Positions 1-64,000 of a stretch of DNA of 64,000 nt are shown here, piece by piece. The position numbers and the translations under genes are program-made. The notes beneath the pieces were generated by a model. The model made no database searches, had not been told where the DNA came from, and worked only from the letters and a program-made list of their open reading frames with translations. This DNA comes from Flavivirga sp. 57AJ16 (GTDB lineage: Bacteria > Bacteroidota > Bacteroidia > Flavobacteriales > Flavobacteriaceae): NCBI RefSeq assembly GCF_028736925.1, contig NZ_JAQZAT010000001.1:62001-126000 (forward strand). The letters run 5' to 3'. Within the stretch, counting starts at the first letter, position 1. Every line of letters starts with the position of its first letter.

Positions 1-148
1 ATGCAAGACCGTCATCATCGGCATCGTCATAAGCTATTATTGCTATATCTCCAGCGGCATCTATAGCCCCATTGTTATTTTGAGAAAAAGAATTGTTAAA
101 AAATAAGACATATAAAAATAAAGTGGATAGAAAAGTAATTTTCTTCAT
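1..148 (-). CDS. Secreted protein, N-terminal fragment (runs off window start)
   Basis: The reverse strand opens with ATG at 148 and stays open to base 1, giving 49 residues. Residues 1-22 form a signal peptide (MKK, a hydrophobic core rich in L, F and V, then NNSFSQ), typical of Bacteroidetes exported proteins. The mature part begins NNNGAIDAAGDIAIIAYDDA and continues with an acidic DADDDG. The G-D-I-A-x-x-A-Y pattern resembles the N-termini of secreted flavobacterial proteins that often carry type IX secretion tails, but the rest lies outside the window. Function cannot be assigned. The start is the only ATG that gives a signal peptide. Confidence 0.7.
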   Translation of the reverse strand, partial: MKKITFLSTLFLYVLFFNNSFSQNNNGAIDAAGDIAIIAYDDADDDGLA

Positions 149-548
149 AATTAATATACTTTGGTTAATTAATGTTAGATTTATTATATTAGATATATTG
201 TACGAATATAAATCATTTTAAATGAAATCACGCATTTAATCCTGTTTTTTTACCATTCAACGATAATTTAATACTCCACGAGTAAAAAAGGTTTTGTACT
301 ATAATGTACCGCGTTATGTAAACTGAGCTTTGGTAAAAGCGAAAGGTTTATACATCATTTTCTTTATTTTTTTCTTCTATAATTTTCCTCAACGATGTTA
401 ATGGAACACTCTTTTTACGAAACGGCGATAGAAGAGTAGTGGAATGCCATGAGAGTCGCGTAAAAAAAATATTATTAAATCTTATATGATGTCAATTGAT
501 ACTAAATTGTTTTTGTAAGTCTAAAATAACAAAATGTTGTACCTCGAT
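149..548. other. Intergenic stretch with no recognised gene
   Basis: This AT-rich spacer lies between the start of the secreted-protein gene and the terminator of the tRNA cluster. Both neighbours are on the minus strand, so it should contain the promoter of the secreted-protein gene, but I find no clear TAnnTTTG -7 element there. I see no long open frame, repeat or structured element. Confidence 0.5.
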
Positions 549-583
549 AAAAAAAGCCTTTACAAGAAATCCTGTAAAGGCTT
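549..583 (-). terminator. Intrinsic terminator after tRNA-Leu
   Basis: Arms AAGCCTTTACA (554-564) and TGTAAAGGCTT (573-583) form an 11-bp stem with an 8-nt loop. On the minus strand a run of T follows directly. It sits 3 nt beyond the 3' end of tRNA-Leu and so ends the tRNA-Gly - tRNA-Leu transcript. Confidence 0.85.
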
Positions 584-585
584 AG

Positions 586-669
586 TACTGAAGGCGGGAC
601 TTGAACCCGCACGGACTAATGTCCATTGGATTTTAAGTCCAACGTGTCTACCAATTCCACCACTTCAGC
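586..669 (-). tRNA. tRNA-Leu (anticodon TAA)
   Basis: On the reverse strand the 84-nt cloverleaf begins GCTGAAGTGGTGGAATTGG and has the long variable arm of a type II tRNA. The anticodon stem-loop is TTGGA-CTTAAAA-TCCAA with anticodon TAA. The T arm is CGGGTTCAAGTCCCG and the acceptor is GCTGAAG/CTTCAGT with a terminal G-U pair. CCA is not encoded. It reads UUA codons, frequent in this AT-rich genome, and is cotranscribed with the upstream tRNA-Gly. Confidence 0.93.
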
Positions 670-719
670 ATGTGTCGATTGTGCTCCGCACATCGTTGGT
701 ATATTTTAAGAAAGTATCA

Positions 720-770
720 GAGCGAAAGACGGGATTTGAACCCCTGTCTGCCGACAGGCAGGCGCGACGG
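720..770 (-). pseudogene. tRNA-Gly 3'-end remnant interrupted by a 20-bp palindrome
   Basis: Bases 720-742 repeat the 3' end of the intact tRNA-Gly (827-849). A palindrome, CCTGTCTGCCGACAGGCAGG, occupies 743-762. If it is removed, the match to the tRNA resumes (CGCGAC) and totals about 29 nt before diverging. No anticodon arm or 5' half is present, so this is not a functional tRNA. A duplicated tRNA 3' end is the usual trace of a tRNA-targeted integration, but no integrase or element body remains in the 85-bp interval, so the history is inference. Confidence 0.65.
743..762. repeat. CCTGCC-type GC-rich palindrome
   Basis: This 20-bp imperfect palindrome, CCTGTCTGCCGACAGGCAGG, is one of about eight related copies or half-copies in the window. 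It lies inside the duplicated tRNA-Gly end as a clean 20-nt interruption, which suggests that these palindromes insert as units. Confidence 0.75.
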
Positions 771-827
771 TCGCTCTCACGTTTTCAATTCAAAATATTT
801 CTTATTTCTAAGAACATCTCTTCCTGG

Positions 828-899
828 AGCGAAAGACGGGATTTGAACCCGCGACCCCCACCTTGGCAAGGTGATGCTCTACCCCTGAGCTACTTTCGC
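828..899 (-). tRNA. tRNA-Gly (anticodon GCC)
   Basis: The reverse strand gives a 72-nt cloverleaf. It has acceptor GCGAAAG/CTTTCGC, D arm GCTCAGGGGTAGAGC, anticodon loop TTGCCAA with anticodon GCC in a CACC/GGTG stem, and T arm GCGGGTTCAAATCCCGT. The discriminator base is T and CCA is not encoded. It is the first gene of a tRNA-Gly - tRNA-Leu unit. Confidence 0.95.
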
Positions 900-910
900 A
901 GTCTTTATTA

Positions 911-942
911 TGAACATACAATATCGCTATTGCGGATGCAAA
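911..942 (-). promoter_or_regulatory. Probable promoter of the tRNA-Gly - tRNA-Leu unit
   Basis: On the minus strand TTTG (939-942) is followed after 20 nt by TATGTTCA (911-918). This approximates the Bacteroidetes sigma-A consensus TTTG - about 20 nt - TAnnTTTG with two mismatches in the -7 box. Transcription would begin a few bases before tRNA-Gly G1. The placement fits, but the -7 match is imperfect. Confidence 0.45.
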
Positions 943-997
943 TTTAAAATATTTCTACTAAAAGCAAAGCTTTTTAGGAAAATAAATTTTATTTATT

Positions 998-3631
998 TCA
1001 CGCTCTTTTTTTCTTGACCAACATCCGCTTAATTTCATTAAGTTTCATGAGCGCTTCAACAGGCGTAAGCGTATCGATTTCAATATGTAATATTTCATCT
1101 TTGATATTTTCCAATAACGGATCATCTAAATTAAAAAAACTTAGCTGCATCTCATCTTCTATGGATTTTACCTGATCTGTTAACTCTTCACTTGAATGGG
1201 ACTTCTCCAATTTCTTTAAAATCTTGTTAGCTCGGTGCAATACTTGTTGCGGCATGCCTGCCATTTTAGCAACATGAATACCAAAACTATGTTCACTACC
1301 TCCTTCAACCAGCTTTCTTAAAAAAAGGACATGGTCCTTTAATTCTTTCACCGATACATTAAAGTTTTTAATCCGATCGAATGTTTCGGTCATTTCATTT
1401 AACTCATGATAATGCGTTGCAAACAGCGTTTTAGGTTTTGCAGGATGCTCATGTAAATACTCGCTAATCGCCCAAGCTATTGAAATACCATCGTAAGTAC
1501 TTGTACCTCGACCTATTTCGTCGAGCAGTACCAAACTCCTATCCGAAATATTATTTAGAATAGAAGCCGTTTCATTCATTTCTACCATAAAGGTCGATTC
1601 TCCCATTGAGATATTATCGCTAGCGCCTACCCTTGTAAAAATCTTATCCACCAGACCAATACGCGCTTCTTTTGCCGGTACAAAACTTCCTATTTGAGCC
1701 AGTAATACGATTAACGCCGTTTGACGTAAAATAGCCGATTTACCAGACATATTAGGTCCCGTAATCATAATGATCTGTTGCGCAGTCCTATCCAAAAATA
1801 CATCGTTTGCAATATACGCCTCACCAATGGGTAATTGCTTTTCTATAACGGGGTGTCGACCATCTTTTATATCTAAATCAAAAGAGTCATCAATAAAAGG
1901 ATAGACATATTTATGGTCTATTGCCAGTTGGGCAAACCCACATAAACAATCTAATTGTCCAACTAAATAGGCATTTTGCTGTACTGCTTTTATATATTGG
2001 TTCATCCATGCAACCAGCTCTGCAAACAACTGCTGTTCAATAGCTTGAATTCTATCTTCGGCACCTAAAATTTTAGCCTCATATTCTTTAAGCTCTTCCG
2101 TAATATATCTTTCGGCACTTACCAAAGTTTGCTTTCTTATCCATGCTTCGGGCACCTTGTCTTTATGGGTATTACGCACCTCAATATAATACCCAAAAAC
2201 ATTGTTTGAGGCTATTTTTAGAGACGTAATGCCTGTGCGTTCACTTTCACGCTGCAGCATATTGTCCAAATAATCTTTTCCCGATTTTGACAAATCCCTT
2301 AACTCATCCAATTCTGAAGAAAAACCAGAAGCAATACTATTGCCTTTTAGCACATTTACAGGTGCCTCTTCATTGAGCGTTTCCTTAATTTTTTCACGAA
2401 GGGCCTCACAACCCTGAAGGGAGTCTCCAATTATTTTAAGCGATTCGTTATCACAGTTTGATGCTAACGATTTTATGGGCACAATAGCCTCTAGGGAATT
2501 TTTAAGCTGAACCACTTCTCGTGGATTGACCTTACCTGTTGCTGTTTTAGAAATGAGTCGCTCTAAGTCACCAATATGCTTAATATGGGTCTGAACTTTT
2601 TGAAGTACGGTATGTTCCTGAGTTAAAAAACTGACCACTTCATGGCGTTGCTTGATCTTATCAACGTTTTTTAAAGGCAATGCCAACCAGCGCTTCAATA
2701 ACCTCCCGCCCATAGGCGAAATGGTTTTATCAATAACATTTAAAAGTGTAACGGCATTATTATTAGTAGAATTATAAAGTTCTAAATTCCTAATCGTAAA
2801 CTTATCCATCCATACATATTCATCTTCAGCGATCCTGGAAATGGATGTAATGTGCTGTAGTTTGTTATGTTGCGTTTCTGATAAATAATGAAGTATGGAT
2901 CCAGATGCAATAATGCCTTCATACAAATCCTCAATACCAAAACCTTTTAGTGTTTTAGTGTCGAAATGTTTTATCAACGTCTCATAGGCATAATCGGTTT
3001 GGTAGATCCAATCTTCCATATAAAACGTATGGAAATCGTTCCCAAACGTTTCGTTGAACATGGTACGTTTTTGTTTGGAAACCAATACCTCGCTAGGTCT
3101 GAAATTCTGTAATAACTTATCAATATACTCGGCAGGGCCCTGTGAGGTCAAAAACTCACCTGTGGAGATATCCAAAAACGAAATCCCTATTCTTTGTTTG
3201 GTTACTGAGCTTGTCGAAGTATCAAAATAAACCGAACACACAAAGTTATTGGATTTTGATACTAAAACCTCATCGTTTAGTGCCACCCCTGGTGTTACTA
3301 GCTCTGTTACACCACGCTTAACAATCGTTTTCGTTTGTTTAGGGTCTTCCAACTGATCGCAAATAGCAACACGCTCACCCGCCTTGACCAGTTTAGGTAA
3401 ATAGGTGTTTAATGAATGGTGAGGGAAACCGGCCAATTCGGTTTCACTTTCACTGCCTGCTCCGCGTTTGGTTAATATAATACCTAAAATACCTGCCGTT
3501 TTAACCGCATCTTCTCCAAATGTTTCATAAAAATCGCCAACACGAAACAGCAATAAGGCATCTGGGTATTTCGCCTTAATAGCATTGTACTGTTTCATTA
3601 AAGGGGTCTCTTTTTTTGTTTTTTTTGCCAA
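998..3631 (-). CDS. mutS: DNA mismatch repair protein MutS
   Basis: MutS recognises mismatches and starts methyl-independent repair with MutL. The 877-residue protein has the N-terminal mismatch-binding FYE motif ([11 protein letters not shown]), connector, lever and clamp regions. Its C-terminal ATPase has Walker A GPNMSGKS near residue 625, Walker [13 protein letters not shown] near 704, and the THYHEL motif. I chose a TTG start giving [17 protein letters not shown], the form I recall for flavobacterial MutS, over an ATG 16 codons upstream that adds unrelated residues. Around codon 142 the segment DTSTSSV is encoded by DNA resembling an intergenic CTTCGACAAGCTCAG repeat, so the gene seems to have absorbed a short in-frame insertion. 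It stands alone, convergent with the tRNAs. Confidence 0.96.
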
Positions 3632-3755
3632 CGGAATTTTGTTTTTAAATATTACTTTTGTAAAAATTGTAGCATGCAATGTACCATTAATTTCATGTTT
3701 TTTGAAGTTGATCTTTTAGAAGTTATTTACAATTAGAACGAGATTTCAACAATAT

Positions 3756-3763
3756 TACTTTTG
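3756..3763 (+). promoter_or_regulatory. Candidate -7 element upstream of the RNA methyltransferase
   Basis: TACTTTTG matches TAnnTTTG exactly about 115 nt before the proposed start. No clear TTG lies at the expected -33 spacing, so this is only half supported. Confidence 0.3.
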
Positions 3764-3837
3764 TCATGTTGATCGAAGCCGAAGCATTTATTAAAAAGAT
3801 TGCCACACCCTACGTTCTAGCAATGATATAAAACAAT

Positions 3838-3862
3838 GAGATTCCCACCTTCGTGGGAATGG
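3838..3862. repeat. ATTCCC(A/G)C-TTCG hairpin repeat
   Basis: GAGATTCCCACCTTCGTGGG with flanking AAT forms a tight stem-loop. It belongs to the same family as the repeats at 36824-36905 (ATGAGATTCCCGC..GCGGGAAT). It lies in the leader of the RNA methyltransferase gene. An ATG inside it opens an upstream extension of that frame, which I reject as a start because the repeat is intergenic elsewhere. Confidence 0.65.
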
Positions 3863-3877
3863 AAAATAAAAATTTTG

Positions 3878-4414
3878 ATGCGTAAACTAAAAAATAGCGA
3901 ATTAGACCGATTGAGTGTCGATGCTTTTAAATCGGTAAAAAAAACACCAATCATTATTGTTTTAGATAACATTAGAAGCCTTAATAATATAGGTTCTGTA
4001 TTTAGAACGAGTGATGCTTTTTTAATTAAAAAAATTTATCTCTGCGGCATCACAGCGAAACCTCCTCATAAAGATATTCATAAAACAGCGTTAGGAAGCA
4101 CCGATACGGTAGACTGGGAGTATGTTGAAAATACGATACAATTAGTTGAAACGTTACAAGCCGAAAACGTAAAAGTATGTGCTATCGAACAAGCAGAACA
4201 TGCTACCATGTTGAATGATTTTAAACCTGAGGCCAACACAACTTACGCCCTGGTTTTTGGGAACGAAGTAAAAGGAGTCGCTCAAGATGTGGTGAGCGCT
4301 AGCGATATGGTGATCGAAATACCTCAATTTGGCACCAAGCATTCGTTAAATATTTCGGTAAGTTGCGGCGTTGTGGTTTGGGATGTGTTTTCGAAGTTGG
4401 GAGTTAGGAGTTAG
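3878..4414 (+). CDS. TrmH/SpoU-family RNA 2'-O-methyltransferase
   Basis: This 178-residue SPOUT methyltransferase uses S-adenosylmethionine to methylate a ribose in tRNA or rRNA. Motif 1 is LDNIRSLNNIGSVFRTSDAF near residue 28, motif 2 is LVFGNEVKGV, and motif 3 is FGTKHSLNISVSCGVVVWD near the C-terminus, which contributes to the trefoil knot. The substrate cannot be told from sequence. The start chosen gives MRKLKNSELDRLS, after the palindromic repeat. The stop codon lies inside a GGAGTTA tandem repeat (4400-4423), so gain or loss of one 7-bp unit would change the last residues. Confidence 0.9.
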   Translation: MRKLKNSELDRLSVDAFKSVKKTPIIIVLDNIRSLNNIGSVFRTSDAFLIKKIYLCGITAKPPHKDIHKTALGSTDTVDWEYVENTIQLVETLQAENVKVCAIEQAEHATMLNDFKPEANTTYALVFGNEVKGVAQDVVSASDMVIEIPQFGTKHSLNISVSCGVVVWDVFSKLGVRS

Positions 4415-4423
4415 GAGTTAGGA
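4400..4423. repeat. GGAGTTA heptamer tandem repeat over a stop codon
   Basis: Three full GGAGTTA units plus GGA run from 4400 to 4423 and contain the TAG stop (4412-4414) of the RNA methyltransferase gene. Seven is not a multiple of three, so slippage would shift the C-terminal reading frame. Confidence 0.8.
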
Positions 4424-4459
4424 AATATTTAATGCTGTGATCGAAAAACCTCATAATAT

Positions 4460-5119
4460 ATGGCGAAAAAAAACAAAATACCTTGGCCCACTAAAGATGT
4501 GATGACACAGATTTATGAGATGAAACTATGGGGAGGCAAGGCATTCGATTTTTATTCTGGGGCAGGTTCGCACGATTCAAAAATTATAACACCTTATTTA
4601 GAAGCGATCATAGCATTTTTAAATGCCCACAATAAATCTTTGGTCGTTTGCGATTTAGGCTGCGGAGATTTTAATATTGGAAAACACTTAACTAAATATG
4701 CCCGAAAATATATTGCTGTTGATATTGTTGAAAAACTTATTGAAAGAAATAAAAACTTATATAGAGAAGATCATTTAGAATTTTGTTCTTTGGATCTTAC
4801 AGCAGATGAGCTTCCTTCTGGAGATTGTGCTATATTACGACAAGTGCTACAGCATTTGTCTAATGCAGAAATACAAAAAGTAATAAAAAAAATAGCTGCT
4901 TATAAATATCTCATTTTAACCGAGCATGTGCCATTGGGTAACTTTGTTCCTAACAAAGACCTTATTTCCGGGCAAGGCATTAGACTAAAACAAAACAGTG
5001 GCGTTAATATATTGGAAGCTCCTTTTCATTTAAAAATTAAAGAAGAAAAAAACTTGGGGGAACATATTCTGGAAAACAATAAAGGGCGTATAGTTACGAC
5101 CTTATATAAGATGTTTTAA
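4460..5119 (+). CDS. Class I SAM-dependent methyltransferase
   Basis: This 219-residue protein has a Rossmann methyltransferase core: motif I VVCDLGCGDFNIGKHL (near residue 61), acidic post-I strand YIAVDIVE, then LEFCSLDLT and the motif IV/V region ILRQVLQHLSNAEIQKVIKK. The substrate is unknown. The C-terminal part is short and lacks a recognised substrate domain. It follows the RNA methyltransferase gene by 45 bp and is probably cotranscribed with it. It could be a small-molecule or protein methyltransferase. Confidence 0.8.
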   Translation: MAKKNKIPWPTKDVMTQIYEMKLWGGKAFDFYSGAGSHDSKIITPYLEAIIAFLNAHNKSLVVCDLGCGDFNIGKHLTKYARKYIAVDIVEKLIERNKNLYREDHLEFCSLDLTADELPSGDCAILRQVLQHLSNAEIQKVIKKIAAYKYLILTEHVPLGNFVPNKDLISGQGIRLKQNSGVNILEAPFHLKIKEEKNLGEHILENNKGRIVTTLYKMF

Positions 5120-5219
5120 AAGGCCTTTGGCAAGGATATGCTTCGGAGCAAAATTAAACGAATGAAACGAACATTAATAAATTTTAAGCATTTTTTCACA
5201 AAAGGGAATGTTTAAAATT

Positions 5220-5235
5220 CCTGCCTGCAGGCAGG
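5220..5235. repeat. CCTGCC-type perfect palindrome
   Basis: CCTGCCTGCAGGCAGG is a perfect 16-bp palindrome in an AT-rich spacer, flanked by TTTAAAATT and TTTTAATG. It is the shortest form of the window-wide CCTGCC repeat family. Confidence 0.75.
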
Positions 5236-5318
5236 TTTTAATGTGAGAGCGTAGCGGTTGCACACGTTCTCAATTTTATAATTAATTTATTATCAAATAA
5301 TTACTAAAATTTAAACGT

Positions 5319-5747
5319 GTGAAAAAAACAGAAGTAAAGACAGACCCTAAAGTTAAATCGGTTTTCAAAAATTACCCTGATTCGGTAAGAAAGAAAATGA
5401 CAGATCTTCGGGAATTGATTATAGAAACCGCTGGTGAAACAGAAGGCATAACTGGCCTGGAAGAAACATTAAAATGGGGAGAACCTAGTTATCTAACCAA
5501 AAAAGGCAGCACTATTAGAATAGATTGGAAATCTAAAAGCCCAAATCAATATGCGATGTATTTTCAATGTACCAGCAGATTGGTATCTACATTTAGAACA
5601 GTTTATAAAAACACCCTTGATTTTGAAGGAAAAAGAGCGATTATTTTTCAAATAAATGAAGCACTTCCTAAAGAAGCCTTAAAAAACTGTATTGCTGCTG
5701 CATTGACCTATCATAAAGTAAAACATCTCCCTTTATTAGGTATGTAA
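5319..5747 (+). CDS. DUF1801 domain protein (YdhG/YjhX-like)
   Basis: This 142-residue soluble protein has a DUF1801-type core: VRKKMTDLRELIIETAGETE, then LKWGEPSYLTKKGSTIRIDW and the YAMYFQCTSRLVSTF strand, ending in a helix with YHKVKHLPLLGM. The family folds like the iron-chaperone YdhG and the SufE-like group, but its cellular role is not established. Translation begins at GTG. No in-frame ATG lies near, and homologs as I recall them begin close to this point. It stands alone. Confidence 0.8.
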   Translation: MKKTEVKTDPKVKSVFKNYPDSVRKKMTDLRELIIETAGETEGITGLEETLKWGEPSYLTKKGSTIRIDWKSKSPNQYAMYFQCTSRLVSTFRTVYKNTLDFEGKRAIIFQINEALPKEALKNCIAAALTYHKVKHLPLLGM

Positions 5748-6318
5748 ATGATCAATAGCCTTTGCATAAATACAAAACAGGTTTCATTTTGTGACTTTTT
5801 ATTATCAAGTTATACCATTTTTACTTGAGAGTTACTCAAAAAACACAGTTATTTTTTGTTTAGGCAAAAAAGAAAAGCAAGTGCTCAGCTTCCTGCCTGC
5901 CGGCGAGGCAGGGACTGGGGTAGCAAGCATAGCTACATTTAAGTTTTATTTTGAAGCATAAACGGAAAAGAACAAATTTTTGTGGATAATTTTTTAAAGG
6001 TTAAAACACTACAATTTATTGCTGTTACTTTAGTTTGTATAAACTTTATTTTTTTAACTGGAATTTTGAAGCACGAAGTTGTTTTCAAAAAAGGGCGTGT
6101 TTTTCTTCCGTCTTCTGACTTCTAGCCAATGTTCATTCTCACAATCAAACTTCATTCGAGATTAAACCTATGTTATTTCCAATGCATAGTGATTTAGTTA
6201 TAATTGAGCTTGATTCTAAACCCATAAAACTCTAACTTCGTTCACTGGCACTCAATTTATTTTAGTAGTCACCGATATAGTTCGTTTAAATTACTTCTAT
6301 GTCTTAGCATTGTATGTA
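5748..6318. other. Intergenic region with one palindromic repeat
   Basis: This 570-bp gap lies between two plus-strand genes. It contains a CCTGCC-type palindrome (5892-5912) flanked by GC-richer sequence that includes a small GTAGC..GCTAC hairpin (about 5929-5946). The rest is AT-rich with no convincing frame. I cannot place the photolyase promoter. Confidence 0.5.
5892..5912. repeat. CCTGCC-type palindrome
   Basis: Arms CCTGCC and GGCAGG enclose a TGCCGGCGA centre (21 bp in all). Same family as the copies at 743, 5220, 9631, 36835 and 48996. Confidence 0.7.
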
Positions 6319-7629
6319 ATGGAAAAATCAAAAGTTTCGATCTTCTGGTTCAAAAGAGATTTGAGAATTGAAGATAATCATGGCTTATTTAAGGCGCTCA
6401 CTGGAGCCTATCCAATTCTCCCTATTTTTATCTTTGACATAAACATTTTAGATGAACTGGAAACAAATGATCCTCGTGTTTTATTTATCTATGAGCGTCT
6501 ATCGTTCTTGAATAAGATACTCAAAAATCATTCAAGCAGCCTTTATTGCAAAAAGGGGAAGCCAGAAGACATCTGGAAAGACATTCTTAAAAAATTTGAT
6601 GTTCAAGATGTTTATTATAATGAGGACTATGAACCTTATGCAAAAAAACGGGACAGAAAGATTGAAGACATTTTAACAGCATCTGGCGTTAACTTCCACA
6701 CATTCAAAGACCAGGTCATATTTGCAAAAGGCGACATACTTAAGGCCGACCAGACTCCATATACCATATACACGCCCTACAAGAACAAATGGCTTAAAAA
6801 ATTCAATAACACAGATATTCAACATTTCGAATCTGAAATCAATGGTAACTATCTAAAAAGAGCCTTTTCATTCCCCGCTTTATCGGAAATCGGATTTACC
6901 AAATCGAAAATTAAAGTGGTCGATTATACCTTTGATTATCTGAAAGAATATGAAGCGGTTAGAAACATACCTGCCATTGATAAAACAAGCCACCTTTCTC
7001 CACATCTCCGTTTCGGAACAATTAGCATAAGAAAGGTTGCACGAAAAGGATTGCTAAATCAATCGTTCTTAAATGAAATCATTTGGCGTGAGTTTTTTAT
7101 GCAAATTCTATATCATTTCCCAGAGGTGGTGCACTCCAATTTCAAACGCAAATATGACCATATTGAATGGCGGAATAATGAAGATGACTTCGAAAAATGG
7201 AAAAATGGGAAAACTGGATATCCCATGGTCGATGCAGGTATGAGGGAGTTAAATACCACTGGTTATATGCACAATAGAGTAAGAATGGTAACAGCAGGTT
7301 TTTTGTGTAAACATTTACTAATAGATTGGAAGTGGGGAGAAGCTTATTTTGCTAAAAAGTTATTGGATTATGAATTAGCATCAAACAACGGAAATTGGCA
7401 ATGGGCCGCTGGAACTGGATGTGATGCAGCACCCTATTTTAGAGTATTTAACCCTACAGAACAGATTAAAAGATTTGACCGTGACCTAACTTATGTAAAG
7501 AGGTGGGTTCCTGAATTAGATACGATGAGCTACCCCACACCCATGGTTGATCATAAAATAGCAAGGGAACGCGCTATTAGAGTATATAAACAAGGAATAC
7601 AACTAAATACAACAAAAACCAAACGGTAA
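6319..7629 (+). CDS. phr: Deoxyribodipyrimidine photolyase (cryptochrome/photolyase family)
   Basis: This 436-residue flavoprotein should use blue light to split cyclobutane pyrimidine dimers. The N-terminal antenna domain begins VSIFWFKRDLRIEDNHGL. The C-terminal FAD domain contains GYPMVDAGMRELNTTGYMHN, RVRMVTAGFLCKHLLIDWKW, and NNGNWQWAAGTGCDAAPYFR followed by RVFNP, all class I photolyase signatures. Length is close to the class I CPD enzymes. The ATG at 6319 is preferred to a TTG three codons earlier. A cryptochrome-like role cannot be excluded. It stands alone between two gaps. Confidence 0.92.
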   Translation: MEKSKVSIFWFKRDLRIEDNHGLFKALTGAYPILPIFIFDINILDELETNDPRVLFIYERLSFLNKILKNHSSSLYCKKGKPEDIWKDILKKFDVQDVYYNEDYEPYAKKRDRKIEDILTASGVNFHTFKDQVIFAKGDILKADQTPYTIYTPYKNKWLKKFNNTDIQHFESEINGNYLKRAFSFPALSEIGFTKSKIKVVDYTFDYLKEYEAVRNIPAIDKTSHLSPHLRFGTISIRKVARKGLLNQSFLNEIIWREFFMQILYHFPEVVHSNFKRKYDHIEWRNNEDDFEKWKNGKTGYPMVDAGMRELNTTGYMHNRVRMVTAGFLCKHLLIDWKWGEAYFAKKLLDYELASNNGNWQWAAGTGCDAAPYFRVFNPTEQIKRFDRDLTYVKRWVPELDTMSYPTPMVDHKIARERAIRVYKQGIQLNTTKTKR

Positions 7630-7670
7630 TAAAACACGGTTAAGGCAGAACGATAAGCGTCATTCTAAAG

Positions 7671-8798
7671 TTACTCCCCACAAATCTCCCCCAAGAGCCA
7701 TAAATAATCTGCTCGGTTTTCGATAAAATCTTTTTCAGAAATGTCAATAATTTTCACATTAAAATCGGATTGTGATTTTAAGAACCCTAAATACCCCGCA
7801 TTGATTTTTTCTAAGTAGTCTTTTTCAATATCCTGTTCGTAATCACGACCTCTTTTTTTTATATTCTCTAGCAATCGCTCGGTATTTTGATATAAATAGA
7901 CATACAAATCGGGTTTTGCAATCTCCTTATACATTAAATAAAACAACTTTCTGTACAGCTTAAACTCATCTTCATGCAAGGTGATTTTCGAAAAAATAAG
8001 AGACTTAAACACATCGTAATCGCTCACAATAAAATCTTTAAACAGATCTAGTTGTGATAAATCGTCCGATATTTGTTGGTAGCGCTCCGCTAAAAAGGAC
8101 ATTTCTAGAGGAAAGGCATAGCGAGCAGCATCCTCGTAAAATTTAGGTAAAAAGGGATTATCTGCAAACCTTTCTAAAATAAGTTTCGCATTGTAGTCTT
8201 GTGCTATCTTGTTTGCTAAACTGGTTTTTCCTGCACCTATATTGCCTTCAACCGCCATGTAGTTATACTTTGAAAAATCAAAAGCCTTCCTTGGGTTTTT
8301 AAGCCAAATATTAACGGGTTCCAAAACACTTTCGTCTTCACATTCCGCTAACAAGACCGACACCTCTTTATGGAGTTTGGGATGCTTAACTTTAGGCGCG
8401 ATATCGTTAAGCGGTAGTAGTACAAACTTGCGTTTTTCCATTTCCGGATGCGGTATTCTAAGGGTTTTAGTCTCAATAACAGCTTCTTCAACAAAAACAA
8501 TATCCAAATCTATAACACGGGCTTCGTAATCTTTTGATCTTCTAACACGTCCTAAATCTGTTTCGATATTCAATAAAACATCCAGTAATTTTTGAGATTC
8601 CAAACAACTTTCCAAAACCAAACAAGTATTAAAAAAATCATCGCTTTCAAATCCAAAGGCAGGCGATTTATATACTTTAGAAATCTGTCTTATATTACCA
8701 GCCTTAGCATGTATTAAATCGACAGCATCTTGGAGGTTTTTAAATTTATCTCCCTTATTACTTCCTAAAGCGATATAAAAGGTTTGTGGTTTTATCAT
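7671..8798 (-). CDS. folK: HPPK (FolK) - deoxynucleoside kinase fusion
   Basis: This two-domain 375-residue protein has HPPK (residues 1 to about 160) at the N-terminus. HPPK transfers pyrophosphate from ATP to 6-hydroxymethyl-dihydropterin in folate synthesis. Its marks are YIALGSNKGDKFKNLQDAV, RVRRSKDYEARVIDLDIVF and RIPHPEMEKRKFVLLPL. The C-terminus is a deoxynucleoside kinase with P-loop VEGNIGAGKTSL near residue 187, ERFADNPFL, SDYDVFKS and the lid KKRGRDYEQDIE. It probably phosphorylates deoxyadenosine or another deoxynucleoside. To my knowledge such fusions occur in other Flavobacteriia, so the join is real and not a sequencing artefact. Start ATG at 8798 replaces a TTG four codons upstream. 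It is divergent from the queuosine-precursor transporter. Confidence 0.93.
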   Translation of the reverse strand: MIKPQTFYIALGSNKGDKFKNLQDAVDLIHAKAGNIRQISKVYKSPAFGFESDDFFNTCLVLESCLESQKLLDVLLNIETDLGRVRRSKDYEARVIDLDIVFVEEAVIETKTLRIPHPEMEKRKFVLLPLNDIAPKVKHPKLHKEVSVLLAECEDESVLEPVNIWLKNPRKAFDFSKYNYMAVEGNIGAGKTSLANKIAQDYNAKLILERFADNPFLPKFYEDAARYAFPLEMSFLAERYQQISDDLSQLDLFKDFIVSDYDVFKSLIFSKITLHEDEFKLYRKLFYLMYKEIAKPDLYVYLYQNTERLLENIKKRGRDYEQDIEKDYLEKINAGYLGFLKSQSDFNVKIIDISEKDFIENRADYLWLLGEICGE

Positions 8799-8872
8799 AA
8801 GTATTGGCAAAATAACTAAAACAATTTTTATTCGTTTATATTTACAAGACGTATTTATTCACAATTATTTAG

Positions 8873-9577
8873 ATGATATTAAAAGACAAACTTGCCGCCC
8901 AGCGTATTTATATACTTCTTGGGGCTTTATTTATAACATCGTTAGTGGTATCCAATCTCATTTTTCAGAAGTTTTTTTATTGGTACCCATTTAATGTTGA
9001 AATTTTTGGAAGCAAGCTTTTTGAGATCTCTGTTGGGATATTACCCTACCCCATTACTTTTTTAATTACCGATTTAATTAGTGAAATTTATGGTAAAAAG
9101 CGAGCCAACGATGTGGTCGTCACTGGTATTTTCGCTTCGCTTTTTTCACTTTTAATAATCCTGGTTGCAGACCGCGTCCCAGCAACTTCCTGGTCTTATG
9201 TTAAAGACGATATGTTTAAAACGGTCTTTGGTAATTCTATGATTGCTGTGTTTGCCAGTATGCTTACCTATTTATTTGCCCAGTTTGTAGATATTCAGAT
9301 TTATCATTTTTGGAAACGGCTCACTAAAGGAAAGCACCTTTGGCTACGGAATAACTTTTCTACATGGTTCTCACAATTTGTTGACACGTTTACAATTGTA
9401 ACTTTATTATGCGCATTCGGCATTATTGATTGGTCAAATTTTAAAGGTTTGTTAATTAGCGGTTTTTTATTTAAAGTTTTTGTTGCTGTTTGTGATACGC
9501 CATTTTTATATTTGGGCGTATATTTGTTCAGAAAACGTTTTAACCTAAAAGTAAACGAAGAAATTGATTTGCTCTAA
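8873..9577 (+). CDS. yhhQ: Queuosine precursor transporter (YhhQ / VUT family)
   Basis: This 234-residue inner-membrane protein has about six hydrophobic segments. Diagnostic features are the SNLIFQKF segment in the first helix, ILPYPITFLITDLISEIYGKK and the downstream RNNFSTWFSQFVDTFTIV. The family imports 7-cyano-7-deazaguanine or related queuosine precursors for tRNA modification. The leader is only about 60 nt from the divergent folK gene, and I see no preQ1 riboswitch in it. Confidence 0.92.
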   Translation: MILKDKLAAQRIYILLGALFITSLVVSNLIFQKFFYWYPFNVEIFGSKLFEISVGILPYPITFLITDLISEIYGKKRANDVVVTGIFASLFSLLIILVADRVPATSWSYVKDDMFKTVFGNSMIAVFASMLTYLFAQFVDIQIYHFWKRLTKGKHLWLRNNFSTWFSQFVDTFTIVTLLCAFGIIDWSNFKGLLISGFLFKVFVAVCDTPFLYLGVYLFRKRFNLKVNEEIDLL

Positions 9578-9974
9578 GATTTTATAAAAGTGAACCAAGA
9601 ACTCATTTAAAGTTTTTCAATGGGTTAAAACCTGCCTCGTCGGCAGGCAGGAATCACCCTTTTCCATTTATATTTCTCATTTAAAATAACGGTTAAAATA
9701 TAAACTATGATAATAATGTGTTTTTTTATACATAATTACGCAACCTATTTACCAATTTGCATCCTATAAAAAAGGCTTATGGAATTGTATTTAAAAAAGA
9801 CATTGGTTTTAACCATATTTTATGGTTCCAACGAAAAACCAACATTGAACAAAAAAGGCTATCATCTTTTTAACGTCATTTTTACGTATATTCAGAGCAC
9901 TGTTTTATATCATAATATAACGACCCTTTATACCTATTTTAATTAACAATTAGAAACAAAACAAAACCTACAAA
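9578..9974. other. Intergenic region with one palindromic repeat
   Basis: This 397-bp AT-rich gap contains the CCTGCC-type palindrome at 9631-9651 and a small AACCATATTTTATGGTT inverted repeat near 9810-9830. No open frame of interest was seen. The promoter of the AsmA-like gene should be here but I could not identify it. Confidence 0.5.
9631..9651. repeat. CCTGCC-type palindrome
   Basis: CCTGCC and GGCAGG arms with a TCGTCGGCA centre (21 bp) stand out as GC-rich in an AT-rich gap 50 bp downstream of the transporter gene. It might act as a weak hairpin terminator, but its dispersion elsewhere points to a repeat family. Confidence 0.7.
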
Positions 9975-12656
9975 ATGAAAAAAGCTTTAAAAATATTAGG
10001 CATTACTTTGCTTATCATACTAGTTCTTTTAATAGCCATCCCTTTTGCTTTTAAAGGACAAATTAAAGATATGGTCAAGCAACTTATTAATGAAAACCTG
10101 AATGCTCAAGTAGAATTTAGTGATGTAAGTTTAAGTTTTATAAAAAGCTTCCCTCAAGCCCATGTCTCTGTAAGCGACTTGGTTATAACCAATTTCGAAC
10201 CTTTTAAAGGTGAAACATTAGCAACCTCTAAGAACATTGCGCTTACCATGTCGATTAAAGAATTATTTAAAACAACGGGCGAAGATCCTATTGTTGTAAA
10301 TTCTATTACTATAGATGAAACCTTATTGACCCTTAAAACAGATAAGTTTGGTAACACCAATTTCGATATCGCCAAAAAAGACAAAGAGCCTGTTTCAACG
10401 GAAACGGAAACCAGTAGTTTTTCTTTTGATATTGAAAATTACAGTATCAACAATAGTGCTTTAGCATATATAGATGATGCCTCCAAAACCACCATTTACA
10501 TATCGGAACTTAATCATGAAGGCAAGGGCATCTTTTCTGCCGAAACTTCTGAACTGGATACGAAAACCGAAGCTAATATTAGTTTTACAATAGATAGTAG
10601 TGCCTATTTGAGCAACAACCCTATTAAACTGGATGCCATAATAGGATTAGATCTGGTTAATAGTAAATATACTTTTAAAGAAAATAAAGGTTATGTAAAT
10701 AAGTTGCCACTAGAGTTTCATGGTTATGTACAGCTATTAGAAGACAGTCAAGAGATCGACATTACTTTTAAAAATCCGGAAACGTCTTTTAAGAATTTCC
10801 TAGCATTAATACCTGAAACATATTCAAAAAACATTGAGGGAGTTGAAACTACTGGCGATTTTGAAGTTAAAGGCATTATTAAGGGTATAAGCTCAGAAAA
10901 AACCATTCCTAACTTAGATATTAGCATAACATCAAACGATGCTTCTTTTAAATACCCCGATTTGCCAAAACGTGTCGAAAACATTACTATAAATACGATT
11001 ATAAAAAACACTACTGGAAATGTAGATGACACGTATATTGATATAAAAACACTTGATTTTAGAATTGATAGTGATATTTTTAGATCATCTGCCTCTTTAA
11101 AAAACATGACGAAAAACATGTTGGTAAACGCCCATATTGATGGTATTTTAAATTTAGAAAACATTACCAAGGTATATCCTATTGAATTAGAAAACACTTT
11201 AAAAGGCACTCTAACAGGCACCTTAAATACTGTTTTCGATATGAAGGCCATTGAAACAAATGCTTATGAGCGCATAAAGAACAATGGCTCTGTAAGCATT
11301 ACTGATTTTGTATTCTCTTCGGATGATATTGTTGATCCTATTCACATTTCTGAAACAAATATGACTTTTAACCCTGGCACTGTATCACTCAACAGTTTTA
11401 AGGCCAGAACAGGCAGTAGTGATTTAAATGCTACAGGAACCATTAAAAATTTACTAGGTTTTTTATTAAGCGATAACACACTTCAAGGTTATTTTGATGT
11501 AAATTCCACTTTTTTTAAAGTAAGCGATTTTATGTCTGAAGAAGATAACGCAACAGTCGATAGCGATATCACTCAAGATACTGAATCATTGAAAATTCCT
11601 AAATTTTTAGATTGTACCGTGAATGCCAATGCTAAAACGGTACTTTACGATGATTTAAATTTAAAAGATGTAAAAGGCACGCTTATAATTAAAGACCAAC
11701 AAGCCACACTTAAAGATTTGACCTCTCATTTATTTGATGGTATTTTAGCTGTCTCTGGTGATGTTTCTACAAAAGGGGACACACCAACTTTTAATTTAAA
11801 TTTAGGTGTAGATAGCTTTGATATTGCCCAATCCTTTAAAAATTTAGAACTGTTAAGAAACTTAGCTCCTATTGCAAAGCTAATACAGGGGAAACTAAAT
11901 ACCAATATAAGTTTAGCGGGCGATTTGGATAACGAATTCTCTCCTAAACTAAATAGTATTTCCGGAAATGCCCTTGCCGAGTTAATAAATACAAAAATTG
12001 ACTCAAACAAAGGCGATTTATTAAATACATTAGAAAGCTCTTTAAGTTTTATAAATTTCGATAAATTAAACCTGAAAGATCTTAAAACAAAATTAGAATT
12101 TGCTAACGGAAAAGTGAGTGTAAAACCGTTTCAATTAAAATACGAAGATATTACTATTGATATATCCGGTTCCCACAGTTTTGATAAAAACCTGGATTAC
12201 AGTGCCGTTTTTAATGTCCCAGCTAAGTATTTAGGAAGCGATGTCAATCAATTAATTGGCAGAATTAATGATGAAGAAACAAAAAAGATAAGCATCCCTA
12301 TTACTGCAAATATTGGTGGCTCTTATACCCTACCATCTGTAAAAACAGATTTAACAAGTGGTGTTAAAGACCTAACGAAACAGCTTATCGAAATTGAAAA
12401 ACAAAAATTGCTCAATCAAGGTAAAGGCAAAGTAAAAGACTTAATTAGTGGTGTTATTGGGGGTAATAAAACCAAAACCGATTCTATAAAAAAAGAACAA
12501 AAAAAATCGGTTAAAGATGTTTTAGGTGATATTGTTGGCACCAATAAAAATCAGCAGACGGATTCTACTAAAACAACGACGACTAAAGATGCTGTAAAAA
12601 ATGTGCTTGGTGGCTTATTGGGTGGTAAGAAGAAAAAGACCGACACTATTAAATAA
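9975..12656 (+). CDS. AsmA-like envelope protein
   Basis: This 893-residue protein is anchored by an N-terminal membrane helix (LKILGITLLIILVLLIAIPF). The AsmA-type N-terminus continues MVKQLINENLNAQVEFSDVS and IKSFPQAHVSVSDLVI. The body is a long series of beta-rich repeats, as in AsmA/TamB/YhdP proteins thought to bridge the periplasm and move lipids to the outer membrane. An AsmA C-terminal region is visible (KTKLEFANGKVSVKPFQLKY, then GSHSFDKNLDYSAVFNVPAKY). The last 75 residues are low-complexity, with repeats such as VKDVLGDIVG and VKNVLGGLLGGKKKK. The exact substrate is unknown. It is a single-gene unit. Confidence 0.85.
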   Translation: MKKALKILGITLLIILVLLIAIPFAFKGQIKDMVKQLINENLNAQVEFSDVSLSFIKSFPQAHVSVSDLVITNFEPFKGETLATSKNIALTMSIKELFKTTGEDPIVVNSITIDETLLTLKTDKFGNTNFDIAKKDKEPVSTETETSSFSFDIENYSINNSALAYIDDASKTTIYISELNHEGKGIFSAETSELDTKTEANISFTIDSSAYLSNNPIKLDAIIGLDLVNSKYTFKENKGYVNKLPLEFHGYVQLLEDSQEIDITFKNPETSFKNFLALIPETYSKNIEGVETTGDFEVKGIIKGISSEKTIPNLDISITSNDASFKYPDLPKRVENITINTIIKNTTGNVDDTYIDIKTLDFRIDSDIFRSSASLKNMTKNMLVNAHIDGILNLENITKVYPIELENTLKGTLTGTLNTVFDMKAIETNAYERIKNNGSVSITDFVFSSDDIVDPIHISETNMTFNPGTVSLNSFKARTGSSDLNATGTIKNLLGFLLSDNTLQGYFDVNSTFFKVSDFMSEEDNATVDSDITQDTESLKIPKFLDCTVNANAKTVLYDDLNLKDVKGTLIIKDQQATLKDLTSHLFDGILAVSGDVSTKGDTPTFNLNLGVDSFDIAQSFKNLELLRNLAPIAKLIQGKLNTNISLAGDLDNEFSPKLNSISGNALAELINTKIDSNKGDLLNTLESSLSFINFDKLNLKDLKTKLEFANGKVSVKPFQLKYEDITIDISGSHSFDKNLDYSAVFNVPAKYLGSDVNQLIGRINDEETKKISIPITANIGGSYTLPSVKTDLTSGVKDLTKQLIEIEKQKLLNQGKGKVKDLISGVIGGNKTKTDSIKKEQKKSVKDVLGDIVGTNKNQQTDSTKTTTTKDAVKNVLGGLLGGKKKKTDTIK

Positions 12657-12725
12657 AACAATTTTCCACCTTATTTTATCAAAAAAAACCTTTTTTATTA
12701 GGATACCAATTTAAAAAAGTTATTA

Positions 12726-12760
12726 TTGTTAGCAAGCCATTCACTAATTCTATAAATTTG
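12726..12760 (+). promoter_or_regulatory. Candidate promoter of rpsU
   Basis: TAAATTTG (12753-12760) matches TAnnTTTG exactly and TTG (12726-12728) lies 24 nt upstream, slightly beyond the usual spacing. The leader would be about 75 nt. Confidence 0.4.
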
Positions 12761-12838
12761 CCAAAAAAGAAGTCAAGTGATGCTTAAGAAATAGTGTATT
12801 TAGGATAATCCTAAAGCGAACGAATTTAAAAACTATAT

Positions 12839-13033
12839 ATGTTAAAAATTATTATTAAAGATGGTGAAAACATTGAGAGAGCTTTAAAACGCTACAAAAG
12901 AAAACACAGGAACATTAAAGTTATGCAGAATTTGAGAGATGGTCAATTTTTCACCAAACCATCTGTTAAGAGACGTCGTGAAGTTCAAAAAGCCGCATAT
13001 ATTCAAAACTTAAGAGACCAAGAAGATATTTAG
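12839..13033 (+). CDS. rpsU: 30S ribosomal protein S21
   Basis: This 64-residue basic protein begins MLKIIIKDGENIERALKRYK, the standard S21 opening, and ends KRRREVQKAAYIQNLRDQ. S21 sits near the 3' end of 16S rRNA and aids initiation. Length is normal for Bacteroidetes. It has its own promoter candidate and a strong terminator 20 bp downstream, so it is a monocistronic unit. Confidence 0.96.
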   Translation: MLKIIIKDGENIERALKRYKRKHRNIKVMQNLRDGQFFTKPSVKRRREVQKAAYIQNLRDQEDI

Positions 13034-13054
13034 TATAAAATATACTAATTAGTA

Positions 13055-13097
13055 AAAAAGCTGCATTTATCACAAAAGATAAATGCAGCTTTTTTTA
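13055..13097 (+). terminator. Strong intrinsic terminator of rpsU
   Basis: Arms AAAAAGCTGCATTTATC (13055-13071) and GATAAATGCAGCTTTTT (13078 onward) give a stem of about 17 bp with a 6-nt loop, continuing into a T-run. It ends the rpsU transcript. Confidence 0.9.
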
Positions 13098-13133
13098 TTT
13101 TAAAATTTCAAGATACTATTTTTATTGGTCTAG

Positions 13134-13957
13134 ACTAATACCAATTTGAATATCCGTAATCATACATAATGATATTTTTGTCATTCTGAACGAAGTGAAC
13201 CTGCCTGCCAGCAGCTACGGTGTACCCACATCTTTTTTCAATATAAAGAACAAAAGCTTATTTCCTTTTTTACTTACTTTTAGCTCACTGATCTAATTTG
13301 ATAAATCGGAGTTCGTGAATCTTCGATTTTGCTCACTGATCTTATTTGATAAATAGGTGTTCGTGAATCTTCGATTTCTTTGCTCGTCCAAAGAAAAGTA
13401 ACAAAAGAAAAGACGCCCTTTCGAGAGGGATTTCTTCTCATGCTGCCGCCAGAGAAGAACTGGGCCCAAAACTTCGCGTCGCCCCACCGCCATGGCCAAC
13501 GCCAATGCTCTTGTTCCTCGAAGCTTTTTAGTCCTTCGCGCAGTCTGGTTCCTACGCTAAAATAGTCCACTGGACTATTTTTAAACGCTCGGTCCCCTTC
13601 CGAAAGGTCGGGGACAGCTCTATGGTATTTTTCCAACTGCTAGCAGAGAGACCTGAGTTCTCTATAAAAAGCGGTCTGCGAGGCTGGTAGGCAAACCTAT
13701 ACAGAAAGCAAGGGACATAGGGCGAGTTCTTTTTATCTGTGGCTGCGACAGAAGATCATGATTTGTGGGTGCACCGTAGCTGTCGGCAGACAGGGAATCT
13801 ATTGATAATCAATGAGATTCCTCGAGATCCCTCGTTGCCTCGGGATAACAAAATCAATATATTTTTAGGTCTATGGCATATTACGGTCAATCAATTTTAA
13901 AATGATAAAATCAGAATTCATTTATTTCTGTTATTTTATTTTTTAATTGGTATTAGT
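13134..13957. repeat. Composite GC-rich repeat element bounded by ACTAATACCAATT inverted repeats
   Basis: A perfect 13-bp inverted repeat (ACTAATACCAATT at 13134-13146, its complement at 13945-13957) encloses 824 bp. Inside, a second inverted repeat of about 30 bp (13200-13229 and 13765-13795, 26 of 30 matching) encloses a GC-rich core. The core has a 48-bp tandem duplication and several hairpins (AAAATAGTCCACTGGACTAT region near 13559; GTCCCC/GGGGAC near 13592-13615). Short open frames on both strands are not credible genes. Composition is clearly unlike the AT-rich surroundings. I read it as a non-autonomous mobile or structured-RNA repeat. No transposase is present. Confidence 0.7.
13283..13377. 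repeat. 48-bp tandem duplication
   Basis: Two adjacent copies (13283-13330 and 13331-13377) begin GCTCACTGATCT and end GTTCGTGAATCTTCGATTT, differing at a few bases. They lie inside the composite element at 13134-13957. Confidence 0.85.
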
Positions 13958-14126
13958 ACATTTATTAATTAGCATATTAGCAAAACTCTCGAAACCCTTC
14001 TCTTAGGAGCTTCTGAACTTACTCTAAAGATTTTTAGTGTAGACTTTTTTTTACATGACTAAAATCATATTTCAATAGAATTTTTCAGTATAACTTGCAC
14101 AATATTAATAATAATCTCTATACACT

Positions 14127-14714
14127 ATGTTAACTATTAAAATAAAAAATAATTTAAACTTTTTTGGCTTTATTGTATTATTTCTCCTAATGCCAAATGT
14201 ATTTCAAGCACAACAATTCAACCTTAATAATAAGGAATCTTCATTAACGGTTTTTGGGACTTCCAGTTTGCATGATTGGCATATTATAGCCGAAAATATG
14301 AGCGGGAAGATTCTTTTTAAAAACCTTGAAGCTGGAGAGGTGGATAAATGCGATTTCACAGTTAATGCAGAAAGTCTTAAAAGTGGAAAACGTTCAATGG
14401 ATAAAAACACTTTTAAAGCTTTAAATACAAGCGACTATAAAACAATCACATTTCAGCTCGAAGAAGTCAAGGACATTGTAAAAAAGGGGGCAGGTAAGTT
14501 TTTATTAAAATCTATTGGAAATCTAACGATCACGAATGTTAAAAAACTAATTCCTATAGAATTCCACATTGAAATTATAGAAGGAAAAATTACATTGTCG
14601 GGAGAAAAAAATATTAAAATGACCGATTTCAATATAGAGCCTCCAAAAGCCTTATTTGGTACCATAACTACTGGTAACGATATAACAATTAAATTTTCAA
14701 CCATATTCAAATAA
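14127..14714 (+). CDS. YceI-family periplasmic lipid-binding protein (first copy)
   Basis: This 195-residue protein has a signal peptide ending near FQAQQF. The mature part follows the YceI lipocalin-like pattern: LTVFGTSSLHDWHIIAENMS, VNAESLKSGKRSMDKNTFKA and a C-terminal KMTDFNIEPPKALFGTITTG followed by an amphipathic strand. YceI proteins bind isoprenoid-like lipids in the periplasm. It is followed after 24 bp by an outer-membrane barrel gene and then a second YceI gene, probably one operon. Confidence 0.88.
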   Translation: MLTIKIKNNLNFFGFIVLFLLMPNVFQAQQFNLNNKESSLTVFGTSSLHDWHIIAENMSGKILFKNLEAGEVDKCDFTVNAESLKSGKRSMDKNTFKALNTSDYKTITFQLEEVKDIVKKGAGKFLLKSIGNLTITNVKKLIPIEFHIEIIEGKITLSGEKNIKMTDFNIEPPKALFGTITTGNDITIKFSTIFK

Positions 14715-14738
14715 CTTAATATTTAAAACTAAAAAATC

Positions 14739-16007
14739 ATGAAATCAATCTTACAAAAATCAATAATATTAGGACTATTACTCGCAGGGTTCAGTATTCA
14801 TAGTCAAAACAGAAACTTAGATAATTTTAGACCGCAAGATCAAGACGGAACTGGTGTTTTCGAATCACAAAAAGATTCAGTATCAACTTTTAATGGCGTA
14901 AAAGTAAGAGTAGGTGGAGCTTCAACGCTTCAATTTCAAGCTTTAGATAACGAAAACTCTGGAGCTACTCCTATAAAAGAAATAGGAAGCAACTTTAACT
15001 TAGCGACTGCCAATTTAGATTTAGATGTGGCACTTTATGATGGTATTAGAATGCATTTAAGAACTTACTTATCTTCTAGACATCACCATGAAACTTATGT
15101 GAAAGGTGGATATTTTCAAATAGATAAATTAGACTTTATTAGTGAAGGATTTTTAGAGGACTTCATGAAATATGCTACCATTAAAATTGGCCATATGGAA
15201 AACAACTATGGTGATGCCCATTTTAGAAGAAGTGATAATGCTCAAACAATTTTCAATCCGTTTGTAGGAAACTTAATTATGGATTCATTTACAACTGAGG
15301 TTGGAGCTGAATTATTCTACCAATGTGATAGCGGATTTTTAGGAATGGTAGGATTCTCTAATGGTAAATTAAATCAAAACGTTAAGGATTCTAATGGTAC
15401 AACTGGAGGTGCCGCTTTCTTAGCAAAACTTGGTTATGATAAACAGATTACCGATGATTTTAGGTTCAGATTAACAGGGTCTTTATATAATACAGGATAT
15501 GCTCAAAGCGTTTATTTATATACAGCAGATAGATCTGGTTCTAGATATTATGATATTTTGCAAGATGAAACTGCTACTAGCGATAATTTTAGATCAGGAC
15601 GATTTGACCCAGATTTCAAAAACAAAATTACTGCGATTATGATTAATCCTTTCTTAAAATATGATGGTTTAGAACTTTTCGGAACTGTAGAGCTAACCTC
15701 TGGAAGAGCCTTAGCTGAAAGTGACAGAAGAAAGGCTACGCAGTATGCAGGTGAGGTTATATATAGATTTGGTAACACAGAAAATTTCTACTTGGGCGCT
15801 CGATATAATACCGTAAGTGCTGAATTGGCAAGTGGTGATGATATAAATATTGATAGATTTCAATTAGGAGCCGGTTGGTTTATGACAAAAAATATCTTAA
15901 TGAAAGCTGAATATGTAAGCCAAAAATATAAAGATTATCCTGCAGGAAATCTTCTAGAAGATGGTAAATTTAATGGTCTTACATTAGAAGCTGCAATTAG
16001 TTTCTAA
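14739..16007 (+). CDS. Outer-membrane beta-barrel (porin-like) protein
   Basis: This 422-residue protein has a signal peptide (cleavage after GFSIHSQ) and alternating amphipathic strands through the whole length, ending in an aromatic C-terminal strand (GLTLEAAISF). Features include FNGVKVRVGGASTLQFQAL, IKIGHMENNYGDAHFRRSDN and FLGMVGFSNGKL, typical of Bacteroidetes porin-like barrels of unassigned specificity. Lying between two YceI-like genes, it may act with them in moving a lipophilic molecule, which is inference. Confidence 0.78.
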   Translation: MKSILQKSIILGLLLAGFSIHSQNRNLDNFRPQDQDGTGVFESQKDSVSTFNGVKVRVGGASTLQFQALDNENSGATPIKEIGSNFNLATANLDLDVALYDGIRMHLRTYLSSRHHHETYVKGGYFQIDKLDFISEGFLEDFMKYATIKIGHMENNYGDAHFRRSDNAQTIFNPFVGNLIMDSFTTEVGAELFYQCDSGFLGMVGFSNGKLNQNVKDSNGTTGGAAFLAKLGYDKQITDDFRFRLTGSLYNTGYAQSVYLYTADRSGSRYYDILQDETATSDNFRSGRFDPDFKNKITAIMINPFLKYDGLELFGTVELTSGRALAESDRRKATQYAGEVIYRFGNTENFYLGARYNTVSAELASGDDINIDRFQLGAGWFMTKNILMKAEYVSQKYKDYPAGNLLEDGKFNGLTLEAAISF

Positions 16008-16024
16008 GTGATTAATTAAAATTA

Positions 16025-16103
16025 GAAGCAAATCTCTATGTAAAATGTGAAATGATTTAGAAAATTTTATCTTAGCATATAGTTAGAGATTTGTTTCTTT
16101 TTT
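16025..16103 (+). terminator. Probable terminator after the porin-like gene
   Basis: GAAGCAAATCTCTA (16025-16038) pairs with TAGAGATTTGTTTC (16084-16097), 14 bp with one G-T wobble, followed by six or more T. The loop is long (45 nt), so it may be a weak or partial terminator within the trio. Confidence 0.5.
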
Positions 16104-16144
16104 ACTTAAAAGAAACATACAACTTTTAACTAAACTTAAAAGTA

Positions 16145-16726
16145 ATGAAAAGAACTCTATTTCTTATTTCTGTTTTTATGGTGTTGGCATTTACAAATGG
16201 AGATGCTACTTTAAAAAGCACATCGGTTATTATATCCTCAGAAAGTTCATTATTAGTAAGAGGTACAACTAATGTTAATATTTTTACCTGTGAATTTAAT
16301 ATTAATAAATTCAAAAACCCTATCCAAGTTATTTACCATGTTGAAGGTAATAAAATAATATTTGATGAAACAGCTTTAATTTTGGATAACGATAGTTTTG
16401 ATTGTGGAGGAAAAGCTATAAATAACGATTTTCAAAAAATATTAAAATCAAATAAGTACCCACATATTTCGCTACTATTAAATGAAATTACTCATTTTGA
16501 CAACGAATTGGATGTTCGTGCTTCTATAGATATAGAAATTGCGGGAACTACAAAAAATCATAAAATTCCTGTAAAAATTAAAAAAAATAATGGCATGCTC
16601 ATAACTGGAGACTTAGTTGTTAGCTTAACCGATTATAATTTAGAAGCTCCAAAAAAGTTTTTTGGACTAATTTCCGTAAATGATGAAATTAAAATTTATT
16701 TTCAGTTAGCAGTTCGGGAAAATTAA
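16145..16726 (+). CDS. YceI-like periplasmic protein (second, divergent copy)
   Basis: This 193-residue protein has a signal peptide (ISVFMVLAFTNG). The mature part carries YceI-like features: SLLVRGTTNVNIFTCEFN, FDCGGKAINNDFQKILKSNK, ASIDIEIAGTTKNHKIPVKI and the closing VSLTDYNLEAPKKFFGLISV, parallel to KMTDFNIEPPKALFGTI of the first copy. It lies 137 bp after the barrel gene, with a possible internal terminator between, and completes the YceI - barrel - YceI arrangement. Confidence 0.8.
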   Translation: MKRTLFLISVFMVLAFTNGDATLKSTSVIISSESSLLVRGTTNVNIFTCEFNINKFKNPIQVIYHVEGNKIIFDETALILDNDSFDCGGKAINNDFQKILKSNKYPHISLLLNEITHFDNELDVRASIDIEIAGTTKNHKIPVKIKKNNGMLITGDLVVSLTDYNLEAPKKFFGLISVNDEIKIYFQLAVREN

Positions 16727-16769
16727 GTTTGCAAAATATCTACTGGCAAAGAGGTACCAAAACATAATC

Positions 16770-17567
16770 TTAATAATTAATAGCAATACTAACAACCAAC
16801 CCTTCATTAGCACGAATATTAAACACCGTTTCGTCTTCAAAAATGAGGTACTGTCCTTTTACTCCAACTAATTTACCTGAGTACTGTTGTTCTTTAACTA
16901 TATTTAAACTTTTGGGTTTTTTAGGATATTTATATACTGGAAATTCTAAATTAGTCTCTGTATTGGTTTCAATAAAATAGTCTTTAACCTCATTAGGAAT
17001 ATACTGTTTTAAGCGCTCTCGCCACGCTACTAAGTCTTCATCTTCAATATCATTTTTAAGCATTTTTCGCCAATTCGTTTTATCTGCTACATGCTCTTTT
17101 AAAGCGACTTCTGTAATGCCCGCTAAATAACGGTTAGGAACTTCAACAATTTCAATCGCTTCATGAGCCCCTTGATCTATCCAACGTGTTGGGACTTGAT
17201 TTTTTCTTGTAACCCCCACTTTTACATTACTAGAGTTAGCTAAATATACAATATGTGGCTGCAATTGAGCCCGTTTTTCAAATTCCAAATCTCGGTCTTC
17301 CTTGCCTAAATGCGCTGTGCTTAGCTCAGGGCGCATAATCCAATCGGCTGCTTGTGGCACTTCAAAAAAGCACTGTTTATCAAACCCCTGCCTGTAAATA
17401 GGTTTATTTAATCCGCAGTTTAAACATTGATATTTAACAAATTGAAGCGTTACACTTTTATTCAACAATTGATTCATGTTCAAAAAATCGTTTTCAAACA
17501 CCAAATAATATTGAATAGGGCTGGCAAACTCTGTTTCCATTTTTGTTAAAACACCTTGGTAAGTCAT
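16770..17567 (-). CDS. DUF2797 domain protein
   Basis: This 265-residue soluble protein is of unknown function. Cysteines C48, C51 and C66 (YQCLNCG..KQCFF) suggest a metal site. The segment IVYLANSSNVKVGVTRKNQV followed by PTRWIDQGA looks like a GIY-YIG-type core, so a nucleic-acid or nuclease role is possible but unproven. The ATG at 17567 (MTYQGVLTKMETEF) replaces an upstream ATG whose extra 34 residues overlap the divergent GH3 gene. The remaining gap to that gene is 42 bp. Confidence 0.82.
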   Translation of the reverse strand: MTYQGVLTKMETEFASPIQYYLVFENDFLNMNQLLNKSVTLQFVKYQCLNCGLNKPIYRQGFDKQCFFEVPQAADWIMRPELSTAHLGKEDRDLEFEKRAQLQPHIVYLANSSNVKVGVTRKNQVPTRWIDQGAHEAIEIVEVPNRYLAGITEVALKEHVADKTNWRKMLKNDIEDEDLVAWRERLKQYIPNEVKDYFIETNTETNLEFPVYKYPKKPKSLNIVKEQQYSGKLVGVKGQYLIFEDETVFNIRANEGLVVSIAINY

Positions 17568-17609
17568 AAAAAAAAGTCTTATTTTTAAAATCTTAAAGAT
17601 AAAATAAAT

Positions 17610-19124
17610 ATGCCAATACCGATAGTAAATTCCATTGCTTCTTGGTTCCTTAAAAAGCGATTCCATCAAATAGAATTATTTTTAAAATATCCTAACGAAG
17701 TACAAAATGAGTTACTATTAAACCTTATAGACATTGCTAAAGACACTGAAATCGGCAAAGAGTATGACTTTGCTTCCATTAAGAACTACAGAACATTTTC
17801 AGAACGTGTTCCCATTAAAAATTACGAAGGTTGGCAGGACGTTATTGAGCGTTCCCGAAAAGGGGAAACCAATATTTTTTGGCCCGGCCCTATAAAATGG
17901 TTTGCAAAGTCTAGTGGCACGACCAGAGCTAAAAGCAAATTTATTCCAGTAAGTACAGAATCGCTTGAAGATTGTCATTATGCTGCTAGCAAAGATCTAT
18001 TATGTATGTATCTTAATAACAATGAAGATTCTCAATTGTTTACAGGAAAGAGCTTACGCTTGGGTGGAAGTAAAGAGTTGTACAAAGAAAACGGTACGGT
18101 ATTTGGCGACTTATCAGCCATCCTAATTGATAATATGCCTTTTTGGGCAGAATTTAGTAGCACACCGAGCAACAGAGTATCACTCATGAGCGATTGGGAA
18201 CACAAAATGCAAGCTATTGTAGATGAGACTATAAATGAAAATGTAACGAGTCTTGCCGGTGTCCCCTCATGGATGCTCGTGCTACTTAATAATGTTTTAG
18301 ATACAACTGGAAAACAAAACATTCATGACATATGGCCTAATTTAGAAGTCTATTTTCATGGAGGGGTTAGCTTTACTCCATACAAAGATCAATACAAAAA
18401 AATTCTTCTAAAAAACGATTTTAAGTATTATGAGATCTATAATGCTTCGGAAGGTTTTTTTGCCATTCAAGATCAAAACGACTCTGATGAATTATTATTG
18501 ATGCTTGATTATGGGATTTTCTATGAGTTTATTCCTATGAATATTTATGCGACTAATGAAGAAAAGGCCATGCCCTTAAGCGAGGTCAAGCTAAATCAAA
18601 ATTACGCTGTAATTATTACGACAAATGCCGGATTATGGCGTTATAAAATTGGTGATACCATTAGGTTTACATCATTAAGCCCTTACAGAATAAAAGTATC
18701 TGGCAGAACCAAGCATCATATTAATGTTTTTGGTGAAGAACTCATTATTGAAAATGCCGAAAACGCTTTAAAAAAAGTATGCAAACGTACTAAATCCGAA
18801 ATTGTAGATTTTACAGCAGCTCCAATATTTATGGAAGGCAAAGAAAAAGGAGCTCATGAATGGCTTATTGAATTTAAAACACCACCAAAAAACCTCCATT
18901 ATTTTAATGAGTTATTTGATAATGCTTTAAAAGCCTTAAACTCCGACTACGAAGCCAAACGCTACAATAACATAACACTTAATAAGCCTAAAATTAATAT
19001 CGCCAGAGAGCATTTGTTCTATGATTGGCTAAAACAAAATAACAAATTGGGCGGACAGCATAAAGTACCCAGGCTTTCTAATACACGTGATTATATGGAC
19101 GACCTGCTCCGTTTAAATTATTAA
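17610..19124 (+). CDS. GH3 family acyl-adenylate-forming enzyme
   Basis: This 504-residue member of the GH3 branch of the ANL superfamily is related to plant GH3 enzymes that conjugate hormones to amino acids. Core motifs: KSSGTTRAKSKFIPVS (ATP-binding loop, near residue 106), YNASEGFFAIQD (A5-like) and LWRYKIGDTIRFTS (A8-like), then GRTKHHINVFGEELIIENAE and a C-terminal HKVPRLSNTRDYMDDLL. Bacterial homologs are common in this phylum but their substrates are unknown; conjugation of a carboxylic acid to an amine is the family expectation. No pathway genes are adjacent. Confidence 0.9.
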   Translation: MPIPIVNSIASWFLKKRFHQIELFLKYPNEVQNELLLNLIDIAKDTEIGKEYDFASIKNYRTFSERVPIKNYEGWQDVIERSRKGETNIFWPGPIKWFAKSSGTTRAKSKFIPVSTESLEDCHYAASKDLLCMYLNNNEDSQLFTGKSLRLGGSKELYKENGTVFGDLSAILIDNMPFWAEFSSTPSNRVSLMSDWEHKMQAIVDETINENVTSLAGVPSWMLVLLNNVLDTTGKQNIHDIWPNLEVYFHGGVSFTPYKDQYKKILLKNDFKYYEIYNASEGFFAIQDQNDSDELLLMLDYGIFYEFIPMNIYATNEEKAMPLSEVKLNQNYAVIITTNAGLWRYKIGDTIRFTSLSPYRIKVSGRTKHHINVFGEELIIENAENALKKVCKRTKSEIVDFTAAPIFMEGKEKGAHEWLIEFKTPPKNLHYFNELFDNALKALNSDYEAKRYNNITLNKPKINIAREHLFYDWLKQNNKLGGQHKVPRLSNTRDYMDDLLRLNY

Positions 19125-19202
19125 ACCTGTCTATAATCTCCTATCAAAATATCCTGCGAAATCATTAAATAAAAAAATTCTTGAAACAGACTATCCCTAC
19201 CT

Positions 19203-19238
19203 AGTCGGCAGACAGGCCCGAGGCAGAGCCTTCGGGGA
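19203..19238. repeat. CCTGCC-type half palindrome plus CCCGAGGC/GCCTTCGGGG hairpin
   Basis: TAGTCGGCAGACAGG is half of the CCTGCC repeat, joined to a CCCGAGGC..GCCTTCGGGG stem-loop. The pair forms a GC-rich patch in the gap between the GH3 and OmpA genes and could also terminate the GH3 transcript. Confidence 0.55.
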
Positions 19239-19306
19239 ATTATTTAGAATTAACGAATTAAATGACGATTGATCCAAGAAATTCTCTCAAAACTTGGGTT
19301 ATGGGT

Positions 19307-19314
19307 TACATTTG
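19307..19314 (+). promoter_or_regulatory. Candidate -7 element of the OmpA/PD40 gene
   Basis: TACATTTG matches TAnnTTTG exactly 39 nt before the ATG. No TTG is found at the expected distance upstream, so support is partial. Confidence 0.3.
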
Positions 19315-19353
19315 GTTCCTAATTAATCCTAACCTCTCAAACCCCTCTAAAAG

Positions 19354-20952
19354 ATGAAAGCTAAGTTATGCCTTTTTATTTTCCTTATTTCCAATATGGC
19401 CATTAGCCAAGGAACTTCAAATTTAATAACATCAAATAATTTTTCATTGGACAATTTGCCTACATCAAAAGCCATTGATGCGAATGGATTCGATTTTGAA
19501 CTTTTAGATGCTGGTGTTAATACTAAATATTCCGAAATAGGTTCGGGTTTTTTTAGAAATAAACTTATTATGGTTTCCTCGAAAAAACTTGGTGGTTTAG
19601 CAAAAATAGACCCTAACACCAATGAGGCGTATAAAGATTTATTTTGCTTGGACATTCGTAAAAATGGTTCGCTAAGCTTACCATTATTATTTTCTAGAAT
19701 ACTTAATACCAGAGATAGCGAAGACCAATTAACATTCACCCCAGATCAAAAAACGGTATATTACACCAGAAGTAGTAAAGAAAACTCCATGGAGTATAAA
19801 TTGTATAAAGCTGTTTTAGAAGAAGGCTCGCATGGTAATTGGATCAATGAACAACTATTAAATATTAATAGAAAGAACGTTTCAATAGAAAATCCTTTTA
19901 TGAGCCCTAAAGGCGATAAGCTATATTTTTCATCGAATATGCCAGAATCTATTGGGGGTTACGACATCTATGTTTCAAATATAAATACAGATGGGACTTT
20001 AAGTACCCCAGAAAATTTAGGAAGCACTATTAACACTCTTTTAGACGAAAAATATCCGTCTCTTTCTATGGATTCTAAATATTTATATTTCTCGTCTAAA
20101 GGCCATGATAATATGGGAGGCTTTGATCTTTTTATAAGTAAAATTTTAAGCAGCGGCTACAGAACGCCAAGAAATATGGGAAGTACCATTAATACCCCAT
20201 ATGATGAAATTGCTTATTTCTTAGCGGCAAAAAACAAAGGATATGTATCTTCAAACAGACCAAGTGGGAAAGGTGGTTTCGATATTTATACGGCAACTAA
20301 TGATGAGATTATTCAAACCATTAAAGGTAAAGTATTGGATTTAGAAACTAAAATAAAACTCCCTAACACCTTAGTCATTCTAAAAGACGATGAAGGTCAT
20401 GAAATTTCCAGGCAATTAACCAAAGCGAATGCTACCTATAAGTTTGATGTTATACCTTTTGAATCGTACAGTATTGTAACACAAAAGGACGGATTTAAAG
20501 ATGGTGATTTTAATTTTATAACTACGAGAAGTTATAATACAGCTTATACCAAAGATTTAGAATTACTGACTACCGAACCTGTAATTACGAAAGTTGAAGA
20601 TGAGTTAAGAATTGTTTTAGAAAACATTTATTTCGATTTTAATAAATGGAGCGTCAAAGAAGCGTCTTTTATTTCTTTAAACAAAGTTGTTAAAGTATTA
20701 AAAGCGCATCCTGAAATAAAATTAGTTATTAATGCCCATACCGATAACAAGGGTAGAGATTCATATAATTTAAACTTGTCCAAGAAACGTGCTGCATCGG
20801 CTGTAACGTATTTAACAGATAATGGTATTAACAAAAACAGATTACAATCTAAAGGCTACGGTGAGACTAAACCAAAAATTGATTGTAAAAATGATTGTAC
20901 CAAAGAAAATTTACAAACAAATAGGCGCGTAGAATTTGTTATTTTAGAATAA
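19354..20952 (+). CDS. OmpA-family protein with PD40 beta-propeller (SprE/PorE-like architecture without TPR)
   Basis: This 532-residue protein has a signal peptide (FLISNMAISQG). Residues 120-310 carry PD40/WD40-like blades (FMSPKGDKLYFSSNMPESIG, GGYDIYVSNIN, GGFDLFISKI, GGFDIYTATN). Residues 315-400 resemble a carboxypeptidase-regulatory-like sandwich (IKGKVLDLETKIKLPNTLVI). The C-terminus is an OmpA peptidoglycan-binding domain (IYFDFNKWSVKEAS, NAHTDNKGRDSYNLNLSKKR, GYGETKP, NRRVEFVIL). Such proteins anchor outer-membrane complexes, including type IX secretion parts, to the cell wall. No PorP/SprF gene is adjacent; the nearest is at 42.6 kb. Confidence 0.9.
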   Translation: MKAKLCLFIFLISNMAISQGTSNLITSNNFSLDNLPTSKAIDANGFDFELLDAGVNTKYSEIGSGFFRNKLIMVSSKKLGGLAKIDPNTNEAYKDLFCLDIRKNGSLSLPLLFSRILNTRDSEDQLTFTPDQKTVYYTRSSKENSMEYKLYKAVLEEGSHGNWINEQLLNINRKNVSIENPFMSPKGDKLYFSSNMPESIGGYDIYVSNINTDGTLSTPENLGSTINTLLDEKYPSLSMDSKYLYFSSKGHDNMGGFDLFISKILSSGYRTPRNMGSTINTPYDEIAYFLAAKNKGYVSSNRPSGKGGFDIYTATNDEIIQTIKGKVLDLETKIKLPNTLVILKDDEGHEISRQLTKANATYKFDVIPFESYSIVTQKDGFKDGDFNFITTRSYNTAYTKDLELLTTEPVITKVEDELRIVLENIYFDFNKWSVKEASFISLNKVVKVLKAHPEIKLVINAHTDNKGRDSYNLNLSKKRAASAVTYLTDNGINKNRLQSKGYGETKPKIDCKNDCTKENLQTNRRVEFVILE

Positions 20953-21178
20953 CATAGCTAAATCAATTAACAATTGGTATAACGACGTTTTCTGAACACG
21001 CCTTTAATTCCGATTAAATACAACAGCAACAGTTTTTAAACGAGTATTTCGTCTAATCATCTAAAAGCCAAAAAAAAGTTTTGTGTACCATTCAATTAAG
21101 CATACTTTTAATGAAGTTTTTAAAAACACTGTGAAAAATTCGTCCATAATGTCTTTTATTAATTAACATCCATAAAAT

Positions 21179-21210
21179 AAAAAACCACGCTAAATAGCGT
21201 GGTTTTTTTA
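21179..21210. terminator. Bidirectional terminator between the OmpA gene and clpX
   Basis: AAAAACCACGCTA and TAGCGTGGTTTTT form a 13-bp stem with a 2-nt loop, flanked by A-runs and T-runs on both sides. It lies between convergent genes and can serve both. Confidence 0.9.
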
Positions 21211-21228
21211 TACTAGACAATTTAATTT

Positions 21229-22461
21229 TTATGAAACTGCTTTTAGTTTCTTTAAAGTTGTTTTCGTTAATTTATCCTCGGCGTACACTTTAGTTACATT
21301 TAACTTCTTCTCATTACTACTAGGCAACTCGAACATAGCATCTGTTAATATTTCTTCGCAAAGCGAACGCAACCCTCTGGCTCCTAATTTATACTCAATC
21401 GCTTTGTTTACAATAAAGTTTAAAGCGCCATCTGTTATAGTAAAATCAATATCATCCATTTCAAACAACTTCTTGTATTGTTTGATGATGGCATTTTTAG
21501 GCTCGGTTAAAATCGCTCTTAAAGTATCTGCATCTAAAGGATCCATATAGGTAAGCACTGGTAAACGACCTATAATTTCAGGAATTAATCCGAAGTCTTT
21601 TAAATCTTTCGGAATAATGTATTGGAGCAGGTGATCTTGATCTACAACATCATCAGACATTGAAGCGCTGTAACCTACTGCCTGCATATTTAAACGTTTC
21701 GAGATAATACGATCAATCCCATCAAAGGCCCCTCCTGCTATAAACAAAATATTTTCTGTGTTAACTTCGATGAATTTTTGGTCTGGATGTTTACGTCCTC
21801 CTTTAGGCGGTACATTAACAACAGTGCCTTCTAAAAGCTTTAATAGCGCCTGTTGTACCCCTTCTCCAGAAACATCACGAGTAATAGATGGATTATCACT
21901 TTTACGGGCAATTTTATCGATCTCATCAATAAAAACAATCCCTTTTTCTGCTTTTTCTAAATTATAATCTGCCGCTTGCAATAAACGTGTTAAAATACTT
22001 TCCACATCTTCTCCAACATAACCTGCTTCGGTTAAAACAGTAGCATCAACTATGGCCAATGGTACATTTAACATTCTAGCAATCGTTTTTGCCATTAAAG
22101 TCTTTCCTGTACCTGTTTGCCCTACCATAATGATATTACTTTTTTGAATATCTATATCATCTTTAGAAAGAGGCTGTAATAAACGCTTATAATGATTATA
22201 AACGGCCACAGACATTATTTTTTTAGTCATATTCTGACCAATAATATATTCATCAAGAAATGCTTTAATTTGCTGTGGCTTACGAAGTTTTAACTCCGCA
22301 GATAAGTCACTACTGTCACTTTGTTTAGATTCTTCGATTACAATACCATGTGCCTGCTCTATACATCTATCGCATATATGAGCATCTAAACCTGCTATTA
22401 ATAAATTAGTTTCGGGTTTCTTTCTACCACAAAACGAACATTCTAATTCTTCTTTTGCCAT
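21229..22461 (-). CDS. clpX: ATP-dependent Clp protease ATP-binding subunit ClpX
   Basis: ClpX unfolds tagged proteins and feeds them to ClpP. The 410-residue protein has an N-terminal C4 zinc finger ([14 protein letters not shown]), Walker A GQTGTGKT at residues 114-121, Walker [13 protein letters not shown], sensor and pore-loop regions ([12 protein letters not shown]), and the C-terminal AAA lid with KYGARG-like [13 protein letters not shown]. Length is normal. It follows clpP by 76 bp on the minus strand and is likely cotranscribed with it. Confidence 0.97.
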
Positions 22462-22537
22462 TAATCTATATCTATTTTCTGGGTGTAAATTGCTACAGAT
22501 CCCTCAATAACAATAAACTAAATTACGATTTTTTTAC

Positions 22538-23212
22538 TTAATTACGCGATAAAATCTCATCAATCATACCGTATTCCTTAGCTTTATCTGCTTTCATCCA
22601 ATAATCTCGATCACTGTCCTCATAGACTTTGTCGTAATCTTGTCCCGAATGCTTACTAATAATTTTATAAAGTTCTTCTTTTAAGATCAGGATTTCCCTA
22701 GCTGTAATTTCAATATCACTCGCCTGCCCTTGTGCTCCCCCTAATGGCTGATGTATCATAACCCTTGAGTGCGTTAAGCCACTACGCTTTCCTTTCTCTC
22801 CAGCACATAGCAAAACAGCTCCCATAGAGGCTGCCATTCCAGTACAAATAGTTGCTACGTCTGGTTTTATAAACTGCATCGTATCATAAATCCCCAATCC
22901 GGCATAAACACTCCCTCCTGGAGAATTAATATAAATCTGAATATCTTTTGAAGCGTCAACACTTTCTAAAAACAACAATTGTGCCTGTATAATATTAGCG
23001 ACCTGATCGTTAATAGCTGTTCCCATAAAAATAATACGATCCATCATTAAACGAGAAAATACATCAAAAATAGCGATGTTCATTTGACGTTCTTCAATAA
23101 TGTTTGGTGTTAAGCTAGTTGGATACATACTACTTATAATTTTATTGTAATATGTGCTGTTAATACCTTGATCTTTTATCGCGAATTTTTCAAATTCCTT
23201 TGCGTAATCCAT
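22538..23212 (-). CDS. clpP: ATP-dependent Clp protease proteolytic subunit ClpP
   Basis: This 224-residue serine protease forms the tetradecameric chamber used with ClpX. The catalytic Ser129 lies in GMAASMGAVL and His154 in SRVMIHQPLGG. INSPGGSVYAGLGIYDTM is the conserved handle region. Its place between tig and clpX is the widespread bacterial arrangement. A terminator-like hairpin separates it from tig, so clpP may also have its own promoter, which I could not locate. Confidence 0.97.
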   Translation of the reverse strand: MDYAKEFEKFAIKDQGINSTYYNKIISSMYPTSLTPNIIEERQMNIAIFDVFSRLMMDRIIFMGTAINDQVANIIQAQLLFLESVDASKDIQIYINSPGGSVYAGLGIYDTMQFIKPDVATICTGMAASMGAVLLCAGEKGKRSGLTHSRVMIHQPLGGAQGQASDIEITAREILILKEELYKIISKHSGQDYDKVYEDSDRDYWMKADKAKEYGMIDEILSRN

Positions 23213-23297
23213 AGTCTTTTTAATATTTAATTCGATAATTGCCTGATTAACATATAAATGGCAAAAAACCTATTTTAAAAATTCTTTATTTTTGAAT

Positions 23298-23327
23298 AAA
23301 AAACGCTTAAACCCGTAGATTTAAGCG
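23298..23327 (-). terminator. Terminator after tig
   Basis: CGCTTAAA (23304-23311) pairs with TTTAAGCG (23320-23327) and on the minus strand is followed by a run of six T. It lies between tig and clpP and would reduce read-through. Confidence 0.75.
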
Positions 23328-23353
23328 CTTAAATATAAGGAATTATTCTTTAC

Positions 23354-24682
23354 TTATTTATCACCATAAACTTCTTTTACAAACTTTTCATAGCTTAATT
23401 CTTTAACCTTGATATTTGCTTTTTCTTTGTAAACTGCTAATAATTTTTGGCTAATTAATTGCTCTGAAATTCTGCGTGCTTCATCTTGGTTTGACAATAC
23501 GCGTGCAGCAATGTCGTCTAATTCTTTATCAGAAGGATTCATTTGGCCAAATTGAGCCATTTGCCCTTTAATCATTTCCCTAGCATGATTTTTAATATCA
23601 TCCATGGTTACTTGAACATTATTATCGGTTATTAGTTTCCCTTCAATTAATTGATAGCGTAAACTTTTTTCCGATTTTTCGTACTCTTCTCTTGCCTGCA
23701 CCTCATCCATTTCCTTTTCGCCAGCAGTTTGCATCCATTTTGTTAAAAATTCGGCAGGCAAATCAAACTTAGTGCTTTCAATTAAATACTCTGTCACATC
23801 ATTTAAAAGCTTCTGGTCTGCTTGTTGCACAAATTGCTTTTCGGCATCTTCTTTTATCTTGGCTCTTAATTCTGTAACTGTAGTGACCGTATCTTTTCCA
23901 AAAAGCTTATCGAACAGCTCTTGGTCTAAATCTGCCAACTCACGTTCATTAATCTCTGTAATCGTAAAGTTTACTTCAATATCCAAACCATGTACTTCAT
24001 CATGATCCAATTTTAAAGCATGCATTAATTCGTGCTCATCATCATAAAGTCCTTTGGTTTTTAAAGTAATAACGTCACCAACTTTGGCCCCTATAAATTG
24101 TTTCTCGGTAGCTTTTCCTTTAAATTTATCTAAAGTTAAAGTGACTGTATTATCAATTTCTTTTTCCTCATTTTTATAAACACCGGTAATTTCGCTGTCT
24201 TTTACAACAACATCTTGAGGCACTAACTTCCCATATTGTTTCTGAATACGCTCAACCTGCTCATCGATCATTTTATCGTCAGCAATAATATTATATTGCG
24301 TAATCGCTTTTTTACCTTTTAAGTTTACTTCAAATTCTGGTGCTAGGCCTAATTCGAATTCAAAAGAAAATTCATCAGCATCCCAATTAATGCCATCTTG
24401 CTGTTTTGGTAAAGGTTGTCCCAATACATCCAGCTTTTCTTCTGTAAGGTACTTGTTTAAAGCCTCTTGTAACAACTTATTGACCTCATCTACCAAAACA
24501 GCCTTTCCGTATTGTTTTTTAACCATTCCCATTGGCACATGCCCTTTTCTAAAACCAGGGATATTCGCTGTTTTACGATAGTCAACTAAGATTTTTTCAA
24601 CTTTATCACTATAGTCTTCTTTAGCGATATCTACTTTTACAACAGCATTTAATGCATCAACGTTTTCTCTTGTAATATTCAT
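23354..24682 (-). CDS. tig: Trigger factor
   Basis: This ribosome-bound chaperone and peptidyl-prolyl isomerase has 442 residues. The ribosome-docking signature GFRKGHVP lies at residues 43-50. A PPIase-like middle domain and a long helical C-terminal chaperone domain (KFDLPAEFLTKWMQTAGEKE onward) follow. Bacteroidetes trigger factors have a divergent middle domain, as here. It is the first gene of the tig - clpP - clpX set and has a well-formed promoter 88 bp upstream. Confidence 0.96.
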   Translation of the reverse strand: MNITRENVDALNAVVKVDIAKEDYSDKVEKILVDYRKTANIPGFRKGHVPMGMVKKQYGKAVLVDEVNKLLQEALNKYLTEEKLDVLGQPLPKQQDGINWDADEFSFEFELGLAPEFEVNLKGKKAITQYNIIADDKMIDEQVERIQKQYGKLVPQDVVVKDSEITGVYKNEEKEIDNTVTLTLDKFKGKATEKQFIGAKVGDVITLKTKGLYDDEHELMHALKLDHDEVHGLDIEVNFTITEINERELADLDQELFDKLFGKDTVTTVTELRAKIKEDAEKQFVQQADQKLLNDVTEYLIESTKFDLPAEFLTKWMQTAGEKEMDEVQAREEYEKSEKSLRYQLIEGKLITDNNVQVTMDDIKNHAREMIKGQMAQFGQMNPSDKELDDIAARVLSNQDEARRISEQLISQKLLAVYKEKANIKVKELSYEKFVKEVYGDK

Positions 24683-24762
24683 TTCAAATTATATAAAGCC
24701 TTGTATCAGGCATTTAACAATAAAGCTTTCTTTTAGAAAACTAAAATTTATGTAACCAAAAT

Positions 24763-24796
24763 TGGGATGCAAAAATATAATATTTTTACATCCCAA
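24763..24796. repeat. Hyphenated palindrome over the tig promoter
   Basis: TTGGGATGCAAAAATAT and its near-complement AATATTTTTACATCCCAA form a 34-bp inverted repeat with one or two mismatches. It includes the -7 element of tig and most of the spacer, and lies 28 bp after the upstream gene. It may be a terminator for that gene, an operator for tig, or both. Confidence 0.6.
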
Positions 24797-24800
24797 CAAA
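24770..24800 (-). promoter_or_regulatory. Promoter of tig
   Basis: On the minus strand TTTG (24797-24800), a 19-nt spacer and TATTTTTG (24770-24777) match the Bacteroidetes sigma-A consensus in both boxes and in spacing. The leader would be about 80 nt. Confidence 0.6.
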
Positions 24801-24823
24801 GTTTTTAACCGCTTGATTCAAAG

Positions 24824-25171
24824 CTATTTTTTATCGTCTTTTAAAAGTGAATGAAGTATCGATTGCAAAAAAGAAAGCAGTATGCTAAACAACACCGCTA
24901 TCCAAATACTACTTACCGAAAAACCATCAATTAAATTATCGGCCAATAAAATAATCAAAGCATTAATTATCAATAGAAACAAGCCTAAGGTAATTATGGT
25001 TATTGGCAGCGTTAAAATAACTAAAATAGGTTTCACAAGCAGATTCAATACCGATAGCACAATAGCTACAATAAGAGCTGTTACGTAGCCATCTACATGC
25101 ACCCCTTTTAAAAAATATGCTATTACAAATACAGCTACGGCGTTTAATAAGAGTTTGATTATGAGATTCAT
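24824..25171 (-). CDS. Phage-holin-family (superfamily IV) membrane protein
   Basis: This 115-residue protein has four hydrophobic segments: LLLNAVAVFVIAYFLKGV, ALIVAIVLSVLNLLVKPILV, ILTLPITIITLGLFLLIINA and SIWIAVLFSILLSFLQSIL. The pattern NLLVKPILVILTLPITIITL is the mark of the 4-TMS holin-like family (DUF360-type). Despite the name, these are chromosomal proteins of unknown function in most bacteria, and no phage genes lie nearby. Confidence 0.85.
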   Translation of the reverse strand: MNLIIKLLLNAVAVFVIAYFLKGVHVDGYVTALIVAIVLSVLNLLVKPILVILTLPITIITLGLFLLIINALIILLADNLIDGFSVSSIWIAVLFSILLSFLQSILHSLLKDDKK

Positions 25172-25274
25172 TTGCTTATATTAAATGGGTCTTACCTATT
25201 AGACATTATGTGCATAATAAATGTTTCATATAGTCGTTGGTTTTTTATTATACATCATTTAAATATACATAAAA

Positions 25275-26039
25275 TTATACCACGAACTGCATAACAGCCT
25301 CAAAAAAGTCTTTTGGGTTTTCGGCATGCAACCAGTGTCCCGAATTGGAAATAGTAGTAATTTCAACTTTGGTAAAATGATTAGAAATCACGCTTTCATC
25401 CTCTGGGCCTATATATTCCGATCTATCTCCACGTAAAAACAAGGTGTCCTTCTCAAACTTAGCATAACTTGGCAAGGCTTCTCCTACCTCTCCTACTTCT
25501 TCTTTTAAAACTTCTAAATTTATACGTAGCGCTAATGTGCCTTTTTCAATCCAGTATAGGTTTTTTAATAAAAATTGACGGGTTCCAAAATCTGACACAT
25601 AATTACTTAATAAATCATCTGCATCCCCCCTGCTCTTAATCACATCAAAATCCAACGCACTTAAACCTTCCAAAATGGCATCATGGTGAATGGGATAAAA
25701 GCGTGGAGAAATATCTGCAACAATTAATTTCGAAACTATTTCTGGATATTGCGTTGCAAATAACATGGCCGTTTTGCCTCCCATTGAATGTCCCAATAAT
25801 ATAATATTATTAAGATTATGAGTATCGCAATAGTGTTTTAGGTCTTCTGCAAGCACTTCGTAATTAAAATGGTCATCCCAAAAGCTACGCCCATGATTAC
25901 GCTGGTCTACCAAATGAACCTGAAAATGATGCTCGCTAAATTGACGCCCAAGTGTTTTCCAGTTATCGCTCATTCCTAAAAAGCCATGAAGAATTACGAA
26001 TGGCCGACCTTCCCCTGTTATATTTGAATGTAATACCAT
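25275..26039 (-). CDS. Alpha/beta hydrolase (YbfF-like esterase)
   Basis: This 254-residue hydrolase has an oxyanion loop LHGFLGMSDNW, the VDQRNHGRS strand, nucleophile elbow LLGHSMGGKTAM (Ser), a later acid in LRGDRSEYI and the final His in SNSGHWLHAENP. The pattern matches the YbfF/abhydrolase-1 esterases, whose natural substrates (short acyl or thioesters) are uncertain. It lies downstream of pdxJ with 129 bp between, which holds two small hairpins. Confidence 0.9.
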   Translation of the reverse strand: MVLHSNITGEGRPFVILHGFLGMSDNWKTLGRQFSEHHFQVHLVDQRNHGRSFWDDHFNYEVLAEDLKHYCDTHNLNNIILLGHSMGGKTAMLFATQYPEIVSKLIVADISPRFYPIHHDAILEGLSALDFDVIKSRGDADDLLSNYVSDFGTRQFLLKNLYWIEKGTLALRINLEVLKEEVGEVGEALPSYAKFEKDTLFLRGDRSEYIGPEDESVISNHFTKVEITTISNSGHWLHAENPKDFFEAVMQFVV

Positions 26040-26052
26040 AATCCTCCCTTAA

Positions 26053-26167
26053 TCCCTCCAAAGGAGGGAAACTATTACGTAATTATTCACTTTTTTTAAT
26101 CTTTTTTTCAAATCTATCTGCTTGATTCCGTCATGTTTTCGGCAGAGTTTCTTTCCCTTTGGGAAAG
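26053..26167. repeat. Two short hairpins between pdxJ and the hydrolase gene
   Basis: TCCCTCC-AAA-GGAGGGA (26053-26069) and CTTTCCC-TTT-GGGAAAG (26151-26167) are compact stem-loops of repeat type. The second lies 1 bp from the pdxJ stop codon and may act as its terminator. Confidence 0.55.
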
Positions 26168-26168
26168 A

Positions 26169-26891
26169 TTAAGATTGGGACTTCAATTTGTGTAAATACA
26201 TTTGAATCACATTCTCGACCCCCAAATACAAGCTTTCAGCTATTAAAGCATGTCCTATGGAAACTTCTAATAAATCAGGAATATTTTTGTTAAAAAATTC
26301 AATATTATCTAACGACAAATCGTGTCCCGCATTCACGCCCAAATCTAAACTATTTGCCAACACGGCACTATTTACATAAGGTTTTATAGCATCTTCATTC
26401 CCTAAACTGTATTGATGCGCAAAAGCTTCTGTATATAATTCAATTCTATCTGTTCCCGTAGCTTTAGCGCCTTCAATCTGTTCTAGAACAGGGTCTACAA
26501 AAATAGAAGTTCTTATCCCGTTTTGCCGAAACTCTTTAATGACATCCACTAAAAAATCTTTATGCTTAATAGTATCCCAACCGGCATTACTGGTAATAGC
26601 ATCGACAGCATCCGGCACCAATGTCACCTGGGTTGGTTTTACATTTAAGACTAGTTCCACAAAAGAATCTACTGGATTCCCTTCAATATTATACTCTGTA
26701 TAAACTTCTGTTTTTAAATCGCGTGCATCTTGATAACGTATATGGCGTTCATCCGGCCTAGGATGTATCGTGACGCCTTCGGCACCAAAACGTTGCACAT
26801 CTTTGGCAAACTGAACCACATTTGGCACATCACCACCTCTGGAATTCCTTAAAGTAGCAATCTTATTAATATTTACACTTAATTTTGTCAT
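26169..26891 (-). CDS. pdxJ: Pyridoxine 5'-phosphate synthase PdxJ
   Basis: PdxJ condenses 1-deoxyxylulose 5-phosphate with aminoacetone phosphate to form pyridoxine 5'-phosphate. The 240-residue TIM barrel begins LSVNINKIATLRNSRGGDVP and contains AEGVTIHPRPDERHI, TLVPD, GIRTSIFVDP, TGTDRIELYTE, LGVNAGHDL and VSIGHALIAESL, the standard catalytic set. A -7-like TATTTTTG lies near 26980 on the minus strand but lacks a clear -33. It is divergent from the CBS gene. Confidence 0.96.
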   Translation of the reverse strand: MTKLSVNINKIATLRNSRGGDVPNVVQFAKDVQRFGAEGVTIHPRPDERHIRYQDARDLKTEVYTEYNIEGNPVDSFVELVLNVKPTQVTLVPDAVDAITSNAGWDTIKHKDFLVDVIKEFRQNGIRTSIFVDPVLEQIEGAKATGTDRIELYTEAFAHQYSLGNEDAIKPYVNSAVLANSLDLGVNAGHDLSLDNIEFFNKNIPDLLEVSIGHALIAESLYLGVENVIQMYLHKLKSQS

Positions 26892-27048
26892 GTATGAATT
26901 TTAAAAATAGAAATCATTTAAATTTTCTGATTGAACCTCTAATTTTCGCTTTAGAGCAGAAAGTTTAAATGTGATCTGCAAAAATACAAAGTAGAACAGG
27001 CTTATATACTATTTTTTTAATTAATTTGCATACTCATAAAGCTGAACA

Positions 27049-27708
27049 ATGAAACTTTCAGAATACCTTATAAATGACGTAAAACCATTAAGTAGCACTA
27101 GTAAAATAAAGGAATTACAATTGCTATTCAATCAATCAACCTATTCTCACATTCCTATAAAAGATGAGAATGGCATTTTTTTAGGCTCTTTTTTCGAAAC
27201 GGATGCGCATTGCTTTGAAAGCGATAAACTTATCAGTGACTATCTTTATTCCATCGAGGATTTTTTCGTAAAAGATAGTACGCTTTGGTTAGATGTGTTG
27301 GAAGCTTTTGCTCAAAATTCGACTAATATCATGCCTGTTTTAGATAAAAACAACAATTATTTAGGTTATTATGAACTTAATGATATTATTAGCCTTTTTA
27401 ATGAATCGCCATTCTTTTTTGAAGCTGGAGGTGTTTTAGTTGTCGAAAAAGGAATTAACGATTACTCATTTAGTGAGATAAGCCAGATAGTAGAATCCAA
27501 CAACGGTAAACTTTTAGGCGCTTTTGTTTCAAAAATAAAAAATGACGTTGTGCAGGTCACCATTAAAATAGGTAGCACTGGGCTTAATGAAATCATTCAA
27601 ACTTTTCGTAGATATAGCTATAATATTGTATCAGGTCATGAAGAGGACAGCTATATTGAGAGTCTTAAAGACCGATCGGATTATTTGAATAAATACTTGA
27701 ACATGTAA
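27049..27708 (+). CDS. CBS-domain protein with C-terminal ACT-like domain
   Basis: This 219-residue soluble protein has two CBS motifs: residues 1-70 (SEYLINDVKPLS, TYSHIPIKDENGIFLG) and 75-125 (DSTLWLDVLEAFAQNSTNIM, PVLDKNNNYLGYYEL). Residues 135-215 look like an ACT-type regulatory fold (VLVVEKGINDYSFSEISQIV). It is the usual neighbour directly before nadK in Flavobacteriaceae, and adenine-nucleotide sensing is the family expectation. The gap to nadK is 83 bp. Confidence 0.85.
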   Translation: MKLSEYLINDVKPLSSTSKIKELQLLFNQSTYSHIPIKDENGIFLGSFFETDAHCFESDKLISDYLYSIEDFFVKDSTLWLDVLEAFAQNSTNIMPVLDKNNNYLGYYELNDIISLFNESPFFFEAGGVLVVEKGINDYSFSEISQIVESNNGKLLGAFVSKIKNDVVQVTIKIGSTGLNEIIQTFRRYSYNIVSGHEEDSYIESLKDRSDYLNKYLNM

Positions 27709-27791
27709 AGAATGAACTTTCCCTATGATCATTTCATAAATAAAATGGTTACAGGTTACGTGCGACCAACAAAAACGATAAAAACTAATAC

Positions 27792-28676
27792 ATGAAAGTT
27801 GCTATTTTTGGACGATTCTACAATAAAACCACAACTACTTCTGTAGAAAGGCTGTTTAATTATTTATTAAAAAAAGATATTGACGCTTATATTGAAACAG
27901 AGTTTTTTAACATTATACTTAATGAATCCCCTAATATAAAAGACTTTGCTTCATTTAAGACATTCGACACATTAGACAAAACCTTTGATTTCCTTGTTAG
28001 TGTTGGAGGTGATGGCACTATTTTAAGAGCTATTACTTTTGTAAAAGATATTGACATCCCTATAATAGGCATCAATACGGGCCGTTTAGGTTTTTTGGCA
28101 ACTATACAAGTAGACGCTATTGAGCATGCTATACAGAACATTATTGACGGACATTATAAAATATCGGAACGCAGTTTGCTTTCAATAGAAACCGTTCCGG
28201 AAAACGAACATATAACAGCACTTAACTTTGCCCTAAACGAAATAGCTGTAAGTAGAAAAAACACCACTTCCATGATTACTGTTGAAACGCATTTAGATGG
28301 TGAATATCTTACCTCTTATTGGAGTGATGGCTTAATAATTTCTACACCGACTGGCTCAACGGGCTACTCATTAAGTTGTGGCGGCCCTGTAATTACACCT
28401 GGTACCAATAGTTTTGTTATAACACCTATAGCACCTCATAATTTAAGTGCCCGCCCGCTAATAATTCCCGATTCAACAGAAATACAACTAAAGGTTGATG
28501 GACGGGAAGAAAACCATTTGGTCTCTTTAGACTCTAGAATCGCAACATTAGATAATGGTACCATCATCAAAATCAAAAAAGCAGACTTTAAAATTAAAAT
28601 GATCGACCTTTTAGATGAAAGCTTTTTAGATACGCTCAGAAAAAAACTTCTTTGGGGGGAAGATAAGCGCAATTAA
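27792..28676 (+). CDS. nadK: NAD kinase
   Basis: NadK phosphorylates NAD to NADP. The 294-residue protein has the GGDGT motif at residues 72-76, the NTGRLGFLA segment and the conserved SDGLIISTPTGSTGYSLSCG loop with PHNLSARPLIIPD. Length is normal. In relatives it is followed closely by DUF6089 - uppS - bamA, but here 790 bp of repeat-rich DNA intervenes. Confidence 0.96.
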   Translation: MKVAIFGRFYNKTTTTSVERLFNYLLKKDIDAYIETEFFNIILNESPNIKDFASFKTFDTLDKTFDFLVSVGGDGTILRAITFVKDIDIPIIGINTGRLGFLATIQVDAIEHAIQNIIDGHYKISERSLLSIETVPENEHITALNFALNEIAVSRKNTTSMITVETHLDGEYLTSYWSDGLIISTPTGSTGYSLSCGGPVITPGTNSFVITPIAPHNLSARPLIIPDSTEIQLKVDGREENHLVSLDSRIATLDNGTIIKIKKADFKIKMIDLLDESFLDTLRKKLLWGEDKRN

Positions 28677-28952
28677 ACTTGCCTATGCATTGACACTTTG
28701 TGTTATGAAGCTTCCGGATCCAATAAAAACAGGGGCTTCTTAATTTTATACCAAATGAATTTTAAAATGACTGGTAATAAATTTGATTTATATTTTCTTT
28801 AGATGTGATAAAAAACATATGCATAGCCTAATTATGGTTATGTTTTTTATTGAAATTTAATGGTAATCGAAGATTCTTGAACTCCTTTTATAAAAATAAA
28901 GATAGTGAGCTAAACGGATTTAACCCGTTATTTTGAAGTTTATTTGGTATTT

Positions 28953-29115
28953 ATACCAATTATGAATTAAAATGAGCTACTGAAAACGACATTGCTTATT
29001 TGTTTTAGCCAGCTGCGTGTTATTTGCATAGCCTAAGCTATGGAAATGAGGAGTAAAGTGATAAAACGAATTAATGAATGTGTTTGAATTGCGTATTTTA
29101 ATTCTTAATTGGTAT
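28953..29115. repeat. 163-bp MITE-like element with 21-bp terminal inverted repeats
   Basis: ATACCAATTATGAATTAAAAT (28953-28973) and the complement of ATACCAATTAAGAATTAAAA plus T (29095-29115) agree at 20 of 21 positions. The interior has a CATAGCCTAAGCTATG hairpin and no coding capacity. The outer bases match the ends of the element at 13134-13957. No transposase gene is present in the window. Confidence 0.7.
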
Positions 29116-29416
29116 TAGTATAGCACGGCGTGGCCTGTTCCCGAGAAATCGGGAAATTAAAAAACGTAGCGCAGTGCCAGTTTTTGCAGCACCTAAAAGA
29201 TCGAGGGTCGAGCCATCCAGTAGGCAGGGGATCTCCAATGCATAAGCGGGTTAGACAATAATTCATAAGAAATACTGTTTTACACTAATACAATTTAGCT
29301 CAATTTATTTTTTGCTTAGTTAATGAATATAATATAAGTTTTGTATTGATTATTTATATTTTTTGAAGTGATATAGGCAAAAAGAAACGAATTATATGTA
29401 GTGTTTTATAGTTTAA

Positions 29417-29449
29417 TTGGTATTGAGCTAATCTTATTTATTATATTTG
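29417..29449 (+). promoter_or_regulatory. Promoter of the DUF6089 - uppS - bamA operon
   Basis: TTG (29417-29419), 22 nt, then TATATTTG (29442-29449), an exact TAnnTTTG, precede the ATG by 17 nt. The -33 TTG is part of an AATTGGTAT repeat end, so a repeat may have supplied half of the promoter. Confidence 0.5.
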
Positions 29450-29466
29450 CAAACTTTTGAATATTT

Positions 29467-30156
29467 ATGAGGCATTTAACCGTATTAATATTAAGTATTT
29501 TAAGCATTCATTTTAGTTTCTCTCAAATTAACGAAATAGGTATTTTTGCAGGAGGAAGTAATTTTATTGGAGATGTAGGTGCTACCGACTATATTTCACC
29601 AAATCAATTAGCCATTGGGGGCATTTATAAATGGAATAGAAGTAAGAGGCATTCTTATAGAGCATCTGTCATTTTTAGTGAACTAAAAGCTATGGACTCA
29701 AAATCTGACGACCCAAGGCGTATTCAAAGAGATTATGATTTTTCAAGTAACATTATGGAAATTTCATTGGGAATAGAATTTACGTTTCTAGATTTCGATT
29801 TACATTCTGGACAAAAAGTAGCTACACCCTACCTATATACAGGCATAAGTGCAGCTAAACATGACGATCATTATTTTTTAAATGGTGTACAAACTCCCGA
29901 AAATACCTCAAGTTGGGCATATGGTATTCCTATGGCACTAGGCTTTAAAGCTTCTTTTATGGACCATATTATTCTAGGTATAGAAGTTGGTGCCCGCTAT
30001 ACATTTTCTGATGCACTTGACGGAAGTCTTCCAAATAATCAATCTAACCAACAACATAGATTCGGGAATATAAATAATAACGACTGGTATATGTTTTCGG
30101 GGATAACCTTAACATATACATTTGGAGAAAACCCCTGTTACTGCCCAGGCAATTAA
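29467..30156 (+). CDS. DUF6089 outer-membrane beta-barrel protein
   Basis: This 229-residue protein has a signal peptide (LILSILSIHFSFSQ), then IGIFAGGSNFIGDVGAT, an eight-strand-like small barrel pattern and a C-terminal aromatic strand GITLTYTFGENPCYCPGN. It is a standard flavobacterial neighbour of uppS and bamA, with no assigned function. It ends 1 bp before the start of uppS, so translation is probably coupled. Confidence 0.85.
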   Translation: MRHLTVLILSILSIHFSFSQINEIGIFAGGSNFIGDVGATDYISPNQLAIGGIYKWNRSKRHSYRASVIFSELKAMDSKSDDPRRIQRDYDFSSNIMEISLGIEFTFLDFDLHSGQKVATPYLYTGISAAKHDDHYFLNGVQTPENTSSWAYGIPMALGFKASFMDHIILGIEVGARYTFSDALDGSLPNNQSNQQHRFGNINNNDWYMFSGITLTYTFGENPCYCPGN

Positions 30157-30157
30157 A

Positions 30158-30898
30158 ATGAATTTAAAAGAAAGTATAGAAACCAAAAGACTACCAAAGC
30201 ACATTGCCATTATAATGGACGGCAACGGACGTTGGGCAAAACAACAAGGTATGATGCGTGCTTTCGGTCATGAAAATGGCACAAAATCTGTGAGGAGAAC
30301 TGTTGAGGCCTGTGCAGAACTTGGCATTGAAAACTTGACTCTTTACGCTTTTTCTACCGAAAATTGGAACCGACCAAAATTAGAAGTACAAACCCTCATG
30401 AAGCTTTTAGTGTCCTCTTTAAAAAAAGAAATAAAAACGCTTCAAGACAATGATATAAGGCTTATGGCCATAGGGAATTTGAATACACTTCCTAAAAAAG
30501 TTTACAAGGAGCTTCACGATGTTATTGACCATACAAAGGACAATAAAAGAATGACTTTAACCCTTGCTCTAAGCTATGGTTCTAGAGAAGAAATACAAAA
30601 CACTGTTAAAGAAATTAGTATTAAAGTTAAAAATAATATAATTTCGCCCGAAAAAATTGATGAATCGATTATAAATGAGCATCTTTACACGCATAATTTG
30701 CCAGATGTGGATTTACTAATTAGAACAAGTGGGGAGCAGCGTATAAGCAATTTTTTGCTTTGGCAAATAGCATATGCAGAGTTATATTTTACAAATGTAT
30801 TGTGGCCAGATTTTACAAAACAGCATTTGTATGAAGCTATTATTGAATATCAAAAAAGAGAACGACGATTTGGGAAAACAAGTGAACAACTTAGCTAA
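30158..30898 (+). CDS. uppS: Isoprenyl (undecaprenyl diphosphate) synthase
   Basis: UppS extends farnesyl diphosphate with isopentenyl units to make the C55 carrier for peptidoglycan and other glycans. The 246-residue protein has the catalytic Asp21 in IAIIMDGNGRWAKQQG, then YAFSTENWNRP, LALSYGSREEI and the C-terminal LLIRTSGEQRISNFLLWQIA and YAELYF motifs. The ATG at 30158 is preferred to an upstream frame overlapping DUF6089. Its end overlaps the bamA start by 17 bp. Confidence 0.96.
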   Translation: MNLKESIETKRLPKHIAIIMDGNGRWAKQQGMMRAFGHENGTKSVRRTVEACAELGIENLTLYAFSTENWNRPKLEVQTLMKLLVSSLKKEIKTLQDNDIRLMAIGNLNTLPKKVYKELHDVIDHTKDNKRMTLTLALSYGSREEIQNTVKEISIKVKNNIISPEKIDESIINEHLYTHNLPDVDLLIRTSGEQRISNFLLWQIAYAELYFTNVLWPDFTKQHLYEAIIEYQKRERRFGKTSEQLS

Positions 30899-33482
30899 TA
30901 CTTCATTTTTAGCAGCACATACAAAGCACTTCATAGTACTATTACTTTTTGTAAGCAGCTTTAATATTCAAGGACAGGAATTACATTATCAAAATGGTAA
31001 AAAGTATACTTTAGGAGATATTACTGTTTCTGGAAACAGCTCATTTAGCGAACAAACAATAGTCACTTATTCTGGCTTAAGAAAAGGAAAGGAAATAACC
31101 ATTCCCGGTGAAGATATTAGTACAGCTATTAAAAAACTTTGGAACTCAAAGCTATTTAGTGACATTGAAGTTTATGTTACTAAAATAGAAAAGGACACTG
31201 CTTTTTTAGAAATAAGACTATCCGATTTACCACAACTTAACGAGTTAAAAATAAACGGTGTAAAAAAGTCTAAAAAGGAAAAAATAATTGAAGAAAACAA
31301 ATTAAAAAAAGGCACCAAAGTAACTGAAAACCTTATAACTACTACTAAAAACTTTTTGACTAACAAATATAAAAAAGAAGGTTATTTAAACTCCAAGGTA
31401 TATATCAATACCGTAGATGTAAAAGACTCTATTCAAACGGCACGCGTTAATATGGTACTTAACATTGATAAAGGCGAAAAAGTTAAAATTAAAGACATTG
31501 TTTTTAATGGCAATACTGTTTTAAGTGATAAAAAGCTTAGAAAAAGTATGAAAAGCACTAAAAAAATAAATCGTTTAAGAATCTTTAAACGTTCTAAATT
31601 CATCGATTCTGCTTATCAGGCAGATTTATCGAGTGTCATAGAAAAGTATAAAGAAAATGGCTATAGAGATGCTCGAATCTTATCTGATAGTTTGATAATT
31701 AATGATGACAAAACCATATCTCTCCAAATAGATATAAATGAAGGGGAGTTATACACTTTTGGGGATATTACCTTTATTGGTAATACTGTTTATAGTAACG
31801 AATATTTATCCAGAATACTTCGCATTAAAAAAGGAGACACATATAATGGCGTACTACTACAAGAACGCATTGCGGACAATTCTAAACCTGATGCTTTCGA
31901 TATCACGAATGAGTACCAAAACCATGGGTATTTGTTTTCTACCATAAACCCTGTTGAGGTGAGTGCCGATAATAATGTTATTGATATGGAAATAAGGATT
32001 ATTGAAGGAAAGCCGGCTTATTTCAATAGTGTCACAGTTGTAGGAAACGACAAAACAAACGACCATGTTATTTATCGTGAAATTAGAACGCGTCCTGGCC
32101 AATTATATAGAAAAGCCAATGTAGTACGTACCGTTAGGGAATTAGGTCAATTAGGTTTTTTCGATGCTCAAGAAATCTCACCAAACTTTAATAATCCAAA
32201 CCCTAACGAGGGTACCATAGACATGGAATATTCTGTTAAAGAAACAGGCTCTAGTCAAATTGAATTACAAGGTGGTTATGGAGGAGGTGGCTTTATAGGC
32301 ACACTTGGATTATCTTTTAATAACTTTTCAATAAAAGATATCTTTAAAAAAGATGCTTATAAACCAATACCAATGGGCGATGGGCAAAAACTAGCTTTAC
32401 GTTTACAAGCAAGTCGTTTTTATCAAACCTATAGTTTCTCATTTTCTGAGCCGTGGTTAGGTGGAAAAAGACCTGTTCAGTTTTCATCATCACTATCACA
32501 TACTAAGCAGTTTTTGTATAATCCACAAACGAGAAACGCAGATAAAAGCAGAAGTTTTAACATCACTGGAATTACATTTGGTTTAGCCAAACGCTTAACT
32601 GTTCCAGATGATTTTTTCACCTTATCGCAAGCCATTAGTTACCAACGTTATGATTTGAACAATTACAATACAGGCTTATTTACTTTTGGTGATGGTTACT
32701 CAAACAATTTATCATATACAATTGGTCTAAGTAGAAATAATACGAGTGTAGACCCTATTTATCCAACAGCAGGATCAAATTTTGGTATAACCGCTAAATT
32801 ATCGATTCCTTACTCCTTATTCAATGGCGTAGATTATGAAGCGCTTAAAGATGAGCGGGACGCTAACCTTTCTAAAAGGGACGACATTAATAACAGCACT
32901 GCAGAAAGAGAAAATGCTCAAACAAGAATTGCAGAAATAGACCAAGAACGTTACAAGTGGTTGGAGTTTTACAAAGTAAGCTTTAAAGGTGATTGGTATA
33001 CTCAAATCGTAAAAGACTTAGTTTTAAAACCAAGCGTCGAATTTGGTCTTTTAGGAGCTTACAATAATGCTAGGGGCGTTATTCCTTTTGAACGTTTCTT
33101 TGTTGGTGGTGATGGATTAGGAAACTATAGTTTGGACGGCAGAGAATCTATCCAATTGCGTGGCTACCCAAATCAATCATTATCAGACCAAGATGGTGGG
33201 ACCATCTATAATAAATTTTCTTTAGAGCTTCGCTACCCTATAACATTAAAAGCTTCTGCAAAAATTTATGCTTTAGGTTTTTTAGAAGGGGGCGCATCTT
33301 ATAATAGTTTTAGGGATTACAATCCATTTAATATTAATCGGTCTGCGGGCTTAGGTATCCGTATTTTTATGCCAGCATTTGGATTATTAGGAATAGATTT
33401 TGGTCATGGGTTTGATGCTTTACCTGGAGAGACAGTGAAACATGGATGGGAAACTCACTTTATTATTGGACAGCAGTTTTAG
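30882..33482 (+). CDS. bamA: Outer-membrane protein assembly factor BamA
   Basis: BamA folds and inserts outer-membrane barrels. From the GTG at 30882 it has 866 residues: a signal peptide (MNNLANTSFLAAHTKHFIVL, then SFNIQGQ), five POTRA domains (about 30-440; for example YTLGDITVSGNSSFSEQTIV, VKIKDIVFNGNTVLSD, YTFGDITFIGNTVYS, YFNSVTVVGNDKTND) and a C-terminal barrel. Loop 6 carries the (V/I)RG(Y/F) motif as QLRGYPNQ. It ends with an aromatic residue (IIGQQF). The GTG overlaps uppS by 17 bp; a longer frame beginning inside uppS is rejected. The operon continues to the Skp-like genes. Confidence 0.96.
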   Translation: MNNLANTSFLAAHTKHFIVLLLFVSSFNIQGQELHYQNGKKYTLGDITVSGNSSFSEQTIVTYSGLRKGKEITIPGEDISTAIKKLWNSKLFSDIEVYVTKIEKDTAFLEIRLSDLPQLNELKINGVKKSKKEKIIEENKLKKGTKVTENLITTTKNFLTNKYKKEGYLNSKVYINTVDVKDSIQTARVNMVLNIDKGEKVKIKDIVFNGNTVLSDKKLRKSMKSTKKINRLRIFKRSKFIDSAYQADLSSVIEKYKENGYRDARILSDSLIINDDKTISLQIDINEGELYTFGDITFIGNTVYSNEYLSRILRIKKGDTYNGVLLQERIADNSKPDAFDITNEYQNHGYLFSTINPVEVSADNNVIDMEIRIIEGKPAYFNSVTVVGNDKTNDHVIYREIRTRPGQLYRKANVVRTVRELGQLGFFDAQEISPNFNNPNPNEGTIDMEYSVKETGSSQIELQGGYGGGGFIGTLGLSFNNFSIKDIFKKDAYKPIPMGDGQKLALRLQASRFYQTYSFSFSEPWLGGKRPVQFSSSLSHTKQFLYNPQTRNADKSRSFNITGITFGLAKRLTVPDDFFTLSQAISYQRYDLNNYNTGLFTFGDGYSNNLSYTIGLSRNNTSVDPIYPTAGSNFGITAKLSIPYSLFNGVDYEALKDERDANLSKRDDINNSTAERENAQTRIAEIDQERYKWLEFYKVSFKGDWYTQIVKDLVLKPSVEFGLLGAYNNARGVIPFERFFVGGDGLGNYSLDGRESIQLRGYPNQSLSDQDGGTIYNKFSLELRYPITLKASAKIYALGFLEGGASYNSFRDYNPFNINRSAGLGIRIFMPAFGLLGIDFGHGFDALPGETVKHGWETHFIIGQQF

Positions 33483-33569
33483 CATGAAATTTATTTTGGC
33501 ACGATATTTTCTAATAACACTATTATAATGTTTTGCATGAGAATTAAAATTTTTAAGATTAAAATTCGT

Positions 33570-33577
33570 TAATTTTG
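33570..33577 (+). promoter_or_regulatory. Candidate -7 element before the first OmpH/Skp gene
   Basis: TAATTTTG fits TAnnTTTG exactly 84 nt before the ATG. The -33 box is not obvious. It may give the chaperone genes extra transcription independent of bamA. Confidence 0.3.
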
Positions 33578-33661
33578 AAAATACGGTTCGAAAAAGGCAG
33601 AAACAAAAAACTCATTTGTCGTTTTAGAATTTATAAGTCAATAAATTAAAATATATTACAG

Positions 33662-34651
33662 ATGAAAAATAAAGTTCTTTTTTTACTGACATTAGTTTTT
33701 ATGATAAGCTTATCTATGCACGCACAACGAGGTGTAAGGATTGCTTATATAGATACTGAATATATTTTAGAGAATGTTCCGGAATACCAAGAGGCTACTG
33801 CTCAATTAAATCAAAAAGCAGATAAATGGAAAAATGAAATTAGTGCTAAACTGGGAAGTATTGAACAAAAACGAAAAGATCTAAGCAACGAAAAAGCACT
33901 TTTAACAAAAGAGCTTATTGATGAAAGGGAAGAGGATATCGCTTTTGAAGAAAAAGAAATTCTTGATTATCAGCAAAAACGTTTTGGGCCAAATGGCGAT
34001 TTGTTTATTCAAAAAAAACAATTGATGCAGCCCATTCAAGATCAAATTTTTGCAGCAGTTCAAGATATGGCTGCAGGCAGAAAATATGATTTTATTTTTG
34101 ATAAATCGTCCGATGCTGTTATGTTGTTCTCAGCAAAGCGATTCGATTTAAGTGACCAAATACTAAGAAGTATAACAAGGTCCTCAAAACGCAAGCAAGC
34201 ACAATCTAAAGCAGAACGCAAAGCTGCCAAAGAAGAGGAATTAGTTCCGGAAATTAATTACGAATTAGAAGAACGCCAAAAAGCATTAGACGATAAAAAA
34301 GCAGAACGAGAAAGCGCTATCGAAAAAAGGAGACAAGAAATTTTAGCTGCTCGTGAAGCTAAGAAAAAAGAAGCAGAAGCAAGACGTCAAAAAATATTAG
34401 AAGAGCGGGAAAAAGCAAAACAAGCAAAGCTGGATGCCAGAAATAATAAAACAAAAACAGATGATGACCAAGAAAGCGAAGCTTCAAAACCTGATACTAA
34501 AACAGTAGAGGAAGAAACAAAAACCAAAGCGCAACTGGTTGAAGAGAATAGACAAAAAAAATTAAAAGAAAGAGCCGATAGAAAAAAGGCCTTAGAGGAA
34601 AAAAAGAAACAAATTTTAGAAGATCGTAAAAAAACAAAAGATAGCATTTAA
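33662..34651 (+). CDS. OmpH/Skp-family periplasmic chaperone with extended coiled coil
   Basis: This 329-residue protein has a signal peptide (FMISLSMHAQ) and the Skp core RIAYIDTEYILENVPEYQEA through QILRSITRSSKRK (about residues 25-180). The final 150 residues are almost pure charged helix rich in K, E, A and R (for example RRQKILEEREKAKQAKLDAR), far longer than the roughly 170-residue standard Skp. Skp chaperones hold unfolded barrels for BamA. The tail probably forms long tentacles or a spacer. It is followed after 41 bp by a standard-length Skp. Confidence 0.9.
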   Translation: MKNKVLFLLTLVFMISLSMHAQRGVRIAYIDTEYILENVPEYQEATAQLNQKADKWKNEISAKLGSIEQKRKDLSNEKALLTKELIDEREEDIAFEEKEILDYQQKRFGPNGDLFIQKKQLMQPIQDQIFAAVQDMAAGRKYDFIFDKSSDAVMLFSAKRFDLSDQILRSITRSSKRKQAQSKAERKAAKEEELVPEINYELEERQKALDDKKAERESAIEKRRQEILAAREAKKKEAEARRQKILEEREKAKQAKLDARNNKTKTDDDQESEASKPDTKTVEEETKTKAQLVEENRQKKLKERADRKKALEEKKKQILEDRKKTKDSI

Positions 34652-34692
34652 ACAAAAAACAATTTATAACACATTAATTAATACTATTACAA

Positions 34693-35193
34693 ATGAAACA
34701 ATTTAAAACTCTTTTATTAGCAACTGCATTATGCATTGGAACTATAAGCTTTACACAAGCCCAAAGCAAAGTTGCACATATAAATACTCAAGAATTAATA
34801 TCAGCAATGCCCGAAGCTAAAACAGCCCAAGCCGAGCTTGAAACTTTAGGAAAAACATATCAAACCGATATGCAAGCCATGGCTACAGAGTACCAAAATA
34901 CAGTAAAGCAATTTGATGCTGAGGCCAGTACAAAGACAGATGAAGAGAACCAAAAGAGATATGCCGAGCTTCAAGAAAAACAACAACGTATTCAGCAATT
35001 CCAAGCAGATGCCCGACAAGATCTAGCAAAAAAAGAAGCTGAATTATTTAAACCTATTCAGGAAAAAGCATTTGCAGCAATAAACAAAGTTTCTAAAGCT
35101 CTGGGATATGAGTATGTTTTAGAAAGAACGACGTTAATCGTTGCTGATGGGAAAGATATTTTAGACGATGTTAAAAAAGAATTGGGGATATAA
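34693..35193 (+). CDS. skp: OmpH/Skp-family periplasmic chaperone (standard length)
   Basis: This 166-residue protein has a signal peptide (TALCIGTISFTQAQS), then KVAHINTQELISAMPEAKTA and a helical tentacle region with many K, E and Q, ending in AINKVSKALGYEYVLERTTL. It holds nascent outer-membrane proteins for BamA. It is the last gene of the bamA group and is followed directly by a terminator. Confidence 0.93.
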   Translation: MKQFKTLLLATALCIGTISFTQAQSKVAHINTQELISAMPEAKTAQAELETLGKTYQTDMQAMATEYQNTVKQFDAEASTKTDEENQKRYAELQEKQQRIQQFQADARQDLAKKEAELFKPIQEKAFAAINKVSKALGYEYVLERTTLIVADGKDILDDVKKELGI

Positions 35194-35214
35194 AACCCAC
35201 TATAAAATTTACTT

Positions 35215-35243
35215 AAAGCTGCCTTTTTCAAGGCAGCTTTTTT
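35215..35243 (+). terminator. Terminator after the second OmpH/Skp gene
   Basis: AAAGCTGCCTT (35215-35225) and AAGGCAGCTTT form an 11-bp stem with a 4-nt loop and a T-run. It closes the uppS - bamA - skp - skp transcript. Confidence 0.88.
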
Positions 35244-35387
35244 ATTAGCCAAATTTTCGTGATATCATTTTCACTTTAAAGTGAAAATGCTACTAGAAAG
35301 TATCGGGTGAATTAATTCTACTAAAAAGAAAGGACTAATAAGTTATTCCAATTGAATTATTTATTTTTATGCGAATTATATAATTCT

Positions 35388-36167
35388 ATGAGCATACAAC
35401 CTATTGGCATTTTCGATTCTGGTGTTGGTGGCACCTCTATATGGAAGGCCATCCATACCCTTTTACCTTATGAGGACACCATATATCTAGCCGATAGCTT
35501 TAACGCTCCCTATGGGCAAAAGGAAAAGGAAGCCATTATTAATTTAAGTATTAAAAATACGGAGCACTTAATAAATAAAGGCTGTAAACTTATTGTGGTC
35601 GCTTGCAATACAGCAACTACAAATGCGATAGACTATCTTCGAAATACTTATAAACTGCCATTTATTGGTATTGAACCTGCCATAAAACCAGCAGCATTGC
35701 AGACCAAAAGTAACGCTATTGGTATTTTGGCAACAAAAGGCACTTTAAGTAGCGCCCTATTTTCTAAAACATCTGGCATGTTTGCCAATAATATAAATGT
35801 TATTGAACAAGTTGGCGAAGGTATCGTAGAACTTATAGAAAATGGCAAATTACAATCTGACGAAATGAAGGGGCTTTTAGAAATTTATCTAAAACCAATG
35901 ATTGATGCCCACATAGATTATTTAGTTTTAGGCTGTACACACTACCCTTATTTAATATCCCTATTGACTGAACTACTCCCTAGCCATGTTAAAATCATAG
36001 ATTCTGGTGAGGCCGTTGCTAGACAAACAAAAGCGATCCTGATAAAAAATAATTTATTAAATACAAAAGCTAGGCCTAGTAAAAACTGTTTTTATACGAA
36101 TGGAAATCCAAGCATCATGCAATCTCTTTTAGATTCTGAGTTTGTTGTTGAGTATTTGAACTTTTAA
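35388..36167 (+). CDS. murI: Glutamate racemase
   Basis: MurI makes D-glutamate for peptidoglycan. The 259-residue protein begins MSIQPIGIFDSGVGGTSIWK and has both catalytic cysteines, C73 in VVACNTATTNA and C183 in VLGCTHYPYL, plus IEPAIKPA and SGEAVARQ. The chosen start removes 12 N-terminal residues from a longer frame. It lies after the Skp terminator in the usual flavobacterial position. Confidence 0.96.
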   Translation: MSIQPIGIFDSGVGGTSIWKAIHTLLPYEDTIYLADSFNAPYGQKEKEAIINLSIKNTEHLINKGCKLIVVACNTATTNAIDYLRNTYKLPFIGIEPAIKPAALQTKSNAIGILATKGTLSSALFSKTSGMFANNINVIEQVGEGIVELIENGKLQSDEMKGLLEIYLKPMIDAHIDYLVLGCTHYPYLISLLTELLPSHVKIIDSGEAVARQTKAILIKNNLLNTKARPSKNCFYTNGNPSIMQSLLDSEFVVEYLNF

Positions 36168-36183
36168 CTCAATTGACCACCCT

Positions 36184-36243
36184 ATTCCTGCGAAGGCAGG
36201 GATCTCTTAAATGATTCGTTTAGATTTCTGCCTTCGCAGGAAT
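36184..36243. terminator. Long inverted repeat between convergent murI and carbonic anhydrase genes
   Basis: ATTCCTGCGAAGGCAG (36184-36199) and CTGCCTTCGCAGGAAT (36228-36243) are perfect complements with a 28-nt loop. It lacks a T-run, so it is probably a repeat-derived bidirectional terminator. Confidence 0.6.
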
Positions 36244-36248
36244 GGTAA

Positions 36249-36764
36249 CTACTCTTTAAACCAGCTTGAATATTTAATGTAGTTATTGGCAATTCTATTA
36301 ATTTCACCAGAAATAAGGGCTTCACTAATATCCTTTACTTTTTTCGCAGGAACACCAGCATAAATACTACCGGCCTCTACACGGGTATTTTGGGTCACTA
36401 CAGCTCCTGCTGCAATAATACTGTTGCTTTCTATCACACAACCGTCCATAATAATACTCCCCATACCCACCAAAACATCATCTTGAATGGTACACCCATG
36501 TACCAGAGCATTATGGCCAATAGATACGTTGTTGCCTATATTGGTTGGCGCCGTTTTATAAGTACCATGTATAACAACGCCGTCTTGCACATTTACTTTA
36601 TTGCCCATTTTAATATAATTAACATCGCCTCTAACCACGGCACTAAACCAAATACTGCATTGACTCCCCATAGTGACATCCCCTACAATAGTTGCATTTT
36701 CGGCTACGAAACAATCATCTGGTATTTGCGGGGACTTTCCTTTTACTGGTAATATGACTGGCAT
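36249..36764 (-). CDS. Gamma-carbonic-anhydrase-family hexapeptide protein
   Basis: This 171-residue protein is a left-handed beta helix with hexapeptide repeats (ATIVGDV, CSIWFSAVVRGDV, NIGNNVSIGHNALVHGCTI). The histidines of IGHNALVHGC and the earlier VVIHGTYK match the metal ligands of the CamH/YrdA group. Many such proteins have not been shown to be active carbonic anhydrases. It is monocistronic, convergent with murI. Confidence 0.9.
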   Translation of the reverse strand: MPVILPVKGKSPQIPDDCFVAENATIVGDVTMGSQCSIWFSAVVRGDVNYIKMGNKVNVQDGVVIHGTYKTAPTNIGNNVSIGHNALVHGCTIQDDVLVGMGSIIMDGCVIESNSIIAAGAVVTQNTRVEAGSIYAGVPAKKVKDISEALISGEINRIANNYIKYSSWFKE

Positions 36765-36783
36765 AGATATATTTGTTTTTTCA

Positions 36784-36906
36784 TTTCCGCGAAGGCGGAA
36801 ATCTTTTTGGTTCCTCTCATGAGATTCCCGCTTTCCTGCCCATCCGGCAGGCCGGCGCGGGAATATTATCGTTTTCTTTTATGAGATTCCCGCTTTCGCG
36901 GGAATT
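36784..36906. repeat. Cluster of palindromes, one carrying a nested CCTGCC insertion
   Basis: Three hairpins lie in tandem: TTTCCGCGAAGGCGGAAA (36784-36801); ATTCCCGC..GCGGGAAT with extra sequence in its loop (36824-36864); and ATTCCCGCTTTCGCGGGAAT uninterrupted (36886-36905). Copy two equals copy three plus 21 nt (CCTGCC..GGCAGG type, 36835-36855). They lie between the response regulator and carbonic anhydrase genes. Confidence 0.8.
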
Positions 36907-37641
36907 TTACTTAAAATAAGACAATAAATCCGATTTTTTTGAGGCCGACACCATTACTTCCTTTCCATTGCTTAACACCACGCTTCCTCCCTTTCCTTTT
37001 ACATATTTTACAACTTCATTTACATTGACCAAATACGATTTGTGTACGCGTACAAAACTAGCATTGTTTAAAGTATCTTCAAAATACTTGAGTGTTTTAC
37101 TTACTAACTTTTTTTTATTCGTATTGAGATAGATCTCGGTGTAATTATCATCTGCTTTGCAATATAAAATATCGGACATATTTATAACCTCAAAACCATC
37201 CAACTGCGGAATGGTTATTTTGCCATCCACTCCATTTGTTTTTGGAATGAGTATCTGGTCTTGAAGGGCATCCTCCTTTGTTTTTATTTCAGTGACATAA
37301 TCGACTGCTTTTATAAGGGCATCTATAGAAATAGGTTTCATGAGATAATATGAGGCATGTGCATTCAAAGCATCGATAGCATAATGATTATAGGCTGTTA
37401 CAAAAACGGTTTCGAAATTAATGTCACCTACCCGATCTAACAGATCGAATGCATTACCGTAAGGCATTTCAACGTCCAGAAACACTAAATCCAGATCGTT
37501 ATTACGAATAAGCACCAAAGCTTCTTCTACATTAGCAGCTTCTCCCAAAACTAACACATTAGGACAATACTTTTTGAGATAATTCTTTAAAATCTCCCTG
37601 CTTGTTTCTTCGTCTTCGACTATAATAGAATTTAGTTTCAT
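36907..37641 (-). CDS. LytTR-family response regulator
   Basis: This 244-residue cytoplasmic transcription factor has an N-terminal receiver with phosphoacceptor Asp56 in LVFLDVEMPYGNAFDLL, VFVTAYNHYAIDAL and Lys in YYLMKPISID. The C-terminal LytTR DNA-binding domain has ILYCKADDNYTEIYLNTNKK, ASFVRVHKSYLVNVNEVVKY and VVLSNGKEVMVS. It is the partner of the LytS-like kinase upstream, although a 533-bp repeat-filled gap separates them. Target genes are unknown. Confidence 0.94.
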   Translation of the reverse strand: MKLNSIIVEDEETSREILKNYLKKYCPNVLVLGEAANVEEALVLIRNNDLDLVFLDVEMPYGNAFDLLDRVGDINFETVFVTAYNHYAIDALNAHASYYLMKPISIDALIKAVDYVTEIKTKEDALQDQILIPKTNGVDGKITIPQLDGFEVINMSDILYCKADDNYTEIYLNTNKKKLVSKTLKYFEDTLNNASFVRVHKSYLVNVNEVVKYVKGKGGSVVLSNGKEVMVSASKKSDLLSYFK

Positions 37642-37890
37642 AATATTTTATTGTTGGAAGCATGAAGTTGGAAGCTCGAAGTCAACCCTTCGAAACCCAT
37701 CCTCCGTAATTCATACTTCGGTCTTCGCGCTTCATGCTTCGTACTTCATTCGGTCTTCGTGCTTTAATCTTTATTAACAGATACTTCGACCCTTCGATAA
37801 ACTCAGGGCAGGCCAATATTAGCATGACAGAACATCTATAAATGATCTCTTTGTTTTTATTTATTCAAATTCATAAATCAAAAATCTACA
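37642..37890. other. Spacer with degenerate short repeats upstream of the response regulator gene
   Basis: This spacer is rich in short repeated words (GAAGTTGGAAGCTCGAAG, CTTCGGTCTTCG, ACTTCGACCCTTCGATAAAC) typical of dispersed flavobacterial repeats. No open frame was seen. A promoter for the response regulator should be here if the array isolates it from the kinase gene. Confidence 0.45.
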
Positions 37891-38180
37891 ATCGTTAATC
37901 GTCAATCATCAATCATCAATCATCAATCGTCAATCATCAATCATCAATCGTCAATCATCAATCATCAATCATCAATCATCAATCGTCAATCATCAATCAT
38001 CAATCATCAATCATCAATCGTCAATCATCAATCATCAATCATCAATCATCAATCGTCAATCATCAATCATCAATCGTCAATCATCAATCATCAATCATCA
38101 ATCATCAATCATCAATCATCAATCATCAATCATCAATCATCAATCATCAATCATCAATCATCAATCATCAATCGTCAATC
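37891..38180. repeat. Heptamer tandem array, about 41 units of ATC(A/G)TCA
   Basis: There are 290 bp of uninterrupted 7-bp units, mostly ATCATCA with scattered ATCGTCA. The G-containing units recur in higher-order patterns such as one G unit per five, which implies duplication of 35-bp blocks. The array begins inside the TGA stop codon of the sensor kinase and fills the space towards the response regulator. Every frame through the array contains stops, so no read-through protein is possible. Confidence 0.95.
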
Positions 38181-40349
38181 CTTTTTAAGCGTTACCACGA
38201 CTCTTGTACCTGTATCTTCCTCCTCCTTAAAATCATCGACAAATACATCTACTCTATCCTTGTACATCTCATTTAAAATAGAGACACGCTTTTTAATATT
38301 ACCCATACCTTTCGATTTTTGCTTTTGTTGATGCTTCGTTTTTAAGGCCTTCGATTTTTGTCGTCCAATACCATCATCTGTAATGGTGATTTTTATTTCA
38401 TCAGATTCCGTTTGGGTAATCCCAATTTCTAAATGTCCTTTTGATTTTTTATAACGTAACCCATGCCACACAGCATTTTCGATATATGGCTGTAATAGCA
38501 TTGGTGGTATTACAAAATCCTGAACATTGATATTTTCATCAATATTGATATGATAATCAAACTTATCCTGAAATCTAAAATGCTCTAATTTGGTATATAA
38601 TTCCAATAATTCAATTTCTTTTTCAAGAGGAATAAAATCTTCTTCACTATTCTCTAAAACAGCACGCATTAGCAATGAAAAATCGGTAAGATATTTATTG
38701 GCCGTACGCTCGTCGTTTGAAGCTATAAAACTATTTACAGAATTTAACGCATTGAATATAAAATGTGGATTCATTTGACTGCGTAAACTTTTTAGTGCCA
38801 GCAGATTATTTGCCAATCGTTGTTGCTTAATATATTTAAACATTAAGAGTGCCGTAACCAATAACAACAAAACCCCGCCTATAAGGGAATAAATTATTAA
38901 TTTTTGGCGTTTGGCCTCTTCTGTAGTCAATTGAAATTGGCTCTCTGTTAAAGCCCTATCACTTTCCAGGCTCAAGATTCTATTTTGTTTATTGACAATA
39001 TCTTTACTAAACCTTGCTGCCTGAGATATTTCCTGTTCTTTTTTAGAGTAGAGCTTATCCACCAAATCAACATAACTTTGATAGGCAATGAGTGCCTTAT
39101 CAAATTGCCCTGCATCTCTATAAATTTCAGATAATCTTCTGGTAGCATCTTTTTGTACAGTAAGATCCTCCTTACTATCTGCCTCTGCAATACTCTTTTC
39201 CAGATAAGGGATGGCATTTTGATAGTCTTTTTGAAGGGCAAACGCATTACCAATTTTATAGTTTTGTTTTTGGGATGTTAAGGCACTTTCGTTATCTAAA
39301 ACAGAATCGTTCTCAAAATCGTTTATATCTTCTAAGGCCTGTTTTCTTAATGCTATTTCACTTGAATAATTACTATGGTCACTTTGAAAATCTGCCACCT
39401 TAATTTTTTCTTCAATAGCTCGCTTTTTATTTTGGGTACTTGCGAGCTTCATAGACTTGTTAAAATAACCTTCTGCTTTTTGGGCCTCCCCTTTTGCGTT
39501 ATAAGCTTGTGCTATTTTTGAATTTAAATCTGTTATTTTAGGCGTTATTAAATGCTTTTGGGCAACGACCAGGCCTTTTTGGTAATTGTCGATTGAAAGT
39601 TGGTAATTTTGGGTTAAAAGATAGACATCTCCAATACCCTCATGTAGTTGAACCAATTGCCAGTTAGATAAGGTCCTTTTATTAATTTCTTTATATGTTG
39701 CTATACTTTCCTGGTAGTTATTATTTTGTTTGTAAGCCGTAGCAAGTTTTAATTTAACCACATTGGTTTTCATGTTTTGATCACTCACCCTATAATTAGA
39801 GACTGCTAAATCATATTGTTTCCAGAACATATAAATATCCCCTAAGACCTCATATGCTTCGGCATTTTCTTTTACAGAATGACTTCTGGCAAGAGCCAAT
39901 TCAATAAATTGAATGCTGCGCTTCGCATCTTTTTTTAAATGCGTTTCTGCAGAATCTATTAACGATTTAAATTGATTGGGGTTTGATCTCGAAAACTTTT
40001 TCTGTTTATACTCAATTTCTTTTTTATTAGGCTCTACCTCAACCGTAATACGTTCGTTACTAAGAATCGTATAATATACGGTTTCAAAATCTTTATGCCT
40101 TATAATAAGTTCATCTCCTTTTTTGACTTCAATTCTAAAATCACCTGCATAATTGGTGGTCGTATAAGCGCCTCCATTAACTTCAATATTCACATTTGAA
40201 ATAGGGTTGCGCGTATCACTTTCTATCACAGACCCCCTTATGCTAAATCTAGGCTCTTGATTAATAGACTCATTATTTACTTGAGCAAACATATATGTTG
40301 TGCTAAGTATCATGCATAAAAACCATATGTATTTAACAAGGACTCGCAT
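38175..40349 (-). CDS. LytS-type sensor histidine kinase with TPR and carboxypeptidase-regulatory-like domains
   Basis: This 724-residue protein has a signal peptide (LCMILSTTYMFAQ), a CarboxypepD_reg-like beta sandwich (about 30-110; FSIRGSVIESDTRNPISNVN), TPR repeats (about 130-430; for example AEAYEVLGDIYMFWKQYDLA), a coiled coil, one membrane helix (484-506) and a His_kinase domain. The phospho-acceptor His lies in RSQMNPHFIFNALNS near 529, the N-box in PYIENAVWHGL near 624 and a G-box in DDGIGR. It senses something in the periplasm through the TPRs and signals to the LytTR regulator downstream. Both domain order and pairing are common in Flavobacteriia. Confidence 0.93.
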   Translation of the reverse strand: MRVLVKYIWFLCMILSTTYMFAQVNNESINQEPRFSIRGSVIESDTRNPISNVNIEVNGGAYTTTNYAGDFRIEVKKGDELIIRHKDFETVYYTILSNERITVEVEPNKKEIEYKQKKFSRSNPNQFKSLIDSAETHLKKDAKRSIQFIELALARSHSVKENAEAYEVLGDIYMFWKQYDLAVSNYRVSDQNMKTNVVKLKLATAYKQNNNYQESIATYKEINKRTLSNWQLVQLHEGIGDVYLLTQNYQLSIDNYQKGLVVAQKHLITPKITDLNSKIAQAYNAKGEAQKAEGYFNKSMKLASTQNKKRAIEEKIKVADFQSDHSNYSSEIALRKQALEDINDFENDSVLDNESALTSQKQNYKIGNAFALQKDYQNAIPYLEKSIAEADSKEDLTVQKDATRRLSEIYRDAGQFDKALIAYQSYVDLVDKLYSKKEQEISQAARFSKDIVNKQNRILSLESDRALTESQFQLTTEEAKRQKLIIYSLIGGVLLLLVTALLMFKYIKQQRLANNLLALKSLRSQMNPHFIFNALNSVNSFIASNDERTANKYLTDFSLLMRAVLENSEEDFIPLEKEIELLELYTKLEHFRFQDKFDYHINIDENINVQDFVIPPMLLQPYIENAVWHGLRYKKSKGHLEIGITQTESDEIKITITDDGIGRQKSKALKTKHQQKQKSKGMGNIKKRVSILNEMYKDRVDVFVDDFKEEEDTGTRVVVTLKKD

Positions 40350-40560
40350 ACGCTATTCTAATAATAGATAAACTTACGCACTTTCGTTGGTATAATAAAA
40401 TGAGGATTTTACAAATCTGCATTTTTTCAACACAAAATAGACATCGTTACACATTTAAAAGGACACTTTACTCAATCAAACCCAGGCTTCACTCATTCTG
40501 CTTTTTTTAAGAAATAAGTTGATCATAGATTTACAGTGTTATTAAAAAAACAATAATCGC

Positions 40561-41277
40561 ATGAAAATCACAAAAAGTCTCTTTTTTATTATCTCTTTTT
40601 CTACGATCGCTTTTGCTCAAAATGGCGAAAAGAATTTTATCGATCAACCATATATCGAGGTTACCGGACACATTGAAACCGAAATTATTCCCAATGAGAT
40701 TTATCTCAATATCGCACTTAATGAAAATGATAAAAAAGGCAAAATAAGCATTGAAGAGCAAGAAAATCAAATGATTTCAACTTTAAGATCACTGTCCATT
40801 GATTTGGGGAAAAACTTTTCAATTCTTGACTTTAATGGCTACTACAAAAGAAAGTTTTTAGCAGATGACCAGGTCACTAAGACAAAACGCTATGAGTTGA
40901 TTATTAATGATGGTAAAACACTCGGAAAAGTATATCAAGCTTTAGATAGAATAGATATTTCGAATATCTCGATTGTAAAAACAAGTCATACAGATATTGA
41001 AAAAATAAGAAGGGAGACAAAGTTAAAAGCATTAAAAGCCGCCAAAGAAAAAGCCAACGATTATGCTTCTGCAATGAGTCAGGCATTAGGAAAAGCTTTA
41101 TTTATTAAAGAAATACAAAATACGATACATAGTAATTACAGCAATGTCCTTAACTCGGTAAATGGAGTTGTAGGTACTGGTTATACCAGAAGGCTAAAAC
41201 AAGAAAAAATTCAAGCCCTAAACCTTAAAACGATCAGGGTTTCTGAAACTATATTAGCAAAATTCATCTTAAATTAA
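40561..41277 (+). CDS. SIMPL (DUF541) domain protein
   Basis: This 238-residue protein has a signal peptide (ISFSTIAFAQ). The SIMPL core begins YIEVTGHIETEIIPNEIYLN and continues to TKLKALKAAKEKANDYASAM, the family's conserved helix. SIMPL proteins are envelope proteins of unclear function, with oligomeric ring-like examples. It precedes a VWA gene by 14 bp, so the two are probably one operon. Confidence 0.87.
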   Translation: MKITKSLFFIISFSTIAFAQNGEKNFIDQPYIEVTGHIETEIIPNEIYLNIALNENDKKGKISIEEQENQMISTLRSLSIDLGKNFSILDFNGYYKRKFLADDQVTKTKRYELIINDGKTLGKVYQALDRIDISNISIVKTSHTDIEKIRRETKLKALKAAKEKANDYASAMSQALGKALFIKEIQNTIHSNYSNVLNSVNGVVGTGYTRRLKQEKIQALNLKTIRVSETILAKFILN

Positions 41278-41291
41278 AAAATGTAAATATC

Positions 41292-42449
41292 ATGAAAACA
41301 CACTTTAAAACATTCTTATTCTCTATGGCATTCATGGCTTTTATTGTTTGTCATGCGAACAATAAAAAACAGGACCAAGGATATACTTCAACAGAAAAAA
41401 CACAACCTGTTCCCAATAAACAATATATTAAAGTTGCTCTTTTATTAGACACCAGTAATAGTATGGACGGGCTTATAGACCAAGCTAAAGCACAACTTTG
41501 GGACATTGTAAACGAGTTATCTTATGCTAAATGCGGCACTAACAAACCCAATTTACAAATTGCCTTATACGAATATGGAAATGACAGATTAAACGGGAAC
41601 GAAGGTTATATTAGGCAAGTACTGCCCTTTAGCGATGATTTGGATGATATCTCTAAAGAGCTATTCTCTCTAACTACCAATGGTGGTGAGGAATATTGTG
41701 GGCAGGTTATTCAAACGTCATTAAATCAATTAAACTGGGGCAAGAACCCAGACGACTTAAAACTTATTTTCATTGCTGGCAATGAACCTTTCAATCAAGG
41801 AAAAACAAATTATAAAGACGCATCAACAAACGCAAAGGAAAAAGATATTACCATAAATACGATCTTTTGTGGTGATTACAACCAGGGAATTTCTACTTTC
41901 TGGAAGGATGGTGCCCAATTGACCAATGGCGATTATATAGCTATCAATCAAAATAAAACAACAGTACATATTGCATCACCTTACGATGATACCATTTTAA
42001 TTTTAAATCAGCAACTAAACAAAACCTATGTGGCTTATGGGCAAATAGGAAGACAAAAAAAAGCCCTTCAGATGGAACAAGATTCCAATGCAGGAAATTA
42101 TAGTAAAGCCAATGCAGTAAGCAGAACGGTTAGTAAAAGTTCTCATTTATATAAAAACAAAACATGGGATTTAGTCGATGCCGTTGAAGGCGAAGAAGTT
42201 GCTATCGAAAATATTAAAGACGATGCTTTGCCTGAAGAACTAAAAGGAAAAACTAAAGCCGAAATTAAAACCTATGTTGCAGAAAAAAGCAAAGAACGAG
42301 ACGCTATCCAAAAAAAGATCCAGGAGCTTAATGCGAAACGTAAATCTTACATTGCAAAACAAAAAAAGGACACCGATAATGGGTTGGAAAATGCCATGAC
42401 CAAAGCCATAAAAGAGCAAGCAAAAAGGAAAAAATATAGTTGGAAATAA
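41292..42449 (+). CDS. VWA-domain exported protein
   Basis: This 385-residue protein has a hydrophobic N-terminus (FLFSMAFMAFIVCHANN) consistent with export. A von Willebrand A domain follows with metal-ion site VALLLDTSNSMDGLIDQAKA (DxSxS) and IALYEYGND, TTNGGEEYCG and LIFIAGNEPFNQG. The C-terminus is a charged helical segment rich in K, E and A (KAEIKTYVAEKSKERDAIQK). The binding partner is unknown. It pairs with the SIMPL gene. Confidence 0.85.
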   Translation: MKTHFKTFLFSMAFMAFIVCHANNKKQDQGYTSTEKTQPVPNKQYIKVALLLDTSNSMDGLIDQAKAQLWDIVNELSYAKCGTNKPNLQIALYEYGNDRLNGNEGYIRQVLPFSDDLDDISKELFSLTTNGGEEYCGQVIQTSLNQLNWGKNPDDLKLIFIAGNEPFNQGKTNYKDASTNAKEKDITINTIFCGDYNQGISTFWKDGAQLTNGDYIAINQNKTTVHIASPYDDTILILNQQLNKTYVAYGQIGRQKKALQMEQDSNAGNYSKANAVSRTVSKSSHLYKNKTWDLVDAVEGEEVAIENIKDDALPEELKGKTKAEIKTYVAEKSKERDAIQKKIQELNAKRKSYIAKQKKDTDNGLENAMTKAIKEQAKRKKYSWK

Positions 42450-42463
42450 AAGAAACTGTTAAA

Positions 42464-42536
42464 CTGTCCGTCCAAGCGCAGTCGAGAACTAAAAACACCT
42501 CATTATATTAGTAGGTTTCGACTGCGCTCGAACAGG
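42464..42536. terminator. Inverted repeat between VWA and PorP/SprF genes
   Basis: The segment at 42470-42489 (AAGCGCAGTCGAGAAC) and the complementary GTTTCGACTGCGCTCGAAC (42515-42533) form a stem of about 18 bp with a few mismatches. It separates convergent genes and probably acts as a terminator in both directions. It belongs to the dispersed TTCGACTGCGCT repeat type. Confidence 0.6.
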
Positions 42537-42572
42537 CAAAAAATTAGATTTTTCGAACTACGTCCTTTTTTA

Positions 42573-43577
42573 TTAATTAACCGCAGGACATTTACACTCG
42601 AAGCGCTTCCTTTTACAATTAAAGTTATATCCTAGTGTAAACTGATGAAAACCACCATTGGTAAATACCACCGAGTTTGTTTGATACGTATAGGTATATG
42701 CAAACATAAACTGGTTATAATTAACGCCTAAAATGGGTGTGAATTGCTGTAATTTTTGGCTACTAACGGCATTGGAACTTGTTAAGAATTCAGCACCATC
42801 CAAACTTGTTCTGTACGATAGTCCCCCCCAGATTGTACCAAAATCCATTTCCTTGTAGGCTTTCGCATTAATATCGATCGAAGACTCTTTTGTACCGTCT
42901 TTGTGCTGAAACATTAGTGAAGGTTCGAAACTCCATGTACTGCCATATTTATTATAAACATACCCCGCAGAAAGTAAATAACGCCTTAAATTACTGGTTA
43001 TCTCAATATCATTATTAACACCAGCATTTTTCAATAGGTTCTTCACTGTACCATGTGCATAAAAATCCAGATAATGATAAGAAAATCCAAAATCCATATT
43101 AAAGTTCCCTTCACTCTGTACAATGCCATCAATTATAGGGTCTGGACCATCAAATAAAAAAGTCGTTTCATCTAATTTATATTGAATAATTCCAGCACTT
43201 AAGCCAAAGGACAACATGTTTAAATCAAGCTCACTTCTGGAAAACATTAAATGGTGTGCATACGTCACATAGGCGCCCGTTTGTGAATGATAGCCATTCT
43301 TATCTGTATACAATATACCTCCTACGGCAGACTGCGAATCACCTATTCTGCCATTTAGACTTAATGTTAAAAGTTTTGGGGCATCATCCTGTCCAAACCA
43401 TTGTTGTCTTGCAGTTAATCTAACCTTGGCACAATTAGCGACGCCTGCCATAGACGGATGAATTAAATAATAATTATCTGTAAGGTAATCGGTATATATT
43501 GGCAAACCTTCCTGAGAAGTTGAAATATGAGTAATCAATACCCCTATGGTTACCATTAAAATATTTTTCAATCTCAT
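42573..43577 (-). CDS. PorP/SprF-family type IX secretion membrane protein
   Basis: This 334-residue outer-membrane barrel has a signal peptide (IGVLITHISTSQEG) and then PIYTDYLTDNYYLIHPSMAG, ARQQWFGQDDAPKLLTLSLN and VGGILYTDKNGYHSQTGAYV, all PorP/SprF signatures. The end is FTLGYNFNCKRKRFECKCPA. Family members bind adhesin or peptidoglycan partners in T9SS organisms. No OmpA partner is adjacent, so this is an orphan copy. Confidence 0.92.
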   Translation of the reverse strand: MRLKNILMVTIGVLITHISTSQEGLPIYTDYLTDNYYLIHPSMAGVANCAKVRLTARQQWFGQDDAPKLLTLSLNGRIGDSQSAVGGILYTDKNGYHSQTGAYVTYAHHLMFSRSELDLNMLSFGLSAGIIQYKLDETTFLFDGPDPIIDGIVQSEGNFNMDFGFSYHYLDFYAHGTVKNLLKNAGVNNDIEITSNLRRYLLSAGYVYNKYGSTWSFEPSLMFQHKDGTKESSIDINAKAYKEMDFGTIWGGLSYRTSLDGAEFLTSSNAVSSQKLQQFTPILGVNYNQFMFAYTYTYQTNSVVFTNGGFHQFTLGYNFNCKRKRFECKCPAVN

Positions 43578-43724
43578 AAGTTTATTCCAAGTAGGTTTGG
43601 TTAAATATTAGCGTATTGGCCTTTAAAAATTTAAAGATAAAAAAAGATAAAGCTAAAACTTCACCTTTTGTCTTAAACTATAAATCACACAATCAAATAT
43701 ATAGATAACTACGTTTTCTTTTAG

Positions 43725-43732
43725 TATTTTTG
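43725..43732 (+). promoter_or_regulatory. Candidate -7 element before the Nfu-like gene
   Basis: TATTTTTG fits TAnnTTTG exactly 16 nt before the ATG. The -33 region is not clear. The leader would be about 10 nt. Confidence 0.35.
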
Positions 43733-43748
43733 TAAAAAATTAGCTAAA

Positions 43749-44651
43749 ATGAACACTTTCAAGGTTTCCGTGCAAGAAACGTCCAATAATGCCATCATTA
43801 AATTTGAATTAAATCAATTTATAACAAAGCACCAGAGCTTTGAATTTAATAATATAGATGAAGCAAAGCCATCTCCTTTAGCGCAACAATTGTTTTATTT
43901 ACCATTTGTAAAAAAGGTTTATATTTCTGGGAATTTCGTTGCTGTAGAGCGTTATGATATCGTTGAATGGAACGATGTTCAAGATGAAGTTGCCGAACAA
44001 ATAGAAGCTTATTTAAATGATGGCGGTATAGTTATTGAAGATTCAGCTGTTACAAAAAAGGTGCCTGTAACGGTCTATGCCGAAAGTACACCAAATCCAG
44101 CAGCCATGAAGTTTGTTACTAACAAAAAAATAGTAACAACCCTTTTTGAATTCACGTCTATTGACGAAGCTAAACCATCGCCATTGGCAACAGAGTTATT
44201 TCATTTTCCTTTCGTAAAAAGTGTCTTTATGGATGAAAACTATGTATCCATTACTAAATATGAGATGGCTGAATGGCAAGATATTACCATACAAATCCGT
44301 GAGTTTATAAAAAACTATATTGAAGATGGCAAAGAAGTTGTATTGCCTAATGCCGCTCAAACCTTAAAAAAATCGACCGCACAACTTGATGATCATTTCG
44401 AAACATTAGATGACATATCTAAAGAAATAATAAATATCCTTGAGGAGTATGTAAAACCAGCTGTAGCCAGTGATGGTGGCAATATTCAATTCATATCTTA
44501 CGATGAAAATACCAAGAACGTAAGCGTGATGTTACAAGGCGCATGTAGTGGATGTCCATCATCTACTTATACTTTAAAAAGTGGTATAGAAAATATGTTA
44601 AAAGAAATGCTTCCGGGCAAGGTCGAAATGGTAGAAGCCATAAATGGATAA
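43749..44651 (+). CDS. NifU-like iron-sulfur scaffold with duplicated N-terminal domain
   Basis: This 300-residue protein has two tandem Nfu N-terminal-type domains. Residues about 25-90 carry FEFNNIDEAKPSPLAQQLFY and residues about 115-190 carry FEFTSIDEAKPSPLATELFH. The C-terminal NifU domain has the cluster-binding CSGC, C266 and C269, in MLQGACSGCPSSTYTLKSG. Nfu proteins carry and pass on 4Fe-4S clusters. The doubled N-terminus is unusual compared with Nfu proteins that have one such domain. It is a single-gene unit. Confidence 0.93.
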   Translation: MNTFKVSVQETSNNAIIKFELNQFITKHQSFEFNNIDEAKPSPLAQQLFYLPFVKKVYISGNFVAVERYDIVEWNDVQDEVAEQIEAYLNDGGIVIEDSAVTKKVPVTVYAESTPNPAAMKFVTNKKIVTTLFEFTSIDEAKPSPLATELFHFPFVKSVFMDENYVSITKYEMAEWQDITIQIREFIKNYIEDGKEVVLPNAAQTLKKSTAQLDDHFETLDDISKEIINILEEYVKPAVASDGGNIQFISYDENTKNVSVMLQGACSGCPSSTYTLKSGIENMLKEMLPGKVEMVEAING

Positions 44652-44746
44652 CTTCTGCCAAGAGAAGCTGTAAAAAGGCTTCTAAAAGTGCAAAAACATT
44701 ATATTTCAAAAAAAAACGAGACAAACTTTGGGTATTAAAGTTAAGC

Positions 44747-44778
44747 AGACCTGACAGGTTTTAAAACCTGTCAGGTCT
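44747..44778. repeat. Perfect 32-bp palindrome (AGACCTGACAGGTTTT type)
   Basis: AGACCTGACAGGTTTT is followed directly by its exact complement. It may act as a terminator for the Nfu gene, but there is no clear T-run. This palindrome type is dispersed in many flavobacterial genomes. Confidence 0.8.
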
Positions 44779-44910
44779 AAAATTTATGTCATTTTATCTT
44801 GATTCAACTATAAATCTGAAGTAATTTAAGCCCACATCCATTTTTTAAAGCATTGGATGACACTTTTTAGCTACCCGCTTTTTATGCCTAAATTTCGCTA
44901 ACTTTGATAA

Positions 44911-47022
44911 ATGAAGCATTTACAACTATTCTTATTGATTCCTCTAATAGTAAGTTGCAAAGGTGAGAACTCAAAATCTATGGAACATACATATACCAAC
45001 GACCTCATACATGAAACAAGTCCGTACCTATTACAACATGCCCACAACCCGGTAAACTGGAAGGCTTGGAATGAAAATACGCTGGCGAGGGCCAAAACTG
45101 AAAACAAATTGTTATTAATTAGTGTAGGCTATGCTGCTTGCCATTGGTGCCATGTTATGGAGCATGAAAGCTTTGAAGATAGTTTGGTCGCCCAAGTAAT
45201 GAACAAAAACTTTATTAACGTAAAAGTAGACAGGGAAGAACGCCCCGATGTCGATCTGGTATATATGAATGCTGTTCAACTTATGACGGGAAGAGGCGGT
45301 TGGCCTTTAAATGCTATTGCATTACCAGATGGAAGGCCTATTTGGGGAGACACCTATGTTCCTAAAGAACAATGGGTAAGTGCCTTAGAACAAATTTCGA
45401 AATTATATGTTGAGAAACCAGGAAAGCTTTATGAATATGCCGATAAATTAGAGCAAGGACTAAAGACTTTAGATATTGTAACCTTAAACACGGACGAACC
45501 TGTTTTTGAGAGTGATTACATAAATAATGCTATTAAAACATGGTCTGTGCAGTTTGACCATACTCAAGGCGGTATGAATAGCGCTCCTAAATTCATGATG
45601 CCCAATAACTATCATTTTTTATTAAGGCATGCCTATCAAACAAATGATAAAAAACTACAGGACTATGTTAATTTAACGCTCAAAAAAATGGCCTACGGCG
45701 GTGTTTTTGATCAAATTGGCGGTGGCTTTTCAAGGTACTCGGTAGATGCTAAATGGCATGTCCCCCATTTTGAAAAAATGCTTTACGATAACGGACAATT
45801 GGTAAGTCTGTACTCTGATGCTTATCTCATTACCAAAAACGAACTGTATAAAGATATTGTTACAGAGACTTTAGAATATATAAAGCGAGAAATGACCACC
45901 GAAAATGGGGCTTTTTATTCGTCATTGGATGCCGACAGCAATACCCCAGAAGGTGACCTGGAAGAAGGCGCCTTTTACGTGTGGCAAAAGGATAGCTTAA
46001 AGACGGTTCTAAAAGATGATTATGAATTATTTTCTGATTATTATAACGTTAATAATTATGGTCTTTGGGAACATGGTAATTATGTTTTAATTAGAAAGGA
46101 TGATGATGAGAAAATCATCAAAAAACACGATTTGACCAAAGATCTTTTAGCTGAAAAGAAAAAACATTGGAAAGAAACTTTAACAGCTATTCGTGATAAA
46201 CGTTCAAAACCACGTTTAGATGATAAAACACTCACCTCTTGGAATGCTTTGATGCTCAAGGGCTATATTGATGCCTATCGTGTTTTTGGAAATGCCTCTT
46301 ATTTAGCTTCCGCCGAAAAAAATGCCCATTTTATAATTAACAATCAATTGCGGGAAGATGGCGGTTTAGATCACAATTACAAAAACGGAAAAAGTAATAT
46401 TAATGGCTATTTAGAAGATTATGCTACGACCATAGATGCTTTTTTAGCGCTTTATGAAAATACATTAAACGAAACATGGCTCACTACTGCCAGGGATTTA
46501 ACCAATTATACTTTTGATCATTTTTTTGATGAGGGAAGTAAAATGTTTTATTTCACATCTGATGAAGACGACTCCTTAGTCTCAAAAAGCATTGAATATA
46601 GGGATAATGTGATTCCTGCAAGTAATTCCATTATGGCAAAGAACCTCTTTAAACTATCTCATTATTTTGACAATACACACTATGGTAAAACCGCTATAAG
46701 CATGTTAAATAATGTAAAACCGGAAATGCAGGAATACCCCTCGGGCTATTCAAACTGGTTTGACCTAATGCTAAACTATACGAATCCCTATTATGAAGTT
46801 GCCGTTGTTGGAAAAGATGCAAAAAATAAAATTGCCGAGTTAAACAAAACGTACATTCCCAATAAAATTATTGCAGGAAGTACATCTAATAATAATAATA
46901 ATTTACCTTTATTGGAAAATAGATACACCCCAGACAACACCCTTATTTATGTTTGTGTAAACAAAGCTTGTAAACTGCCCGTATCTGAAGTCGATAAAGC
47001 CATAACACTATTAAAAGAATGA
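44911..47022 (+). CDS. DUF255 thioredoxin-domain lipoprotein (YyaL/SSP411-like)
   Basis: This 703-residue protein begins with a lipoprotein signal ([12 protein letters not shown]). Residues 30-170 form a thioredoxin-like DUF255 domain with CHWC at 77-80 ([17 protein letters not shown]) and [12 protein letters not shown]. The rest is an alpha/alpha six-barrel similar to glycosyl-hydrolase-like folds ([51 protein letters not shown]). Function in bacteria is unknown. A TAACTTTG box lies only 4 nt before the ATG, so the mRNA could be leaderless or the box is fortuitous. It overlaps the next gene by 4 bp (ATGA). Confidence 0.9.
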
Positions 47023-47375
47023 CTTTTTTAACGATCTTATTAATCGCCATAGTAGCTTTTGAGCATGTCTATTTTCTTGTTTTGGAAATGTTTTTATGGA
47101 CCAGACCAAAAGGCATAAAGACCTTCGGGTTAAAATCTAAGGCATTTGCCGAAGAAACCAGGGTACTGGCTGCAAATCAAGGATTGTATAACGGTTTTTT
47201 GGCAGCAGGGCTCATTTTTTCGATCATAGAAAAAGATACAGCACTTGCCATTTTTTTTCTTATTTGTGTGACTATTGCAGGAATCTATGGGTCTTACTCT
47301 ACAAAGAAAATAAAACTATTTTATATTCAAACTACCCCAGCACTACTTGCCTTAATAAGCTTGTTTTTCCAATAA
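47019..47375 (+). CDS. DUF1304 membrane protein
   Basis: This 118-residue protein has four hydrophobic helices. The family signature lies at the N-terminus: [20 protein letters not shown], then [17 protein letters not shown]. Function unknown. ATGA overlap with the DUF255 gene implies translational coupling. Confidence 0.9.
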
Positions 47376-47435
47376 GGGAATATATAAGGATTTTATAGTT
47401 TTAATTTTATAATAACGATTAACTTTTTAAAAATT

Positions 47436-48251
47436 ATGAATTTAGAAAACATTGATGTAGAAAAATGGCTTGATTTAGCTTTGCACTATGGCCTTAATAT
47501 TTTAGGTGCCATTATTATATGGATCGTTGGCTCATGGGTCATCAAAAAACTTTTAAAAGGCACTAAAAAAGTCATGTCAAAACAAAGTTATGATGAAAGC
47601 CTTCAAAAGTTTTTATTAAACCTATTAGGATGGGTCTTAAAAATCATTTTAATTATTGTAGTACTTGGTACGGTAGGCGTGGAAACCACCTCGTTCGCTG
47701 CCATTATTGCTGCAGCTGGTTTAGCCATTGGCTTAGCTCTGCAAGGCTCTTTAGGGAATTTTGCCGGTGGGGTATTGATCATGATTTTCAAGCCTTTTAA
47801 AATTGGTGATTTAATTGAAGCCCAAGGAGCATTGGGTACCGTTAAGGAAATTGAGATTTTTACAACTAAGTTAACTGGTTTATCTAATAAAGAAATTATC
47901 ATTCCTAACGGTTCTTTATCCAATGGAAACATTGTAAATTACACAACCGAGGGGACTAGACGTGTCGATTTAATTTTTGGTGTTGGTTACGATTCTGATA
48001 TTAAAAAAACTAAAAATGTTCTCATGGAAGTTCTAAATGCCCATTCAAAAATATTAAAAGATCCAATGCCAACTGTAACTGTGATTGAATTAGCCGATAG
48101 CTCAATAAATTTTGCTGTAAGGCCCTGGTGCAAAACCGAACATTATTGGGACGTTTATTTTGATGTTACAGAACAGGTCAAAGAAGCGCTTGATGCTGCT
48201 GGTATAGAAATTCCTTATCCACATCAGGTTGAAATTAAGAAAAATGCTTAA
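47436..48251 (+). CDS. mscS: MscS-type mechanosensitive channel
   Basis: This 271-residue inner-membrane protein has three N-terminal helices and the pore-lining helix FAAIIAAAGLAIGLALQGSL, followed by NFAGGVLIMIFKPFKIGDLI, the beta domain (EAQGALGTVKEIEIFTTKL, IIIPNGSLSNGNIVNYT) and a C-terminal alpha-beta vestibule. It opens under membrane tension to release solutes during hypo-osmotic shock. Length matches small MscS channels. Its end overlaps tsaB on the other strand by 4 bp. Confidence 0.95.
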   Translation: MNLENIDVEKWLDLALHYGLNILGAIIIWIVGSWVIKKLLKGTKKVMSKQSYDESLQKFLLNLLGWVLKIILIIVVLGTVGVETTSFAAIIAAAGLAIGLALQGSLGNFAGGVLIMIFKPFKIGDLIEAQGALGTVKEIEIFTTKLTGLSNKEIIIPNGSLSNGNIVNYTTEGTRRVDLIFGVGYDSDIKKTKNVLMEVLNAHSKILKDPMPTVTVIELADSSINFAVRPWCKTEHYWDVYFDVTEQVKEALDAAGIEIPYPHQVEIKKNA

Positions 48252-48931
48252 ATCGTTTTTGGTTTAGGCTTTAAAGCCACAAAATCCTTTAAATAATAAG
48301 GTTCAAAATAAGCGACATCTTCTAGGTCGCTTATTTTATATTTATTATAGGCCAAATGGCCCATTTCATTTGCCGAAGGTAATTTATCATCTACAAAAAC
48401 AGCATTGGGGTGCTCGATTAATGTTTTTGCTTTTTCAACACCATTTCCAATAAAGTAAACGGTTCCCGCTTCTAAATAATCCTTAAAAGCGTTTTCATCC
48501 AAAATTTGTGCTTCGGTACTTCTTATTTGGTTATAATCGGCATCAAAAACTGCAGCATACACTTCCATTCTTCTGGCGTCTAACATAGAAACAATAACCC
48601 CATTATTACAAGTAACTTGATGCGCCAAAGCTTCTAAGGTAAACACAGAGATCAAAGGCTTGTCTAATGCAAAACAAAGCCCTTTAGCCGCCGAAACTCC
48701 AATTCGCAAACCCGTGTAAGATCCCGGGCCTTTACTTACTGCTATCGCATCTATAACCTCTGATGTTATTTTAGCCTCCTTTAAAACGGCATCAATATAA
48801 ATATGAAGTCTTTCGGCGTGCGAATAGTTTTTATCGTAATCTTCTTTTAAAACGACTGTTACTCCATCTTTTGAAAGTGATACCGAGCAGTTTGTTGTTG
48901 CTGTTTCTATATTTAGAATATATATACTCAT
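48248..48931 (-). CDS. tsaB: tRNA threonylcarbamoyladenosine biosynthesis protein TsaB
   Basis: TsaB partners with TsaD and TsaE to make t6A37 on ANN-reading tRNAs. The 227-residue actin-fold protein begins ILNIETATTNCSVSLSKDG and contains YSHAERLHIYI, SKGPGSYTGLRIGVSAAKGL and VSMLDARRMEVYA. Length is normal. It is convergent with mscS. Confidence 0.95.
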   Translation of the reverse strand: MSIYILNIETATTNCSVSLSKDGVTVVLKEDYDKNYSHAERLHIYIDAVLKEAKITSEVIDAIAVSKGPGSYTGLRIGVSAAKGLCFALDKPLISVFTLEALAHQVTCNNGVIVSMLDARRMEVYAAVFDADYNQIRSTEAQILDENAFKDYLEAGTVYFIGNGVEKAKTLIEHPNAVFVDDKLPSANEMGHLAYNKYKISDLEDVAYFEPYYLKDFVALKPKPKTI

Positions 48932-48982
48932 TTTGTTTTTTAGATTGAAAAATACTTGGGCTTTCTAAAAAATTCACTTGGA

Positions 48983-49118
48983 TGTCATTGCGAAGCCTGC
49001 CTGTTGGCAGACAGGGAGGAACGACTGTGGCAATCTGTTTACTTATAAGCCTAAAACTTAATTACAATAAAGCATAAACAGATTCTCACGTCGCACTTGC
49101 GTGCTCCTCAGAATGACA
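48983..49118. repeat. 136-bp palindromic element with a nested CCTGCC repeat
   Basis: The left end TGTCATTGCGAAG and the complement of the right end TGTCATTCTGAGGAGCACG are related inverted arms, running inward to CAATCTGTTTA and its counterpart AATCTGTTTATG. Inside the left arm, CCTGCCTGTTGGCAGACAGG (48996-49015) splits what reads as GTCATTGCGA..GGAACGA. It lies between tsaB and tolC and has no gene. Confidence 0.65.
48996..49015. repeat. CCTGCC-type palindrome nested in another repeat
   Basis: CCTGCCTGTTGGCAGACAGG, 20 bp, is the same length as the copy inside the tRNA-Gly remnant at 743-762 and has the same layout. Confidence 0.75.
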
Positions 49119-49160
49119 GAAAAATCAATCTTTTTAGACCTCAACTATTTTTCAATTAAT

Positions 49161-49180
49161 GAAGTGGTTTAAACCACTTC
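49161..49180. repeat. Perfect 20-bp palindrome at the tolC stop codon
   Basis: GAAGTGGTTTAAACCACTTC is self-complementary and includes the first two bases of the TGA stop of tolC. It may form a 3' mRNA hairpin. Confidence 0.75.
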
Positions 49181-50519
49181 AATTAGTTAAAGATTTTCCC
49201 ATGTAAAAGTCTAAAACTTTTGTCTTAAAAACAAAATCATACTTCGCATTTATTAAAGATGATTGAGAATTAATTAATTGTACCCGGGCTTGCTCTAAAT
49301 CGAAAGAGGTCATACTTCCAATATCATAGCGTTCTTTAGAGTTCTCAAAGGCCAATTCTTGTGACTCTAAAGATCTTTTTGCAGCTATATAGGCTTTTAA
49401 TGCAGCCTGTGCATCTGTATAAGCTCTTTGTATATTAGATTCTAAATCTAACTTGGCTTGGTCTAAACTAAGCTTGCTATTGGCTTCTCTAATTTTCGAT
49501 TTAGCTACTGCCGTTTTATTCTGAAATCTGGAAAAAATAGGAATTCCAATACTTAGGTTAAAACTATGGCCCTTATTATCATTTAGTTGTTCTAAAAAGG
49601 CCTGCTCATTATCTATTAAATTAGAGTAAAAAGCATTGGTGCCCAAACCATAGCTAAACGATACATTTGGGAGGTAGCCACTTTTAGAAATCTCTGTACT
49701 TACTTGAGCATTTTCAATGTTCTTTTTAGCTATTTTAATTTCATTTCTATTTTCTAAAGCATAGTTTAAAATAGGCGTGACATTATTATATAACATCGCT
49801 TCCGATGGTGTGTCAACATCTATAATTTGAACATTAAATCCATTAAAAGGAACCTGTAATAACTGTGATAATGAAAGTAATGCCAAATTAAAATTGTTTT
49901 CGGCTATGGTTACTTGCTGTGAATCTCTGCTTAAAGTAGCTTCGGCATCAAATATATTAACCCTAGGCTGCACCCCGGCATCCACTAAATCCTTAACTTG
50001 TTGTAATTGTTTTTCAGAAAAATCATTTTGTGCTTGCGCGGTCTCTAAATTCTCTTTGTTAAATAAAACATTTAAATAAGCATTCACTACGTTTAAAGAA
50101 ATATCATCTTTAATACGCGCAAGTTCCAATTGATTAACCTCTAAATTTAATTGTGATTGTTTATAGGTATTAATATTTCTAAAACCATTGAAAACACTTT
50201 GGGACACACTTAGCCCCAAACTTGTAGAATGGCTTGTTCTATTTGCAAAAATTCCTTGAGCGACCAAACTTGTACCTAGACTTAACCCTTGTGATGCACT
50301 GGCACTTACAGATGGTAAAAAATTACCTTTAGCAGCAATAATATCCTGTTCATTAATTAATAACGCGTTTTCTGATTGTTTTACCGTAATATTATGCTCC
50401 AAGGCATAGTTAACACATTCTTGAAGTGTCCATTTCTTGTCTTGTGCAAGAGATGACATTGCAAAAAATAGGGCACATACCATTAAACCATGTTTTATAT
50501 ACGCTTTCAAATTAATCAT
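49179..50519 (-). CDS. tolC: TolC-family outer-membrane efflux protein
   Basis: This 446-residue protein has a signal peptide (MVCALFFAMSSLAQDKKW) and the OEP fold of two helical/barrel repeats (for example QSVFNGFRNINTYKQSQLNL and IFSRFQNKTAVAKSKIREAN). It forms the outer-membrane duct of the exporter encoded upstream. The ATG at 50519 is chosen because it overlaps the adaptor stop by 8 bp; a longer frame runs 18 codons further into the adaptor gene and is rejected. It is the last gene of the five-gene operon. Confidence 0.92.
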   Translation of the reverse strand: MINLKAYIKHGLMVCALFFAMSSLAQDKKWTLQECVNYALEHNITVKQSENALLINEQDIIAAKGNFLPSVSASASQGLSLGTSLVAQGIFANRTSHSTSLGLSVSQSVFNGFRNINTYKQSQLNLEVNQLELARIKDDISLNVVNAYLNVLFNKENLETAQAQNDFSEKQLQQVKDLVDAGVQPRVNIFDAEATLSRDSQQVTIAENNFNLALLSLSQLLQVPFNGFNVQIIDVDTPSEAMLYNNVTPILNYALENRNEIKIAKKNIENAQVSTEISKSGYLPNVSFSYGLGTNAFYSNLIDNEQAFLEQLNDNKGHSFNLSIGIPIFSRFQNKTAVAKSKIREANSKLSLDQAKLDLESNIQRAYTDAQAALKAYIAAKRSLESQELAFENSKERYDIGSMTSFDLEQARVQLINSQSSLINAKYDFVFKTKVLDFYMGKSLTN

Positions 50520-51630
50520 TATCTTCATCTTCATTATCTTTTGATGCTTTATTCCACACTTTAATTTGGTCATCTTCTTTTACGCCTTCTGTAATCTCAA
50601 CATTAATCCCATCGGAGAGTCCTAGTTTAACATCTTCTTTTTTAAATTTATTATCTCCATTCAATATTTCGACAAAAGGCTTTTCTGTAATTCTGTTATA
50701 TTGAAGCAATGCTTCTCTAATAGCTAAAACACTATCCTTGCTTTCAATATCTATTTCTGCATTGGCACTATAACCAGCTCTTACGTTTGTAGTTGAATCT
50801 ATCGTAACATTTGCTTTGATCGTAAATTGAACCGCGCCATTTTCTTCTATGCCTTTTGGAGCTACAAAAGTTAACCTGGCCGGGAACTCCTTATCATTAA
50901 TAGCGCCTAGTATCACTTTTATTTCTTTACCTTCTTCCAATTTCCCAACTTCTGCTTCATCCACTTTGCCTTCAAAAATCATAAGGCTCATATCCGCAAT
51001 CGTTGCAATCGTTGTTCCATCATTAAAATTATTACTCTGTATGACTTGATCGCCTTCCCGAACAGGAATTTCCAAAATAGTTCCTGCTATTTGGGCTATA
51101 ATATTGGTATTTGCCGAATTACCTCCAGAAATAGATCCCTTCTTAATAATTTGGTAATCGTTTTGCGCTTGCGCCAATGATTCTTTCGCCTGATTGTATG
51201 ACAACTCACTGTTCTCAAAATCCTGAATAGAAATAACACCTTTATCAAATAAGGTCTTATTTCTATCATATAGCACTTTGGCATTATCAAAAGATAATCT
51301 TGCCGTTGCTATTCTGCTTTTTGCACTTACTAAACTTTGCTCGTTAGGTACCACTCTAATCTTAGCAATTAAGTCTCCTTTTTTAACAAGGTCTCCTTCT
51401 TCAACAAGGATTTTATCTACTATTCCAGAAATTTGTGGTTTTAACTCAATTTCTTCTTCAGGATTTAGTTTACCCGTTGCTACCGCTTTTGTATTTATGG
51501 AAGTATAAAAAGGCGTTTCTACTTTATAATCTACAACATCCTTTGAGTTTGCATCTTTAAAGTATTTTAATACCCATACTAATAGTATGATGGCTACTAT
51601 TATTAAAATAATTTTTACTGTTTTATTCAT
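50512..51630 (-). CDS. macA: Membrane-fusion (HlyD/MacA-type) adaptor
   Basis: This 372-residue protein has an N-terminal membrane helix (IILIIVAIILLVWVLKYF), lipoyl-like halves (TGKLNPEEEIELKPQISGIV, VEEGDLVKKGDLIAKI and LEIPVREGDQVIQ), a coiled-coil hairpin between them and beta-barrel/MP domains (VTIDSTTNVRAGYSANAEID). It links the inner-membrane ABC permeases to TolC across the periplasm. Its position between permease and TolC genes supports the MacA-type role. Confidence 0.93.
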   Translation of the reverse strand: MNKTVKIILIIVAIILLVWVLKYFKDANSKDVVDYKVETPFYTSINTKAVATGKLNPEEEIELKPQISGIVDKILVEEGDLVKKGDLIAKIRVVPNEQSLVSAKSRIATARLSFDNAKVLYDRNKTLFDKGVISIQDFENSELSYNQAKESLAQAQNDYQIIKKGSISGGNSANTNIIAQIAGTILEIPVREGDQVIQSNNFNDGTTIATIADMSLMIFEGKVDEAEVGKLEEGKEIKVILGAINDKEFPARLTFVAPKGIEENGAVQFTIKANVTIDSTTNVRAGYSANAEIDIESKDSVLAIREALLQYNRITEKPFVEILNGDNKFKKEDVKLGLSDGINVEITEGVKEDDQIKVWNKASKDNEDEDND

Positions 51631-51644
51631 TGTTTTTCGATTGT

Positions 51645-52889
51645 TTATTCTTCTCTTAATGCTTCTATTGGTTTTATACTTGTGGCTTTAAATGCCGGAA
51701 TTAATCCTATTAAAGTTCCTAATATCACTAATATGACCAATGCTACAAATACAACGGCTATAGATACGGACGCGTTGACTATGGCTGCTTCATCCCCTTG
51801 ACCAAAAGCAGCATCCAGACCTATTAAAATCCATCCACCTGTTATGATCCCAAATACCCCGGCAACTAATGTTAAGAAAACAGCTTCAACAACTATTTGC
51901 CTTTTAATTTCAAAGGGGGTCGCTCCTAAAGCACGGCGTACACCAATTTCTTTGGTTCGTTCCTTTACGGTAATAAGCAAAATATTACCTATAGCAAATA
52001 CACCTGCTATTAAGGTCGCAATACCAACAAACCAAGTTAAAAATTGCATGCCTACTAAAAATCCCGTTACTTTAGAAAACTCTTTCCCTAAATTAAAACT
52101 ACCTAAAGCACGATTATCTTTTGGATGAATTTTATTCAAATTCTTAAGCAATAATTTAGCGTCGGCCTCAATTTGTTTAATATCGTATTCTGGTTTTCCT
52201 GTTATCATCATCCAACCTATCTCATCGCCTCTATTATATATTTGTTGAAATGTCGTAAATGGGATATGCATATCTGTTGGTGGCCCCATATTTACATCGC
52301 CATTTTTAAATATGCCAATAACTTTAAAGCTCATACCATTAATTTGCACGTATTCCCCAATAGCATTTTCATCTTTTTTAAATAATTGCTTGTAGGTTTC
52401 TTCTGATAATAGTGTTACTTTTTTATTAAAATCAATATCATTTTGATTAATAAATCTTCCATGAATTAGCTTTTTCTTTTGCACTTGATCCAACAAAGGG
52501 TAATCACCTGCCATTTGGAAACTCCCCGAAAGAAAATCTCTAACAACTGTGGCTTGATTTTGACTTCGTGGAACAACAAACTCTATCCCTTCAACGTTTT
52601 TTTCTATTTTTTTTGCATCTGCTAATGACAGTCTCACCTGCCTGCCTTCTTGAAATCCTTTAAATGGCTTACTTGTACTTTCCCCCCAAACAAAAACACT
52701 ATTGGTCGCAAAATCACCAAATAAGCGATTAAATGAGTTTTCTAATCCTCTAGCCGATCCTAATAATCCTATTAATAATAAAATGCCCCACCAAACACCA
52801 ACCATCGTTAGAATAGACCTTAGTTTATTTTTACTAAAGCTATCATAAACTTCTTGCCAGGTATCTCTATCGAATAAAAACTTAAACAT
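51645..52889 (-). CDS. MacB-type ABC transporter permease (second)
   Basis: This 414-residue protein has the MacB/FtsX plan: one N-terminal helix (LTMVGVWWGILLLIGLLGS), a large periplasmic domain (about 50-280) and three C-terminal helices with VKERTKEIGVRRALGATPFE at the cytoplasmic coupling loop and FKATSIKPIEALREE at the end. It is paired with the permease encoded just upstream (1 bp apart) and with the ATPase. A substrate cannot be assigned. Confidence 0.94.
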   Translation of the reverse strand: MFKFLFDRDTWQEVYDSFSKNKLRSILTMVGVWWGILLLIGLLGSARGLENSFNRLFGDFATNSVFVWGESTSKPFKGFQEGRQVRLSLADAKKIEKNVEGIEFVVPRSQNQATVVRDFLSGSFQMAGDYPLLDQVQKKKLIHGRFINQNDIDFNKKVTLLSEETYKQLFKKDENAIGEYVQINGMSFKVIGIFKNGDVNMGPPTDMHIPFTTFQQIYNRGDEIGWMMITGKPEYDIKQIEADAKLLLKNLNKIHPKDNRALGSFNLGKEFSKVTGFLVGMQFLTWFVGIATLIAGVFAIGNILLITVKERTKEIGVRRALGATPFEIKRQIVVEAVFLTLVAGVFGIITGGWILIGLDAAFGQGDEAAIVNASVSIAVVFVALVILVILGTLIGLIPAFKATSIKPIEALREE

Positions 52890-52890
52890 A

Positions 52891-54120
52891 TTAATCGTTT
52901 CTTAATGCTACAATAGGTTTTATTTTTGATGCTTTTTTTGCTGGTAAATATCCAGCAATGGCTCCTGCAAGTATAAGTGTGACTGTGGCACCGATTACCA
53001 AGCTATTACTCACGCCCGGGTCTTTTATAAAATATGCTTTTAGATCAGGTCCAACCAACTCCAACACCCCTACTCCCAGTAACAGCCCAACATATCCTGC
53101 AATAGCTGTGATTAAGATAGATTCGATTAAAATTATGGACACAATCGATCTGGGAGACGCTCCCAGTGCTTTACGAATCCCTATTTCTTTGGTACGCTCT
53201 TTTACAATAAAAATCATAATATTACTAACCCCAACTATTCCGGCCATAAGTGTTCCGAAACCAATAACCAAAATAATAACGCTTAGCCCAAAAGTCATTT
53301 GCCCAACAGCTTTTGTTCCCTCGGCCATATTACGAACCCTTATAGCTCGTTGATCGTCTCTGGCCACAGAAAAACGCTCCTTCATTTTTTTAGTAATTAG
53401 ATGACCAAAAGATAATGCTTCATCATAATTCATTTCTGGGTTATAGGTTAAATTTATTTGATCTATATAATCATTATTTCCATAAATATGCTGTGCTGTA
53501 GAAATTGGCATATAAATTAAACGTTCTTCATTATCGCCACCATCATCCGTAAAAACACCAACAACTTTATATTGAATACCACTAAGGTTTATATATTTAC
53601 CCAAGGCGGTTGTTTTTACAAACAGATCCTCATCTACCAACCTACCTATAACAACCACTTTGGTTCTATTTTGTATGTCATTTTGGTTAATGTACCGACC
53701 TTCTTTTATTATTGTTTTTTCTAAAAACTGATGGTCCGGATGAACGGCTCTTAAATTGTAGTTACCTTGTTCGTTCCTAAACGATGCCTGTGCATTTCTA
53801 TAAAGACGTGCGGTAATGAACTCTACTTTATTACCAAACTCCTCCTTTATATAATCAAAATCTTCATTTTTAAACCTAATCCATCTACCGGATTGCAGCC
53901 CTTTATGGGCTTGTGTTGTCTTTCCCGAATTTATAAAAATTGAATTTGTAGCATCATCTACAAAGGCCTCGGCAAATGTATTTTGTAAGCCATTGGCAAT
54001 ACCAAAAAGGATCGTGAATAATAATATCGCAAAAGCTACCGTAAAACCAGACAACAAACTTCGGGTCCTATTTTTATTTATACTTTGAAATATTTCCCGC
54101 CAAAGGTCTATATCAAACAT
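52891..54120 (-). CDS. MacB-type ABC transporter permease (first)
   Basis: This 409-residue protein has the same architecture as its neighbour: LLSGFTVAFAILLFTILFGI as first helix, a periplasmic domain and VKERTKEIGIRKALGASPRS with the final KKASKIKPIVALRND. Two different permeases imply a heterodimer. It overlaps the ATPase gene by 8 bp, consistent with coupled translation. Confidence 0.94.
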   Translation of the reverse strand: MFDIDLWREIFQSINKNRTRSLLSGFTVAFAILLFTILFGIANGLQNTFAEAFVDDATNSIFINSGKTTQAHKGLQSGRWIRFKNEDFDYIKEEFGNKVEFITARLYRNAQASFRNEQGNYNLRAVHPDHQFLEKTIIKEGRYINQNDIQNRTKVVVIGRLVDEDLFVKTTALGKYINLSGIQYKVVGVFTDDGGDNEERLIYMPISTAQHIYGNNDYIDQINLTYNPEMNYDEALSFGHLITKKMKERFSVARDDQRAIRVRNMAEGTKAVGQMTFGLSVIILVIGFGTLMAGIVGVSNIMIFIVKERTKEIGIRKALGASPRSIVSIILIESILITAIAGYVGLLLGVGVLELVGPDLKAYFIKDPGVSNSLVIGATVTLILAGAIAGYLPAKKASKIKPIVALRND

Positions 54121-54814
54121 ATTGTTCTGCTCTTACCTGTTCCACTTTTTTATCTTCCATAATAACACCATCACGCAAACGAACAATACGCTTGCACATA
54201 TTAGCAATGTCTTCCTCATGGGTTACCATTAAAATGGTTTTACCTTCGTCGTTTAATTGCTGAATAAACGCCATAATCTCATAAGAGGTTGTCGTATCTA
54301 ATGCCCCTGTTGGTTCATCTGCCAGTAACAGTTTAGGGTTTGCAGCTAAGGCTCTGGCTATGGCAACACGCTGGTTCTGCCCTCCAGAAAGTTCCTTAGG
54401 TAAATGATCTGCCCAATCTGCCAACCCAACTTTCCCTAAATGAAACAATGCTTTTTCCTGACGTTCTTTACGTTTCATCCCCTGATAGTATAAAGGCAAT
54501 GCTACATTCTCCAAAGCATTCTTATAATTGATAAGGTTAAAAGACTGAAAAATAAACCCTAAAAACTTGTTTCTATAAATGGCCGCTTTCTTTTCGGTAA
54601 GGTTTTTTATGGGCAGTCCGTCTAATATATAATCTCCGGAATCTGCTTCATCCAACATACCAATAATATTGAGTAACGTAGATTTACCTGAGCCCGAAGA
54701 CCCCATAATGGCTACCATTTCGCCTTCTTCAACTTTAAGGTCTATACCTTTTAAAACATGTAAACTGGAATCACCTATGGGATAGGATTTATGGAGCTGA
54801 TTTATTTTTAACAT
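54113..54814 (-). CDS. ABC transporter ATP-binding protein (MacB/LolD type)
   Basis: This 233-residue ATPase has Walker A GSSGSGKSTLLNIIG, the Q-loop FIFQSFNL, signature LSGGQNQRVAIARAL, Walker B LLLADEPTGALD and switch His in LMVTHEEDI. It energises the two adjacent permeases. It is the first gene of the operon (ATPase, two permeases, adaptor, TolC). I see no clear promoter within 90 bp upstream. Confidence 0.95.
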   Translation of the reverse strand: MLKINQLHKSYPIGDSSLHVLKGIDLKVEEGEMVAIMGSSGSGKSTLLNIIGMLDEADSGDYILDGLPIKNLTEKKAAIYRNKFLGFIFQSFNLINYKNALENVALPLYYQGMKRKERQEKALFHLGKVGLADWADHLPKELSGGQNQRVAIARALAANPKLLLADEPTGALDTTTSYEIMAFIQQLNDEGKTILMVTHEEDIANMCKRIVRLRDGVIMEDKKVEQVRAEQYV

Positions 54815-54905
54815 TTCTTAACTGTTAGAGTTGGGAGCCTTTAAGCTTTACAATAAGACTATTAACACAAAGAAATGTTACAAAAATTGTTCCTAAAAAT
54901 TTTTA

Positions 54906-55124
54906 TTACTTTTTTAACGTATTGTATTTATTATAAATAAAGTAGGCAATCCCCCCAACAAGAATGTACGGAATAGCCATTAAATACACAATACCATCAT
55001 TAATGCCTTCTGCTGCTGTTTGTCCTTCTTCACTTTCTAAAACAGCACGACACATAGCGCATTGGGCGTTTGTTTCTAGAAAAAAGAGAAAAGAAAAGAG
55101 AAAAAAGAGGATTTTATTTTTCAT
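54906..55124 (-). CDS. Small CxxC membrane protein next to oxidase genes
   Basis: This 72-residue protein has an N-terminal signal (FFLFSFLFFLETNAQ), then CAMCRAVLESEEGQTAAEGI with a CxxC pair, and one helix MAIPYILVGGIAYFIYNKYN. Small proteins like this sit beside cytochrome oxidase genes in other Flavobacteriaceae as I recall, so a copper or haem-assembly role is possible but not established. It is separated from the DUF420 gene by the 89-bp repeat array. Confidence 0.75.
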   Translation of the reverse strand: MKNKILFFLFSFLFFLETNAQCAMCRAVLESEEGQTAAEGINDGIVYLMAIPYILVGGIAYFIYNKYNTLKK

Positions 55125-55229
55125 TTTACAGAGTTATTAGACTTACTTCGACTTCGTTCAGCACATGTGTCGCTAAGCGTTAAAGTTTTACAGACCCCGC
55201 TAGATACTGAAGCAAGTTCAGCATGAAAA
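55125..55229. other. Short spacer before the repeat array
   Basis: The spacer contains TTCGACTTCGTTCAGC-like repeat words and a half copy of the array (AAGCAAGTTCAGCATGAAAA). No gene was seen. Confidence 0.4.
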
Positions 55230-55555
55230 GCGGGATTAATTCAACCAGCTACTTTAAGTGCGCAGTGCCTGCTTCTTAAAGTAGGGTTATTTCTTTTATT
55301 TACAGATCCCGCCCTACAGCGGGATTAATTCAACCAGCTACTTTAAGTGCGCAGTGTCTGCTTCTTAAAGTAGGGTTATTTCTTTTATTTACAGATCCCG
55401 CCCTACAGCGGGATTAATTCAACCAGCTACTTTAAGTGCGCAGTGCCTGCTTCTTAAAGTAGGGTTATTTCTTTTATTTACAGATCCCGCCCTACAGCGG
55501 GATTAATTCAACCAGCTACTTTAAGTGCGCAGTGTCTGCTTCTTAAAGTAGGGTT
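55230..55555. repeat. 89-bp tandem hairpin array, 3.7 copies
   Basis: Units start at 55230, 55319, 55408 and 55497 (period 89), and the fourth stops after about 59 bp. Units 1 and 3 have CAGTGCCTG and units 2 and 4 CAGTGTCTG, so the array looks like a duplicated dimer of 178 bp. Each unit carries two inverted repeats: ATCCCGC..GCGGGAT and CTACTTTAAG..CTTAAAGTAG, the latter being the 3' hairpin found after the DUF420 stop codon. The array lies on the 3' side of the DUF420 gene. Confidence 0.95.
55516..55551 (-). other. Structured 3' hairpin after the DUF420 stop codon
   Basis: On the minus strand: CTACTTTAAG, AA, GCAG, ACA, CTGC, GCA, CTTAAAGTAG. This makes a 10-bp helix, an AA/GCA internal loop, a 4-bp helix and a small loop. 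It begins 7 nt after the TAA stop, following TGAAACC. The same layout with compensating pairs is found at 62303-62339. Confidence 0.7.
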
Positions 55556-55558
55556 TCA

Positions 55559-56092
55559 TTAATAATACGGTGAAATCATGATATATACAATCACACCCGT
55601 AACCGCTACATACAACCACAACGGAAATGTTATTCTTGCTATTTTTTTATGTTTTTCTATATTGTTCGTGATAGCTCTAACATAGGTAATCAATACAAAC
55701 GGAATCACGATGATTGACAATAATATATGTGTTAGCAATATAAAATAATAGATATATTTAATGGGGCCTTCGCCGCCAAACTTAGTTGAATCGCTCGTCA
55801 TATGGTAGGCTACATACATCACTAAGAATGACACAGAAAGCACAATGGCCAACTTCATTAATTTTTCATGCGCTGCCCTATTTCCCTTTTTAATTTGAAA
55901 CACCGCCAATAATAAAACCAATGCTGTCACACCGTTTATCGATGCATAAATAGGCGGGAGAAACGTTAATGGTTCAACATTTGGGATCTTTACTCCAAAT
56001 AAAATAGCTACGACGACAGGTATTAATACTGATAATACGATTATTAATTTATTGTATTTTTTTTCGTCTATAATATTTTTATTTTCAATCAT
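55559..56092 (-). CDS. DUF420 membrane protein (CtaM-like oxidase assembly factor)
   Basis: This 177-residue protein has five hydrophobic helices, with conserved FLPPIYASINGVTALVLLLA, AAHEKLMKLAIVLSVSFLV, YVAYH and LLTHILLSIIVIPFVL plus KHKKIARITFPLWLYVAVTG. His residues within helices could bind haem or copper. DUF420 includes CtaM, needed for haem-A-type oxidase activity in Gram-positive bacteria. Its place beside SCO and oxidase genes fits. It is followed directly by a hairpin array. Confidence 0.88.
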   Translation of the reverse strand: MIENKNIIDEKKYNKLIIVLSVLIPVVVAILFGVKIPNVEPLTFLPPIYASINGVTALVLLLAVFQIKKGNRAAHEKLMKLAIVLSVSFLVMYVAYHMTSDSTKFGGEGPIKYIYYFILLTHILLSIIVIPFVLITYVRAITNNIEKHKKIARITFPLWLYVAVTGVIVYIMISPYY

Positions 56093-56142
56093 AAATTATT
56101 CTTTATTTATATTCTTCGACTCCGTGCTCTGAATGACACCAA

Positions 56143-56889
56143 TTACTCATTGAGCAACTTTTTAATGTCTTCTTTTAATATACTGATTTCTTCTTTTACA
56201 CCTTCATCATCAACTTGCTCAGCTTCTGAAACAATCCCTCTGTAATAAATAATTGGATTGCCAAAATCGTCTTTTCTGGATCGGAGGTATCCGTTTTTAT
56301 CAATTAAAGCAAAGTTACCTGAATGTTCAAAACCACCTGCTGCATCTGCTTCTTCGGCAGAATACAAATTGAACCCTTCGTTTGATAGTTTGTAAATCGT
56401 CTCTTTATCGCCAGTCATTAAATGCCAATTAGGGTTGGTTACCCCATATTTATCTGCATAGGCTTTAAGAATTTCCGGGGTATCATAATCTGGGTTTATG
56501 GTGAATGACGCCACTCCAAAATCATTAAAATCTTTAAAGGTATTCTGAATTTGAATCAGGTTTTCGTTCATTCTTGGGCAAATAGTTGGGCATGTTGTAA
56601 AAAAGAATTCTACAACATAAACTTTGCCTTCATAATCTTTATTAGTTATTGTTTTTCCCTGTTGGTCTGTAAAGGAAAAAGCGGGTACCTTTTTAGGCTC
56701 GCCGTTTATTTCAATAAAGGCTAAGTCTGACGTAGTTGATTTCTTATCGTCTGCAAAATCGCTTCTACTTTCGTGTCTAATAATATCTTTATTAGAAATC
56801 CTGTCTATAATTTTTGGTATAAAAAGAATACCGAAAACCAAAATAACAAATGCAATGCCTATATATGAATAATTTGTGTTTTTGCTCAT
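56143..56889 (-). CDS. SCO-family copper chaperone
   Basis: This 248-residue protein is anchored by one helix (IGIAFVILVFGILFIPKI). The thioredoxin-fold SCO domain has copper ligands C100 and C104 (FFFTTCPTICPRM) and H189 (GGFEHSGNFALID). It delivers copper to the CuA centre or reduces its cysteines. A C-terminal acidic helix (EEISILKEDIKKLLNE) is extra. It lies between a ligand-less SCO-like gene and DUF420. Confidence 0.94.
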   Translation of the reverse strand: MSKNTNYSYIGIAFVILVFGILFIPKIIDRISNKDIIRHESRSDFADDKKSTTSDLAFIEINGEPKKVPAFSFTDQQGKTITNKDYEGKVYVVEFFFTTCPTICPRMNENLIQIQNTFKDFNDFGVASFTINPDYDTPEILKAYADKYGVTNPNWHLMTGDKETIYKLSNEGFNLYSAEEADAAGGFEHSGNFALIDKNGYLRSRKDDFGNPIIYYRGIVSEAEQVDDEGVKEEISILKEDIKKLLNE

Positions 56890-57057
56890 TTTTTTGTTTT
56901 ATAGTTCCTGCCTTTCGTTTAGCTTTATTAGAGACATCTTCGAATATAAAGCATTTTATATTTCAATAAAGCTTTAAATAAACTATAGCCGGAATCTCAA
57001 TATTATTAATCCAAATTTTATTAGGTAGGTTTCGACTGCGCTTAACCTGACAATTAT

Positions 57058-57783
57058 TTACCCTTTTGGGTTCGTTTCTTTTAAATCACTTGCTCTTCTT
57101 GTATCTGAGTTAAACTCCCCTTTTCTTTTTTGTCTATATTCCGTAAACAAAATGCGCATATCTTCACTCATTTTATTTTTTATTTCTGCCACTTCAATAC
57201 AGTTGTAAGATTCCAAATCATAAACAGGTTTATTTTTCTCAAGTTCATGATCTGTTCTATCATCAAGTCGCCCGCGTTGGTTTAAATCCTTATCAATAAT
57301 AAACACATGATCTGTACCTAAGTTTTCAGAAAGATTCGTTTGACTTTTTAACGTGAAAAATGTTTTTTTAATGTTATCGGGTTCTCCATAAACAAAATGC
57401 CAAAATCTCAAATCTTCATACGAGTTAATCTCTGCTTTAAGTTTTTCAACAGTATCTTCTGTGCCCTTAGGCATCACTATAACTATCTGAAAGCGCTTAA
57501 ACCCTTTAAACTTATCATAGACCAATTCTTTTAAATTGGATGCCGTTATTGTTTTGTCTAAAGGATTTTGTCCAAAAAAACCCAATACTGTAATATGATC
57601 TTTTAAAAGGACTTGTTCTTTTGAATCTGAAGTGAATGGTTGTAAATCCAAAACCGATCCGTTAACAATATCCAGTGGTGTATAATTATGGGTTGCTGGG
57701 TATAAGAACAACAAAAATGTTACAGGAAGAAAAAACAAAATTCCTAAAACCACATACCGACTTACTTTTTTGTAATCCATCAA
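57058..57783 (-). CDS. SCO-like membrane-anchored protein lacking copper ligands
   Basis: This 241-residue protein has an N-terminal helix (YVVLGILFFLPVTFLLFLYP). The rest follows the SCO/thioredoxin pattern of its neighbour: ITVLGFFGQNPLDK stands where SCO has VVEFFFTTCPTICP, FWHFVYGEPDNIKKTF parallels NWHLMTGDKETIYKLS, and DHVFIIDKDLNQRGRLDDR parallels NFALIDKNGYLRSRKDD. The two copper cysteines are absent, and a His (159) remains near the expected position. I infer a degenerate SCO paralog, perhaps a structural assembly factor. It is usually annotated as hypothetical. Confidence 0.75.
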   Translation of the reverse strand: MMDYKKVSRYVVLGILFFLPVTFLLFLYPATHNYTPLDIVNGSVLDLQPFTSDSKEQVLLKDHITVLGFFGQNPLDKTITASNLKELVYDKFKGFKRFQIVIVMPKGTEDTVEKLKAEINSYEDLRFWHFVYGEPDNIKKTFFTLKSQTNLSENLGTDHVFIIDKDLNQRGRLDDRTDHELEKNKPVYDLESYNCIEVAEIKNKMSEDMRILFTEYRQKRKGEFNSDTRRASDLKETNPKG

Positions 57784-57865
57784 ATAACAGTATTTATATC
57801 ATTTCTCGTTTGAAATTACTATAAAAGAAAATGAGAAATGGTATTATAAAATATGTCTGCAAAAA

Positions 57866-57894
57866 TAAAAAAAGACGGTTTAAAAACCGTCTTT
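57866..57894 (-). terminator. Terminator after the oxidase subunit IV gene
   Basis: AAAGACGGTTT and AAACCGTCTTT form an 11-bp stem and on the minus strand run into seven T. It ends the cyoE - cox3 - cox3 - subunit IV transcript before the SCO-like gene. Confidence 0.85.
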
Positions 57895-57949
57895 ATATCT
57901 CTATTTTAACACTTCGTCTGTGCCCGGTACAGGCTCAAAACAAATTTAG

Positions 57950-58330
57950 TTAAAAATCTCTTTTTATAAATCCTTCTTTATAGACATTGAACACATAACC
58001 GCCTTCTTGTAATAAAATAAATATTAAATATAGAATTAAGAATATAGCTGTCCAAACGACCATACGTCTTAAAGATTTTAATTCGTCACGCATGTGCATA
58101 AAATCCCAGGTTATATAATATGCTTTTACAATGGTTAAAATAATGAAGATCCAGTTAAGGGCTTTCATTCCTAATACCTGTCCCATTAAGGATTCTGGTT
58201 TTAAAATACCCAATATAACCTCGATTGCTGTTACAAAAGTTAAGAAAATTAAAACGCCCCAAATTTTTTGGGTATTCGATTTAAACTTAACTAAACCTCT
58301 AAATATTGCTAATTTATGTTCGTGTGCCAT
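57950..58330 (-). CDS. Cytochrome c oxidase subunit IV-type protein
   Basis: This 126-residue inner-membrane protein has three helices (IWGVLIFLTFVTAIEVILGI, ALNWIFIILTIVKAYYITWD, VVWTAIFLILYLIFILLQEG) and the family pattern FMHMRDELKSLRRMVVW. It matches the prokaryotic oxidase subunit IV / caa3 subunit IV group. Subunits I and II are not in this window. It follows the second subunit III gene by 60 bp. Confidence 0.88.
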   Translation of the reverse strand: MAHEHKLAIFRGLVKFKSNTQKIWGVLIFLTFVTAIEVILGILKPESLMGQVLGMKALNWIFIILTIVKAYYITWDFMHMRDELKSLRRMVVWTAIFLILYLIFILLQEGGYVFNVYKEGFIKRDF

Positions 58331-58390
58331 TTTAAAATATCTTTTTTATAAGTTACCGCAACGGCTAAGCTTATGCGGAGTTTTTTTCAA

Positions 58391-59374
58391 TTAAACCAGG
58401 TAGAAGAATGTAAATACAAATACCCAAACCAAATCTACAAAGTGCCAGTATAACCCCACTTTTTCGACCATTTCATAATTTTGACGTCGCTCGTAAGTTC
58501 CTAAAATCACATTAAAGAAAATAATGATGTTTATAATAACTCCAGAGAATACGTGGAAACCGTGAAAACCAGTTATAAAGAAGAAGAAATCCGCAAATAG
58601 TGGAGATCCATACTCATTTACATGTAAATTAGCACCTTCTACAACAACTTTTCCGTATTCTTTTATTTGTTTTAATGATTCAGCTCTAGATAAAACCGTT
58701 TTTTCACCAGCTTCATCAATGATCTGTGTTCTAACCAAAATATTATCGTGGGTTTCTAAACCATGCAATACTTCTTCAACTGTATACGTTGGTAATGTCC
58801 CTTCTGAAACAAACCATAAACCCTCTTTACGTTCGTGTTGTGTTCTTTCTGCATGTGCATCAACTACAACAAAGTCCCTTAGTGCTACACGATGCCCTTC
58901 GGTATCTACAAACTGTAAAATATTACCTCCCTTTGTTTGTACCGCACCATAATCACCTTTAATAAATGTACCCCATTCCCAAGCTTGAGAGCCAACGAAT
59001 ATTAAACCACCAATAATGGTTAAAAACATATAAAGGGTCACCTTAGCTTTATTTAAATGGTGGCCAGCATCTACCGCTAATACCATGGTTACAGACGACA
59101 TAATAAGTACAAATGTCATAAAAGCCACGTAGTACATGGGTGCATTTACACCGTGTAAAAAAGGAAAGTGCGTAAACACTTCGTCGGCTATTGGCCATGA
59201 ATCAATAAATTTAAATCTTGAAAATCCGTAGGCTGCTAAAAACCCAGAGAAAGTTAAAGCATCCGAAACGATGAAAAACCACATCATCATTTTTCCATAA
59301 CTTGCATTTAGAGGCCTATTTCCTCCCCCCCAAGTCTTACCTTCTGTTCCAGTATTTACAACTGTAGTACTCAT
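58391..59374 (-). CDS. Cytochrome c oxidase subunit III with large insertion
   Basis: This 327-residue protein has subunit III helices (KMMMWFFIVSDALTFSGFLA, YYVAFMTFVLIMSSVTMVLA, ADFFFFITGFHGFHVFSGVI, GLYWHFVDLVWVFVFTFFYL). About 110 soluble residues (roughly 140-260) lie between helices three and four, where standard subunit III has a short loop. This insert begins after WGTFIKGDYGAVQTKGG and ends before NEYGSPLFADF. Subunit III stabilises the haem-copper oxidase core. It is one of two adjacent subunit III genes. Confidence 0.92.
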   Translation of the reverse strand: MSTTVVNTGTEGKTWGGGNRPLNASYGKMMMWFFIVSDALTFSGFLAAYGFSRFKFIDSWPIADEVFTHFPFLHGVNAPMYYVAFMTFVLIMSSVTMVLAVDAGHHLNKAKVTLYMFLTIIGGLIFVGSQAWEWGTFIKGDYGAVQTKGGNILQFVDTEGHRVALRDFVVVDAHAERTQHERKEGLWFVSEGTLPTYTVEEVLHGLETHDNILVRTQIIDEAGEKTVLSRAESLKQIKEYGKVVVEGANLHVNEYGSPLFADFFFFITGFHGFHVFSGVIINIIIFFNVILGTYERRQNYEMVEKVGLYWHFVDLVWVFVFTFFYLV

Positions 59375-59511
59375 ATTTAATGGTTGTTTTTTAAAAGTTG
59401 CACAAAAATAGTCAATTTATTCATCTAATAAAACATCCAACACTAAATTATACATACTTCAAAAAAAAGCCACTTTGGATGTTACATGAGAGCGTTAGAA
59501 ATCAATAAAAA

Positions 59512-60093
59512 TCATCGAATGAAATATAAAAAGAAAAAAAGATAAACCCATAGTATATCTATAAAATGCCAAAAGGTCGCTGCAAGTTCCAACCCAAGTA
59601 TTTTTGTTGTATCGTACTTTTGTTTAAAATGATTATAAATTACTACCAACAAACAAAATAATCCAACAACGACGTGCAAAATATGCACAATCGCTATTAA
59701 ATAAATATAGGACATGGTTACATTACTGGTTGGTCCCGTAAAATTATAACCTAAATCTATAATTTGTTGAAAGCCTAAAAATTGGTTGATAATAAAAATA
59801 ATACCCAAAATAAATGTCACCACCAACCAAAGTGTCGTTGCCCTTCTATTTCCCCCTTTTAAAGCTTTTTTAGCCAAAATGAAAGATAAGCTACTTATAA
59901 TTATGACTACAGTGCTTATTAAAAAAGCATTGGGCAGTTCAAAGTCCTTTAACCAATCTGGTCTGGAGCTACTTACAATAAAAGCGCTCGTCCACCCCAT
60001 AAAGGACATAATTAGCGAAATGATACCAAACCAAAGCATCATTTTTTTTGCTCTATTATTTTTCTCTTCTTCTGTTCCCTGAGTTAAATCCAT
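59512..60093 (-). CDS. Cytochrome c oxidase subunit III (compact form)
   Basis: This 193-residue protein has five helices, including MMLWFGIISLIMSFMGWTSA, ATTLWLVVTFILGIIFIINQ, IAVLHILHVVVGL-like VHILHVVVGLFCLLVVIYNH and ELAATFWHFIDILWVYLFFF. The HFxDxxW end is characteristic of subunit III. It follows cyoE by 2 bp, and the larger paralog lies downstream. Confidence 0.92.
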   Translation of the reverse strand: MDLTQGTEEEKNNRAKKMMLWFGIISLIMSFMGWTSAFIVSSSRPDWLKDFELPNAFLISTVVIIISSLSFILAKKALKGGNRRATTLWLVVTFILGIIFIINQFLGFQQIIDLGYNFTGPTSNVTMSYIYLIAIVHILHVVVGLFCLLVVIYNHFKQKYDTTKILGLELAATFWHFIDILWVYLFFFLYFIR

Positions 60094-60095
60094 CG

Positions 60096-60989
60096 CTATC
60101 TTATAAATTTATCTATGACATACACTATTTGCACAAGTGTTATATAGGAAACACTGGCCAGCATAAGTTGTTTTGCAGCTTTCTCGGTCATTTCTTTAAA
60201 TAATCGAATCGCATAGTATAACATGCCTAATCCTAAAATAAAAACAAATATGGCGGCAACAATTGATAATTGTAATTTTCCTGTAAACCCAAATACGGGT
60301 ATAATGGACACTAGTAAGGTCCAAATAGTATACATGATTGTTTGTACTGCTGTTCCTTTATCTTGTTTCCCTGTAGGCAACATAAAGAATCCGCCTTTTT
60401 TATAATCGTCAAACAAAAACCAACCTATCGCCCAAAAATGAGGAAATTGCCAAAAAAATTGCAAAGCGAATAAGGTGCCTGGCTCTATACCAAAATCATC
60501 GGTAGCTGCTACCCACCCTAACATAAATGGAATCGCTCCGGGGATCGCTCCTACAAAAACGGCCAAAGGTGTTTTCGTTTTTAAAGGGGTGTACACACAG
60601 GTATATAGAAATATTGAAATAGCGCCAAACATAGCTGTTTGCTTATTGATGGTATATAAAATAATGACTCCTAATAAAGTAAAAACAGATGCGATGATAA
60701 ATGCGGTAGTTACGGACATGCGTCCTGCTGGAATGGGCCTGCCCTTAGTACGGGCCATTAAAGCATCTAAATCCTTTTCGATAATTTGATTGAAAGCATT
60801 CGATGCGCCCACCATAAAATAACCGCCAAAAGCTAATAAAGTAAGTGTTTTAAAGTCAACAACATCAACACCTAATAAATAACCTGCCAATGATGAAAAG
60901 ACCACGCTTAATGCCAATCGCATTTTAGTGATTTCTTTAAAGTCTGAAATAACAGAAGGTGTTGCTAATGAAGATTTTGAATGACTCAA
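60096..60989 (-). CDS. cyoE: Protoheme IX farnesyltransferase (haem O synthase)
   Basis: This enzyme attaches farnesyl to haem B to make haem O for haem-copper oxidases. The integral membrane UbiA-type enzyme has the diphosphate-binding motif NAFNQIIEKDLDALMARTKG followed by RPIPAGRM, and FLYTCVYTPLKTKTPLAVFV. No ATG suits the N-terminus. A TTG at 61028 lies inside the promoter -7 box, so it cannot be the start. A TTG at 60989 gives MSHSKSSLATPSVISDFKE, 297 residues, which I prefer. It is the first gene of the oxidase operon. Confidence 0.93.
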   Translation of the reverse strand: MSHSKSSLATPSVISDFKEITKMRLALSVVFSSLAGYLLGVDVVDFKTLTLLAFGGYFMVGASNAFNQIIEKDLDALMARTKGRPIPAGRMSVTTAFIIASVFTLLGVIILYTINKQTAMFGAISIFLYTCVYTPLKTKTPLAVFVGAIPGAIPFMLGWVAATDDFGIEPGTLFALQFFWQFPHFWAIGWFLFDDYKKGGFFMLPTGKQDKGTAVQTIMYTIWTLLVSIIPVFGFTGKLQLSIVAAIFVFILGLGMLYYAIRLFKEMTEKAAKQLMLASVSYITLVQIVYVIDKFIR

Positions 60990-61025
60990 TGGTTTTATTT
61001 GCTCTATGGTTTTTAATTGCGAGTG

Positions 61026-61056
61026 CAAATATACTCTATAAAAGCATTTCGAGCAA
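61026..61056 (-). promoter_or_regulatory. Promoter of the cyoE - cox3 operon
   Basis: On the minus strand TTG (61054-61056), a 20-nt spacer, then TATATTTG (61026-61033) match the Bacteroidetes consensus in both boxes and spacing. The predicted transcription start is about 61018-61021. Confidence 0.7.
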
Positions 61057-61112
61057 TGGTAAGTGTATTTTTAATACCTTTATAAAACTATCCACATTTT
61101 AAATTCAATTTT

Positions 61113-61976
61113 ATGCAACTAATAAAACTATCGACAATCGTATTTTTAATTAGTTTTTCAAGCTATGCGCAACGTAATTTTGATCAGGTCACTATTGAAA
61201 CTGTTAAACTTACCGATCATGTTTATATGCTCATTGGTAGCGGTGGGAATATTGGTGTATCTGCTGGCGAAGATGGTGTTTTTATAATAGACGATCAATT
61301 TGCACCTTTAACGCCCAAAATTTTGGAAGCTATAAAAAAGTTAAGTGATGAGCCTATTAAAATTGTCATGAATACCCACCACCACGGTGACCATACTGGC
61401 GGTAATGAAAATTTCGGGAAACTAGGTGCCACCATTATGGCACACGATAATGTTAGAAAACGACTTAAAGCCAAAAACCCCAAAGAGGCCTTACCTGTTA
61501 TTACATTTAATGACAAATTACATGTGCAGATGAATGGTGAACAAGTAGTTGCTTTTCATATTGAAAATGCGCACACCGATGGTGATGCTATGTTATATTT
61601 TACCAAAAGCAATGTTTTACATACTGGCGACACCTACTTTAATGGGCGCTACCCTTATATAGATTTAAACTCCGGCGGCAGTGTTAACGGTTATATCAAT
61701 GCTGTAAAAGCAGGCTTAATGCTTATTGATGAAGACACCAAAATCATCCCTGGGCATGGTCATTTATCTACCAAAACCGAATATAAAACGTTTTTAAAGA
61801 TGCTTGAAACCATAAAAGCCAATATTTTAAAGGAGATCGCTAGTAATAAAACCGAAGACGAAGTAGCATCGAACAGTTCCATAACAACGGCATATGATGC
61901 TTTAGGTTATGGTAATGGCTTTATTAATAGCGAAAAAATAAGACGTACTTTTTACAGGAGCTTGAAGGGGAGATAA
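61113..61976 (+). CDS. Metallo-beta-lactamase-fold hydrolase (secreted)
   Basis: This 287-residue protein has a signal peptide (FLISFSSYAQR) and the zinc-binding motif H89-H90-H91-G-D93-H94 in VMNTHHHGDHTGGNENFG, a later H in AHTDGDAMLYF, HTGDTYFNG and PGHGHLSTK. The pattern fits MBL-fold hydrolases (class B-like or QSOX/SoxH type), not one of the standard resistance enzymes. The substrate is unknown. It is divergent from cyoE and monocistronic. Confidence 0.88.
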   Translation: MQLIKLSTIVFLISFSSYAQRNFDQVTIETVKLTDHVYMLIGSGGNIGVSAGEDGVFIIDDQFAPLTPKILEAIKKLSDEPIKIVMNTHHHGDHTGGNENFGKLGATIMAHDNVRKRLKAKNPKEALPVITFNDKLHVQMNGEQVVAFHIENAHTDGDAMLYFTKSNVLHTGDTYFNGRYPYIDLNSGGSVNGYINAVKAGLMLIDEDTKIIPGHGHLSTKTEYKTFLKMLETIKANILKEIASNKTEDEVASNSSITTAYDALGYGNGFINSEKIRRTFYRSLKGR

Positions 61977-62159
61977 TCTTAACTGGCCGTTACCCGAAAA
62001 TCAGATTCTAAATCTTTTTAAATGTCTTGTACACATGATTTCAAGGGCGATAAGGACGTGGTAATTATTATCGAACACATGACCGCACTTCGACTACGCA
62101 CAAGGTAGCCACATCGAAAGGTTCTTTCTTTACTTTGTTAAGAAACTTAAATTCATGAG

Positions 62160-62290
62160 GAGGGTGTCTAAAAAGTCTTTATAATTTGATTTGTCAGGTT
62201 GAGCCTGTCGAAACCGATATTGATTATCAGTAAGTTAAAAATATTTCGACAAGCTCAATATGACATCGAACTTACTTTTTAGACACCCTC
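62160..62290. repeat. 131-bp nested palindrome (GAGGGTGTCTAAAAAGT ends)
   Basis: The outer arms GAGGGTGTCTAAAAAGT (62160-62176) and its exact complement (62274-62290) enclose a second pair, GGTTGAGCCTGTCGAAA type (62192-62213) and TTTCGACAAGCTCAATAT (62244-62265). It is MITE-like, non-coding, and has no transposase in the window. Confidence 0.8.
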
Positions 62291-62302
62291 TAGTTCAACT
62301 AA

Positions 62303-62339
62303 CTATTTTAAATGCGTTGTAAACAACTTTTTAAAATAG
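62303..62339 (-). other. Structured 3' hairpin after the RemB-like stop codon
   Basis: On the minus strand: CTATTTTAAA, AA, GTTG, TTTA, CAAC, GCA, TTTAAAATAG. It has the same helix - AA/GCA internal loop - helix arrangement as the hairpin after the DUF420 gene, with different but complementary bases. It begins 7 nt after the TAG stop, following TGAAACA. Confidence 0.7.
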
Positions 62340-62346
62340 TGTTTCA

Positions 62347-64000
62347 CTAAAAATCAAAATACCAATTAAACAAATCGGTTCTAATTCCAAAATTAAACCA
62401 GACGGTATTGTTTTTAAAGGTCGCTGTCGTTTCTGCTTCTGGATTAAAATTTCTAAAACTAATATCTGTAAACACCTTTAGGTTAGATGCTGGGTTAATA
62501 AGATAACCTGCTTGTAAATTACCGTTAAAAGTTTTGGTTTTTATACCTTGTCCTACTTTAACATTCGTATCAAAAGGTCTGTCATTATAATCTCTATAAA
62601 CATCACCTCCATAACTAAAATTATCTGTGCCGTCATTAAAATCCAGCCCACGCACACCATAAATAAGTTTTGCATCTACAAACCAGCGTTTATAACGATA
62701 ACGTCCAATCAATATGGCTTCACTAAAATTCGCACCCCATAGATGCGCCATCGGTTGGTTATTATGCGCATAGTTTAATACAATGGTATTATGCGAATAG
62801 GTATAAGGCCTTACGCTGTTATATTCAAATTGCAACAACAAATTGTCCACTTTAAAAGCATTAAAATACTTAAGCCCCAATTGATAGCCAAACTTATTTT
62901 TCCAACTTTTTTCACCGCCTTTAACATCACTAAGAGAAAATTCATCTAAAATAAATTGACCATATACATTGACATGATCGTTCCATTTATATTTGGCCGA
63001 TGCCCCAAGAAGTGCATTTCCTGCGCCTTGTCCTGTCTCAAACTCAATAGCTCTAAAGAATATAATGGGATTTAGATAATTAATATCAAAACCCCGGTCG
63101 TTAGAGTTGGTCCAAAGCACCGATTCGAATAACCCAATATTTAATCGTTTGGACACATTCCAACTTAAATAATGGTTTGCAATGTACTTGGTTAAAAAGG
63201 CCTTATCGGCTACAACCTCTGGTCTTACATCTTTTAACCACATCCATGTATTGGTATATTTTATTTTCCAAAACTTAGTATTTAACTTTAAAAAGGGGTG
63301 TGGACTTGTTACATCACTAAGCAATAATGACCGATACCCATCGCCTATAAAATTTTTACCATGTCCAAATTGAACATTTATAAACTTAGCTGGCGAATAG
63401 GACAAGTAAGCTTCTGCAACAGGGTAATCGTAAGAATCTGTTTTAAACCGCTTTGCAATACCTCGACCAGGAATAATTGCAGGGTCGGGACCAAAAGCCT
63501 TTAAGCTTTCTGCATATTGATTTACATATTGGGCAAATCTGCCTTGGCTTTCAAATACTGAAGTATAGAAATTAAACTTTCCCCCTAAACCTCCTTGAAC
63601 TAGAATACCTCTTGTATTATTGTATGTTGAGCTAAAATCAGCATCGGTATCTTTACCTACTTGCAAATCGAATATGGGATCTACTGTAAACCAATAATCC
63701 TTCCCTTGCAATTGTACTAAATGCTCATTCCACAGTTTTTTGCCCGCCCATGTATCTGCTTCCTTTTTTAGTTTTTCTTTTTCGGCCTTAAAATCGTAAT
63801 ATTTAGAAACCTCATCATACATAAATGGCTTTGAAGCTGTATGACTATTGGTTCCAACAAGATTCATCTGGCGATCAAACCTTGAATAATCACTATGTGT
63901 AAATGGAATGTTCAATTGACTGTTATAGGCTTTATTTTCAAAAGCCTTTAAATTGGCGTTAACTTTGTCAAACTCTGCTTTAGATTGCTGTTCTAGTTTA
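62347..64000 (-). CDS. RemB-like gliding/capsule-assembly outer-membrane protein (5' end outside window)
   Basis: The frame is open to the window edge, so the N-terminus is missing; 550 residues are visible. The start-like TTG at 63915 is not a real start, since open sequence continues upstream (KLEQQSKAEFDKVNANLKAF). Features resemble the Wzi/RemB group: YWFTVDPIFDLQVGKD, YNNTRGILVQGGLGGKFNFY, PAIIPGRGIAKRFKTDSYDY, FGHGKNFIGDGYRSLLLSD, GFDINYLNPIIFFRAIEFE and a C-terminal WFNFGIRTDLFNWYFDF barrel strand. RemB is a gliding-associated outer-membrane protein in Flavobacterium. Assignment is by recalled similarity. Confidence 0.85.
   Translation of the reverse strand, partial: KLEQQSKAEFDKVNANLKAFENKAYNSQLNIPFTHSDYSRFDRQMNLVGTNSHTASKPFMYDEVSKYYDFKAEKEKLKKEADTWAGKKLWNEHLVQLQGKDYWFTVDPIFDLQVGKDTDADFSSTYNNTRGILVQGGLGGKFNFYTSVFESQGRFAQYVNQYAESLKAFGPDPAIIPGRGIAKRFKTDSYDYPVAEAYLSYSPAKFINVQFGHGKNFIGDGYRSLLLSDVTSPHPFLKLNTKFWKIKYTNTWMWLKDVRPEVVADKAFLTKYIANHYLSWNVSKRLNIGLFESVLWTNSNDRGFDINYLNPIIFFRAIEFETGQGAGNALLGASAKYKWNDHVNVYGQFILDEFSLSDVKGGEKSWKNKFGYQLGLKYFNAFKVDNLLLQFEYNSVRPYTYSHNTIVLNYAHNNQPMAHLWGANFSEAILIGRYRYKRWFVDAKLIYGVRGLDFNDGTDNFSYGGDVYRDYNDRPFDTNVKVGQGIKTKTFNGNLQAGYLINPASNLKVFTDISFRNFNPEAETTATFKNNTVWFNFGIRTDLFNWYFDF

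Follow-up and report, generated by a model that had tools for sequence, protein, structure and literature searches.

The window, by which we mean the whole 64,000-nucleotide stretch of Flavivirga sp. 57AJ16 DNA that was analyzed, contains two minus-strand genes that each end at a small hairpin. One is a DUF420 gene, and the other is a gene that the original prediction had named RemB-like and that has no Pfam match. The original prediction placed the two hairpins at 55516-55551 and 62303-62339 of the minus strand, and the sequence bears out both positions. A covariance model built from three of the window copies finds five copies of the element in the window, four of them in an array and one at the RemB-like gene. 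The features are listed here by window position, where H1 is the hairpin just mentioned, H2 is a second hairpin that follows it, and the feet are the short conserved sequences on either side of H1.

55559..56092, minus strand: DUF420 gene (PF04238)
55503..55564, minus strand: first copy of the element, H1 with feet TTAATGAAAC and GTTGAATTAA, at the 3′ end of the DUF420 gene, for which it provides the stop codon
55516..55551, minus strand: H1 of the first copy, with 10 bp, an AA/GCA bulge, 4 bp and a 3-nt loop
55484..55503, minus strand: H2 of the first copy, a GC-rich hairpin (ATCCCGC..GCGGGAT) after H1, read from the sequence
55414..55473, minus strand: second array copy, without the TTAATG left foot
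55325..55384, minus strand: third array copy
55236..55295, minus strand: fourth array copy, with a further palindrome (TGCTGAACTTGCTTCAG) within its H2 loop
55229..55555, minus strand: 89-bp tandem array of 3.7 units, headed by the first copy
62347..63915, minus strand: RemB-like gene
62290..62352, minus strand: single copy with feet TTAGTGAAAC and GTTGAACTA, at the 3′ end of the RemB-like gene
62303..62339, minus strand: H1 of the RemB copy
62160..62290, minus strand: unrelated MITE-like insert with perfect 17-bp terminal repeats GAGGGTGTCTAAAAAGT

Read on the minus strand, H1 of the DUF420 copy is CTACTTTAAG-AA-GCAG-ACA-CTGC-GCA-CTTAAAGTAG and H1 of the RemB copy is CTATTTTAAA-AA-GTTG-TTTA-CAAC-GCA-TTTAAAATAG. 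Both hairpins have a stop codon, TGAAAC and one further base on the 5′ side, and three bases followed by GTTGAA on the 3′ side. With DNA parameters, both fold more stably than their shuffles (z = −5.2 for the DUF420 copy and −3.4 for the RemB copy). In both, TTAAT/ATTAA or TAGT/ACTA lengthens the fold on the outside, with a remaining GA/GA mismatch that the earlier description did not include. That description had also pointed to an identical 7-nt distance from the stop codon to the hairpin. The spacing is indeed present in both copies, but it is not an independent fact because the left foot of the element itself carries the stop codon (TAATGA or TAGTGA). The MITE-like insert comes after GTTGAACTA, at the expected start of H2, and G005 has no insert there (here and below, G numbers are genomes, C numbers contigs and L numbers loci of our set). 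All Rfam matches on the window are weak and sub-threshold; two or three fall on the MITE-like insert, which is overlapped by such matches to AaHKsRNA41. Elsewhere in the window, positions 37871-38180 hold a heptamer array of 44 copies of TCATCAA.

The two window hairpins are copies of a large, dispersed family of small DNA elements in flavobacteria. With a threshold of E ≤ 10, the covariance model matches the window's own genome 34 times, 5 times inside the window and 29 times outside it. Matches at E ≤ 1e-3 number 29, of which 24 are outside the window. Among 60 genomes searched, 16 have matches at E ≤ 0.1, namely the own genome, all 11 congeners and four genomes of other genera. The four richest genomes searched with the model hold 24-30 copies each, and the other genomes with matches hold 1-10. 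We also scanned named genomes for stretches carrying both 10-base feet, with everything else left free, and obtained at least 120. The original prediction had proposed a covariance-model search for further copies in related genomes, and such copies are present both throughout the congeners and in the named stretches. Titles among the 80 matches listed are mostly Flavobacteriaceae (Arenibacter, Gelidibacter, Kordia, Aquimarina, Polaribacter, Dokdonia, Salegentibacter and others), and the few listed pattern matches from other groups (Bacteroidales, Draconibacterium, Chlorobiota) are metagenome bins. A chance origin of the hairpin is excluded because at least eight of nine arm bases are paired in 118 of the 120 pattern matches listed, compared with 4.8% of shuffled cores. 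Three foot matches on viral contigs, none with H1 in the folds as read, were set aside as chance matches. A literature search that covered titles and the starts of abstracts found no description of the repeat, and a text search with the foot word gave no bacterial-repeat paper by title among the matches listed.

The compensatory structure that had been proposed from two copies holds across the family, where all 14 H1 pairs vary on both sides. We used two alignments, both of which were fitted to the model and so lean towards it. In the named set, with 103 distinct rows from the matches listed, 96.1% of 2081 cells pair and both-side changes occur in 14 of 14 H1 pairs, whereas structures slid along the same listed matches are 25-43% paired; the seven foot pairs carry little information here, as the search pattern largely determines them. 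In the genus set, which was found by the model and not by the pattern and has 74 distinct rows, 94.9% of cells pair and 20 of 21 pairs show both-side changes. The bulge of H1 is also conserved, with AA on its 5′ side in 81 of the 103 rows among the matches listed and GCA, GAA or GTA on its 3′ side in 78. The GA of the foot mismatch is found on the right in 68 of 74 genus-set rows and on the left in 51, the lower left count being due in part to inner array copies that have no left foot. H2 follows directly after the right foot: of 117 named copies listed, 80 have the complement of its 6-base arm no more than 75 bases away, compared with 1.8% of shuffles, and the arm letters are compensated among named copies (TCCCGC, CCCCGC, TTCCGC, TCCTGA and others). 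From one genus to another, the right end shows no conservation past these two hairpins.

We next consider how the copies lie relative to genes, which could be scored for 101 of the 120 listed copies, the others having too little flank. The original prediction expected further copies to lie mostly right after stop codons, but the upstream stop is overlapped in only 8 of the 101. A co-directional ORF lies upstream of 58, divergent ORFs surround 25, and 2 sit inside an ORF of at least 90 aa. The suggestion of a conserved RNA structure fares poorly on these same counts, given the copies between divergent ORFs, the share with a co-directional ORF upstream and a DUF420 stop codon that the element itself supplies. 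In contrast, the view that the hairpin is not a simple terminator is upheld by both window copies, neither of which has a T-run after H1. An intrinsic terminator was accordingly rejected, on the missing T-run directly after H1 and on the 25 of 101 listed copies between divergent ORFs. As for the proteins encoded within 2.5 kb of named copies, the most widespread clusters among the matches listed look like housekeeping genes; named by eye, they presumably include an ABC-F-like ATPase in 12 of the listed loci, a DUF4293-like gene in 8 and DnaJ in 4.

The presence of the element is patchy from one genome to the next, and empty sites can be recognized. At DUF420, where we inspected the flanks of 21 of 30 loci, 9 of the 12 genomes of the genus carry the element, the site is empty in G002, G007 and G008, and there is no element at the 9 inspected loci of other genera. 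The element provides the DUF420 stop codon, as filled alleles read TAT TAA while the three empty alleles are one codon longer and read TAT ATT TAA or TAT GTT TAA. The RemB site is filled in 2 of the 12 genomes (G000 and G005) and in none of 6 other genera. Of the 12, only G000 has the L012 site filled, and only G000 and G003 have the L016 site filled. The element interrupts GTTTAT-TTTATTTT, the empty L016 sequence, without a clear duplication, and the empty sites compared show no clear target duplication, although their T-rich joints are ambiguous. The 3′ end of RemB in G001, G003, G007, G008 and G009 (L255-L257, L260, L262) carries a different repeat, of the TTCCTGCGAAGGCAGGAATC type, at or a few bases from the stop that is filled by the element in G000 and G005, making this one site with two repeat families.

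The left end of the element has a short target. In the 120 copies listed, the bases before the left foot are T at −4, −3 and −2 in 93, 94 and 104 copies, respectively, and A or T at −1 in 108. The alternative offered in the original prediction, a site-specific element, agrees with a left end placed 3′ of TTT(A/T) in most listed copies and with site occupancy that differs between species. Terminators are also preferred: a terminator-like hairpin with a T-tract precedes 34 of the 111 listed copies with sufficient flank, compared with 66 of 2220 noncoding control positions. Flanking direct repeats of at least 12 exact bases were found in only 2 of the 110 listed copies whose flanks were long enough (L160 and L148), a test that duplications shorter than 9 bases could escape. 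L160 has further element copies close by in addition to its repeat. At L148, from Arenibacter, a direct repeat of ~33 bases with one mismatch lies on both sides as if the target had been duplicated, and a mechanism without duplication does not predict this.

The tandem arrays have junctions of a particular kind. We counted 17 clean arrays out of 24 loci, after dropping 7 with more than three core mismatches, and in 15 of the 17 the similarity between the first copy and the first inner unit starts at H1, only 1-7 bases being shared upstream of it. The inner units are without the TTAGTG foot, with L060 and L130 as exceptions. Repeated cutting immediately 5′ of the hairpin would be expected to leave such junctions, while random slippage need not give them.

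To place the element relative to the replication fork, we used G004, which is a one-contig genome, and the contig G003:C1; 3 matches on G003:C2 and all matches of G008 and G001 were left out, and same-strand matches within 10 kb were merged. The origin and terminus were placed by eye from third-position GC skew. The G-rich strand was taken as the leading strand, which makes the TTAGTGAAAC-bearing strand, or top strand, the lagging-strand template. G004 has this orientation at 22 of its 24 loci and G003:C1 at 15 of its 18. Pooled, 37 of 42 loci have it, and 5 of the 42 contradict the rule. The p value is 4e-7 for an expectation of 0.5 and 3e-5 when the coding bias is taken as the expectation (58.4% of sampled coding bases on the leading strand, from 74 of 80 samples, 6 near boundaries having been dropped). 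A strict set, limited to E ≤ 1e-3 in G003 and with the boundary loci of G004 removed, gives 32 of 36. A coarse automatic fit of origin and terminus, which was made first, gave 19 of 24 for G004 and 15 of 18 for G003:C1, and the lower G004 value means that the fork result depends on where the replichore boundaries are set. The orientation of the element tracks the fork (37 of 42) more closely than it tracks genes (58 of 101 among the matches listed).

Orientation on the lagging-strand template also marks single-stranded IS200/IS605 transposons, as described in passages of PMC5371812. The element is like IS200/IS605 in this respect and in its short T-rich 5′ flank, its lack of a general long target duplication and its hairpin near the left end. 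It differs in that no TnpA gene with these ends was found at 30 Y1 loci and in that its right end varies between genera. PATEs are non-autonomous derivatives of IS200/IS605 elements. The closest structural likeness is to the E. coli group 2 REP sequences, or REPtrons, of TnpA-REP (RAYT), which are also intergenic palindromes with a lower stem, an AA bulge opposite G-C on the 3′ strand and an upper stem, and which are likewise strand-asymmetric, clustered and dispersed in many intergenic copies. According to the sections of PMC8266576 that deal with this mismatch, AA-GC is conserved in E. coli REP, the activity of TnpA-REP is severely affected when mutations make this mismatch pair, and the enzyme acts on one strand only; the AA mismatch lies on the same strands in the element and in REP. 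The same sections give the unpaired state of the bulge more weight than its letters, which makes the AA-G likeness less telling than it might seem.

The element also departs from REP in several ways. Its feet are TTARTGAAAC and GTTGAAYTAA, with no GTAG tag, and no flanking RAYT was found at the loci inspected; its arrays are direct tandem repeats and not inverted doublets, its target is a T-tract, it has the second hairpin H2, and its copy number is low for REPs. The repeats called REP in the portions of the literature we draw on have GTAG- or CGTC-type tags. The 78 copies of the genus set, found by the model, show no GTAG consensus where a REP has its 5′ GTAG or GTGG tag at the hairpin foot, their left foot being mostly TTARTGAAAC; the named set was selected by its feet and so cannot bear on the tag. 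Although the element behaves like a REP, testing found neither the GTAG tag nor, at the loci inspected, a flanking RAYT, and so we do not file it as one.

Our preferred reading, which we hold with some but not great confidence, is that this is a REP-like, non-autonomous element that is moved as folded single-stranded DNA, probably by an HUH (Y1) enzyme. A folded strand with a conserved mismatch, the strand asymmetry, the short 5′ target and the orientation on the lagging-strand template together point to HUH/Y1 chemistry, from which we infer a single-stranded DNA intermediate. In Flavobacteriia, the hairpin would serve as the recognition and mobility core of the element. The top strand, which consists of TTAGTGAAAC, H1 and its AA/G(N)A bulge, GTTGAACTAA and H2, would fold once it is exposed as lagging-strand template, and a candidate HUH/Y1-type nuclease-transposase would bind the bulged hairpin and the feet strand-specifically and cut at the feet. 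The single strand might then be carried to another fork and joined 3′ of TTT(A/T), often in the T-tract of a terminator, and repeated nicking just 5′ of the hairpin could build tandem arrays whose inner units have no left foot. More tentatively, we raise the possibility of a REP-like family across Flavobacteriia with its own end code (TTAGTGAAAC/GTTGAACTAA) and an HUH enzyme encoded away from its hairpins. This family would jump as lagging-strand template into terminator T-tracts and so colonize gene ends with little harm, even bringing tandem stops (TAGTGA/TAATGA) able to end a reading frame that it enters. With its different end code, target rule and fork signature in many flavobacterial genera, the family offers a substrate on which single-strand transposition can be tested outside Proteobacteria, as well as a handle for seeking its enzyme.

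The main rival, which we regard as unlikely, is retro-insertion, in which a small structured RNA would be reverse-spliced or reverse-transcribed into the lagging-strand template behind terminators, in the manner of a group IIC intron with its enzyme acting in trans. The portion of PMC8919778 that treats insertion sites reports that bacterial-C group II introns insert right behind rho-independent terminators with a strong strand bias, and the element resembles them on both counts; the GA/GA and AA/GNA internal loops would suit RNA too. However, the same portion scores introns as on the 'lagging strand', a polarity that may differ from that of the element. In addition, Rfam on eight element loci with many copies found no group II intron at gathering score and only two tRNAs, and the unit is ~85 nt with no domain V seen. 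We think it unlikely as well that the hairpin is a host structural RNA or DNA feature, such as a 3′-end stabilizer, terminator accessory or protein-binding site, that is under selection and spreads only secondarily. The DUF420 copies do keep most of their pairing across 9 genomes, and at 8 of the 120 named loci listed a copy lies 56-136 bases from one same small membrane-protein gene, which we take to be DUF4293. Against this stand the gene counts given above (25 of 101 listed copies between divergent ORFs and only 58 with a co-directional ORF upstream) and the varying presence of the element among congeners. Moreover, the DUF420 hairpin of G001 (L227) is the exact reverse complement of that of G009 with unchanged feet, so the palindrome can be rewritten or inverted in place. 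Such inversion or rewriting could by itself keep the arms paired, and therefore paired changes at one locus do not alone prove selection on RNA. More generally, compensatory pairing should not be taken as a sure sign that an RNA is functional.

An integron attC-like site, a hairpin recombined by a tyrosine integrase, is a highly improbable reading. The integron R′ box has the consensus GTTRRRY, which the right foot GTTGAAC fits, and attC sites share with the element a folded hairpin with mismatches and conserved ends. The left foot GTGAAAC, however, is not a full complement of the right foot, owing to the GA/GA mismatch, so that no fully complementary R box is present, and the copies are dispersed rather than arranged as gene cassettes. 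An integron integrase model scored over its curated cut-off in 0 of 16 genomes, with weaker matches below it in all 16 and in all 14 control genomes. We give a little more credit, but still very little, to the idea that the element is the REP of a resident RAYT of the Bacteroidetes subclass 2.6. As characterized in the subclass descriptions of PMC6006769, which allow a comparison by description only, this subclass occurs mostly in Bacteroidetes and has flanking structures without GTAG that are called 'atypical'. All 12 genomes of the genus have Y1 open frames of 185-220 aa, and most of the frames inspected have the Y motif YIHNNP given there for subclass 2.6, while most read SHVH-type where those descriptions have NH[LIV]H. 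But H1 is absent from all seven RAYT loci inspected. The RAYT genes at L087, L088, L098 and L102 have on both sides a palindrome of their own (..CCACTA..TAG.GG..) that is distinct from the element, L085 has this palindrome downstream, and L082 and L083 have other repeats. Gelidibacter G024, moreover, has elements and no such RAYT gene that we could find.

Returning to the reading of a non-autonomous element moved by an HUH enzyme, we looked for that enzyme near the copies. Among the PF01797 loci examined, drawn from a longer match list, 0 of 30 had the element within ~1.5 kb of the Y1 gene, and a looser scan of the 30 for feet plus fold gave nothing convincing. For a second Y1 group, the element occurs at 1 of 30 loci examined, again from a longer match list, which is about what copy density predicts. 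In several genomes the Y1 domain of this group is open in frame with an apparent coproporphyrinogen oxidase. Within the genus, a PF01797 search finds the group in 6 of 12 genomes; G003 and G008, both of which are rich in copies, are not among them. With tblastn of Y1 proteins against 187 element loci, we obtained weak 67-aa matches (31%, E ~7e-4) in L058 and in the overlapping L014, L023 and L025, and one strong match of L103 in L158, which we take as its coproporphyrinogen-oxidase half. L103 itself (385-1887, on G006:C20) is a single 501-aa frame with a Y1 (IS200-like) domain in frame with coproporphyrinogen III oxidase (PF01797 and PF01218). Several further genera have open frames of ~490-550 aa with the same Y1 domain, the fusion half being confirmed in L103 only.

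Finally, some copies hold other palindromes at mirrored places within the two feet (L054:3300-3330, L055:3388-3470, L063:4903-4990 and L058:4300-4830). They are CCACGC..GCGTGG, CCCGCC..GGCGGG or, as a longer stretch of about 480 bp, a sequence with CTGCC..GGCAGG at its ends, and they separate TTAGT from AAAC or GTTGAA from CTAATCCC.
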